A stretch of DNA of 48,725 bases from a bacterium (lineage in GTDB: Bacteria > Patescibacteriota > Minisyncoccia > Phycocordibacterales > Phycocordibacteraceae). The number at the start of each line of letters is the position of its first letter. Positions within the stretch are counted from its first letter, which is position 1. This document shows positions 1 to 48,725 of this stretch, one piece after another. The translations under genes were made by a program, and so were the position numbers. The stretch covers positions 1 through 48,725 of the forward strand of contig JAJYHK010000019.1 of the NCBI GenBank assembly GCA_021784815.1, in the 5' to 3' direction. The notes beneath the pieces were generated by a model. It was given only the letters and a program-made list of their open reading frames with translations, ran no database searches and was not told the DNA's origin.

Positions 1-285
1 GCTGGCGCTTTCATAGCAAAGCGCGCGACGACCGCCGAAGAGGTAAATAGTATTCTACGCAAAGCCGCGCTGGACGCGCGCTGGGAGGGCATGTTCAACG
101 CGACTGATGACGAGCTCGTCTCCTCGGACATCGTCGGCGAGCCATGCGCTTCGATCGCCGACCTCGGCATGACCCGGGTCGTTGACGGCAACCTCGTCAA
201 GGTACTTGCCTGGTACGACAACGAGATGGGATACACCGAGAGCCTCGTGCGCCACGTGCTCGCCGCTGCCAATGCCAATGCCTAA
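1..285 (+). CDS. gap: Glyceraldehyde-3-phosphate dehydrogenase, C-terminal part (truncated by window start)
   Basis: In-frame from base 1: ...DLGMTRVVDGNLVKVLAWYDNEMGYTESLVRHVL, the conserved GAPDH C-terminus; TAA stop. Confidence 0.95.
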   Translation, partial: AGAFIAKRATTAEEVNSILRKAALDARWEGMFNATDDELVSSDIVGEPCASIADLGMTRVVDGNLVKVLAWYDNEMGYTESLVRHVLAAANANA

Positions 286-748
286 GGTATTCATTGCGAA
301 CGATCACGCGGGCCTCGCACTCAAGCAAAATCTCGCGGCGTATCTGGAGGGGAAGGGGTACGAGGTCGAAGATCTGGGTGCGTACGCGCCTGATCCCGAG
401 GACGACTATCCTGACTTCGTGACGCCGTGCGCTCGGCGCGTTGCAGAGGAACCGGGGAGCTTCGGCATACTCATCGGCGGCAGCGGGCAGGGGGAGGCGA
501 TGGCGGCCAACCGCGTCAAAGGCGCGCGCGCTGCCGTCTTCTATGGCGAGCCCGCCCAGCAACAGACAGATGCAGATGGCACGAGTCTCGGCATGATTGC
601 CTCGGTTCGTGAGCATAATGATGCAAACCTGCTCTCGCTCGGCGCGCGCTTCCTCTTGGAGGATACGGCGCGGACTGCGGTGGACGCCTTTCTTTCGACG
701 CCGTTTTCGGGCGGCGAGCGCCACAGGCGGCGGCTCGCCAAATTCTAG
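278..748 (+). CDS. rpiB: Ribose-5-phosphate isomerase B (start may be 272)
   Basis: KVFIANDHAGLALKQNL..., ILIGGSGQGEAMAANRVKGARAA, REHNDANLLSLGARF motifs; overlaps gap end. Confidence 0.93.
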   Translation: MPKVFIANDHAGLALKQNLAAYLEGKGYEVEDLGAYAPDPEDDYPDFVTPCARRVAEEPGSFGILIGGSGQGEAMAANRVKGARAAVFYGEPAQQQTDADGTSLGMIASVREHNDANLLSLGARFLLEDTARTAVDAFLSTPFSGGERHRRRLAKF

Positions 749-811
749 CTCATCGAGCTCTTCGGCTCACAGGGTGGCGCGTCCCCTTTGATGGCGCGCT
801 ATACTGGAGCC

Positions 812-1552
812 ATGGCAGTCACTCCGGCGGTACTGGCACACTCGCGGAAAGAGTTCGAAGACACGCTCGCATTTCTTGTGGCGATACCGGGTATTTCGCG
901 CGTCCAGATTGACGCGGTGGATGGCGTCTACGCTGCGCCAGTCTCGTGGCCGTACGTCGAGTTAGGGGCGCTTCGCATCATGCGCGAAGAACGCGAGTTT
1001 CTCCCGCACCTCGACCGCCTCGAATACGAGGTCGACCTCATGTGTGACCACGCCGAGCCAGCTATAAGCGAATGGCTCCGGCTCGGCGTCTCGCGGCTCA
1101 CCCTGCATGCCGGAGCATTCCAGGATCCTGTTAGTACGCTCACGCGCTTGCGCCGCGAGTACGGCGGCAGCCGCGTCGCAGGACAGTCCACGGTGACCGC
1201 GTTTGGTATGGCGTTTGGCCCGGATGCGGACGACGCGCTTCTCGGACAAGCGGCACCGCATGCGGACTACATCCAATTCATGGGTATTGATCGCATCGGT
1301 AAACAAGGCGAGCCCTTCGATGCGCGCGTTATTGATCGGGTACGAGCCTTTACTCGGGTTCATCCGAGCGTGCCGGTGCAGGTAGACGGCGGAGTTACCA
1401 TCGAGCATGCGAAACGTCTTGCCGCCGCGGGCGCGTCTACCTTTGTCGTCGGGTCGGCAATACTGCATGCGGTCAATCCGGTTGCCGCATTTGCGGCTTT
1501 TGAGGCGGCGCTGGAGGTCGATTTCTCGCAAGGCGGCATTAATCGCATTTAG
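812..1552 (+). CDS. Ribulose-phosphate 3-epimerase-like TIM-barrel protein (divergent metal site)
   Basis: VQIDAVDGVY, VDLMCDHAEP, VPVQVDGGVTIEHAKRLAAAGASTFVVGSAI match RPE architecture; TATACT 6 nt before ATG. Confidence 0.8.
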   Translation: MAVTPAVLAHSRKEFEDTLAFLVAIPGISRVQIDAVDGVYAAPVSWPYVELGALRIMREEREFLPHLDRLEYEVDLMCDHAEPAISEWLRLGVSRLTLHAGAFQDPVSTLTRLRREYGGSRVAGQSTVTAFGMAFGPDADDALLGQAAPHADYIQFMGIDRIGKQGEPFDARVIDRVRAFTRVHPSVPVQVDGGVTIEHAKRLAAAGASTFVVGSAILHAVNPVAAFAAFEAALEVDFSQGGINRI

Positions 1553-1612
1553 TCGCGCAAAAATCCCCCGGCATGCATTGCAACGCACGTCGAAAGTGGA
1601 ATACTACTCAGT

Positions 1613-1885
1613 ATGCATGAGACCAATCCAGTGTTCGAGGCGTCGCAGGATTACCCGACGCGTTCAGTTCAAGCAGCTTCGAAAAGTATCGTAGTGCGGC
1701 TCATCATGCGAAGCGGCCTCGCGCAGACAGAATCAGCAGCCAATACGATAGCGATCGGCTTTGCTATCATCTGTTTCGCGATTGCCGGATATCTCGCCTT
1801 TGGCGGGTCGAGTGGTATGTCGTCGATGAACTCGCAAACGCCGCCCGTCGGCACGGTAGGACCGGGCGGCATTCCGCAGCCCTAG
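1613..1885 (+). CDS. Small single-pass membrane protein (paralogue-like to 4453..4695)
   Basis: One hydrophobic segment after a MRSGLAQTESAANT motif; packed between rpe-like gene and pseudopilin gene. Confidence 0.65.
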   Translation: MHETNPVFEASQDYPTRSVQAASKSIVVRLIMRSGLAQTESAANTIAIGFAIICFAIAGYLAFGGSSGMSSMNSQTPPVGTVGPGGIPQP

Positions 1886-1886
1886 T

Positions 1887-2477
1887 ATGCGCAGCACGCG
1901 TCGCGGTTTTACGCTTATCGAGCTTCTGGTGGTGCTCGCTATCATTAGCACACTCGCATCGATCATCCTGGTGAACGTGCAGCGTGTGAGGGAGAGAGGA
2001 AACGATACAGCGCGTCTTGCGAATCTTAATGCGATACGCGTCGCGCTGCGGCTCTATGCGGCGGATAACGGGCATTATCCGATTACCGACTGTCAACCGC
2101 AGTTGGGTTCTAACAATGCATGGACCTGGGTGGGGTATGGCGGCTACTGGTCATCTGCACAGGGCTGTACGACAGTGAGCGGTTTTCCGACGGCCGGTAC
2201 GTTTGAGACCATGCTTGCGCCGTATATCTCTCAGCCGGTTACGGATCCATCGGGCAGCATGCCGATCACCTCGGATGCGGGGTACCTCTATATAGGCGAC
2301 GGTACGAACTATTGCCTCATGGCCTATAGGGTGCCGGAGAACATGCTCGATTTCCCGAAAGAAACCTGGAATCTGCAGCGCTGTAGCAGTGTGAATAGCG
2401 CCGGGCAATGCACGGGCGCTAATACGGTCAAGGCCATCTACTACGCGGTTGGTCCAACTTGGGCAAACGGATGCTAG
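1887..2477 (+). CDS. Type IV pilin-like / pseudopilin protein
   Basis: N-terminal RRGFTLIELLVVLAIISTLASIIL prepilin methylation motif, Cys-containing C-terminus. Confidence 0.9.
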   Translation: MRSTRRGFTLIELLVVLAIISTLASIILVNVQRVRERGNDTARLANLNAIRVALRLYAADNGHYPITDCQPQLGSNNAWTWVGYGGYWSSAQGCTTVSGFPTAGTFETMLAPYISQPVTDPSGSMPITSDAGYLYIGDGTNYCLMAYRVPENMLDFPKETWNLQRCSSVNSAGQCTGANTVKAIYYAVGPTWANGC

Positions 2478-2528
2478 CAATTGTATAAGTGCGTGAGCAC
2501 GCAACGGAGCGCATGCTATCTTTTCCTT

Positions 2529-3413
2529 ATGACGCCCACCGAACAAGAAATCGAACGGCTTGAGGCGAAAGCACAGGCGATTCGCGAGACGATACTCGAA
2601 ATGCTCATTGAGGCGGGCAGCGGGCATACGGCCGGTCCGCTGGGTCTCGCGGACATCTTCGCTGCCTTCTACTTCCACATCCTCGCGCACGATCCGAAGA
2701 ATCCTGGCTGGGACGGTCGCGATCGGCTCGTCTTGAGCAATGGCCACATCGTGCCGGTGCGCTATGCGGCCATGGCGCACGCCGGGTACTTTCCGCTTGA
2801 AGAGTGCAAGACGCTGCGCAAATTCGGGAGCAGGCTCCAGGGGCACCCGGAGCGCACGCGCTTGCCGGGGCTCGAGACGACCTCGGGTCCCTTGGGCGAA
2901 GGACTCTCGCAAGCGGCGGCTATGGCGTATGGCCTCCGAATGGACGGAAAGAACAACCGCATCTACTGCATCATGGGCGACGGCGAACAGGACGAGGGCG
3001 AGGTGTGGGAAGCGGTCATGTGGGCAGGGAAGCAGCGGCTCGGTAATCTCACGGCCGTCATCGATCGCAATAACATCCAGATCGACGGCATGACCGAAGA
3101 CGTCATGCCGCTTGAATCGTTGCGCGCGAAGTACGAAGCGTTCAATTGGCACGTGCTCGAAGTGAATGGGAACGATATTCGTGCATTTATCGAGACAGTC
3201 GACGAAGCGAAGGCGATCTATGAAAAGCCGACGCTCGTCATCGCGCACACCATCCCGGGCAAGGGCGTTACGGAGATCGAGTTCGACTACCGCTGGCACG
3301 GCGCACCGCCCGGCGGCGGTCCGGAAGATGTCTGGCCGAAAAAGGAACAGGGCCGCGAGATGCTCAAGGAGCTGCGCTCGTTGCGCGGCCGTTTGCCTCA
3401 CGAATATGCTTAA
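2529..3413 (+). CDS. Transketolase, N-terminal subunit
   Basis: GHTAGPLGLADIFAAFYF, GDGEQDEGEVWEAVMWA..N..NNIQIDG ThDP-binding motif. Confidence 0.94.
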   Translation: MTPTEQEIERLEAKAQAIRETILEMLIEAGSGHTAGPLGLADIFAAFYFHILAHDPKNPGWDGRDRLVLSNGHIVPVRYAAMAHAGYFPLEECKTLRKFGSRLQGHPERTRLPGLETTSGPLGEGLSQAAAMAYGLRMDGKNNRIYCIMGDGEQDEGEVWEAVMWAGKQRLGNLTAVIDRNNIQIDGMTEDVMPLESLRAKYEAFNWHVLEVNGNDIRAFIETVDEAKAIYEKPTLVIAHTIPGKGVTEIEFDYRWHGAPPGGGPEDVWPKKEQGREMLKELRSLRGRLPHEYA

Positions 3414-4392
3414 CCCCGAGGCGCATCTTTGCGATCAGCTGTTTGCCGATGATATTGAGCGCGCGCCGACGCGCGACGGCTTCGGCACGGGAACGGTCGA
3501 GGCAGGCACCACAGACTCGAATGTGCTCGTTCTCTGCGCCGACCTCTCGGAAAGCACGCGCGCGGAGTGGTTTGAAAAGGAGTTTCCCGAACGGTTTATC
3601 GAAGTGGGCATTGGCGAGCAAAATATGGCAGCGCTCGGCAGCGGCTTCGCAGCGGTCGGCAAGGTGCCCTTTATCGCGAGCTACGCCGCGTTCAATCCTG
3701 GCCGCAACTATGAGCAGATCCGCACGACGATCGCGCTCAATCGCGCGAACGTTAAAGTGTGCGGCATGCACGCGGGCGTCTCGGTCGGGCCGGACGGCGC
3801 GACGCACCAGATGCTCGAGGACCTCGGGCTCATGCGCATGCTGCCGGGCATGATGGTCATCGCCCCCGGGGATGCAGTCGAGGCGAAGAAGGCAGTCATT
3901 GCCGCAGCGCGGTACGAGGGCCCCGTGTACCTGCGCTTCGGTCGCGCCGCAACCCCTGTCTTTACGACTACGGAGACGCCCTTTACGATCGGCGCAGCGC
4001 TCCCGCTACGCGACGCCGCGACGCCGCAAGCGGCGCTCCTCTCGACCGGGTCATTGAGCTATGCGGCGCTCGAGGCGGCGAAGCTCCTTGCGGACGAGGG
4101 GGTGGAGACGAGCGTTCTCCATGTGCCGACCATTAAGCCGCTCGATACCGCGGCGATCCTTGCTGCCGCTACTAAGGCAGGGCGCGCAGTGACCGTTGAG
4201 GAACATCAGATCGCGGGCGGGTTCGGTAGCGCCGTCGCGGAAGTTCTCTCTATCGAGCGCCCACTGCCGCTCCTGCGGCTCGGCATCAAAGACGAATTCG
4301 GCCAGTCCGGCGCACCGGACGAGCTCCTTGCGCACTATGGGCTTAGTGCCTCGGGCATTGCCGAATCGGTCCGCGCCTTCGTGCGCGCGTAG
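3406..4392 (+). CDS. Transketolase, C-terminal subunit
   Basis: RFIEVGIGEQNMAALGSGFAAVGKVPFIASYAAF; 8-nt overlap with N-terminal subunit. Confidence 0.94.
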   Translation: MLNPEAHLCDQLFADDIERAPTRDGFGTGTVEAGTTDSNVLVLCADLSESTRAEWFEKEFPERFIEVGIGEQNMAALGSGFAAVGKVPFIASYAAFNPGRNYEQIRTTIALNRANVKVCGMHAGVSVGPDGATHQMLEDLGLMRMLPGMMVIAPGDAVEAKKAVIAAARYEGPVYLRFGRAATPVFTTTETPFTIGAALPLRDAATPQAALLSTGSLSYAALEAAKLLADEGVETSVLHVPTIKPLDTAAILAAATKAGRAVTVEEHQIAGGFGSAVAEVLSIERPLPLLRLGIKDEFGQSGAPDELLAHYGLSASGIAESVRAFVRA

Positions 4393-4452
4393 AGCGCGCC
4401 AGGGGCGTGGATAAATGCCTGCGCGAACGCGGTGCCATGCCATACTGCAGCC

Positions 4453-4695
4453 ATGGCAGACCTGCAATTTGAAGAAGAACAGTACGAAGTGCCGGCAGCC
4501 GTAGCGCGCAAGCCCTCGTGGCTTTCGGGGCTCGTCATCCGCACGGGGCTTGCACAGGACGAGGCGGGCGCGCAGAAGGTGCTTCTCATCGTGCTTGCGC
4601 TTACTATTGTGGCGATCCTCGCGATGAATCTTTTCTCGGGCGGTTCATCAGTGCCGCCGCCGGCACCATCAATCACGGGTGCGCCGGCGGCGTAG
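4453..4695 (+). CDS. Small single-pass membrane protein (paralogue-like to 1613..1885)
   Basis: VIRTGLAQDEAGAQKVLLIVLALTIVAILAMNLF; CATACT 6 nt upstream of ATG. Confidence 0.65.
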   Translation: MADLQFEEEQYEVPAAVARKPSWLSGLVIRTGLAQDEAGAQKVLLIVLALTIVAILAMNLFSGGSSVPPPAPSITGAPAA

Positions 4696-4709
4696 GGATT
4701 CCTCGCCGT

Positions 4710-4883
4710 ATGCATGCGCTCACATACCGGCTCAATGCGTATTTTGCCGTGTTCATCATCACCATCGTCGGTTCGGCGGCGGCGTTGACCATTATTCACG
4801 TCGCGCACACTAACGCGACGCGTATCGTGCAGGGATCGGAGGCACCCTTATACCCGGTACTGTTTGGTCCGAAAACGAAATAG
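4710..4883 (+). CDS. 57-aa predicted membrane protein
   Basis: MHALTYRLNAYFAVFIITIVGSAAALTIIHVAHTNATRIVQGSEAPLYPVLFGPKTK; hydrophobic helix, closely packed. Confidence 0.5.
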   Translation: MHALTYRLNAYFAVFIITIVGSAAALTIIHVAHTNATRIVQGSEAPLYPVLFGPKTK

Positions 4884-4891
4884 CGCTAGCG

Positions 4892-5875
4892 CTATACGAG
4901 CGGCGTGACCGTGTATTCGGCGGGCGCTTCGGCGAGGTATGTTTCAAGCTTCTCACGCGAGAGAAGGCCTCTTTGCGCGCCGATCTCCTGCACCACTGAC
5001 ATGGAATTAACCGGGCCCCAGCGGAGCGCGTCGTCGAGCGGCTTGCCGAGCGCGAGCGCGGCGACAAAGGTCGAGGTCGTGGCATCGCCAGCGCCGGTGC
5101 GGTCAACGGGCGGCTTGGGATCAGGATACATAGGAACATGAAGTTTCCGCGCGCCATCGGAAGCGTAGGCGCCGCGAGGGCCATCGGTTACAAGCACGAG
5201 CCTTGGGCCGAGCGCGTGTAGGCGCTCGAGGAGCTCGGTAATAGCGGTTTCCCCGAGCCCGAGAATACGCTCCGCCTCCTCCTTGTTGCAAGCAACGAGC
5301 TCGCTCGCGCGGTAGAGGGGCGCAAGCTGCTCAGTGCCGAGCGCCATTTCGAAGGTGCTCGGCTGGAAAGCGAGTTTCGTTTCCGGGTGTTCGGTGCACC
5401 ACTGCGCGAGCGCGAGGTGGAACTCAGGTGATCGGCCTGCCGACGAAAGGTAGACCCACCTGGGCGCGACGAAGTCATCGGGAATCGCATAAGGGTAGTC
5501 TTCGTGGCGCACGAGGATCGTGCGCTCGGCATTGAACCACAACACGTAGTCGTGATTCGTCGCAGTGAGCGCGTTCGTACGCACGTAGCGCGCATCGAGC
5601 CCCTCCCGTTCGAAGACGTTCAAAATCTCTTTCCCGTAAGGATCATCGCCAATGTTGGAGAGAAATGCGGTGGAGAGCCCCAAGCGCGCCGCAGCGACGC
5701 CCGCGTTCGCGGCATTGCCGACGCCCGCGACGCGCTTGGAGAATTCATAGGGGATTTTGTCGCCCCAACTCATCGAGATGGTGCAGTTCTCATGATCGAG
5801 GTTGCAGTGCACCTGAGCATCCTTCAGTTTGATAAATTCGTCGACGGTTGTATCGCCAATGGCAATGAAATCCAT
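4892..5875 (-). CDS. PfkB-family carbohydrate kinase
   Basis: MDFIAIGDTTVDEF..., GVGNAANAGVAAARLGL, PPVDRTGAGDATTSTFVAALALG PfkB signature. Confidence 0.93.
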   Translation of the reverse strand: MDFIAIGDTTVDEFIKLKDAQVHCNLDHENCTISMSWGDKIPYEFSKRVAGVGNAANAGVAAARLGLSTAFLSNIGDDPYGKEILNVFEREGLDARYVRTNALTATNHDYVLWFNAERTILVRHEDYPYAIPDDFVAPRWVYLSSAGRSPEFHLALAQWCTEHPETKLAFQPSTFEMALGTEQLAPLYRASELVACNKEEAERILGLGETAITELLERLHALGPRLVLVTDGPRGAYASDGARKLHVPMYPDPKPPVDRTGAGDATTSTFVAALALGKPLDDALRWGPVNSMSVVQEIGAQRGLLSREKLETYLAEAPAEYTVTPLV

Positions 5876-5945
5876 GTGCTCGAGTGTACCACTTGCGGCG
5901 CGCATCTTGTCCACACAGATGCCGCGCCCATGCTACGATTTTCCT

Positions 5946-6941
5946 ATGACCGACCTTGTAGCAGATGCACGATCGCTTGTACCGCCGGGCAAGGGATTGC
6001 TTGCGGCAGATGAAAGCGTGCATACGGCGACCACGCGGCTCGCCTCATACGGCATTCCGTCAACTGCGGAAACGCGTCGGCTCTTCCGTAACCTGTTTCT
6101 CGAGACGCTCGGAGTGGAGGAATACCTCTCGGGCGTCATCTTGTTTGAAGAAACACTCGGGCAGGAGGGCGAGGATCGCGAGCTGTTTCCGCGGTCGCTT
6201 GCAGAGCGCGGTATCGCGCCCGGTATCAAGGCGGACCTCGGCACCGAACCGTTCCCTTCGAACGAAGAAGAGCTCATTACGAACGGTCTCATCGGTCTCC
6301 CCGAGCGGCTCCAGGAGTATAAGAAGCAGGGTGCGCGCTTCACCAAGTGGCGCGCGGTCATCCGCATTGACGGCGACCGGCTACCGACCGCGGCCGCCAT
6401 TCACGAGAATGCGAAGCGGCTTGCGAGCTATGCTAAAGAGGTGCAGATGGCGGGCATGGTGCCGATTCTTGAACCCGAGGTCCTGCTCGATGGCAAGCAT
6501 TCGCGCTCGCGCTCGCGGGCGGTCATTGAGGAGACTATGGGCACGCTTTTCTCGACCTTAGAGGAGCAGGCCGTCGATCGCGCAGGCGTTATCCTTAAGA
6601 CGGCGATGGCGCTCTCGGGGAACGAGAGCGGCCGCAAGGATACGCCCGAAGAGGTCGCGGAGGATACGGTTGCGGCGCTCATGGAAAGCGTGCCGCGACA
6701 GATCGCCGGCGTCGTATTCCTCTCGGGTGGACAGAACCCTGACGAAGCGACCGCGAATCTTGCAGCGATTACGAAGCGCGCCGAGCAAGTAAAGGCGCCC
6801 TGGCCAATGACATTCTCCTATGCGCGGGCCCTTCAAGAGGAGGCGCTCGCGGCCTGGGGCGGGAAAGAAGAAAACGTCGAAAAGGCGCGCGCCGTGTTTC
6901 TCGAGCGCCTGCACAAGGTGGCGGAGGCAGTCCGTTATTAG
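5946..6941 (+). CDS. fba: Class I fructose-bisphosphate aldolase
   Basis: PGKGLLAADESVHTATTRLASYGI, TKWRAVIRI, VPILEPEVL, VVFLSGGQNPDEATANLAAI. Confidence 0.95.
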   Translation: MTDLVADARSLVPPGKGLLAADESVHTATTRLASYGIPSTAETRRLFRNLFLETLGVEEYLSGVILFEETLGQEGEDRELFPRSLAERGIAPGIKADLGTEPFPSNEEELITNGLIGLPERLQEYKKQGARFTKWRAVIRIDGDRLPTAAAIHENAKRLASYAKEVQMAGMVPILEPEVLLDGKHSRSRSRAVIEETMGTLFSTLEEQAVDRAGVILKTAMALSGNESGRKDTPEEVAEDTVAALMESVPRQIAGVVFLSGGQNPDEATANLAAITKRAEQVKAPWPMTFSYARALQEEALAAWGGKEENVEKARAVFLERLHKVAEAVRY

Positions 6942-6993
6942 GAGGTATTAGGAGGGCGACGAGACAATTCGCGGTTTCAAAGGGCTCAAGGCC

Positions 6994-7022
6994 TTGCGTC
7001 TCCTTGTCTCTTGCCGTATAGT
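6994..7022 (+). promoter_or_regulatory. Sigma70-like promoter for rplY (TTGCGT-17-TATAGT), 9 nt from ATG
   Basis: TTGCGT 6994-6999, 17 bp, TATAGT 7017-7022, start codon at 7032. Confidence 0.65.
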
Positions 7023-7031
7023 GCCGCGTAC

Positions 7032-7655
7032 ATGCTTACGCTTTCTGTAGAGATGCGGCCGAAAACCAAGGCGCGCGCGTTGCGCCGTTCTGGCAAGTTG
7101 CCGGGCGTCGTCTACGGCGCTCATCAGGAAGCGATGGTACTTGCCGTCGACGGCCGGGCATTTGAGAAACTGCTCCGCGACGCCGGCGAATCGACTGTCG
7201 TCACGCTCAGCGGCCTTGGCAAGGATCTTCCGGCCCTTATCCACGAGGTCGACCTCGATCCGCTCACGAACCGCCCCCGTCACGTCGACTTCTACGCGGT
7301 GACCAAAGGCGAGAAGGTTGAGGTGGCCATTCCGGTCGAGTACGTCGGTGAATCTCCAGCGGTGAAGGCAGGGGCCCTTCTGGTAAAAGTCCTCCATGAA
7401 ATCGAGGTCAAGGCTGATCCGATGAATCTCCCGTCGCACATCGAAGTTGATATCTCGGTGCTTGCGAATATCGACGATCAGGTCCACCTAGGCGATCTTG
7501 TGCTCCCAGCGGGCGTCGCGCTTGCGGGCGATCCCGAGGAAGTGGTAGCACTCGTGCAAGCCGTCGTTGAAGAAACGGAAGAAGCGCCCTCAGGCGACAT
7601 CAACGACATCGAGGTCGAAAAGAAGGGTAAGGAAGAAGAAGCGCCGGTGGAGTAA
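7032..7655 (+). CDS. rplY: 50S ribosomal protein L25/general stress protein Ctc
   Basis: LRRSGKLPGVVYG, DPLTNRPRHVDFYAV, GDLVLPAGVALAGDPEEVVALV, acidic tail. Confidence 0.95.
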   Translation: MLTLSVEMRPKTKARALRRSGKLPGVVYGAHQEAMVLAVDGRAFEKLLRDAGESTVVTLSGLGKDLPALIHEVDLDPLTNRPRHVDFYAVTKGEKVEVAIPVEYVGESPAVKAGALLVKVLHEIEVKADPMNLPSHIEVDISVLANIDDQVHLGDLVLPAGVALAGDPEEVVALVQAVVEETEEAPSGDINDIEVEKKGKEEEAPVE

Positions 7656-7690
7656 ACGGGTGGCGTACGAGCTGTGCTACACTGGCTCTT

Positions 7691-9109
7691 GTGATGGGCC
7701 GGTCTTTTCTTTTCGGCGCCGCGGCGACGCTCGTCGTCGTTCCGCTTGCGGTATATGCGGCGCAAGCAACCAGTACGCCCTCGTCGGTTCAGCAAGCAGT
7801 AAACAGCCGACAGCAACAGCTGCGGGTGCAGCTTGCACAGATCGAGCAAGAGATCGCGGTGCAGCAGAGCTTGCTCGACAAAGCGCAAAACCAGCATCAA
7901 ACGCTCCAGAGCCAGGTCGATGCGTATGATGCGCAGATCCGGAAGACCCAGCTCCAAATCCAGGCGATTAACGTCGCCGTCGAGCAGCTGAATGGAGACA
8001 TTTCGAACCACAACCAGACGCTCACGAGCCTCTCCTCGCAGCTCTCGGCGGAAAAGGCGTCGCTCGCGCAGATACTGCGGCAGACGGAGATGCTCGACAA
8101 TTATTCTATCGTCGGCCTTGCGCTAGGCTCGCGGGACGTGTCCGGTTTCTTTAGCGACCTCGGTGCCTTCGCGTCAATCAAGAGCGCACTGGCCGCTTCC
8201 TTTGTCAATATCCGCCAGACGAGCTCCTCGACAGAAGCGGAGAAGGAAGCGCTCCAGGCGCGGCTCGCCGAACAAGAGCAGCTCCAGCAGGAGGCGCAGC
8301 TCGCGCAGGACTCCATCCGGCAGCAGGAACAGGCCAAACAGCAGCTCCTCACGGAGACGAAGGGCATTGAGGCGAACTTCCAGAAGCTCATCACGAGCAA
8401 CCAGCAAACCGCAGCGCAAATCAGAAGCGCGCTCTTCCAGCTTCGCGACAGCGCGTCGATTCCGTTCGGTACGGCGCTCACGTACGCCGAGCAAGCGCAA
8501 AAGGCGACCGGCGTGCCGGCGGCTCTCACGCTCGGCATCCTAAAGCAGGAGACGAATCTAGGCCAGAACCTCGGTACCGGCCGCTGGCGTACCGACATGT
8601 CGCCTAGTCGCGATCAGCCGGTCTTTGCCTACATTACACAAACGCTCGGGCTCGACCCGAATGCGATGCCGGTCTCGCGCAAGCCGTCCTACGGCTGGGG
8701 CGGCGCTATGGGACCGGGGCAGTTCATTCCCTCGACCTGGGCGTGCTATGGCGGCTTCGTAAACGCGAACACGAATGACTGCACGAACGCTGCGGGCTCC
8801 CTGCCCATGAGCCAGTTCTGGCAGGGTCCGTGGAAGTACGTGGCGAGCAAGGATCGCATACGCACCCTCACGGGCGGCAATGCGCCGAGCGATCCGTGGA
8901 ATCCTCGCGATGCCATCATGGCGACCGCCATGCTCATGGCGGACAATGGAGCGGCCGCCGGAACGCCCGCGGCCGAGCGTCTCGCGGCGCTGCGCTACTT
9001 TGCGGGCTGGGTAGGCGCGACGAATCCTGCTTTCGCGTTCTATGGCGACGGCGTCATGACCTACACGCAGCAATTCCAGCAAGATATCAACCTCATCAAT
9101 AACTCTTAG
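7691..9109 (+). CDS. Secreted coiled-coil protein with lytic transglycosylase (SLT/MltB-like) C-terminal domain; GTG start, or ATG at 7694
   Basis: Signal peptide, long Gln-rich coiled coil, ALTLGILKQETNLGQN, GYGWGGAMGPGQFIPSTW. Confidence 0.82.
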   Translation: MMGRSFLFGAAATLVVVPLAVYAAQATSTPSSVQQAVNSRQQQLRVQLAQIEQEIAVQQSLLDKAQNQHQTLQSQVDAYDAQIRKTQLQIQAINVAVEQLNGDISNHNQTLTSLSSQLSAEKASLAQILRQTEMLDNYSIVGLALGSRDVSGFFSDLGAFASIKSALAASFVNIRQTSSSTEAEKEALQARLAEQEQLQQEAQLAQDSIRQQEQAKQQLLTETKGIEANFQKLITSNQQTAAQIRSALFQLRDSASIPFGTALTYAEQAQKATGVPAALTLGILKQETNLGQNLGTGRWRTDMSPSRDQPVFAYITQTLGLDPNAMPVSRKPSYGWGGAMGPGQFIPSTWACYGGFVNANTNDCTNAAGSLPMSQFWQGPWKYVASKDRIRTLTGGNAPSDPWNPRDAIMATAMLMADNGAAAGTPAAERLAALRYFAGWVGATNPAFAFYGDGVMTYTQQFQQDINLINNS

Positions 9110-9247
9110 GACTTCTACCTATAGCCACATTGGCGATTTTCGTACCGTTACTGCATGACTTCTAGCCTAGGGAGCTGATTGTGGATTACCCGACATTTCC
9201 GTTGGGCAGCAAGCTATAGTAGTAGTAAGAATATACTAATCATAAAT

Positions 9248-10588
9248 ATGCGGACTTTATTTTTCCGTGCAGGGGTGTTCTGGGCCGCAATACTTTCCTC
9301 TATTGTCTGTGTCTGGATTCCTCTGGCACACGCTCAGCAGACGCCTCAACAATCTTCGCCGCAGGCGCCGGTGCTCGTCGCCACCGTCAATATTCAAAAT
9401 GTCACCTACGTTCGTATGGGGAATACATTCACCATTTCGTTTGATTTGACCAACGGCAAAATTCCCCAATCACAGGTCCGCTACGCGGTACTACTGGTGG
9501 GGAAAGATGCGAAAGGGGTACAGTATGTCGCCGATCAAGAGGTATATCCGACGATGCTTTCGCTCGGCGCGAACACGAAAACGCACAAGCAGGTGACGTA
9601 CACAGCGCCAAGCAACATGAGCGGAACATACCAACTCGTGCTCTCAAGCAGAACTTCAAGCGGCCTCCCGCTCTCGACTGTGCCTATAGGTTCGGTCACC
9701 CTGACTGCAACGGGCGGCCTCTCGATACTCGCGAATACCTGTTTTCTCACCATCCAGAGTACGGGGTCTACCAGCACGACCCGGTACAATGTCTTGCAGG
9801 GCATCGACATTGCCTCGACAGAATCGCTCGTCCTCCACTGTTCGGTGAACAATGCCGGTGCCGCGACGACTACAGCGCCGACCTACGAGACCCGATATAG
9901 AACCATCTTCGGTGACACTGTCTCGCAAACGGGCGGAGACAAAGCCCCTATTTCGTTCCCCGCGCACACGACAACGACCGTTGTTCTCGTATTGCCCAAA
10001 GCGTTGCTGCCCCAGGCGTACGATGTGCTCGTGAGCTTCCCAGAGTCCAACCAGCTCGATGTGCACTACGTCATTCAGGGGAGCAGCGCATCGATCGTGT
10101 CGGTATCGCTTGATAAGAACTACTACCGCGCAGGCGATATTGCGGTCGCTTCGTTCGTGTGGGGATCCGAGGCGGATACGTTCCCGGGGTCGCGTCACGA
10201 TAACACACTCTCTGCGTCTACGACGACGCCTCCCGCAAACCAGCAAGCAGCCGGTCAAAATACAGAGACCGGACTTACGGTTACGGCATCCCTGCAAGAC
10301 GGCACCGGCGTCGCGTGCGCAAAGCCGGTCTCCCAACCGGTCCTCTCCGGAGCGGCGCGACCGAGTATTGATCTCTCCGTTACGCGCGCCTGCGCTAACC
10401 CGCGCCTCACTCTGGAATTGCGCGATCCGTCTGGGTCGGTGCTTGCATCGCAGACAGTCACTCTCCAGAGCAGCACTACTCCAGCAATCTCGCGTACCGC
10501 GCAGTTCGCGCTAGCGGTCGGCGGGGTGACGGTTCTTCTGTTATTAGTTCTTGGCGGAGGCCTTTATATACAAAAGCGCCATGTCTAA
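9248..10588 (+). CDS. Secreted protein with C-terminal transmembrane anchor, unknown function
   Basis: Signal peptide ending AHAQ, beta-rich Thr/Ser-rich body, C-terminal TM and QKRHV; TATACT 10 nt before ATG. Confidence 0.7.
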   Translation: MRTLFFRAGVFWAAILSSIVCVWIPLAHAQQTPQQSSPQAPVLVATVNIQNVTYVRMGNTFTISFDLTNGKIPQSQVRYAVLLVGKDAKGVQYVADQEVYPTMLSLGANTKTHKQVTYTAPSNMSGTYQLVLSSRTSSGLPLSTVPIGSVTLTATGGLSILANTCFLTIQSTGSTSTTRYNVLQGIDIASTESLVLHCSVNNAGAATTTAPTYETRYRTIFGDTVSQTGGDKAPISFPAHTTTTVVLVLPKALLPQAYDVLVSFPESNQLDVHYVIQGSSASIVSVSLDKNYYRAGDIAVASFVWGSEADTFPGSRHDNTLSASTTTPPANQQAAGQNTETGLTVTASLQDGTGVACAKPVSQPVLSGAARPSIDLSVTRACANPRLTLELRDPSGSVLASQTVTLQSSTTPAISRTAQFALAVGGVTVLLLLVLGGGLYIQKRHV

Positions 10589-12662
10589 AACCAAGCTCCC
10601 TTTTCTTGTATTCGGTCTCCTGTTTATTGGCGTGATTGGAGTCTTTCCTCATGCAGCAAAGGCTGATACCTTCTGTACGGGAGGGTATCATGATGAGTCG
10701 GGGTGGGGTAATGGACAGACTTGGGTGTGGGATCCGTGCATCTATTCCTATAGTGAGACTTACAGTGCGAATCCGGTTGCACCAAACCAGGTGTTTTCGG
10801 TTTCGGGTAGCATCACCACCGATATGTGCGCGAACGAGATATTTGGCACTTATGGGCAGACGGATTACGCTACGCTCTCGATTACCCCGTCGTGGGGCGG
10901 CGGAACGCAGACGGTAGCACAGGGCTCCCCAGCAATGATCGTACATCACACCAGTTATGGGTCTAGCGTCTCCTATACTGTGCCCTATACGGCACCCTCG
11001 AGTCCCGGGAGCTATTACATGCGGTTCGTCGGTTCAGGTCAAACCTATGAAAACGGTTACCATCTGTGTACGCCACCAACCTACTCATGCACCTGGACCT
11101 GGGGCGGCGGTCAGAACTGTCAACCGAACTATTGCGCAGACGTCTATACCGGGACGGCGGTGTACGATATGTCGCTTTCGGTATACACGCCACCCGGGAC
11201 CGTGCAGGGCTATAAGCTGACTAACAGCTACGGCGTGTTCGATCCGGGCGCCACTATCAGCGTTTCCGGTGGTGGGAGCAGTGCGGGGACTGATCCATAC
11301 TTCATTACCAACACGCCGGCTGGCTGGCATACCGTGTCATCGAGCATACCAGCGGGGTATAGCGTCTCCTACCAAGTTAAGCCTACCGGAGGCGGTGACG
11401 GACAGTGGCATTCGGGCTCGAGCGCCTCGGTAAACGTACCAGCAGGAGCTGGCGCAGATGTTTGGTGGATGTATACGCCAATACCATCGGCGCCATCGGA
11501 CGTGTCCTCAATCTCGTACGCGTGCAGCGCTTCAGGGAATCAGGCAACATTCTCCTGGCCGGCGCCGTCGGGAGCGAACGAATATCAGATTCAGTACTAC
11601 TCCTCGTCTGGTTCTTGCGACACCACAGGCGGTTACACCCTGTGGACCGATGGGCATACCTGCTATAAAGATTTCTGGAGTTCGGTTCCCGCGGGTCAGA
11701 CGGTAAGCACAGTTGCGACTATTCCTGTTGGCCAGACTACATCCGCATGGGTGAACGCAGCAAACTCTGGGGCGTGGGCAAACTGGGGTGGACAGCCGAG
11801 CACGGGAAACTTTACCTGTACGCCCTCCTGCACCGGCGGACGGACTTGGAACAGCGGCTCGTGCTCGTGCCCATCCTCCCTCCCGAACTGGAACGGCAGT
11901 AGCTGTGTTGCCTGCACCGGCGGACAGACTTGGAACGGCGGCTCGTGCTCGTGCGCCAGTCCCACGGTATGGAGCGGCGGAAGCTGCGTGACTCCGGGGA
12001 CGACCTGCACCACTACGAGCGGGTATGCGGGCACTTGGAGCGCGAGTGGGTCTTGCATAGCGACCGTGCCTACGGTGGATACGTTCTATGCCAACCCAAA
12101 TACCGTGGACGCTGGGCAAACGACAACCTTGTACTGGACTTCGACCAACGCAGACTACTGCGAAGAGACGCCGGGTACGACTGGATTTGCCCATGCAGGG
12201 CACCTGCAACCGAACGGGAACACGCCCACCGTTTCTCTCTTACCGCCGGCATCATCGTGTAATGGAAGCGGGCAGTGCATCATGAACTTCTCGCTTACGT
12301 GCGTGGGACCCGCGGGGCCATCGCCTGCCAGGTCCGCGTCGGTCACTGTCATGGAGCCCGGTATCACGATCTCAGCCTCGCCAGAGCGGGTGCCCTACGG
12401 CGGCTCGACGACAGTCTCCTGGAACGCAACCAACGTAAATTCGTGCTCTCTCGAGAAAAATAGCAAGCCCTGGAACCCCAGCGGCGTCGTACTCACCGCG
12501 AATAGCGGTCGGGTGGTGAAGGGAAGTGCAACGGATAGCAATATCACGAACCAGACAACCTACACGATCACCTGCGTGAATAACGTCACGTCCATCTCAG
12601 CTTCTGCAAACCTGAGCGCGAGCACCATCGTAAACGTGATCACCAACTACAACATCTTCTAG
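10581..12662 (+). CDS. Large secreted Gly/Ser/Cys-rich protein with repeated CTGGxTWNxGSCSC modules
   Basis: Signal peptide, Ig-like segments (e.g. ISASPERVPYGGSTTVSWNATNVNSCSL), repeated Cys modules; 8-nt overlap with upstream gene. Confidence 0.72.
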   Translation: MSKTKLPFLVFGLLFIGVIGVFPHAAKADTFCTGGYHDESGWGNGQTWVWDPCIYSYSETYSANPVAPNQVFSVSGSITTDMCANEIFGTYGQTDYATLSITPSWGGGTQTVAQGSPAMIVHHTSYGSSVSYTVPYTAPSSPGSYYMRFVGSGQTYENGYHLCTPPTYSCTWTWGGGQNCQPNYCADVYTGTAVYDMSLSVYTPPGTVQGYKLTNSYGVFDPGATISVSGGGSSAGTDPYFITNTPAGWHTVSSSIPAGYSVSYQVKPTGGGDGQWHSGSSASVNVPAGAGADVWWMYTPIPSAPSDVSSISYACSASGNQATFSWPAPSGANEYQIQYYSSSGSCDTTGGYTLWTDGHTCYKDFWSSVPAGQTVSTVATIPVGQTTSAWVNAANSGAWANWGGQPSTGNFTCTPSCTGGRTWNSGSCSCPSSLPNWNGSSCVACTGGQTWNGGSCSCASPTVWSGGSCVTPGTTCTTTSGYAGTWSASGSCIATVPTVDTFYANPNTVDAGQTTTLYWTSTNADYCEETPGTTGFAHAGHLQPNGNTPTVSLLPPASSCNGSGQCIMNFSLTCVGPAGPSPARSASVTVMEPGITISASPERVPYGGSTTVSWNATNVNSCSLEKNSKPWNPSGVVLTANSGRVVKGSATDSNITNQTTYTITCVNNVTSISASANLSASTIVNVITNYNIF
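11829..11968 (+). repeat. Near-identical tandem repeats encoding CTGG(R/Q)TWN(S/G)GSCSC
   Basis: tgcaccggcggac(g/a)gacttggaac(a/g)gcggctcgtgctcgtgc occurs twice. Confidence 0.75.
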
Positions 12663-12717
12663 AGTGTCGCTTCCGGGATGGCTTCCGAAAAAAACGTGCC
12701 TGTGGTAGTATGGTCCC

Positions 12718-12972
12718 ATGAAGAAGGATATTCATCCTGCCGACTACCGCCCCGTCCTTTTCGAGGATCTGGCGTCGAGCGCGCGTTTCCTCATCGGGTC
12801 GACCATCCGCACCTCGGAAAAGGGTTCGTACGAGGGGAAGGAATACCCGAAGGTGACGGTTGAAATCTCGAGCAAGTCCCATCCGGTCTATACGGGCGAG
12901 GGTCGCGTGCTCGATAAGGCCGGCCAGGTAGAACGTTTTCGACAGCGCGCAGCCAAGAAAACGAGGAAATAG
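12718..12972 (+). CDS. rpmE: 50S ribosomal protein L31 (type B-like)
   Basis: MKKDIHPADYRPVLFEDLASSARFLIGSTI...EISSKSHPVYTGEGRVLDKAGQVERFRQR. Confidence 0.93.
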   Translation: MKKDIHPADYRPVLFEDLASSARFLIGSTIRTSEKGSYEGKEYPKVTVEISSKSHPVYTGEGRVLDKAGQVERFRQRAAKKTRK

Positions 12973-12981
12973 TTCGTTTTC

Positions 12982-13089
12982 GCGAGCCGGGATTATGTTG
13001 GGGAGTACGGAATATTTTCCTGCTGGAAAGTTTCCTTCTGCTCGGGCCGGCGCCCTGTGCAGAGTCTCCCCAACATAATCCCGGCTCGC
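12982..13089. repeat. Perfect 24-bp inverted repeat with 60-bp spacer between rpmE and prfA
   Basis: 12982-13005 GCGAGCCGGGATTATGTTGGGGAG; 13066-13089 is its exact reverse complement. Confidence 0.95.
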
Positions 13090-13104
13090 CCGTTTCTTGG
13101 TAGG

Positions 13105-14064
13105 ATGGCTTTCATGGAATATTCTCCCGAGTTTAAAACTAATTTCGCGACCGCGTACCTTGCGGAGGAATACGAACGCCTCGATATGGAGGCGGCTGAG
13201 GCGCATGCGGCGGCCGGCGGAGATCCGGAGCTCGCGCATATGGCCCAAGAAGACGAGGCGCGGATACGCCTGCGACAACAGGAAATCCTAGTGGAGATCG
13301 AGCGCATCCTCGCGAGGGAGAAAGAGGAGGCGGTGCGCCCGAGCTCGGTCGTTATGGAACTGCGCGCGGGAGCGGGCGGCGATGAGGCGTCCTTATTTGC
13401 GCATGACCTTGAACAGATGTATCTCAAGTATGCCGAGCGGCAAGGATGGAAGACCCGTCTTGTCGACGATCTCGTGCTCGAGATCGCAAGCCCGGAGGCG
13501 TACGACGCACTACGCTATGAGACGGGCGTACACCGGGTGCAGCGCATCCCCATGACGGAGAAATCAGGCCGCATCCACACTTCGACCGCATCGGTCGCGG
13601 TGCTCCCGATTCGCACAAAGTCGAAGGTCGAGGTCAAGCCGGCGGATATCGAGATGGAGTTTTCGAGGAGCGGCGGAGCTGGAGGACAGAACGTCAACAA
13701 GGTCGAAACGGCAGTCCGGCTCATCCACCAACCGACCGGTATCGATGTTCGTTCGTCCTCGGAGCGCAGCCAGCAGGCGAACCGAGAAAAAGCCATACAG
13801 ATTCTCACGGCGAAGCTCGAGCAGCTCCACGAGGAGGAAGAGGCGAAAAAGCACGCGGCACAGCGCAAACAGCAGATCGGTACGGGCGATCGGTCTGAAA
13901 AAATCCGCACATACAACTATCTCCAGGACCGCGTGACCGACCACCGGATCAAGGAATCTTGGCACAACCTGCCGGCTATTATGGCAGGCGGTATTGAGGA
14001 CGTCATTGAAGCTCTCCAGAATGCCCAGGCGGGCATGGAGGAGCCGGGCTCCGGCGAAGAATAA
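13105..14064 (+). CDS. prfA: Peptide chain release factor 1 (start 13105 or 13114)
   Basis: [61 protein letters not shown]. Confidence 0.96.
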
Positions 14065-14072
14065 CGGAGGTA

Positions 14073-14101
14073 TTGCGCGGCGGCGGTATTTCCGGTAGAG
14101 T
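14073..14101 (+). promoter_or_regulatory. Sigma70-like promoter for rpsB (TTGCGC-17-TAGAGT), 10 nt from ATG
   Basis: TTGCGC 14073-14078, 17 bp, TAGAGT 14096-14101, start codon 14112. Confidence 0.6.
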
Positions 14102-14111
14102 AGGCGACGTA

Positions 14112-14807
14112 ATGGTAGAAACAGTACAAACGGGCGTGAAGCGCCTCTTCGAGACGGGGGCGCATTTCGCACAGGTGAAAAGCCGTCGGCACCCGTCAAT
14201 GAAGCAGTACCTCGTCGGCACAAAGGGCCGTCAGGAGATTATCGATCTTGCACAGACCGTCAAGCAGCTCGAAGCCGCCAAGGGGGCGATGGGCGCACTC
14301 GCGCGTGACGGCAAAACGGTACTCTTCGTGGGCGGCAAAGTGGAGGTGAGCGGTCTTGTGAGGAACGCAGCGGAGCGGATCGCGCAACCATACGTGGCGA
14401 CGCGTTGGCTTGGCGGTACGATTTCGAACTGGACAGAGCTCAAGAAGCGCGTTGATCGGCTTGCGGAGCTTTCCGATAAGGGGTCGTTTGAAGCGCTTTC
14501 GAAGCAGCGCACCAAGCTCGAGGCGCTTCGCCTTGAGCGCGAGCGCGAGCGTCTTGAACGCCGGCTTGACGGGCTCGCGGGGCTTGCAAAGCGTCCGGAT
14601 GCGTTGGTCGTTATTGACACTAAACATGAGCAACACGCGGTGAAAGAGGCGCACGAAGCGGGTATTCCGATCATCGCGATCATGAGTTCCGACTGCGATC
14701 CTTCCGAAGCGGCGTACCCGATTGTGGCGAATGACGCGTCGCGTGCTGCGGTTGGGCTCCTGCTCGACGAGCTAGTGAGCGCCTTCGAACGCGGCCGCGC
14801 CGCGTAA
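14112..14807 (+). CDS. rpsB: 30S ribosomal protein S2
   Basis: GVKRLFETGAHFAQVKSRRHPSMKQYLVGTKGRQEIIDL, RWLGGTISNW, DALVVIDTKHEQHAVKEA. Confidence 0.96.
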   Translation: MVETVQTGVKRLFETGAHFAQVKSRRHPSMKQYLVGTKGRQEIIDLAQTVKQLEAAKGAMGALARDGKTVLFVGGKVEVSGLVRNAAERIAQPYVATRWLGGTISNWTELKKRVDRLAELSDKGSFEALSKQRTKLEALRLERERERLERRLDGLAGLAKRPDALVVIDTKHEQHAVKEAHEAGIPIIAIMSSDCDPSEAAYPIVANDASRAAVGLLLDELVSAFERGRAA

Positions 14808-14811
14808 CGCG

Positions 14812-14840
14812 CACGGCCTCGGGCCGTGGTATCATTTTTT
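14812..14840 (+). terminator. Hairpin plus T-tract between rpsB and tsf
   Basis: CACGGCC-TCG-GGCCGTG followed by gtatcaTTTTTT. Confidence 0.65.
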
Positions 14841-14854
14841 ACATTCACCAATTT

Positions 14855-15436
14855 ATGGAACTTTCGACCGAACGCATCAAGGAGCTGCGCGACGCCACGG
14901 GGGTATCAATCATGCAGTGTAAGAAGGCGCTTGAGGAAGCGAACGGCGACCTCGAACAGGCCAAAGTGATTCTCGCGAAACGCTCTGCCGCTTCAGCGCA
15001 AAAAAAAGCAGATCGCGAACTTGCGGCCGGCGCGATCGGTTCCTACGTCCACGACGGCGCCATCGGCGCCATGGTCGTGCTCTATAGCGAGACCGACTTC
15101 GTCTCGAAAAATCCGGAGTTCGGCGTGCTTGCCCGCGAGGTCGCGATGCAGGTTGCTGCGACCGACCCGCTCTACCTTTCTCGCGAAGACATTTCTGCGG
15201 AAGCTAAGAGTGCTGCAACAGCCGTTTTTGAGAAAGAGGTCGCTGGCAAGCCCGATGAGCTCCGCGAGAAGATTCTCGAAGGGAAACTGAGCAGCTACTT
15301 CCGCGACCAGGTGCTCCTCGAGCAGGCGTACATTAAGGATGAGGGGAAGACGGTTCGCGACTTGCTCAACGAGGCATCGCAGAAATTCGGCGAGCGTATC
15401 GAGGTGGGCAAGTTTGCGCGCCTTTCCGCCCGCTAA
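14855..15436 (+). CDS. tsf: Elongation factor Ts
   Basis: IKELRDATGVSIMQCKKALEEANGDLEQAKVIL, ETDFVSKNPEF. Confidence 0.96.
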   Translation: MELSTERIKELRDATGVSIMQCKKALEEANGDLEQAKVILAKRSAASAQKKADRELAAGAIGSYVHDGAIGAMVVLYSETDFVSKNPEFGVLAREVAMQVAATDPLYLSREDISAEAKSAATAVFEKEVAGKPDELREKILEGKLSSYFRDQVLLEQAYIKDEGKTVRDLLNEASQKFGERIEVGKFARLSAR

Positions 15437-15441
15437 GAACC

Positions 15442-15849
15442 GTGACCTACATCCTTCTCACATCCGTTTTCCTTGTGTTGTTCATAGGATTTTACGCCGT
15501 AACCGCTTTCGAGACGCGCCGGAAGGGCCGGCTCGTACTGCCAAGCGCCCGCCAGGCGTTCGATGCGCAACTTGAGCGGATCGGCTTCCTGCTCGCGCAT
15601 ATCAATTTTGTTTCGTTTGTGCGCGAAGAGTCGTTGCGCCTTTTTGCCCGTGCAGTGCGCGCCTCGGCTCACGCATCCTTACGCGTGGTGCGCGCTGCCG
15701 AGCGAACGCTCTCGCGGCTCGTCCGCCGCTTGCGGATGCATGAAGCGCTCGACACAGCACCCTCCGCACAGGTGCGCGAGTTCGTGCAGACGCTCTCCGA
15801 ATTCAAACATCGTTTGAAGGCACCGCTGCACGCAAAGCTGCCGGAGTAA
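15442..15849 (+). CDS. Small N-terminally membrane-anchored Arg/Ala-rich protein, unknown function (GTG start)
   Basis: ORF directly after tsf, followed by a terminator; N-terminal TM helix. Confidence 0.6.
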   Translation: MTYILLTSVFLVLFIGFYAVTAFETRRKGRLVLPSARQAFDAQLERIGFLLAHINFVSFVREESLRLFARAVRASAHASLRVVRAAERTLSRLVRRLRMHEALDTAPSAQVREFVQTLSEFKHRLKAPLHAKLPE

Positions 15850-15853
15850 CCGA

Positions 15854-15888
15854 AAAACCAAGCCGCCCGCGGGCGGCTTGGTTTTTTG
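15854..15888 (+). terminator. Rho-independent terminator
   Basis: aaccaagccgcccgcgggcggcttggttttttg hairpin with T-tract. Confidence 0.9.
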
Positions 15889-15914
15889 CAGTACTACCGG
15901 TATCGTTAGGGGGC

Positions 15915-15991
15915 GCCGCCTTAGCTCAGTTGGTTAGAGCAACGCTTTTGTAAAGCGTAGGTCCTCGGTTCGAATCCGAGAGGCGGCTCCA
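15915..15991 (+). tRNA. tRNA-Thr (anticodon TGT), CCA encoded
   Basis: GCCGCCT...AGGCGGC acceptor stem, TAGCTCAGTTGGTTAGAGCA D-arm, ACGCT-TTTGTAA-AGCGT anticodon arm, GGTTCGAATCC T-arm, T+CCA. Confidence 0.95.
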
Positions 15992-16174
15992 GGTAATCAT
16001 CAAATAGACGATAATGATGGAGTGTATGAAAACATCCCTCAAAGCGGTTTTCATATGCATTACAAGCATGGCCCGAATGGCCCAGTTTAGGCTAGCAACG
16101 GATCGAGGGCTTATTCGTGAACTCACTATGGAGAGGGGCGCACGGTATCCGGCGCGATAGCGGTCCAAGGTCCG

Positions 16175-16852
16175 CTACCTCTTCGTGCTCGTGGCGGTCG
16201 TCGTTGCAAGTGCGCCCTTTGGGAAGCGCGATTCAAGGTCGCCGAGCGAGGTGAAGCCGTAGGAGGTCTTGCCGTTTATGACGAAGGCCGGGAATTTGGG
16301 CGCGATCTTGCTCATGGCGATCAGCGTCTGGAGCGCGCCGAGATCGAGATTGTAGTCAAAGGAGTATACGCGCAGCGTCGGATAGGTGTCGCGCAGATAC
16401 GAAAGCGCATAGCCCGCCTGATCGCAATTCGCGCAGCTATTGTTCGCGTTGCTGTAGAAGTAGAGGACGGTAACTGGCTTGATGCCGCACGCGGCCGCAA
16501 GCTGTTTGGTGATGAGGTAGTCGCGGATCTCGAGAAGAGAATACTGCTCCTTGAGACGCACGACCTGGGGGTTTGTCGCGCCAAGCTGTCCCTCCTCGTA
16601 AGAAAGCCGGTCGCCGAGGTCGCTCAGTTCGCCAGTAAGCGTCGTTGAGGATGCGGCGCTGTCGCAAGGAGCGGCTTCAAGGAGGGAAAATTGAGTATCG
16701 AGAGAAAGCGTATCGATCGAGAGTTGGTCTTCAATGGCAGAGAGCTGGTTGAGCCGGGAGCGGTTCAGGTAATTCACGGTCAAAACGAGCGTGCCCGCAA
16801 GCACGATCGTGATGCCGAGAGCGATGAGCGCGTTACGGGCGAAAAGCGACAT
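16175..16852 (-). CDS. Membrane-anchored thioredoxin-fold-like protein with CxxC
   Basis: N-terminal TM; VTVLYFYSNANNSCANCDQAGYALSYL...PKFPAFVINGKTSYGF. Confidence 0.65.
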   Translation of the reverse strand: MSLFARNALIALGITIVLAGTLVLTVNYLNRSRLNQLSAIEDQLSIDTLSLDTQFSLLEAAPCDSAASSTTLTGELSDLGDRLSYEEGQLGATNPQVVRLKEQYSLLEIRDYLITKQLAAACGIKPVTVLYFYSNANNSCANCDQAGYALSYLRDTYPTLRVYSFDYNLDLGALQTLIAMSKIAPKFPAFVINGKTSYGFTSLGDLESRFPKGALATTTATSTKR

Positions 16853-16891
16853 AGGTACTTGAGGATATGCCAAGCAAAAAGGTGCTGGGGA

Positions 16892-18139
16892 CTAGCGCCA
16901 GGTCGTGCGGGCGCCGCGCGCCACGTGGGACACCGAACGGATAATCCAAATGGGCGCCACGAAGCCATAGAACACGAAGTAGAGCGGGAGGTTGGGGAGG
17001 AGCCGCCCGGGCGTGTTGGAAGCGCGTTTGCCGACGGCCATCCAGGATGCGGTGAGGACGATCATAGCCGTGCCGACGAGTAGGGGGATGGTTACCGGGA
17101 AGTAGAACCAAGAAATCGGGCGAAGGGAGAGGGCGTAGGAGAGCGGCGCGGCCCGCATAACCGATACCGAATGGATGAGCGACTGCGCCGTCTGGAAGAG
17201 GTATAGCGAAAAGACGATAACACTGCCGCCGATCGCGATGATGCCGAGCGGCAGTACGAAAAAGCCAAGTACCGTGTTCTGTCTCGACCAGATGAGATCC
17301 CGGTAGTCGAAAAAGAGATTCCGCATGAAGCCGGTCGTCCAACGGATACGCTGCTTGATGAGTTTGCGCATCGTGGGCGGCCCCTTCGTGTACACACGCG
17401 CGCGGAGCGCGTTGCCGATCTTGTATCCGGCGCGCTGGATGCGCATAGCCATTTCCATGTCTTCGGCGAGATAGGCGTGCTTGAAGGGGCCGAGCTCGTT
17501 AAGCACGCTGCGGCGGTAGAACGAGAACGGACCGGGGGTGACGTAGAGGCCGTTGATCGATGCAAACACGTGGCGCAACGTGATTGCTTGGGCATACTCG
17601 GCATACTGCATGCGCTGGAAGATGGTCTTCGGCTTGTGGATGGACATCGACGCGGTTACCGCAGCAACGTCGGGCGCGTCGAAGGCCGGGATGATCTCGC
17701 GCAGCGCGTCGGGTGCCACGAACGAGTCGGCGTCGAGGAAGCCGATGAACTCGGCGTCACCGGCGTGCTCAAGGCCGTAGTTCATCGCGGTGAACTTGCC
17801 GCCGTTAGGTTTATGGAGCGCGGTTATCTGCGGGTGCTCGGTGTACCGGTCGATGGCGGCAGCAGTGCCGTCGGTCGAGCCGTCGTTCACGAGGACGATC
17901 GATAGTCTGTCGGCAGGGTAGTCAAGCGCGAGGAGCGATTCCACGGTGCCGGCAACCGTCGACTCCTCGTTCCAGCAGGGGACGAGAATAGCGACCTTAG
18001 GCGCTAGGGCCGGGAGCACCGCCGCGGGTGCCTGAGCGCGTTTCGCTCGGGCCGGCGAAGAAAAGAAGGTCACGAGCAAAAACGACTCAAAATAGAGCGC
18101 GAGAAATATAAAAGGGTAGGCAATTACCTCCAGGTTCAT
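16892..18139 (-). CDS. Membrane glycosyltransferase family 2 (poly-GlcNAc synthase/cellulose-synthase type)
   Basis: VAILVPCWNEESTVAGTVESLL, LVNDGSTDGT, FLDADSFV, QRIRW motif, C-terminal TM helices. Confidence 0.9.
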   Translation of the reverse strand: MNLEVIAYPFIFLALYFESFLLVTFFSSPARAKRAQAPAAVLPALAPKVAILVPCWNEESTVAGTVESLLALDYPADRLSIVLVNDGSTDGTAAAIDRYTEHPQITALHKPNGGKFTAMNYGLEHAGDAEFIGFLDADSFVAPDALREIIPAFDAPDVAAVTASMSIHKPKTIFQRMQYAEYAQAITLRHVFASINGLYVTPGPFSFYRRSVLNELGPFKHAYLAEDMEMAMRIQRAGYKIGNALRARVYTKGPPTMRKLIKQRIRWTTGFMRNLFFDYRDLIWSRQNTVLGFFVLPLGIIAIGGSVIVFSLYLFQTAQSLIHSVSVMRAAPLSYALSLRPISWFYFPVTIPLLVGTAMIVLTASWMAVGKRASNTPGRLLPNLPLYFVFYGFVAPIWIIRSVSHVARGARTTWR

Positions 18140-18141
18140 AC

Positions 18142-18170
18142 TTGGCCAAAGTATAGCATTTTGCTATGCT
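18142..18170 (+). promoter_or_regulatory. pheS promoter (TTGGCC-17-TATGCT) overlapping a divergent promoter for the glycosyltransferase gene
   Basis: TTGGCC 18142-18147, TATGCT 18165-18170, ATG 18179; opposite-strand TATACT at 18150-18155, 10 nt from the minus-strand start. Confidence 0.6.
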
Positions 18171-18178
18171 TTTTCCCA

Positions 18179-18919
18179 ATGGCAACTGAAGCGGGCCGTC
18201 TGCATCCGATAAGCGTCGCCCAGCGCGATATCGCCGGGATTTTCGGCCGCATGGGCTTTGGTATCGCATACGGCCCCGAACTCGAAGACGAGTTCCATAA
18301 CTTCGGTGCGCTCAACGTGCCCGAAGATCATCCGTCGCGCGACATGCAGGACACGTTCTGGACGAAAGAACCATCTCCGCGCGTGCCGCGTACCCATACG
18401 ACCTCGGTCACCATCCGCGAGCTCGAAAAAATGGCCAAAGACGGTCGTACCGCAGCAAGGATGATTAACCCCGGCAAAGTTTTTCGCAACGAAGCGACCG
18501 ATGCGACGCATGAGGCGCAGTTCTATCAGCTCGACGGTTTCGCGGTGGGGCCGGTCGGTACGGTGACGCTCGCGCATTTGAAAGGTACGCTCGAGCGTTT
18601 CTATCGCGAGTACCTCGGAGCGCAGTCGAAGGTGCGTTTCCGCCCCTCCTTCTTCGGCTTCACCGAACCTTCGGTCGAGGTGGATGCGTGGTACGAGGCG
18701 CCTGGCAAAGAGGGAAGGTGGCTCGAAATGAACGGCGCAGGCATGCTCCATCCGAAGGTGATTGCCGCCGCCGGGCTCGATCCGCAAAAGATTGCAGGCT
18801 TTGCGTTCGGCGGCGGCCTCGAGCGTATGCTCATGGTGAAGTACGGCATTCCCGACGTGCGCCTTTTCCATAGCGGCGACGTTCGCTTCGTCTACGCGTT
18901 TGACCAGAAAGAAGTCTAG
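18179..18919 (+). CDS. pheS: Phenylalanyl-tRNA synthetase alpha subunit (short, no N-terminal coiled-coil arm)
   Basis: GRLHPISVAQRDIAGIFGRMGF, HPSRDMQDTFW, LEMNGAGMLHPKV, FAFGGGLERMLMVKYGIPDVR. Confidence 0.95.
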   Translation: MATEAGRLHPISVAQRDIAGIFGRMGFGIAYGPELEDEFHNFGALNVPEDHPSRDMQDTFWTKEPSPRVPRTHTTSVTIRELEKMAKDGRTAARMINPGKVFRNEATDATHEAQFYQLDGFAVGPVGTVTLAHLKGTLERFYREYLGAQSKVRFRPSFFGFTEPSVEVDAWYEAPGKEGRWLEMNGAGMLHPKVIAAAGLDPQKIAGFAFGGGLERMLMVKYGIPDVRLFHSGDVRFVYAFDQKEV

Positions 18920-18920
18920 T

Positions 18921-20753
18921 ATGAAAGTCTCGCGGAAATGGCTACAAAAGTATTTTGACAAGGAACTTCCGTCGGGGCAGGCGCTTGCCGACGCGTTCAC
19001 CTTCCATTCCTTCGAGGTGGACGAGCACGAGGGCGATCTGCTCGATTTAAAAGTGCTGCCGGACCGCGCCGGGTACGCGCTCAGCCACCGCGGGGTGGCG
19101 AGCGAGCTTGCGGCGGCGCTCGGTACGCCGCTCAAAACGGATCCGTTGCGCGCGGCGTTGCCGCAATGGCCGAGATCGAAAGAACTTTCCGTCACTGTTG
19201 ATGATTCGAAAAAGTGCGTGCGGTACGTCGGCGCGGTAGTGAAGGGCGTCAAGGTTGGCCCATCGCCTGCCTGGCTTAAAGACGCGCTCGAATCAGTCGG
19301 CCAGCGCTCCATCAATAACATCGTCGACGCGACCAATTACGTCATGCTCGATATCGGTCAACCGCTTCACGCGTTTGATGCGGGGAAACTGCGCAAAGAC
19401 GCAGCGGGAAAGCTAAACATAACTGTACGGCTTGCGCGCGCGGACGAACGCATCACGACGCTCTCAGGCGACGCCTGCGAGCTCGATCCCAAGCAGGTGC
19501 TCATTGTCGATGCGAACGCGGACGCGCCGATTGGCATTGCCGGCGTAAAGGGAGGCAAGGCTGCGGAGGTCGACGCGAGCACGACTGACCTCGTCATTGA
19601 GGCCGCAACCTTCGACGGGCCGACGACGCGCAGGACCGCCCAGAAGCTCAAGCTTTTTACCGATGCCTCGCTCCGTTTCCAGAATCGTCCGTCGCCCGAG
19701 CTTGCTGCCTATGGCATGCGCGACGTGCTCGCACTCATTCAGGAAATTGCGGGTGGGGAGATCGAAGGCGTTGTAGACGTGTATCCGAGCCCGGTTGAGC
19801 CAAAGCCGGTCTCTATTTTACTCGAGCGCATTAACAGCCTGCTCGGCTCATCGTTTACTGCCGAGGAAGTTTCAGATGCGTTCAATCGGCTTGGCTTCGG
19901 GATTCGCGTGGCAAACTCGACGAAAGGTGGAAGCGTATCATTTACGATATTACCGCCATTTGAACGCACCGACATCGTTATCTCGGAAGACCTCGTAGAA
20001 GAAGTGGGGCGTATCCTCGGCTACGACCGCTTGCTGCCCGCGGAGGTGCCGCCCCTTTCCGGGCAACCAGACCAGGCGCGCTTCCGCGGTGTTGAGCGCA
20101 TGAAGGATCAGCTCGTGGAGCAGGGCTTCATTGAGGTTTCGACGCAGGCATTTATCAAAAAGGGCGATATCATGCTTGCTAATCCGCTCGATAAGAAAAA
20201 GCCGGCGCTGCGTACCTCGCTCAAGGAGAACCTCGATAAAGCACTCGCACAAGCGCGGCATTACGCGCCCCTGGTGCTTGCGCCCGGCCAAAAACCGAGG
20301 CTGTTCGAGGTCGGCTCCGTTTTCCAAAAAGAGGGCGAGTATGTCGAGTTGCGCATGACCGAGACCGTGAAAGCGTGGGGCGACAACTTCCCGACGGTCG
20401 ACAACCTCTCCAAAGCAAATCTCGAGGAATACGGAAAAAACTATCAGCCTAAGCGGTACGAGCTTGGGCCGTTCAAGCCATTTTCCCAGTACCCGTTTAT
20501 CACGCGCGATGTTGCCGCGTGGGCACCGGAGGGCGCGACTGCGGAGTCGACGTTCGAGTCTATAAAAAACGCCGCAGGCGACCTGCTCGCGCGTCTCGAA
20601 CTTCTTGACTACTTCGAGAAAGACGGCCGTATTTCGTACGCGTATCGCCTCATTTTCCAATCCTTCGAGCGCACGCTTACCGACGAAGAGGCTAATACAG
20701 CCATGGAGCGCGTCTCCAAGGCGCTTGAAAACGCCGGCTACGAGGTTCGTTAG
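18921..20753 (+). CDS. pheT: Phenylalanyl-tRNA synthetase beta subunit (no EMAP/OB tRNA-binding domain)
   Basis: MKVSRKWLQKYFD, NNIVDATNYVMLDIGQPLHAFDA, C-terminal FDX-ACB-like PFSQYPFITRDVA... Confidence 0.95.
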   Translation: MKVSRKWLQKYFDKELPSGQALADAFTFHSFEVDEHEGDLLDLKVLPDRAGYALSHRGVASELAAALGTPLKTDPLRAALPQWPRSKELSVTVDDSKKCVRYVGAVVKGVKVGPSPAWLKDALESVGQRSINNIVDATNYVMLDIGQPLHAFDAGKLRKDAAGKLNITVRLARADERITTLSGDACELDPKQVLIVDANADAPIGIAGVKGGKAAEVDASTTDLVIEAATFDGPTTRRTAQKLKLFTDASLRFQNRPSPELAAYGMRDVLALIQEIAGGEIEGVVDVYPSPVEPKPVSILLERINSLLGSSFTAEEVSDAFNRLGFGIRVANSTKGGSVSFTILPPFERTDIVISEDLVEEVGRILGYDRLLPAEVPPLSGQPDQARFRGVERMKDQLVEQGFIEVSTQAFIKKGDIMLANPLDKKKPALRTSLKENLDKALAQARHYAPLVLAPGQKPRLFEVGSVFQKEGEYVELRMTETVKAWGDNFPTVDNLSKANLEEYGKNYQPKRYELGPFKPFSQYPFITRDVAAWAPEGATAESTFESIKNAAGDLLARLELLDYFEKDGRISYAYRLIFQSFERTLTDEEANTAMERVSKALENAGYEVR

Positions 20754-20812
20754 ACCAGAGAAACCGAGCGTCTTTTGTGCTATACTGGAAAAGCCTCACT
20801 GGCGCATTTTTT

Positions 20813-22876
20813 ATGGCCAAAGCCGCTGAAAAAGCCCCCAAAAGCGCATACGACGCTTCCTCCATCCAGGTGCTCGAAGGCCTTGAACCGGTCCGCAAGC
20901 GTCCGGGCATGTACATCGGGACCACGGGTCCCGAGGGTCTCCACCACCTCATTTGGGAAATCTTCGACAATAGCCGCGACGAAGCGATGGCCGGCCGTTG
21001 CGACGACATCGAGGTGGCGCTCCTGCCGGACGGCTGGGTGCGCGTCGCCGACAACGGCAACGGCATCCCGGTCGGCATCCACCCTAAAACCAAAGTCTCT
21101 GCGCTTGAGACCATCATGACGACGCTCCACGCGGGCGGCAAGTTCGACAACAATGCGTACAAAGTCTCGGGCGGTCTTCATGGCGTGGGCGCCTCGGTCG
21201 TGAATGCGCTCTCGGAAGAAGCGCGGGTCGTTGTACATCAAGATGGCGGCATGCACCTACAGGAGTACAAAATCGGCGTACCCCAAGCGAAGGTGAAGAA
21301 GGTCGGTACGACCAGTGCGCACGGGACGATTACGCTTTTCAGGCCGGACGACACGATTTTCAAAGAGGGAATCGTTTGGAACTGGGATAAAATCGTGGCT
21401 CACCTGCGCCAGCAGGCGTACCTCGTAAAGGGGACGCGCGTTGCGGTGTATGACGCGCGCGAGCATCAAGAGGCGTTTGAGACGGAGACGCCGATGCTAC
21501 GCGATCTCAGTATTAACGCGCCCTCGATGACCTTCTACTTTGAAGGGGGTCTTCGCTCGCTCGTGGCGTTCTACAACAAACACCAAACGCCGATTCATAA
21601 GAACATTTTCTACGTCGACAAGGAGCAGGAAGGCGTACAGGTTGAAGTGGCATTTCAGTACGTAGACGACATCACGCCGCGCATCACCGCCTTTGCCAAC
21701 AACACGTACAACAGCGAGGGCGGCACGCATATCACCGGTTTTAAGACCGCGCTTACGCGCTCGCTTAACACATACGGCCGTGCGGTGAACATCATCAAAG
21801 AGAAAGACGAGAACTTCACGGGCGACGACGTACTCGAGGGCATTACCGCGGTCGTGTCGGTAAAATTACCTGAAATCCAGTTCGAAGGGCAAACCAAGGC
21901 GAAGCTCGGCTCGACCGAAGCGACGAGCGCGGTGGCGAGCGTCTTTGGCGAAGCACTTCAGGCTTTTCTCGAGGAGAATCCCGACGATGCTAAGGCAATC
22001 GTCAACAAGGTCTTGCTCGCGCTCAAGGCGCGCAAGGCGGCGAAGGCGGCGAAGGACTCGGTGCTCCGCAAGGGCGCGTTAGAGGGCATGACGCTCCCAG
22101 GCAAGCTCGCGGATTGCCAGGTGAAGAACGCCGAGGAAGGGGAGCTTTTCATCGTGGAGGGCGACAGCGCCGGCGGTTCAAGCAAGCAGGGGCGCGATCG
22201 CCGTACGCAGGCAATCCTCCCGCTGCGCGGCAAGATCTTAAATGTCGAGCGCGCGCGCATCGACCGCATGCTCGCCTCGGCCGAGATTCGAGCGCTCGTG
22301 GTCGCGCTCGGCACGGCAATCGGTGACGTGTTCGATATTTCAAAGCTCCGCTACCATAAACTCATTCTCGCGACGGATGCTGATGTTGACGGCGCGCACA
22401 TTCGCACGCTGCTGCTCACGCTTCTGTACCGCCATTTCCGGCCGATTATCGAAGGCGGGTTCGTGTACATCGCCCAGCCGCCGCTCTACAAGATCTCAAG
22501 GGGGAAAACGGTCGCCTATGCGTACTCTGATCCCGAGAAGGACAAGGTGCTCAAAGAGCTGGGCGTTGCGCCGAGCGAGTTGGAGGAAGCCGAGCCTTCA
22601 GAGAGCCCTGTACCAGAGGCCGAAGCAGCCGAAGAAGCCGAATCGAGAAAGAAAGCCCCGCGCGCGAGCGTGCAGCGTTATAAAGGCCTCGGCGAAATGA
22701 ATCCGAGCGAGCTGTGGGAGACGACCATGGACCCGGCCCGTCGCGTCTTAAAACGCGTCACCATTGAGGACGCTGAGGCAGCCGATCGCATCTTCGACAT
22801 CCTCATGGGCACTGACGTTGCGAGCCGCAAGAGCTTCATTCAAAGCAACGCGAAGTTGGCGACGCTCGACGTGTAG
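20813..22876 (+). CDS. gyrB: DNA gyrase subunit B
   Basis: LEGLEPVRKRPGMYIGTTGPEGLHHLIWEIFDNSRDEAMAG, EGDSAGGSSKQGRDRRTQAILPLRGKILNVE, ATDADVDGAHIRTLLLTLLYRH. Confidence 0.96.
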   Translation: MAKAAEKAPKSAYDASSIQVLEGLEPVRKRPGMYIGTTGPEGLHHLIWEIFDNSRDEAMAGRCDDIEVALLPDGWVRVADNGNGIPVGIHPKTKVSALETIMTTLHAGGKFDNNAYKVSGGLHGVGASVVNALSEEARVVVHQDGGMHLQEYKIGVPQAKVKKVGTTSAHGTITLFRPDDTIFKEGIVWNWDKIVAHLRQQAYLVKGTRVAVYDAREHQEAFETETPMLRDLSINAPSMTFYFEGGLRSLVAFYNKHQTPIHKNIFYVDKEQEGVQVEVAFQYVDDITPRITAFANNTYNSEGGTHITGFKTALTRSLNTYGRAVNIIKEKDENFTGDDVLEGITAVVSVKLPEIQFEGQTKAKLGSTEATSAVASVFGEALQAFLEENPDDAKAIVNKVLLALKARKAAKAAKDSVLRKGALEGMTLPGKLADCQVKNAEEGELFIVEGDSAGGSSKQGRDRRTQAILPLRGKILNVERARIDRMLASAEIRALVVALGTAIGDVFDISKLRYHKLILATDADVDGAHIRTLLLTLLYRHFRPIIEGGFVYIAQPPLYKISRGKTVAYAYSDPEKDKVLKELGVAPSELEEAEPSESPVPEAEAAEEAESRKKAPRASVQRYKGLGEMNPSELWETTMDPARRVLKRVTIEDAEAADRIFDILMGTDVASRKSFIQSNAKLATLDV

Positions 22877-22928
22877 CAAACGCAAAAGGCGCCGCGGCAC
22901 TGGCCGCGGCGCCTTTTGCGTTTGCTAC
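22873..22928. terminator. Bidirectional terminator with 26-bp perfect arms between convergent gyrB and 22925..23713
   Basis: GTAGCAAACGCAAAAGGCGCCGCGGC-actg-GCCGCGGCGCCTTTTGCGTTTGCTAC. Confidence 0.92.
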
Positions 22929-23713
22929 GACCCGAGAATGGTGATTTGCGCCGTCGCCGTGTCGTTCGTACTGTTTGACTCGGTGATGCCGTTGTCGTAA
23001 TTGGCGGTAATGGTAATGGTCTTGTTGGTGCCAGGGAGCGGCTCGCTAAAGCCGAGCGTGTAGTCAATATAGTCGCCCGGATTGAGGCTCTGCTGCGGCA
23101 CCGACTGGTAGAGATAGTTCGTTGCCGTCGGAATCGAGGCGCTGAAGCGCCAGGGCTGGGCTACATTGGTTCCTGCGTTCTTTACGGTGAACTTCACCGC
23201 AGGAATAGCGCCGTGCGGTACCGTAGTGGCGGCCACGAACGAACTCGTCGAGCTCGAGGTCAGGTAGCCGACCGCGTCGATGGTGACCGTAAGATCGGGG
23301 AGGCCGTAGTAGGAGGGCTGGCCGCTGCCGATTTCCTGCGTGCTGGTGCTCCGGAGGCCGGGCTTGCGGGCGATGACGCCGGAACCGGTTCCCGCGGATT
23401 GCCCGCCCATGCGCACGGGGACGGTATGCGTCGCTGGTTTCGACGGTGTCGAGATCGTTGCAGTCGTGGTGCTCATTGTCGGCGTGGTCGAGGCGCTCGG
23501 TACGACTGCAAGCTTGTTGGACGGGGAATTGTTCGGAATAAAGATAGATCCGATGTACGTTGCGGCAGAACCAAGCCGGCCAACCGCGGTCGGCACGTAT
23601 CGAGAGAGGTAAATAGCGAGCCACATGCCAAGTGCCACGAGGGCGACAAAGCCGACAATGGCAAGTCCGCGGGTTGCCGCTTGGCGGCCGGGGGTGGTGG
23701 TTTCCGTGTCCAT
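22925..23713 (-). CDS. Membrane-anchored extracellular protein with CARDB-like domain
   Basis: N-terminal TM; LPDLTVTIDAVGYL...VKFTVKNAGTNVA...YIDYTLGFSEPLPGTNKTITITANYDNGITESNSTNDTA. Confidence 0.75.
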   Translation of the reverse strand: MDTETTTPGRQAATRGLAIVGFVALVALGMWLAIYLSRYVPTAVGRLGSAATYIGSIFIPNNSPSNKLAVVPSASTTPTMSTTTATISTPSKPATHTVPVRMGGQSAGTGSGVIARKPGLRSTSTQEIGSGQPSYYGLPDLTVTIDAVGYLTSSSTSSFVAATTVPHGAIPAVKFTVKNAGTNVAQPWRFSASIPTATNYLYQSVPQQSLNPGDYIDYTLGFSEPLPGTNKTITITANYDNGITESNSTNDTATAQITILGS

Positions 23714-23810
23714 AGTGTGGGGTATCCAATACATAACACGCTGCACTTTATTTGTCAAATTTCGGAACTTGACAGATACCTACAGATAGTGTATTCATGG
23801 GCAAGACGAT

Positions 23811-24485
23811 ATGGACCGAGCGGTACACATAGCCGCCGCCTTTGTGCGGGCGTCGCGTAAGGCGTGGGCGTACAAGTGGCGCTTTTCCGCGCTTTTTGTG
23901 CTCATGTTTATCGGGAGCCTCTGGCTGCTTAGCCAGCTTGGCCTCTTGCCGGATCCGCCCAAGCCTGCCCCGCCGATGACGGTCGCGACGAGCGCGCCGA
24001 GTGTCACGCTCTCGACTTCTGCGCCGCAACAGTCGCCAGAGGAGCCGGTCAAGATCACGATCCCGGCGATCAATCTCGCTGCGAACGTTTCGGACCCGAC
24101 TACGACAAACCTCGAAGTGCTTGACCAGCTCCTTCTCAAAGGCGCGGTCCGATTTCCGACCTCGGCGCTCCTCGGAGAGAACGGCAACGTGGTCATCTTC
24201 GGGCACTCGAGCTACCTGCCGATAGTGTACAATCCGGCCTATAAGACATTCGACGGGATCCAAAAGCTCACGACCGGCGACCTCATTACGGTGTATTCCG
24301 CTGACCGCGCCTACGAGTATGCCGTGCGAATGGTGCAGCGGGAGAACGCGACCGAAGCGGCGATTCCGCTCTCGGTCACGGGCCGGGTGCTCACACTCTC
24401 GACCTGCAACGTATTCGGGCAGAAGTCGGACCGGTTCGTGGTGACCGCAGATTTTGTGGGCAGTCATCCGATCACGACCTCGTAA
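23811..24485 (+). CDS. Sortase
   Basis: TM helix, KITIPAINLAANV, NVVIFGHSSYLP, LTLSTCNVFGQKSDRFVVTADFV (His, TLSTC, Arg triad); upstream TTGACA-17-TATTCA. Confidence 0.9.
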   Translation: MDRAVHIAAAFVRASRKAWAYKWRFSALFVLMFIGSLWLLSQLGLLPDPPKPAPPMTVATSAPSVTLSTSAPQQSPEEPVKITIPAINLAANVSDPTTTNLEVLDQLLLKGAVRFPTSALLGENGNVVIFGHSSYLPIVYNPAYKTFDGIQKLTTGDLITVYSADRAYEYAVRMVQRENATEAAIPLSVTGRVLTLSTCNVFGQKSDRFVVTADFVGSHPITTS

Positions 24486-24578
24486 GGGGATCGTGGCCGG
24501 ATCGCTTTTCGCAAGTGCGAAGCGAAACTGAACCTTGAACCGCCGCAGCAATGCGGCTCAACAGAGGAGGACGCGACA

Positions 24579-25571
24579 TTGCGACTCAAGGCTAAGGTTG
24601 CCGCGCTTATCGCGGCCCTTCTGGTTGCGCCGAGTCTCGGTACTCACGCCCAGGCTGCGCCGGTGGGGAATCCGTTCCTGCGAGGGCTCAAGAATCCTTC
24701 TGAGCTTGCCGCCAAGGTGGAAGCGTCTTTGAAGGCCGATCCGACTGGACAGGGAATCATCGATCCGGCTCGGTGCCGGAGGGACGGTTCCTGCGCCACG
24801 CCCCAAGACTATCTGCTCATGATTGAGCAGGCAGATCCGGGAGCGCATCTCACCTTCGTGGAGCAGTTGCCGGATTTTTTCCGGTCGCTCAAGATGGTGC
24901 AGGCGCCGCGGGGCGAGTACTGGATGGCATGCCTGAAGGTCTCGCCCGGAAGGAAGTTCTCTCCGGTGCTCCACTGCCTCTCGCGCAACTTCAAAAAGGG
25001 CGAACAGGCCTGGGTTGACGCCGCGACGCACGTTATCGTGCTCGCCGAGGATTGCACCAACCCCGTGGAGAAGCCGGTGCCCCCCGTATGCGCCTACGTC
25101 GAGTTCTATACGGCGCGGCCCGATACGGTGGTACGGTTCGCGCTCCTCGGTCCTCGTCCGGTCCTCGATGACTGCATCGGCGTCAAGCGCGCCGGCGAAC
25201 AGCAGTTCGAGACCTGGTGGCGTGACGAGTGCGCTTCAGCCTACTGCTCCTTCGAAGAGGACGCGGCGGTCGTTGGCGAGCCGGTGCAGCTCATCGGCAG
25301 CTACGTGCCGAAGCCGGGCTGGCACGTGCTTCGCGTGCCGCTCTTTCTGGCAACGGAAGCAAGCGCCGACTACCGAGTCGTGCTCTGCCTGGACCGCAGC
25401 GGCGAGCATTCCGACGGTGTCGGAGTGCAATGGTTCGATTACCGCGCGCGGTACAACAACCCCACTGCTATCGTGTGGTACTCGCCCGAGCTAGTTCCGC
25501 ACAAGGAACCGCCGCTTGCCTGGACCTTCGGGGACTGGGCGCACGGGGTTCGCGCGCTGCAACCGCGCTGA
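24579..25571 (+). CDS. Secreted Cys-containing protein, unknown function; TTG start, TGA stop
   Basis: AGAGGAGG Shine-Dalgarno-like sequence upstream of TTG, signal peptide, strong terminator 3 nt after stop. Confidence 0.75.
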   Translation: MRLKAKVAALIAALLVAPSLGTHAQAAPVGNPFLRGLKNPSELAAKVEASLKADPTGQGIIDPARCRRDGSCATPQDYLLMIEQADPGAHLTFVEQLPDFFRSLKMVQAPRGEYWMACLKVSPGRKFSPVLHCLSRNFKKGEQAWVDAATHVIVLAEDCTNPVEKPVPPVCAYVEFYTARPDTVVRFALLGPRPVLDDCIGVKRAGEQQFETWWRDECASAYCSFEEDAAVVGEPVQLIGSYVPKPGWHVLRVPLFLATEASADYRVVLCLDRSGEHSDGVGVQWFDYRARYNNPTAIVWYSPELVPHKEPPLAWTFGDWAHGVRALQPR

Positions 25572-25573
25572 AA

Positions 25574-25620
25574 GGTGGCGTGCCGGGCATCTCTCCGGCA
25601 CGCCACCACCTCCTCTTTTT
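25574..25620 (+). terminator. Strong intrinsic terminator after 24579..25571
   Basis: GGTGGCGTGCCGG-gcatctct-CCGGCACGCCACC then acctcctcTTTTT. Confidence 0.93.
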
Positions 25621-25663
25621 CATACGCCGCTCATGCGGCGGGGCGCACTTTTTTACCGGATGG

Positions 25664-28600
25664 ATGGAAATCATGAGTATCACCTTAGCTCGTAAATTGA
25701 AGACAGTGAGTGCACAGCGGCCGGTTCTGACCGGTCTTGTCACCGTACTCGTGACGGTGGTGTTCGGTATGTCGATGGCGTTTGCCGTTGGTCTCACAAC
25801 GCCCTCGCAGGTGTTCGCACAGGTGCTACCGCCGTGCTGCGTGATACCTCCTCCGCCCCCGCCCCCGCCCCCGCCCCCGCCTCCTCCGCCTCCGGTGGCC
25901 GCGCCGATCCCAACTTGCGCCCTGAGCGCAACCCCCTCGTCGCTCCCGTATGGCGGCGGCAACGCGACGCTTTCGTGGACAACCTCGGCGGTAACGAGCG
26001 CGAGTATTAATAACGGCGTGGGCTCGGTCTCGGCAAGTGGAGGCTCGAAGACGGTCACGGTGTCCGTATCGACCGCGTTCACGCTGACGGTTACCGGCCC
26101 CGGCGGGCAGACCACCTGCTCGGCACACGTAACCGTCGCGCCTCCGCCTGCTCCCACGTGTGCGCTCTCGGTGAGTCTGTCTTCTGTTCAGAAGGGAGGT
26201 TCCGCCACGCTCTCGTGGTCGAGTTCGAACGCAAGTTCTTTCAGCCTCGACAACGGCGTCGGCAACGTTGCTGCGAGCGGTTCCACCTCTGTTTCGCCGA
26301 TCACCGACACGACCTATACCGGCACGGCGACCGGACCGGGCGGCACCGTGCACTGCGCTGCAACGGTGACGGTCACGACGCCGCCTCCCCCCGCGCCGGG
26401 CTGCATTAATGTGATTAAAGAGACCTTTGACGCTTCGGGTGACAAGATCACGCCGGTTCCTCCGTTCACCTTCGTCCTCGATGGATCGCGAACGACGAGT
26501 AACGACGCTTCCGGCAACGCAACTTTCACGAATGTGACTGCGGGCACTCATACGGTGGCCGAACAAGGTCCAGGAAGCGGATGGAAGCTGCTTTCCGTGA
26601 CGCCTGCGGGAGGCAAGGTGAGCGTGGCGCAAGGAAACAGCTGCTCGACCGTGGTGTTCAAGAACCAGAAGGTCGTACCGCCGCCGGCGCTCTCCTGTAC
26701 GCTTTCTGCGAATCCAGCATCGATTCAACAGGGCGATTCGTCCACGCTTACCTGGACGACGAGTAGTGCGACGAGTGTAAGCATCACTCCGAACGTCGGG
26801 TCGCTTACGACCGCGGGGTCGGGCACGATACGCGTTTCGCCCGCGACGACTACCACGTACACGCTTACGGCAGTTTCGGGATCGAGCAGCGTGCACTGTT
26901 CGGCAACGGTGGCAGTAACGAGCCAACCGCCGCCCCAGCCTGGCCCCGGCTGCATCGAGGTGAAAAAGGAAACCTTCGACCCCACGGGCGTGGCGCTTAC
27001 GCCAGTTGCACAATTCACCTTCGTGCTCGACGGCAATCAAGAAGCGTCAAACGACTCTTCAGGCATCGCGAAATTCTTTAATGTACCCTCGGGAGTGCAT
27101 ACCGTTACTGAAAAGAGCGCGGGAAGCACCTGGAAAGAGCTCTCGGTGACGCCGTCGGGCGGCACGGTCACCGTATCTCCTGGCAGCTCGTGCGCCGAGG
27201 TTGTGTTTAAGAATCAACAGGTCGTGCCGCCGGAAAATGCGCCGACCTGCACGATTACCGCAAATCCGACGCAGGTCTCGCCAGGCGATCACAGCGTGCT
27301 CACCTGGAAGACGACCAACGCGGCAACCTTCAGCCTTGATCAGGGTATCGGTGCGGTAACGCCAGCGGATGCGGGCACGACGACCACGAAAGCTATTACG
27401 AGCGACACCACCTTCACGGGAACTGTGACGAGCCCGACCGGACACGTTGCGACCTGTACCGCTACGGTGACGGTACCGCGGGGCGGCGGGGCAGGCGGTC
27501 CGACTTGTTCGATGACCATCTCGCCGACGAGCTATACCAAAGGCGGGTCAGCGACGCTGTCGTGGACCAGTACTGGTGTCTCAAGCGTCGACATTCCAAC
27601 CGTCGCGACGGGGACCACGCCGATCGGCTCAGCAAAGGTGAGTCCCGCAAACGTGGGGACATACACCTATACCGGCGCTTTCCATGTTACGGGTACGACT
27701 GGGCAGACCATCTCCTGCTCGGCGCAGCTCACCGTTACCGGCGGATCGGGTGGTGGTGGCTGCGCCGGTTCGAGCTGCGGCGGAGGGGGAGGCGGAGGAA
27801 CGCCTCCGCCGACCATCACGCTCTCGGCGCTCCCGCACGCGACGACGCAACCGCTCGCGTATCTCTACCTCTCGCAGATTCCGTACACCGGTCTGAGCCT
27901 TGGTCCGGTCGGTACCGTGCTCTACTGGCTCGCACTTCTTGGCTGGTCGGCGGCGCTTGCGTATGTCGCGCTCTTCGGCGTACTACCGTTTGCGGGGCGT
28001 CGCATGCGCGCCTTCGGCGAGCAGGTCATCGAGGTAGTGAACCAGGTGCCGCCTCCGCCGAAATCGGCTGCGCCCAAGGCCGCATCGACGTCACCAGAGC
28101 CGCTTTCATCGACCCAGCAGCACGCTGCGCAGCCGCTTGAGCGCCGCGACGTAGCCTATGCGGAACCGAAATACAGTCCCGCGTCATACGAAGGCTTTGG
28201 CGCGTATGCGACAGGCGACGCGCTCACGGTTAACGATATCGTGACGAGCTTGTCGCGCCGCGCGGCACCCGCGCCGCGCCTGCCCCAGGAAGGTGACGAA
28301 CCGGAACGGCCGCTGCCGGGCGCCGCGCCTCACGCGCAAGCGCCGGAGCGCTGTGAAGAGGCTCTTCCGCGCGAACCTCAACAGCCGGAGCAGCGCGCAG
28401 ATCCTCGCGAGGCGTATGCGGAGCTGCCGCGCATTGCGCCGTCGTTTGAACCGGCACCGAGGGCCAGCGCGCCGCGCGAGCCTGCCGCTGAGCCGGCGCC
28501 GCGCCGGCAAGAACAGCCGGCGTTGGTTTCGTCGGAGGTACCGGAGTTCATTGCGCGCGTGCTCGGCGGCGATCGCGAGGGTACGTTCTCGATGCTTCGC

Positions 28601-28855
28601 GAAGTCGCGCGCAGCGGCGGCGATACCGAGGCGTTCCTCACGCAAATCGCCTGCGCGCTCGATGACGCGTACCGTGCCCGCATTGAGGGCGCTCCCGTGC
28701 ATCCGGAGGTGAAGCGCATCACGGACCGCGTCGCGACGCCGGTGCTTGAGAAGGTGGTGACCGCCTTCACGACCGCGGTGGACTCGTCGTACTCAATCGG
28801 CATCACTGGCGCTAAACTGGCGCTTACCCGCGCCCTTGCAACTTTGGGGGCATAA
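25664..28855 (+). CDS. Large surface protein: signal peptide, poly-Pro, Ig-like and CnaB/SpaA-like modules, IPYTG + TM, long cytoplasmic tail
   Basis: Repeated TCxLSxxPSxxxxGGxxTLSWTT modules; two GCI(N/E)V.KETFD...VVFKNQ modules; SQIPYTGLSLGPVGTVLYWLALLGWSAALAYVALFGVLPFAGRRMR (start 25664 or 25673). Confidence 0.82.
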   Translation: MEIMSITLARKLKTVSAQRPVLTGLVTVLVTVVFGMSMAFAVGLTTPSQVFAQVLPPCCVIPPPPPPPPPPPPPPPPVAAPIPTCALSATPSSLPYGGGNATLSWTTSAVTSASINNGVGSVSASGGSKTVTVSVSTAFTLTVTGPGGQTTCSAHVTVAPPPAPTCALSVSLSSVQKGGSATLSWSSSNASSFSLDNGVGNVAASGSTSVSPITDTTYTGTATGPGGTVHCAATVTVTTPPPPAPGCINVIKETFDASGDKITPVPPFTFVLDGSRTTSNDASGNATFTNVTAGTHTVAEQGPGSGWKLLSVTPAGGKVSVAQGNSCSTVVFKNQKVVPPPALSCTLSANPASIQQGDSSTLTWTTSSATSVSITPNVGSLTTAGSGTIRVSPATTTTYTLTAVSGSSSVHCSATVAVTSQPPPQPGPGCIEVKKETFDPTGVALTPVAQFTFVLDGNQEASNDSSGIAKFFNVPSGVHTVTEKSAGSTWKELSVTPSGGTVTVSPGSSCAEVVFKNQQVVPPENAPTCTITANPTQVSPGDHSVLTWKTTNAATFSLDQGIGAVTPADAGTTTTKAITSDTTFTGTVTSPTGHVATCTATVTVPRGGGAGGPTCSMTISPTSYTKGGSATLSWTSTGVSSVDIPTVATGTTPIGSAKVSPANVGTYTYTGAFHVTGTTGQTISCSAQLTVTGGSGGGGCAGSSCGGGGGGGTPPPTITLSALPHATTQPLAYLYLSQIPYTGLSLGPVGTVLYWLALLGWSAALAYVALFGVLPFAGRRMRAFGEQVIEVVNQVPPPPKSAAPKAASTSPEPLSSTQQHAAQPLERRDVAYAEPKYSPASYEGFGAYATGDALTVNDIVTSLSRRAAPAPRLPQEGDEPERPLPGAAPHAQAPERCEEALPREPQQPEQRADPREAYAELPRIAPSFEPAPRASAPREPAAEPAPRRQEQPALVSSEVPEFIARVLGGDREGTFSMLREVARSGGDTEAFLTQIACALDDAYRARIEGAPVHPEVKRITDRVATPVLEKVVTAFTTAVDSSYSIGITGAKLALTRALATLGA
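25845..25895 (+). repeat. Hexanucleotide (gccccc)n-type microsatellite encoding poly-proline
   Basis: cctcctccgcccccgcccccgcccccgcccccgcctcctccgcctcc. Confidence 0.9.
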
Positions 28856-28863
28856 TAGAACGC

Positions 28864-28896
28864 AAGACGCCCGGCCGCTATGCGGCCGGGCGTCTT
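28864..28896. terminator. Bidirectional terminator-like hairpin between convergent genes
   Basis: AAGACGCCCGGCCGC-tat-GCGGCCGGGCGTCTT. Confidence 0.85.
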
Positions 28897-28906
28897 CACC
28901 CGTAGG

Positions 28907-30661
28907 TTACGCGCGTTCGAGGATTTCTTTTTCAATCTTCGCGATGAACGCATCGAGCGCAAGGCCCTCAAACTTGCCGTGGTCGCGGCTCTCCGCGGTG
29001 ACCGCCTTCGTTTCCATTTCGGCGTTCCCGAGCACGAGCACGTAGGGGAGTTTCTCCTGTTTAGCGGCGCGGAGGCGTTTGCCGAGCGACTCGTTGCTTG
29101 CGTCGAGTGTGGCGCGTATGCCTTGAGCGTTGAGCGCGGCAAGCACTTCTGCTGCGTATGTGTGGTGCGTTTCGCCAATCGGCAGCACGCGCACTTGCTC
29201 CGGGGACATCCATAGCGGGAACGCGCCACCGTAGTGCTCGATGAGGAATGCGAACACGCGCTCAAGAGAACCGATTGTCGAGCGGTGAATCATAACGGGC
29301 CGCTTCTTTTGCCCGTCGCGATCAACGTATTCGATGTCGAACTTTTGCGGCAGCAGAAAATCCATTTGCGCGGTGAAAAGCGTGTCTTCTTTGCCGTTTA
29401 CGTTCTTTGCTTGAACGTCGAGCTTGGGCCCATAGAATGCCGCCTCGTCTTCTGCTTCGGTATAGGCGAGGCCGAGCTCATCGAGCGATTCTTTCATTAC
29501 CTGCTCGGCGTGGTTCCACATCTCGTCGTCAGGGTAGTACTTTTCCTTATTATTGGGGTCCCGCTTTGAGAAGCGATAGGTCACGATATCGAGCAGTCCG
29601 AGCCCGCGCATCCCGTCGATGATCATGCGGCATACATTTTTGAACTCATCCTTCAACCCCTCTGGCGTTACGAAAAGGTGGCCGTCAGTGAGCTGGAACT
29701 TGCGTACGCGGATCATGCTCATGAGCTCGCCCGACTTTTCGTACCGGTTGTAGTCGGCTATTTCCGCGTAGCGTACTGGCAGCTCCTTGTAGCTCCAAGG
29801 ACGGCGCTGGTACATACGAATGTGGTGCGGGCAGGCCATGGGGCGGAGGTAGAACTTTTCCCCGTCCATATCGATGGGCGCGTACATGTTGTGGGCGTAG
29901 TGGTCAAGGTGGCCTGACGTTCGGTAGAGCTCCTCGGCGCCCAGGTACGGCGTCTCGATGTGTTCGTAACCGTATGCCCGTTCGAGTTCGCGCGCAAAAT
30001 TTTCCATCGCGAATTTAATAGCGGTCCCTTTTGGTGTCCACATGGGGAGGCCTTTGCCGACTTTTTCGTCGATGAAGAAGAGGTCGAGTTCCTTGCCGAG
30101 TTTTTTATGATCGCGCGCGCGCGCCTCTTCGCGTTGCGCTCTGTAGGCATCGAGCTCCGCTTTGGTGTCGAAGGCAAGGCCGTAGATGCGCGTAAGCATC
30201 GGTTTCGCTTCGTCGCCGCGCCAGTAGGCGCCAGCGACCCGGTCGAGGCGGAAAGAGTCGGGCGCGATGTCCGCAGCCGGTTCCTCGCTGTGGCCGCCGC
30301 GGCACAGGTCGGTAAATTCGCCGGCAGTATAGAGCGTGATGAGCTCGCCTTTTGATTCGATTTCGTTAATGAGATCAAGCTTAAAGGGGTTAGTTTTGAA
30401 GCGATCGCGCGCGTCCTTGGCTGAGGTTTCTACGCCGCGCATCGTCTTCCACAAGGGAAGGAGTTCGCGCATGAGCGCCTCGAGTTCAGGGAGCTCCGCT
30501 TCGCCGGGAGCAGCGCCACCCGAGAAGTCGAAGTCGTAGTAGAAGCCGGTGTTGATCGCCGGACCGATGGTCGGTTTCGCGTGCGGATAGCGTTCAAGCA
30601 CCGCCGCTGCGAGCAGGTGGGCGAGCGTGTGGCGTTTTGCGTCGAGGTTATTCATGGTCAT
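28907..30661 (-). CDS. thrS: Threonyl-tRNA synthetase (no N-terminal TGS domain)
   Basis: HTLAHLLAAAVLERYPHAKPTIGPAINTGFYYDFDF, DLCRGGHSE, GAYWRGDEAKPMLTRIYG, RPMACPHHIRMY, MIHRSTIGSLERVFAFLIEHYGG. Confidence 0.96.
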   Translation of the reverse strand: MTMNNLDAKRHTLAHLLAAAVLERYPHAKPTIGPAINTGFYYDFDFSGGAAPGEAELPELEALMRELLPLWKTMRGVETSAKDARDRFKTNPFKLDLINEIESKGELITLYTAGEFTDLCRGGHSEEPAADIAPDSFRLDRVAGAYWRGDEAKPMLTRIYGLAFDTKAELDAYRAQREEARARDHKKLGKELDLFFIDEKVGKGLPMWTPKGTAIKFAMENFARELERAYGYEHIETPYLGAEELYRTSGHLDHYAHNMYAPIDMDGEKFYLRPMACPHHIRMYQRRPWSYKELPVRYAEIADYNRYEKSGELMSMIRVRKFQLTDGHLFVTPEGLKDEFKNVCRMIIDGMRGLGLLDIVTYRFSKRDPNNKEKYYPDDEMWNHAEQVMKESLDELGLAYTEAEDEAAFYGPKLDVQAKNVNGKEDTLFTAQMDFLLPQKFDIEYVDRDGQKKRPVMIHRSTIGSLERVFAFLIEHYGGAFPLWMSPEQVRVLPIGETHHTYAAEVLAALNAQGIRATLDASNESLGKRLRAAKQEKLPYVLVLGNAEMETKAVTAESRDHGKFEGLALDAFIAKIEKEILERA

Positions 30662-30876
30662 AAGTGAGTGTAATGAATAACGAAAATAGCCCGAGCGAAC
30701 ACGGAAGGCGATTTCCGTACTCGCTAGGGCGATCTTTCTTTATAACCGCGGTTCCACCTAGCTTTCTGTCGCGAGAGCAACAGACACTTCGTTATTCGGA
30801 TTAGGCTTTTCGCTTCCGCTCTTTTCCCGAGAGAGCGGGACCTCGGTTGGTAGCCGAAGCAATCTCCGATAGGAGC
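30662..30876 (-). promoter_or_regulatory. T-box-type leader of thrS
   Basis: Minus strand CTAGGTGGAACCGCGG (canonical T-box) at 30747-30762; antiterminator 30723-30762; competing 18-bp terminator stem 30689-30730 followed by UAUUUU. Confidence 0.88.
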
Positions 30877-30906
30877 AATCTAGCACTTGGGTGCCACGCC
30901 GGTCAA
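30877..30906 (-). promoter_or_regulatory. Promoter upstream of the thrS T-box leader (TTGACC-18-TAGATT)
   Basis: Minus-strand TTGACC at 30901-30906, TAGATT at 30877-30882. Confidence 0.6.
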
Positions 30907-30926
30907 CATAAACCGGTCAACATAAA
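30899..30926. repeat. Perfect 14-bp tandem repeat CCGGTCAACATAAA x2
   Basis: 30899-30912 and 30913-30926 identical. Confidence 0.95.
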
Positions 30927-30957
30927 ACAGAACAAGCGACTCCCCTAAGGGAGCCGC
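30924..30957 (-). terminator. Intrinsic terminator for the small-ORF pair upstream of thrS
   Basis: Minus strand GCGGCTCCCttaGGGGAGTCGC TTGTTCTGTTTT. Confidence 0.75.
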
Positions 30958-30982
30958 TCGATACCACCGATTCTTGTGGCGG

Positions 30983-31186
30983 CTACAAAAGACCAATGTG
31001 GTTCAGTGTGGCTGATGCTGCATATTTGAGTGCGTGCAGGTCTATACGCAAGCGCTCATCAACGGTCCGGAGTCTGGTTTCGGTTCGGTTTCTGCAGCGT
31101 TGCAGCACCCCGGCGCACGCATCTTCGCCTCCGACGTAGCCGGTCAGACAGAGAATGAACTCCGACGCCAGAATGGGGTCAGACAT
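30983..31186 (-). CDS. 67-aa protein, unknown function
   Basis: MSDPILASEFILCLTGYVGGEDACAG...; 8-nt overlap with upstream small ORF; terminator downstream. Confidence 0.5.
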   Translation of the reverse strand: MSDPILASEFILCLTGYVGGEDACAGVLQRCRNRTETRLRTVDERLRIDLHALKYAASATLNHIGLL

Positions 31187-31358
31187 ATGTAATTCCCGCT
31201 GGAGTCATGACCAGTGTCGCGGCTGCAAGCGCAGCAGCAACTTCGTCCCAGTCAGCATCGCTCAAAGCCGGGCCTGCGTCGGCATGCTCCAACACGCATG
31301 CGGGAAGTTCGATTTTCAATAGCAGATGGACTGTCGATGCCAGAGTGTCTTGGGTCAT
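31179..31358 (-). CDS. 59-aa protein, unknown function (TGA stop)
   Basis: MTQDTLASTVHLLLKIELPACVLEHADAGPALSDADWDEVAAALAAATLVMTPAGITYV; AAAGG upstream; overlaps next ORF (ATGTCTGA). Confidence 0.45.
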   Translation of the reverse strand: MTQDTLASTVHLLLKIELPACVLEHADAGPALSDADWDEVAAALAAATLVMTPAGITYV

Positions 31359-31435
31359 TACACGAACCTTTCGGCTTGTTGTGGAACACGGGGAGCCGTA
31401 TTAAATATGACACATCCAAGATTTTATGTCTAGGG

Positions 31436-34400
31436 TTACAGCGCCTTAAAGTTGTCGAGGGTGAGGGAGAGTTCGCCGTTCCTGTTATTGACGGCGCCTT
31501 TGATGAGTATACAGCGGCCTGCTTCAAGCGCAGAGCCGCGCTCTTTGAAGAGCTTCGGGAAGGCGACTGCTTCGAGCGAGGCGGTCTTGTCTTCGAAGCG
31601 CAGGAAGGCCATCTTCTCGCCCTTCTTAGTGAGGATGGTGCGCACTTCGGCTACGAGCACCGGCAGGACGACCGGCATGCCCGGCTGCGGCTCTTCTTTA
31701 ATATTGCCGAGCGAAAAGCGCGATTTGCCGGTGATCTCGCTGTACGCGTCGAGCGGATGGCCGCTCACGTAAATGCCGAGCAGCTCTTTTTCCCACGCGA
31801 GCTTGTCGGTGAGCGAGGCGGGGTCGGCGCTTGGTAGCTCGAGCGCGGGCGCTGCAAAGAGCGCGCTTGCAAAGAGAGAGTCTTGCGAAGAGGGTGCCGT
31901 GATATCGCGGTGGAAGGCGAGCATTTTTTCGATATTGGCAAGCAGGGTGCCGCGGTCTTCGAGCGATTCGAGCGCGCCGCATTTAATGAGCGATTCGAGC
32001 GACTTGCGATTGAGATTTTTGGAGCTTACGCGCGAGAGGAAGTCGGAGAGAGAGGCGTAGGGGCCCCGCGCCTCGCGCTCTTCGAGAATCGCGCCCGCGA
32101 TACCTTCACCGAAGTTCTTGATAGAGGTGAGGCCGAAGCGGATTGCCTTGCCGCCGAGGTTGTAGAAAGAATCGGCTGCAGGCGCGCGCCGAGCGCCCTC
32201 ATCGAGGGCGGCGTATTTTTCTGCTGAAAAATCGCCTCTGCTCGGCTCGCCAGCCTGCGCAACCCTCTCTTCGGGCGCGTCGGCGCGCGCCTTTCTCGTG
32301 GCCGGGCCGTCTACGACGGTGAAGTCGGTGTCGCTTTCGTTCACATCCGGCGGAAGCACTTCGATGCCCATGCGTTTCGCTTCGGCCACGAGCTGCGCGA
32401 TTTCTTCTGTGTCGCCGGCGTCGGCGGTCATGAGCGCGGCCATGTACTCGACCGGGTAGTTCGCCTTGAGGTATGCGGTCTGGTACGCCACGCGGCCGTA
32501 CGAGGCAGAGTGCGCTTTATTGAAACCGTAGGCGGCGAACGGTTCGATCCACTCCCACACCTTCTGCGCTTTTTCGAGCGGCCACTTCGAGTGCTCGACG
32601 CAGCCGTTGATGAATTTCTCCTTCTGTTTCTGCATTTCTTCCGGGATCTTTTTGCCGACCGCCTTGCGGAATTTGTCGACCTCGCCCCAGGAGTACCCGG
32701 CGAACTGATTAGCCATGATGAGGAGATCGTCCTGGTATACGAGAATGCCGTACGTCTGCTTCAAAATCGACTCCATCCCGGGGTCGAGATACTTGATAAG
32801 CCGAGGGTTCTTTTTGCGCTCGATGTAGTCGGGGATGAACTGCATCGGCCCGGGGCGGTAGAGCGCGACCATGGCGTTGATGTCGTGGATGGTGGTCGGT
32901 CGAAGCTCTTTGAGCCAGCGGGTCATGCCGGAGCCGTTGAGCTGGAACGTGCCGTAGGTTTCGCCGCGCGAGAGCATCTCGTATGTTTTCTTGTCGTCGA
33001 GCGGCACGCCCTCGATGTCGAGGCCGATGCCGCGGGTCTGCTTCACTCGTGCGACCGCGTCGGCGAGGATAGTGAGGTTCTTAATCCCGAGAAAGTCGAA
33101 CTTCGTGAGGCCGACGCCGTCTTCGCCGACTGAATACATGTCATATTGGGTAATGAGCTTGCCGGTGCCTTTGGGATCGGGCTGGATCGGGGTCCATTCG
33201 ATGATGGGTGTCGGTGCTATAACGACGCCCGCGGCGTGTACGCCGACATGACGGACGCAGCCCTCGATCTTTTTCGCGTGGTCGAGAATCTCGCGCGCTT
33301 CGTCGTCTTCTGCGTAGAGGCTCTTGAGTTCCGGCTCGAGCTCAAGGGCTTTGTCAATCGTCATGGGGAATCCCTGGGAACCCATGGGGATGAGTTTGGC
33401 GATGCGGTCGCCGGTATTGTACGAGTGACCGAGCGAGCGCGCGACGTCGCGCACCGCGGCGCGCGCCATCATGGTGCCGAAGGTACCGATTTGCGCGACG
33501 CGGTCTTCGCCGTACACCCGCCGCGCGTACGCGATCACCTCGTCGCGGCGAGTATCGGCGAAGTCCATGTCGATATCGGGCGCGGAGGGGCGTTCCGGAT
33601 TGAGGAAACGCTCAAAGGGAATTTTGTACTCGAGCGGATCGATTTTCGTGATCTGGAGGAGGTAGGTCGTCATTGAGCCGGCGACTGAACCGCGGATGTT
33701 GGTGTAGATGTCGTGCTCGCGCGCGAAGCGCACGAGGTCTTCCACAACGAGGAAGTATGCGGCGTACCCTTTGAACTTAATGATCCCGAGCTCGTACTCG
33801 AGGCGATCAAGCACGTCTTGGCGGCCTTCGAGACCGCGCGCTTGGAGGCCATGCATACAGAGTGCTCGAAGGCGCTCGTCGGCCGTGACGCCCTCGGGTA
33901 GTTTGAATTCGGGAAAGATGAATTTGCCGAGCACAAACTCCACGCGGCAGCGGTCGGCAATGGTCCGGGTATTGTCGATTGCGTCGGGAAGATCCTTGAA
34001 AAGCTCGAGCGCGCGCTGCTCACTGATGAACGAGAAGTCCTCGTTTTCGTTGCGGCCGCGCTCGCCCTGCTGGATGCGGCGCATGATCTCGGTCGCGCCG
34101 CGGTCGTCCGGCTCGAGGTAGTACACATCGTGCTGGGCGACGAGCTGGGTGCCGGTCCTTCGTGCGAGCGCGACAAGTTTTTGCTGCAGCTCCTCGTGTC
34201 CGGGCACGAGCGGGTGGTGCGTGATTTCTTGATACACGTTCTCCGCGCCGAAGAGGCCTTTAAACTCGGCGAGCGCCGCAGCGGCGCCCGCAGCGTCGTT
34301 GTTTCGCAGCAGCTGCGCGGTATCTCCGGCGAACGAAGGGATGATGGCGACGAGATTGCTCGCGTATTCACGCAGGATATCTTTGTCCATGCGCGGACGG

Positions 34401-34750
34401 TCGAAAAAGCCCTCGATCCAGCTCGAGGTAACGAGCGCGAGAAGATGCTTGTAGCCGTCGTTGTTTTGCGCGAGCAATACGATGCGCGAGCGCTTGGCGT
34501 CGAGGTTACGGTCTTTGTCGCGGCGCGACCGGGGCGCGAGGTACGCATCGACGCCGATGATCGGCTTTACCTCGGCTTTGGCTGCAGCCCGATAGAACTC
34601 GATCGCGCCGTGCAAGTTGCCAGTGTCGGTGAGTGCGAGCGCGTCCATGCCTTCGGCCTTCGCTTTTCCGACGAGCTCGTCGATTTTCGGCAGTGCCTGG
34701 AGGAAGCTGTAGTGGCTGTGGGTATGGAGATGGATGAACCGGGACGCCAT
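31436..34750 (-). CDS. dnaE: DNA polymerase III alpha subunit
   Basis: FIHLHTHSHYSFLQALPKI PHP start, PDIDMDFADTRRDEVIAYARRVYG, RPGPMQFIPDYIERK, QDDLLIMANQFAGYS. Confidence 0.97.
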   Translation of the reverse strand: MASRFIHLHTHSHYSFLQALPKIDELVGKAKAEGMDALALTDTGNLHGAIEFYRAAAKAEVKPIIGVDAYLAPRSRRDKDRNLDAKRSRIVLLAQNNDGYKHLLALVTSSWIEGFFDRPRMDKDILREYASNLVAIIPSFAGDTAQLLRNNDAAGAAAALAEFKGLFGAENVYQEITHHPLVPGHEELQQKLVALARRTGTQLVAQHDVYYLEPDDRGATEIMRRIQQGERGRNENEDFSFISEQRALELFKDLPDAIDNTRTIADRCRVEFVLGKFIFPEFKLPEGVTADERLRALCMHGLQARGLEGRQDVLDRLEYELGIIKFKGYAAYFLVVEDLVRFAREHDIYTNIRGSVAGSMTTYLLQITKIDPLEYKIPFERFLNPERPSAPDIDMDFADTRRDEVIAYARRVYGEDRVAQIGTFGTMMARAAVRDVARSLGHSYNTGDRIAKLIPMGSQGFPMTIDKALELEPELKSLYAEDDEAREILDHAKKIEGCVRHVGVHAAGVVIAPTPIIEWTPIQPDPKGTGKLITQYDMYSVGEDGVGLTKFDFLGIKNLTILADAVARVKQTRGIGLDIEGVPLDDKKTYEMLSRGETYGTFQLNGSGMTRWLKELRPTTIHDINAMVALYRPGPMQFIPDYIERKKNPRLIKYLDPGMESILKQTYGILVYQDDLLIMANQFAGYSWGEVDKFRKAVGKKIPEEMQKQKEKFINGCVEHSKWPLEKAQKVWEWIEPFAAYGFNKAHSASYGRVAYQTAYLKANYPVEYMAALMTADAGDTEEIAQLVAEAKRMGIEVLPPDVNESDTDFTVVDGPATRKARADAPEERVAQAGEPSRGDFSAEKYAALDEGARRAPAADSFYNLGGKAIRFGLTSIKNFGEGIAGAILEEREARGPYASLSDFLSRVSSKNLNRKSLESLIKCGALESLEDRGTLLANIEKMLAFHRDITAPSSQDSLFASALFAAPALELPSADPASLTDKLAWEKELLGIYVSGHPLDAYSEITGKSRFSLGNIKEEPQPGMPVVLPVLVAEVRTILTKKGEKMAFLRFEDKTASLEAVAFPKLFKERGSALEAGRCILIKGAVNNRNGELSLTLDNFKAL

Positions 34751-34805
34751 TAAAAGTCAGTATACCGAGCCCGGGCGGGATGCGTTAGTCGGGTATACTT
34801 GGCGC

Positions 34806-35396
34806 ATGTCTTTTGTGCTCGGGGTAGACGAGGCCGGGAGAGGACCGTTAGCGGGGCCGGTGGCGATCGGTATCGTCGCGGTGCCGGAGCGATTCGACGT
34901 AGCGAAAGAGTTCCTCGGCGTGGCTGATTCGAAGGCACTTACGGAAAAGAAGCGCGAGAAGCTGTTTGGGATGCTCGAGCGGCGCACGGAACAGGGCAGC
35001 GTGCGGTTTTGTGTTGAGTACGGCGAAGCTGCGGAAATAGACGGACGGGGAATTGCGGCGGCGATTCGCGCGGCCGTCGCTCGCGGGCTCAATCGGCTCG
35101 CCCCGGATGCGGCGCAGGCCGAGGTGCTCCTCGATGGCGCGCTGCGCGCGCCAAGCGAATATCGCCAGAAGACGATAATCGGCGGGGACGCGAGCGTGCC
35201 GCTCATCTCGCTCGCGTCGATCGCGGCGAAAGTCTCGCGCGACCGGCTCATGACGGCGCTTGCCGAGCACTACCCGCTCTATGGGTTCGCGCAGCACAAA
35301 GGCTACGGGACCCATGCGCACTATGCGGCGCTCGAAACGCATGGCCTCTGCGCCATCCACCGAGCGACCTTTATTCACTTTGACACCATGGTGTAG
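34806..35396 (+). CDS. rnhB: Ribonuclease HII
   Basis: VLGVDEAGRGPLAGPVAIGIV, DSKALTEKKREKL, KGYGTHAHYAALETHG; TATACT 6 nt before ATG. Confidence 0.95.
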   Translation: MSFVLGVDEAGRGPLAGPVAIGIVAVPERFDVAKEFLGVADSKALTEKKREKLFGMLERRTEQGSVRFCVEYGEAAEIDGRGIAAAIRAAVARGLNRLAPDAAQAEVLLDGALRAPSEYRQKTIIGGDASVPLISLASIAAKVSRDRLMTALAEHYPLYGFAQHKGYGTHAHYAALETHGLCAIHRATFIHFDTMV

Positions 35397-35447
35397 CGGG
35401 TATACAAAGTCTTGGTGCGTCAACGATCTTTCCGTAGGGGGGTATGC

Positions 35448-35666
35448 GTGGCTACGAAAAAAAACGAAGGTATGCGGGCTAAGGCAAGTTTACCTGAAGA
35501 CTGTGTTTGCCGAGACTGCAGAAATAATCTTGAAGGAGTCGTGGGTACCGGTGTAAACCGCCAGTTGTTGTGCGCGTCCCGGGGGTATGTCTACGTCACG
35601 ACGCTGAAGAATGGTTGCGATTCCCGTGTCCCGGTTGAGCCGCTTTCCCCGGCCGCGGCAGCGTGA
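35448..35666 (+). CDS. Small Cys-containing protein, unknown function (GTG start, TGA stop)
   Basis: VATKKNEGMRAKASLPEDCVCRDCRNNLEGVVGTGVNRQLLCASRGYVYVTTLKNGCDSRVPVEPLSP; G-rich SD-like tract, hairpins after stop. Confidence 0.45.
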   Translation: MATKKNEGMRAKASLPEDCVCRDCRNNLEGVVGTGVNRQLLCASRGYVYVTTLKNGCDSRVPVEPLSPAAAA

Positions 35667-35748
35667 TCGCTGCCGCTGAATCGTGAGTGCGCCGCACGTT
35701 TTTGCGGCGTCTTCACTTTTTTATACCCCCGTGATAAAGTCAGTCCAT

Positions 35749-36087
35749 ATGTCAGTACGCATGCGCCATACCCGCGGGCACACCGGCAACCGCCGGTCGC
35801 ACCACGCGCTTTCCGCTACGAAGCCGATCGTGAACGAGAGTGGTAAGCTCCGCTTGCCGCACCGCCTTGACGAGACGAACGGCACCTATCGCGGCAAGCA
35901 GATTGTCGAGGTAAAAGCGAAACTCCCCAAGGCAAAACTCCCGACCGGCACCCACCACGAGCGCAATCACGCGCACGACCATCAGCACGAGGCACATGAA
36001 GCAAAACCGACTGAAGCAGCCGCTGCCGAGAAAGAAGCAAAGACCAAAGGTCGTCCGAACGAACGCTCTGGTCCGAAGGGAGCATAG
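35749..36087 (+). CDS. rpmF: 50S ribosomal protein L32 with His/Lys/Glu-rich C-terminal extension
   Basis: MSVRMRHTRGHTGNRRSHHALSATKPIVNESGKLRLPHRLDETNGTYRGKQIV...; no Cys pairs; HHERNHAHDHQHEAHEAK tail. Confidence 0.88.
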   Translation: MSVRMRHTRGHTGNRRSHHALSATKPIVNESGKLRLPHRLDETNGTYRGKQIVEVKAKLPKAKLPTGTHHERNHAHDHQHEAHEAKPTEAAAAEKEAKTKGRPNERSGPKGA

Positions 36088-36102
36088 TTTCGAATAAATC
36101 CA

Positions 36103-36142
36103 CACAACGGCGTCCGTGCGCCAGGCACGGACGCCGTGTTTG
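36103..36142 (+). terminator. Intrinsic terminator after rpmF
   Basis: aACGGCGTCCGTGC-gccag-GCACGGACGCCGTgttt. Confidence 0.8.
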
Positions 36143-36168
36143 GTATACTAGGGGCACACGATCTTTCC

Positions 36169-37086
36169 ATGGCGAATCGGCACCTAGCACGATCGGTTGT
36201 TCTCCAAACGCTCTTTGAGTGGGACACCATGCATACTCCCGATGCGGAGGCGATGAACATCCTTTCCCGCAACGCCGAAGAGTTTGGCGGTGACCAGTCA
36301 GACCAGCCGTTCATGGATCAGCTTCTTGCGGGCGTCATTGCAAAGAAACCCGATATCGATCTCGTCATCGAAAAGGCCGCGCCTGAGTGGCCGCTTGAGC
36401 GTATTGCTCCGATCGATCGGAATATCTTGCGGCTCGGCCTCTACGAGCTCCTCTTTGCCGATCGCACGCAGGTACCGGCAAAGGTGGCGATTAATGAGGC
36501 GATCGAACTTGCAAAAACGTTCGGAGGAGAATCGAGCGGTCGTTTTGTGAACGGCGTCTTAGGCGCGGTCTATAAGGAGCTCGGCGAACCCGGTAAAGAC
36601 GAACAGGGCGGCAAAAGAATACGGCGAGAAGAGTTGTCGCTTGAGCAGCTCGGCGGCGCTATCGTGTACGCCAAGCACGATGGTCAGTACTACATCGCGC
36701 TGGTTCACGACGTCTTCGGCCATTGGACGCTCTCGAAGGGGCGCATCGGCGACAAACCGGAATTTGCAAACGAAACGGTCGAGGAGGGCACGATCCGCGA
36801 GATCAAGGAAGAGATGGGCCTCGACATCGAGATCCGCGAGAAAGTCGGCGAGAACGAATACGTCGCGAGTCATCCGGAAAAAGGTAAATATCGCAAGCAC
36901 GTAAGCTACTACCTCGCGGAGGCGCCGTACGTGAACATAACGCTCAAAAAGACGGGCGGCCTTGACGATGCGAAGTGGTTCCGCGTGCAGAACATCGTCG
37001 ATCTTAATTTCTATGACGATCTCTTGCCGATCGTGACGGCAGCCGTGCAGAAGCTCCTCGACCGCGCGGGTGCGGGGAGGGCCTAA
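36169..37086 (+). CDS. nusB: NusB-Nudix hydrolase fusion protein
   Basis: N-terminal NusB (RHLARSVVLQTLFEWD...ERIAPIDRNILRLGLYELLF...AINEAIELAKTFGGESSGRFVNGVLG) continuous with Nudix (KGRIGDKPEFANETVEEGTIREIKEEMGLDIEI). Confidence 0.93.
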   Translation: MANRHLARSVVLQTLFEWDTMHTPDAEAMNILSRNAEEFGGDQSDQPFMDQLLAGVIAKKPDIDLVIEKAAPEWPLERIAPIDRNILRLGLYELLFADRTQVPAKVAINEAIELAKTFGGESSGRFVNGVLGAVYKELGEPGKDEQGGKRIRREELSLEQLGGAIVYAKHDGQYYIALVHDVFGHWTLSKGRIGDKPEFANETVEEGTIREIKEEMGLDIEIREKVGENEYVASHPEKGKYRKHVSYYLAEAPYVNITLKKTGGLDDAKWFRVQNIVDLNFYDDLLPIVTAAVQKLLDRAGAGRA

Positions 37087-37113
37087 GGTTGCGACAAACC
37101 GCGGGTTGAGCGC

Positions 37114-37142
37114 TTGCCAGGGGCCGCGGCTTGGCGCATACT
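37114..37142 (+). promoter_or_regulatory. rnc promoter (TTGCCA-17-CATACT), 6 nt from ATG
   Basis: TTGCCA 37114-37119, CATACT 37137-37142, ATG 37149. Confidence 0.6.
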
Positions 37143-37148
37143 TTTTCC

Positions 37149-37838
37149 ATGTCAGACCTCACCGACCTTGCCGCGCGACTGAGCCTCTCCTTTACGGATC
37201 CGAACCTCTTCGCGGAGGCTCTCACGCATCGCTCCTATTTGAACGAGCATCGGGACCATCCCGGCACGCATAATGAACGCCTTGAGTTCCTTGGCGACGC
37301 GGTGCTTGAACTCGCGACGACCGACTTTCTCTTCCGCAAGTTTCCGGCGAAGCCCGAAGGCGAACTCACTGCGTATCGCGCGGCGCTCGTGAATACCGTG
37401 TCGCTTGCCGAAACGGCCCAAGCGCTTGGCATCAACGAGCATCTCCTGCTTTCGAAAGGCGAGGCGAGAGATACGGGTCGCGCGCGGGATGTCATTCTCG
37501 CTGACGCCTTCGAGGCGATCATTGGCGCGATCTATCTCGATCAGGGCTACGGACCGGCGGAGCAGTTTATCGCGAAGCATATTTCCGGCAAGCTGGACGA
37601 GGTTATCAAAAAGCGCATGTACCAGGACGCGAAGAGTCGTTTCCAGGAAGCGGCGCAGGAGAAGCACGGCGCGACGCCGTCATACACGACTTTGCAAGAG
37701 GCGGGTCCTGATCACGACAAGCGCTTTACCGTAGGCGTCTTCGTCGCCAGTGCGGAAATCGCTCGCGGAGAGGGGAAAAGCAAGCAAGAAGCGGAACAGG
37801 CGGCAGCGAAAGCGGCGCTTGAGAAAACTGGCTGGTGA
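37149..37838 (+). CDS. rnc: Ribonuclease III (TGA stop)
   Basis: ALTHRSYLNEH...NERLEFLGDAVLELATTDFLF, DAFEAIIGAIYLDQG, C-terminal dsRBD. Confidence 0.96.
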   Translation: MSDLTDLAARLSLSFTDPNLFAEALTHRSYLNEHRDHPGTHNERLEFLGDAVLELATTDFLFRKFPAKPEGELTAYRAALVNTVSLAETAQALGINEHLLLSKGEARDTGRARDVILADAFEAIIGAIYLDQGYGPAEQFIAKHISGKLDEVIKKRMYQDAKSRFQEAAQEKHGATPSYTTLQEAGPDHDKRFTVGVFVASAEIARGEGKSKQEAEQAAAKAALEKTGW

Positions 37839-37937
37839 TTTTCCGTTCAAGGTGTTTAAAGCTCGACCTCGAACGGAACATTTTGGGGGTGTGCGCTCTG
37901 AGTCGTGCCGCGATTTTGCCTGTATACTGAGATGCAA

Positions 37938-40142
37938 ATGCTCAAGCGGCTCGAGATCGTCGGGTTCAAGTCTTTTGCGCGGAAAACGACGCTCGACTTC
38001 TCGAGCGCGACAACCGCGATCGTCGGACCGAATGGGTCTGGCAAATCGAATGTTGCGGAAGCGTTCCGTTTCGCGCTCGGAGAGCAGTCGATGAAAAGCA
38101 TGCGCGGCAAGCGCGCCGAGGACCTCATCTTCGGCGGCTCGCACTCGGTGTCGCGCGCTAACCGTGCCTCAGTCGCTATTGTTTTCGATAATCCAGATAT
38201 CGGCGGCCGCCGTCCATTCAAGATTGATTTCGACGAGGTAGCGATCGAACGCGTCGTCCACCGCGATGGGACGAGCGAGTATTCCATAAACGGGTCCCGC
38301 GTGCGCCTGCGCGATATCGAAGAACTTCTTGCAGGCGCGAACAGCGGCGAGACGGGCCATCAGATTATTTCTCAAGGCGAGGCTGACCGCATCCTCATGG
38401 CGTCGGCGCGCGAGCGCCGGGCTATGCTTGAAGATGCGCTTGGTCTCGCTATTTACGAATTCAAAAAACAGGAAGCGCAGCGCAAACTTGAGAAGACCGA
38501 GACGAATATCGCGCAGGTGGAATCGCTGCGCCGCGAACTAGCGCCGCACCTGCGCTTCCTCGAGCGACAGGTGGAGAAGCTCGAGCGCACCGATGCGCTG
38601 CGGATCGAGCTCGCGAACGCTGCACAGACGTATTTCGCGACTGAAGAGGCGTATCTCGCTGCGGAAAAGCGCACGGCGTACGAAGCGGCGCAGGCTGCAG
38701 CAGCGCGGCTCGCGCAGACCGCGGTCGAGCTCGCGGCAATTGAGGAAAACGCGACGACTGATGCCGAAGGTGCGCGGCGGCTTGCTACCGTGCGCGCGGC
38801 CGAAGCGGGGGTGGAAAAGGCCGCGGCGGCTCGTGCCGAACTCGCGCGCGAGCTCGGACGCGTCGAGGGCGCGCTCCATGCGGCGAAACAGCGCAGCGCT
38901 CGCATTGCACGCGAGCCCTACGCGAAGGTCTCGCGGGAAGACTTACTCGCGCTCGCCGAGGAGGCGCAGCGGCAGCTTGAGGCGCCGATGGAGTCGGGTG
39001 CGCTGCGCGCCGCGCTCGACTCCTTGAGCAAAGCGGTACGAGCATTCGTTGATCGTTTTATCTCGAATGACAACGTCCTTATGGCCGACGAAGAGCAGGC
39101 TGCATACGCGCTCGAGAACGAGCGCGCGGCGCTCCTCGAAAGGGAGGCGCAACTTGCGGACGAACAGGATCAGAGGCGCTCGGCGCTCGCGCGTTCGCGC
39201 GAGGCGCTCGCTGCCCACGACGAAACCGGCAAAGAAATGCGCCGCCGGCTTCTCGAACGCGCCGAAGCAAAGGCGCATGAAGAGGCGCGGGTCGAACGCG
39301 CGCAGGCGCGCCTGCGCGAGCTTGCGCAGATGGAAGAAATGCTCGAGCTTGAGAAGCGTGATACGGTCGCGCTTGCGGGGCTTGCTGCGCTTTCGTACGA
39401 GCCGCTGCCGGGGCTTCCTCAGGAGGAGCGCGAAGCGCAAGCCGCGCGCCGCCGCTTGGTTGAGCGCCTACGCATTCGCCTTGAGGAAACCGGTGGTACG
39501 GGCGAAGACGTGCGCCAAGAACATAAAGAAGCGAGCGAGCGCGAGACATTTCTCGCGCGCGAGCTTGAAGATCTCGCGAAGTCGGCTGACGGGCTGCGCT
39601 CGCTCGCGCAGGAGCTCGACGCCGAGCTCGCAAAGCATTTCGCCGACGGGCTTGCGCGCGTGAATGCCTCCTTTGGCGAATTCTTCGCCATTCTTTTCGG
39701 CGGTGGCCATGCGCGGCTTACGCTCGAAGAGTCGGATGCGGATGCAGACGAAGAACCAGTGCCGTCCGGGCACGATGCGGTGCTGCGCCAGGGCATTGAA
39801 ATCGACGTCGCGCTGTCCAAAAAGAAGGTGCGATCGCTCGTGCAGCTTTCAGGCGGAGAGCGTGCGCTCACCTCAATCGCGCTTATCTTCGCCATGAGCC
39901 AGGTGAACCCGCCGCCCTTTTTGATACTCGATGAAACCGATGCGGCGCTCGACGAAGCGAATGCGCGCCGCTACGGCGACATGATCGAGAGCCTCGCGAA
40001 GAAGAGCCAGCTCATCGTGATCACGCACAACCGCGAGACCATGCGCCGCGCCGGCATTCTCTACGGTGTCACCATGGGCGGCGACGGCGTCTCGAAGCTG
40101 CTCTCCGTCAAATTCGAAGACGCCGTCGCCGTAGCCAAGTAG
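37938..40142 (+). CDS. SMC-like chromosome segregation ATPase, short
   Basis: MLKRLEIVGFKSFARKTTLDF, GPNGSGKSNVAEAFRFALGEQ Walker A, LVQLSGGERALTSIALIFA signature, PPFLILDETDAALDEAN Walker B. Confidence 0.93.
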   Translation: MLKRLEIVGFKSFARKTTLDFSSATTAIVGPNGSGKSNVAEAFRFALGEQSMKSMRGKRAEDLIFGGSHSVSRANRASVAIVFDNPDIGGRRPFKIDFDEVAIERVVHRDGTSEYSINGSRVRLRDIEELLAGANSGETGHQIISQGEADRILMASARERRAMLEDALGLAIYEFKKQEAQRKLEKTETNIAQVESLRRELAPHLRFLERQVEKLERTDALRIELANAAQTYFATEEAYLAAEKRTAYEAAQAAAARLAQTAVELAAIEENATTDAEGARRLATVRAAEAGVEKAAAARAELARELGRVEGALHAAKQRSARIAREPYAKVSREDLLALAEEAQRQLEAPMESGALRAALDSLSKAVRAFVDRFISNDNVLMADEEQAAYALENERAALLEREAQLADEQDQRRSALARSREALAAHDETGKEMRRRLLERAEAKAHEEARVERAQARLRELAQMEEMLELEKRDTVALAGLAALSYEPLPGLPQEEREAQAARRRLVERLRIRLEETGGTGEDVRQEHKEASERETFLARELEDLAKSADGLRSLAQELDAELAKHFADGLARVNASFGEFFAILFGGGHARLTLEESDADADEEPVPSGHDAVLRQGIEIDVALSKKKVRSLVQLSGGERALTSIALIFAMSQVNPPPFLILDETDAALDEANARRYGDMIESLAKKSQLIVITHNRETMRRAGILYGVTMGGDGVSKLLSVKFEDAVAVAK

Positions 40143-40200
40143 GCGTATAGTTTGCGCCGCGCCGGTGTAGTAAGGGGCGTATCCCCGTAATTACATTTCC

Positions 40201-41430
40201 ATGGCGGCATTTGAGCACTTTACCGAGCACGTAAACGCAGCGGCGAAGCTCGCGGGCTTAAGCGAAAAAGAACGCAAAGCGCTCGAAAAGCCCGATCGGG
40301 TGCTGCGCGCGGATCTCGAGGTCGCGCTCGATGACGGCAGCACGGCGACCTTTTCGGCATATCGGATTCAGTTCAATAACGCGCGCGGGCCGTACAAGGG
40401 CGGTATTCGCTTCCACCCGGAGGCCGATGAAGACGAGGTTTCAGCGCTTGCGGCAATGATGATGGTGAAGTGCGCGGTAGTGGGAATTCCATTTGGCGGG
40501 GCAAAGGGCGGCGTGACGGTCGATCCTAAGAAGCTCTCGACGCGCGAGCGCGAAGCGCTCGCGCGCGCGTACGTCCGCGCCTTTGCAGGCGACCTCGGCC
40601 CTGACCAGGACATTCCCGCGCCCGACGTGTACACGAACCCGTCGGTCATGGCGCATATGCTCGACGAGTACGAAAAGATCACCGGCAAGAGCCAACCGGC
40701 TATGATCACGGGCAAGCCGATCGCGCTGGGCGGTAGCCTCGGGCGCGATACGGCGACCGCGGATGGCGCGATCGCGGTACTCGAAGCGCTCTTTGAAGAC
40801 GAAGGCGTCCATGCCTCTGAACTTACGGTGGCGGTGCAGGGCGCGGGCAATGCTGGAAGCCAAGCGGCACGACGGCTTGCGCATGTGGGCGCCAAAGTGG
40901 TCGCGCTCTCGGATTCTTCCGGAACGCTTGAAGATGCAGTCGGGCTTGATGTCGCCGCGATGCTCGAGGGCAAAGAGCAAAAGAAGGAATTCAGTGCCGT
41001 GGGAAAGGTTGCGCCGGTTGAGGCGGTGCTCAGCGCGAAAGCGGACCTCTTTGTACCAGCGGCGCTCGAAGAGCAGCTGCGCGAGGATACAATCGGCGGA
41101 CTCTCAACGCGCTACGTGCTCGAGATTGCCAACGGCCCGACGACGCCTGAAGCGGATGTACTCCTCGCGAAGCGCGGCGTGACGGTGGTACCGGACGTGC
41201 TCGCGAACGCGGGCGGCGTCGCCGTCTCGTACTTCGAATGGATTCAAGGCCGCACGGGCGATCGTTGGGGAAAAGAGGCGATCGAAACGCGGCTCACCGA
41301 GACTATGCGCAGCGCGTACCGCGAGGTCGCGAATTTCGCGAAGGAGCACGATACGACGCTGCGCGAGGCAGCATACGCGCTCGCGCTCTCGCGCATTGCC
41401 GAGGCAATGCGCGAGCGGGGCAGAGTGTAG
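40201..41430 (+). CDS. gdhA: Glutamate dehydrogenase (Glu/Leu/Phe/Val dehydrogenase family)
   Basis: YRIQFNNARGPYKGGIRFHP, MMMVKCAVVGIPFGGAKGGV, VAVQGAGNAGSQAARRLAHVGAKVVALSDSSG. Confidence 0.95.
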   Translation: MAAFEHFTEHVNAAAKLAGLSEKERKALEKPDRVLRADLEVALDDGSTATFSAYRIQFNNARGPYKGGIRFHPEADEDEVSALAAMMMVKCAVVGIPFGGAKGGVTVDPKKLSTREREALARAYVRAFAGDLGPDQDIPAPDVYTNPSVMAHMLDEYEKITGKSQPAMITGKPIALGGSLGRDTATADGAIAVLEALFEDEGVHASELTVAVQGAGNAGSQAARRLAHVGAKVVALSDSSGTLEDAVGLDVAAMLEGKEQKKEFSAVGKVAPVEAVLSAKADLFVPAALEEQLREDTIGGLSTRYVLEIANGPTTPEADVLLAKRGVTVVPDVLANAGGVAVSYFEWIQGRTGDRWGKEAIETRLTETMRSAYREVANFAKEHDTTLREAAYALALSRIAEAMRERGRV

Positions 41431-41450
41431 TTTTCTGGGTGACGCGCAGT

Positions 41451-41485
41451 GCAAAAGTTCGGCCGCTTCGCGGTCGGACTTTTGC
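41451..41485. terminator. Bidirectional terminator between convergent gdhA and rnr
   Basis: GCAAAAGTTCGGCCGC-ttc-GCGGTCGGACTTTTGC (two wobble/mismatch positions). Confidence 0.8.
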
Positions 41486-41493
41486 GCCTTTCA

Positions 41494-43467
41494 TTATTCC
41501 GCCGGCACGAAATCCAATTCCTTTTCGGGTACGCGCGCCGCAACGAGTCGAATGCGAATCGGGTCGCCAAGCTGGAACGTTTTGTTGGTGCGCTTTCCGA
41601 CAAGGCGATAGTGCTTTTCATCGTACTCGAAGTAGTCGTTGCCGACCTCTTTGATGCGGATCATGCCGTCGGCATGCGTCTCTTTTTCTTCCACATAGAG
41701 ACCGCGATCGCTCACGCCGGAAATGACCGCATCGAAAACCTGGCCGATCTTCGGCGCAAGGAACTCAACCTGCTTCATCTTCACGCTATCACGCTCGGCA
41801 TCGGCGGCCGCCACTTCGCGTTCGGAGGCATGGAGCGCGATCGTGTCGAACTCCTGCATTTCCTGGGCGATGACCGGCGTGCCGCCCGCATGCGCCTTAA
41901 TGAGCCGGTGTATGAGGAGGTCAGGATAGCGGCGGATCGGCGAGGTGAAGTGCGTGTAGTAGTCGAAGGCGAGACCGAAATGGCCGATGTTCTTGGTGGC
42001 GTACGTCGCCTTCGCCATCGAGCGCAAGGTCGCCGTTTTAACGAGGTACTCTTCGGGCTTGCCCTTCACCTCTTCGAGCAGGCGGTTGAGCTCGGCGCCC
42101 GAAACAGCGCCGCTCCCGGAAAGCTTGAGATGGTACCCCATGACGCGCAGGAGCTGCGCGAGATTCTCGAGTCGGTCGCTGTCGGGCTCTCCGTGCACGC
42201 GGTAGAGCGACTGGAAATGCGGGCCGCCGTTTGCGGTGAGTTCAGAGAGGTGCTCGGCGACGTTCTCGTTCGCGAGGAGCATGAAATCCTCAACAAGCAT
42301 GTTGGTCGCCTTGCGCTCCTTGAGGCGGACGGCAATCGGTTTGCCTTCAGCGTCGAGCTCGACCTTTACCTCGGGCGTATCGAACTCGATCGCGCCCTTT
42401 GCCTGGCGCCGGGCACGAATTTTTTGTGATAGCGCGTGCAGGGTCGAGAGCTCCCGGTGCATGGTGCCGCTGCCCGTGTCGAGCACGTCCTGCGCCTCCT
42501 CGTACGTAAAGCGCTTGTCGGAGTGGATGACCGTCTCGCCGAACCAGGCGCCTTGAATGTTCGCCTCGGCGTCGAGTGTGAATACGGCAGAGACGGCGAG
42601 ACGGTCTTGTTCGGGGTTAAGCGAACAGAGGTCGTTTGAAAGGATCGTCGGAAGCATCGGGATGGTGCGATCGACGAGGTACACGCTCGTGGAACGCTCA
42701 CGCGCCTCGCGGTCGAGTGCATCGTCCGGCTGCACAAAGAAGGAGACGTCGGCGATATGGATGCCGATCTCGATGAGGCCGTGGGGCAGCGCGCGCACCG
42801 AGAGCGCGTCGTCGAAGTCTTTTGCGTCGGCCGGATCGATCGTGCAGGTGGGCGCTTCGCGGAAGTCGCGCCGCGGCCCTTGTTCGGCGGCGCGTGCAGC
42901 GATCTCAGCCGTGATCTGCTCGCGGCCGCGTGCCTCGAGCTCTCGTGCGGCAGCAAGCACGCTCGGCGGGAAGTCACTTGTAAAGCCCTGACCGAGCGCC
43001 AAAGCGCGCATCTCAGTCTCGTGCACGCCTGCCTTGCCTATGTCTTCTTCGACGACGCCCCACGGGTAGTCGGCACCTTCGTCCCAGCCTTTGAGCGCGA
43101 CGAGCACCTTTTCGCCGAATGCAGCGCCGGCAGTATCGCGCACTTCGATGAGCAGATGCATCTTTTTATAGTCGGGCTCAAGGAGTGTGCGGCCCTCGGT
43201 CTCGACAAGCGTGCCGACGAAGTGCTCGCGTGCGCGGGTAATGACGCGCACGACCTTGCCGGCTGCGCGTGCCGGCATGCGGCCCGTCGGATCGCGGTAC
43301 ATGCCCGCGCGGATAATCTCGACGATATCGCCATGGAGCGCGTGGTTCGTCCACTCCACCGGAATGAGCAGATCGTCTTTCTTATCTTTATTCGTCGGGT
43401 CGGGGGAGAAAAAGCCCATGCCTTTCCTGGTGAGGGTGATGGGGCCTTCGTAGGTTTGTTCGGTCAT
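41494..43467 (-). CDS. rnr: Ribonuclease R (RNB domain exoribonuclease with S1 domain)
   Basis: TCTIDPADAKDFDDALSVRALPHGLIEIGIHIADVSFFV, FTSPIRRYPDLLIHRLIKA, C-terminal S1. Confidence 0.96.
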   Translation of the reverse strand: MTEQTYEGPITLTRKGMGFFSPDPTNKDKKDDLLIPVEWTNHALHGDIVEIIRAGMYRDPTGRMPARAAGKVVRVITRAREHFVGTLVETEGRTLLEPDYKKMHLLIEVRDTAGAAFGEKVLVALKGWDEGADYPWGVVEEDIGKAGVHETEMRALALGQGFTSDFPPSVLAAARELEARGREQITAEIAARAAEQGPRRDFREAPTCTIDPADAKDFDDALSVRALPHGLIEIGIHIADVSFFVQPDDALDREARERSTSVYLVDRTIPMLPTILSNDLCSLNPEQDRLAVSAVFTLDAEANIQGAWFGETVIHSDKRFTYEEAQDVLDTGSGTMHRELSTLHALSQKIRARRQAKGAIEFDTPEVKVELDAEGKPIAVRLKERKATNMLVEDFMLLANENVAEHLSELTANGGPHFQSLYRVHGEPDSDRLENLAQLLRVMGYHLKLSGSGAVSGAELNRLLEEVKGKPEEYLVKTATLRSMAKATYATKNIGHFGLAFDYYTHFTSPIRRYPDLLIHRLIKAHAGGTPVIAQEMQEFDTIALHASEREVAAADAERDSVKMKQVEFLAPKIGQVFDAVISGVSDRGLYVEEKETHADGMIRIKEVGNDYFEYDEKHYRLVGKRTNKTFQLGDPIRIRLVAARVPEKELDFVPAE

Positions 43468-43475
43468 TTACCGGT

Positions 43476-43504
43476 ACTCTACCCCGTTAGAAGTCTCGGC
43501 GCAA
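43476..43504 (-). promoter_or_regulatory. rnr promoter (TTGCGC-17-TAGAGT), 8 nt from ATG
   Basis: Minus-strand TTGCGC at 43499-43504 and TAGAGT at 43476-43481; start codon at 43467. Confidence 0.6.
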
Positions 43505-43539
43505 AAGCATTTTTTGGAATCTTTTGCGCGTAGCGAGAC
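43493..43539. repeat. Inverted repeat in the rnr/rpsP divergent intergenic region
   Basis: GTCTCG GCGCAAAAG cattttttggaat CTTTTGCGC gtag CGAGAC. Confidence 0.85.
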
Positions 43540-43646
43540 GTCGTGTCTCCACGTCGGGGGTGTCATACACACGAAGCGGCCGAAAGCCGGCTTCTCGCGG
43601 GATCACATCCCTGCTGGTGCGGTACGTCGGGCGAGGTTCGTCTTCA

Positions 43647-43675
43647 TTGACCGTGACCGGTTCCTCTGCTATGGT
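43647..43675 (+). promoter_or_regulatory. rpsP promoter (TTGACC-17-TATGGT), 8 nt from ATG
   Basis: TTGACC 43647-43652, TATGGT 43670-43675, ATG 43684. Confidence 0.65.
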
Positions 43676-43683
43676 AGGCTCAC

Positions 43684-44013
43684 ATGTTGATGATTCGATT
43701 CCAGCGTATTGGCCGCAAAAACGACCCGGCGTTCCGCGTCGCAGTGCTTGAGAAGGAACGCGCGGCGAAGGCCGGCGGTATTGTCGCGCGCGTGGGCTCC
43801 TATAATCCGAAGACCAAGGCGATTGCCCTCGATAAGGATTGCGTGAAGGAGTGGCTCGCCAAAGGTGCACAGCCGTCCGACACGGTTCGCAACTTGCTCA
43901 TCAGTCAGGGCGTCATCGAAGGCAAGAAGGTGAACGTCCTCCCGAAGAAGACGGCGCCGGTTGTCGAGCAGCCCGCAGAAGCCCCGGTCGCAGCAGCCGC
44001 TTCCGCGGCGTAG
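43684..44013 (+). CDS. rpsP: 30S ribosomal protein S16
   Basis: MIRFQRIGRKNDPAFRVAVLEKERAAKAGGIVARVGSYNPKTKAIALDKDCVKEWLAKGAQPSDTVRNLL. Confidence 0.95.
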   Translation: MLMIRFQRIGRKNDPAFRVAVLEKERAAKAGGIVARVGSYNPKTKAIALDKDCVKEWLAKGAQPSDTVRNLLISQGVIEGKKVNVLPKKTAPVVEQPAEAPVAAAASAA

Positions 44014-44069
44014 TCCCGCGCGTACTCCGCTATGCGGAGTTGTGCGCCCTAACCTCTATACACACCGTC

Positions 44070-44363
44070 ATGGAACCAGACCAGGCATTTCTCGAATACG
44101 CGGTAAAGGCACTCGTTGACCATCCTGAAGCGGTAGAGACCACCCGGACGATCGACCAGATGGGGGTGCTGCTGACGCTCACCGTGCATCCGGACGACAT
44201 GGGGAAGATCATCGGCAAGAGCGGCAAGACTGCGGAGGCGCTCCGTATCCTCTTGCGCGTCGTCGGTATGAAAGGGAACGCGCGCGTGAACCTCAAGATT
44301 AACGAACCGATCGGCGGCAAGCGCGAGCAGGAGTTTGGATCCCCCGAATCATTCGGCGCATAA
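44070..44363 (+). CDS. KH-domain RNA-binding protein (KhpA-like)
   Basis: FLEYAVKALVDHPEAVE...LTLTVHPDDMGKIIGKSGKTAEALRILLRVVG; located between rpsP and trmD. Confidence 0.9.
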   Translation: MEPDQAFLEYAVKALVDHPEAVETTRTIDQMGVLLTLTVHPDDMGKIIGKSGKTAEALRILLRVVGMKGNARVNLKINEPIGGKREQEFGSPESFGA

Positions 44364-44383
44364 AACCGATGGGGCACCCGAGC

Positions 44384-45037
44384 ATGCGATTTCACCTTAT
44401 TACGCTCTTTACGGAAGCGTGCGAGCCGTACCTAAGCGCGTCGATTATCGGCCGCGCGCGAAGCGAAAAGAAAGTCTCTGTAGACTATCAAAACCCGCGC
44501 GACTTCGTCGCGAACAAGTGGGGCAAGGTGGACGAGCGGCCCTACGGCGGCGGGCCAGGGATGGTACTCCAGGCGCTGCCGATCGTGAAGGCCACCGAAA
44601 AGGCGCTCGGCGCTCGCAAGGGAAAGAAGGCAGTCGTGTGGTTTTCTCCCGGCGCTAAGCCATTTACGAACAAAGAAGCCGATGTGCTTCTAAAATACGA
44701 CGAGATCGCGCTCGTGTGTGGTCGCTACGAAGGGATTGATGAGCGCGCGAAAAGCATGCTGCGCACGCTCGGTGCCCTGAAGGTGTACTCTGTGGGCGAG
44801 GCAGTGTACACCGGCGCGGAGCTGCCAGCGATGGCGATCATCGACGCGGTTACTCGTCGTATTCCGAGCGTCCTCGGGAAAGAAGCTTCCGTCGAGGAAC
44901 GGCGCATTGCTTCGCGCGCGGTGTATACGCGCCCCGAGGTACTCGAGTACAAAGGCAAGAGGTATCGCGCGCCGAAGGTGCTCCTCACGGGCCATCACGC
45001 CAATATCGATACCTGGCGGGAGAAAAAGGAAAAGTAA
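44384..45037 (+). CDS. trmD: tRNA (guanine-N1)-methyltransferase (start 44369 or 44384)
   Basis: MRFHLITLFTEACEPYLSASIIGRA, DERPYGGGPGMVLQ, VCGRYEGIDERA, YSVGEAVYTGAELPAMAIIDAVTRRIPSVLG. Confidence 0.95.
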   Translation: MRFHLITLFTEACEPYLSASIIGRARSEKKVSVDYQNPRDFVANKWGKVDERPYGGGPGMVLQALPIVKATEKALGARKGKKAVVWFSPGAKPFTNKEADVLLKYDEIALVCGRYEGIDERAKSMLRTLGALKVYSVGEAVYTGAELPAMAIIDAVTRRIPSVLGKEASVEERRIASRAVYTRPEVLEYKGKRYRAPKVLLTGHHANIDTWREKKEK

Positions 45038-45298
45038 GCGTGCCCATCCAGAGGCGGGTTTTCCTTAATCCTTTTGACCGCCGTACAGGACTACTATCCC
45101 CAGCATGAGGCCCCTTGCGCCTCGTTAAGCAGGCTGATACCATGGTCGTATAGATACGAGTGAGTTGAGGAGGGGCGGGCTACAAAACAAGGTACATAGG
45201 GCTTGAAAGGACATCGCAGAAACGAAAGCGGGGACGCTTGCGTTCGCGTGTATTTATATAGGGTATTTTTATTTTATCCGCTTCACCGGTTTCCTACC

Positions 45299-48725
<3,427 letters not shown>

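Follow-up and report, generated by a model that had tools for sequence, protein, structure and literature searches.

A probable T-box riboswitch with a compact specifier domain upstream of thrS in Patescibacteria

Does the short leader that precedes the threonyl-tRNA synthetase gene of a patescibacterial genome act as a tRNA-sensing switch and, if it does, with what would it read the tRNA? The leader lies within a 48,725-nucleotide stretch of DNA (contig JAJYHK010000019.1, the window) from what we take to be a tiny uncultured member of the Patescibacteria. T-boxes of the termination type grip the elbow of the tRNA with a long Stem I, and ultrashort forms of Stem I have been described for translational T-boxes, which depend on a Stem II containing an S-turn and on a IIA/B pseudoknot (PMC7583486, PMC10651847). 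An elbow-binding Stem I is held to be needed by transcriptional T-boxes, which must capture the tRNA by the time the polymerase arrives at the terminator (PMC7583486). The element upstream of thrS is very likely (probability about 0.93) a genuine T-box riboswitch that acts by transcription attenuation and has a compact architecture; this assessment rests on no binding, probing or expression data.

The thrS leader and its predicted switching elements

An earlier inspection of the letters (the original prediction) had proposed a T-box with a transcription-attenuation layout, thrS as its target and a Patescibacteria-like host. All three proposals held: every named element is present in the sequence, the T-box itself is supported by the RF00230 match, covariation and homologues, and the downstream gene matches TIGR00418 with 595 bits (cut-off 384, E 1.6e-178). 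The proposed promoter is likewise present as described (Table 1), and TTGAC...TGCTA is also found upstream of three homologues from the same genus (L029, L030 and L044). Transcription is inferred, from sequence alone, to start near 30870, shortly 3' of the -10 box. The specifier domain begins ∼8 nt downstream of the -10 box, a few bases past this predicted start, so that no bigger Stem I can be hidden upstream.

Table 1. Features of the thrS locus in the window
Feature	Positions	Strand	Composition	Basis
Promoter	30877..30906	-	TTGACC (30906-30901), 18-nt spacer, TAGATT (30882-30877) in extended -10 TGCTAGATT	sequence
Specifier domain	30796..30869	-	P1 UCGGA/UCCGA, joint GAUUG, P2, P3, P4, joint CUAA	covariation, folding
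P2 specifier hairpin	30841..30859	-	CUUCGG-CUACCAA-CCGAGG, 6 bp, 7-nt loop	covariation
Specifier codon	30849..30851	-	ACC (Thr), read by tRNA-Thr(GGU)	conservation
P3 hairpin	30816..30838	-	CCGCUCU/AGAGCGG	predicted fold
P4 hairpin	30805..30813	-	GC-GAAAA-GC	predicted fold
Purine string	30785..30790	-	GAAGUG (RRRNG rule), before Stem III	sequence
Stem III hairpin	30765..30784	-		RF00230 alignment, MFE
Antiterminator	30723..30762	-	A1 GCUAGG/CCUAGC, bulge UGGAACC, A2 GCG/CGC; strands GCUAGG-UGGAACC-GCG (30762-30747) and CGC-CCUAGC (30731-30723)	RF00230 alignment, A1 covariation
T-box bulge	30750..30756	-	UGGAACC; UGGA complementary to tRNA-Thr UCCA 3' end (U73)	
Intrinsic terminator	30683..30730	-	18-bp stem (30730-30689), GCCCUAGC common with the antiterminator, then UAUUUU	folding
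thrS	28907..30661	-	threonyl-tRNA synthetase, 584 aa	TIGR00418
tRNA-Thr(UGU)	15915..15991	+	discriminator U73	ARAGORN

Rfam searches at the gathering score over the whole window returned nothing except one tRNA. At a relaxed threshold, the RF00230 search that had been suggested for the leader gave a match at 30796-30725 with 30 bits and an E-value of 4.4e-5, short of the gathering threshold of 93 bits and confined to model positions 152-216, that is, to Stem III and the antiterminator in the 3' half of the leader. The leader as a whole has a minimum free energy (MFE) below that of shuffled sequences (z -4.1). A Tymovirus tRNA-like match returned by Rfam on the opposite strand (E 0.38) was dismissed as chance.

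The Stem III-like hairpin and the antiterminator with its 7-nt bulge had both been predicted, and both held. Stem III is flanked as required by the RRRNG-Stem III-AA motif (PMC7778990), which GAAGUG-Stem III-AA satisfies. The bulge is matched by the tRNAs of the genome, where tRNA-Thr with anticodons GGU, UGU and CGU are encoded (the GGU isoacceptor, which reads ACC, at G000:C16:14736) and all carry U73, a discriminator shared, among the tRNAs found in the genome, only with tRNA-Cys. The variable base of the T-box sequence is A in 64 of 66 thrS leaders and G in the other two, and C or U in the non-thrS T-boxes of our collection. Among thrS T-boxes, eight (L057, L061, L064, L070, L072, L074, L076 and L078) show no clear Stem III hairpin, its position being taken by an A-rich stretch.

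The terminator was predicted to share CCUAGC with the antiterminator and so to form a mutually exclusive fold. This held, and extends beyond the window, as the 5' arm of the terminator contains the 3' strand of the antiterminator in 71 of 73 homologues (median terminator energy -31.9 kcal/mol). For the window leader, the terminator stem is calculated at -25.7 kcal/mol and the antiterminator at -11.7 kcal/mol, which suggests that termination is the default and that tRNA is needed to stabilise the antiterminator, as is likewise the case for known transcriptional T-boxes.

Covariation provides further support for this anatomy. Across 74 distinct sequences, including that of the window, pairing is kept in 96.7% of cells and both partners vary at 16 of the 20 base pairs; the covariation score stands at 0.573 (0.210 in shuffled controls), double-change cells number 294 (83 in shuffled controls), and the signal collapses when pairing partners are slid by 1–3 columns. 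This alignment was fitted to a covariance model; a model-independent MAFFT alignment of six sequences leads to the same conclusion (12 of 20 pairs, 0.537 versus 0.224). The covarying helices are P1, P2 (the specifier hairpin) and A1 of the antiterminator. The leader satisfies the broad definition of a T-box, with its bulge, discriminator match, specifier, exclusive folds and Stem III flanks, and its anatomy, covariation, Thr codon, tRNA match and linkage to thrS are established by these comparisons. Our confidence in its identity and general mechanism is high, with tRNA binding and switching remaining inferences.

A predicted four-helix specifier domain presenting ACC

The original prediction remarked that Stem I looks short. 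This held but was an understatement, as the ∼75-nt specifier domain is predicted to form a four-helix junction in which neither a long Stem I nor an S-turn Stem II nor a IIA/B pseudoknot can be recognised. In all six pairs of P2 both partners vary (97% of cells paired), the closing pair of P3 appears as G-C, U-A, C-G or A-U across homologues, GNRA-type loops are common for P4, and the joints GAUUG and CUAA are near-invariant. S-turn, F-box and K-turn consensus sequences were sought in GAUUG and CUAA and none was recognisable; these joints might still form a tertiary motif. An alternative register for P1, AGAUU/AAUCU, was ruled out by the covarying forms CGGA/UCCG, CGAA/UUCG and CUUGA/UCAAG.

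For the window leader, the unconstrained MFE favours an alternative fold of the 5' domain, lying 1.8 kcal/mol below the junction fold. Several homologues (L062, L101, L105 and L127) fold as a four-way junction without any constraint and, with P1 and P2 fixed, a four-way junction in which P4 ends just before CUAA is obtained for 49 of 71 homologues; after shuffling of the segment between P2 and CUAA, the mean falls to 5 and the maximum to 9 of 71. This segment is also more structured than its shuffles. Only ∼10 nt separate the junction from the Stem III flank, and we infer that the junction may stand in for the absent elbow-binding and S-turn modules. A review reports that a truncated Stem I without Stem II hardly binds tRNA (PMC7583486), and tRNA binding by the thrS junction is therefore not self-evident.

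The specifier had been left undecided between ACC in the apical loop and an ACG further 3', and is now settled as ACC; the ACG candidate was rejected, being unconserved among homologues. The codon is ACC in 65 of 66 parsed homologues and ACG in the other, and a further thrS leader, L203, reads ACU, all three being Thr codons. The pattern used to search for homologues itself demanded ACC, and a codon-blind scan was hence made for hairpins of at least 3 bp with a 7-nt loop in 80 thrS leaders; ACC was found in 65 and the runner-up codon in 19. Within CUACCAA the codon occupies positions 3–5, and the loop is laid out like an anticodon loop (pyrimidine, U33-like base, triplet, A, A), and UACCA is complementary to UGGUA in the anticodon loop AUGGUAA of tRNA-Thr(GGU). 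The contact between CUACCAA and the tRNA may thus resemble the pairing of two anticodon loops, an inference for which there are no binding data.

Distribution in Patescibacteria

Searches with thrS identified relatives with the same leader layout (G006, G040, G042, G009, G056 and G024). A covariance model (R1), built from six of seven leaders including that of the window, gave matches at E<=0.1 in 72 of the order's 297 genomes, with the lowest-scoring matches proving to be other T-boxes, and its successor (R2) recovered thrS-linked copies in other classes of Patescibacteria. A scan of 85,462 genomes with an exact pattern gave 55 matches, 52 of which have thrS within ∼350 nt downstream; for the remaining three, less than 90 nt was left in the fetched stretch. 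All bacterial lineages named for these matches are Patescibacteria, including Kaiserbacteria, Adlerbacteria, Campbellbacteria, Taylorbacteria and Lloydbacteria, with 11 matches labelled just 'bacterium' and one 2-kb contig labelled Aenigmatarchaeota. The compact thrS architecture is so far confined to Patescibacteria.

Conservation in close relatives, on which the original prediction was made to depend, holds only in part. The element is present at 7 of the 30 thrS loci checked and at 5 of 22 within the same genus, leaving 17 same-genus loci without it, but it reappears elsewhere in the order and in further classes of Patescibacteria; at the loci that lack it the thrS leader is short or unrelated. 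The element has evidently been lost repeatedly, a direction of change inferred without a tree. Two thrS leaders of the same genus, L206 (G285) and L211 (G140), keep Stem III, antiterminator and terminator, with a promoter-like TTGACA/TACTAT immediately 5' of Stem III, and have apparently lost the specifier domain. Downstream of ten T-boxes (L079, L082, L091, L094, L098, L119, L123, L126, L127 and L131), the ThrRS aligns with that of the window only from residue 184, suggesting that its N-terminal TGS/editing part has been lost or has diverged, with the T-box kept.

A compact T-box had been expected to be notable in this lineage. T-boxes per se are not exceptional there: RF00230 at E<=0.001 matches 128 of 383 Patescibacteria genomes, only 13 of them above the Rfam cut-off, showing that T-boxes are widespread in the phylum and that the Rfam threshold misses most of them. 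A 2008 survey listed T-boxes in Firmicutes, Actinobacteria, Chloroflexi, Deinococcus and two Proteobacteria (PMC2494555). No paper on T-boxes in Patescibacteria was found in the open-access literature searched, and the one paper that combines riboswitches with Patescibacteria refers to riboswitches merely as tools (PMC11665869). TBDB tables were outside our search, and some of these T-boxes may already be listed in databases; 13 of the 383 genomes do pass the Rfam cut-off.

The genome of the window carries a second T-box, before aspS (L003, G000:C11:31564-31719), with GAC in the ultrashort hairpin GCUG-CUGACA-CAGC, an S-turn Stem II and a UGGC that matches G73 of tRNA-Asp. Apical specifiers are also seen in ileS (AUC), tyrS (UAC) and serS (AGC) T-boxes of the phylum; these and further ones make up a set (L004, L191, L222, L223, L186, L190, L187, L217 and L221), some members of which precede genes that resemble argG, proS and trpE on inspection of the protein starts. 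Larger T-box leaders with UGGC (L001, L006, L012 and L014) occur in the order.

Mechanism, rival explanations and known T-boxes

In the proposed mechanism, the nascent leader would fold into a four-helix junction that displays ACC in an anticodon-loop-like 7-nt hairpin loop, available for pairing with the anticodon GGU of tRNA-Thr. An uncharged tRNA would, in addition, pair its UCCA end with the UGGA bulge, blocking the terminator and allowing thrS to be transcribed; with threonyl-tRNA bound, or with no tRNA, the 18-bp terminator would form and thrS would be off. Binding of the tRNA, sensing of its charging and switching are all inferred, in the absence of binding, probing or expression data.

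Another way to account for the leader is autoregulation by ThrRS, which would bind it as a tRNA mimic, as happens at the thrS operator of E. coli. In favour of this view are the anticodon-loop-like size and arrangement of CUACCAA, the four-helix fold of the junction and the identity of the gene. However, the loop holds a codon, ACC, and not an anticodon for Thr (NGU), no role would be left for the UGGA bulge, U73 match, Stem III purines and competing terminator, and in the phylum aspS, ileS, tyrS and serS each have a T-box that carries the codon for its gene, all of which makes a ThrRS-binding mimic highly improbable. Alternatively, the element may be a decaying T-box that has conserved its discriminator and retains only a vestigial specifier domain no longer selecting tRNA. 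This is consistent with the absence of the whole specifier domain from L206 and L211 and of the element from most of the genus, but not with the strong constraint on P1, P2 and ACC in the 74 sequences, and we give it little credence.

Ordinary leader-peptide attenuation through Thr codons would explain the presence of a terminator, and can practically be discounted: inspection shows no ATG from the predicted transcription start to thrS, the sole short frame seen has a GTG start, overlaps Stem III and contains one Thr codon, and the conserved feature is RNA pairing rather than a reading frame. The T-box reading remains by far the best supported. If it is correct, a T-box that works through a terminator, reads tRNA with a domain of 75 nt and has neither accessory module would show how small an RNA can suffice for tRNA decoding, and the thrS junction offers a small construct for structural work. 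Amino-acid synthesis is mostly absent from Patescibacteria, which rely on hosts (PMC11665869); the inferred function would give these organisms, whose gene regulation is largely unknown, a response to amino-acid starvation.

Comparison with known systems places the leader apart. With the canonical class I T-box (RF00230, Firmicutes thrS leaders) it shares the target gene, the UGGN bulge, the competition between antiterminator and terminator, Stem III with its purine string, and a specifier ending in C and followed by A; unlike it, the leader lacks a long Stem I with an apical double T-loop (IDTM), a side-bulge specifier, an S-turn Stem II and a IIA/B pseudoknot, and carries a four-helix junction instead. 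The glycyl glyQS T-box likewise lacks Stem II and IIA/B but retains a long Stem I with the IDTM, which is missing here. An apical specifier on a short hairpin and the lack of an elbow-binding module are shared with the translational ileS T-boxes of Nocardia and Mycobacterium, in which the codon-anticodon duplex is secured, and the ribosome site sequestered, by a Stem II with an S-turn together with a IIA/B pseudoknot; in the thrS leader no S-turn or pseudoknot is recognisable and a U-tract terminator replaces the sequestrator. The aspS, ileS, tyrS and serS T-boxes of Patescibacteria have the same apical specifier, matching their own gene, and UGGN, with a terminator visible in several, but many of them keep a Stem II with AGUAGA and an F-box-like CCCGNAAUAGC, which the thrS type lacks. 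As a sequence motif only, the S-turn AGUAGA occurs in 3 of 78 thrS leaders versus 17 of 53 in a comparison set, 14 of which are thrS-type (UGGA/UGGG). Outside the T-boxes, the hairpin of the E. coli thrS operator mimics the anticodon NGU of tRNA-Thr, whereas the loop of the thrS leader carries ACC.

What is new is a T-box that has a terminator but neither a tRNA-elbow-binding module nor an S-turn Stem II, a departure from T-box architecture as published, and that does not have the architecture by which either of the two structural classes described so far is defined. A bolder reading, towards which the evidence tilts slightly and in which tRNA binding is inferred, is that it represents a third structural class, transcriptional in mode, whose four-helix junction presents an anticodon-loop-like hairpin. 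In such a class the tRNA would be decoded by contact between its anticodon and an anticodon-loop-like partner, without an elbow-binding Stem I or an S-turn Stem II.
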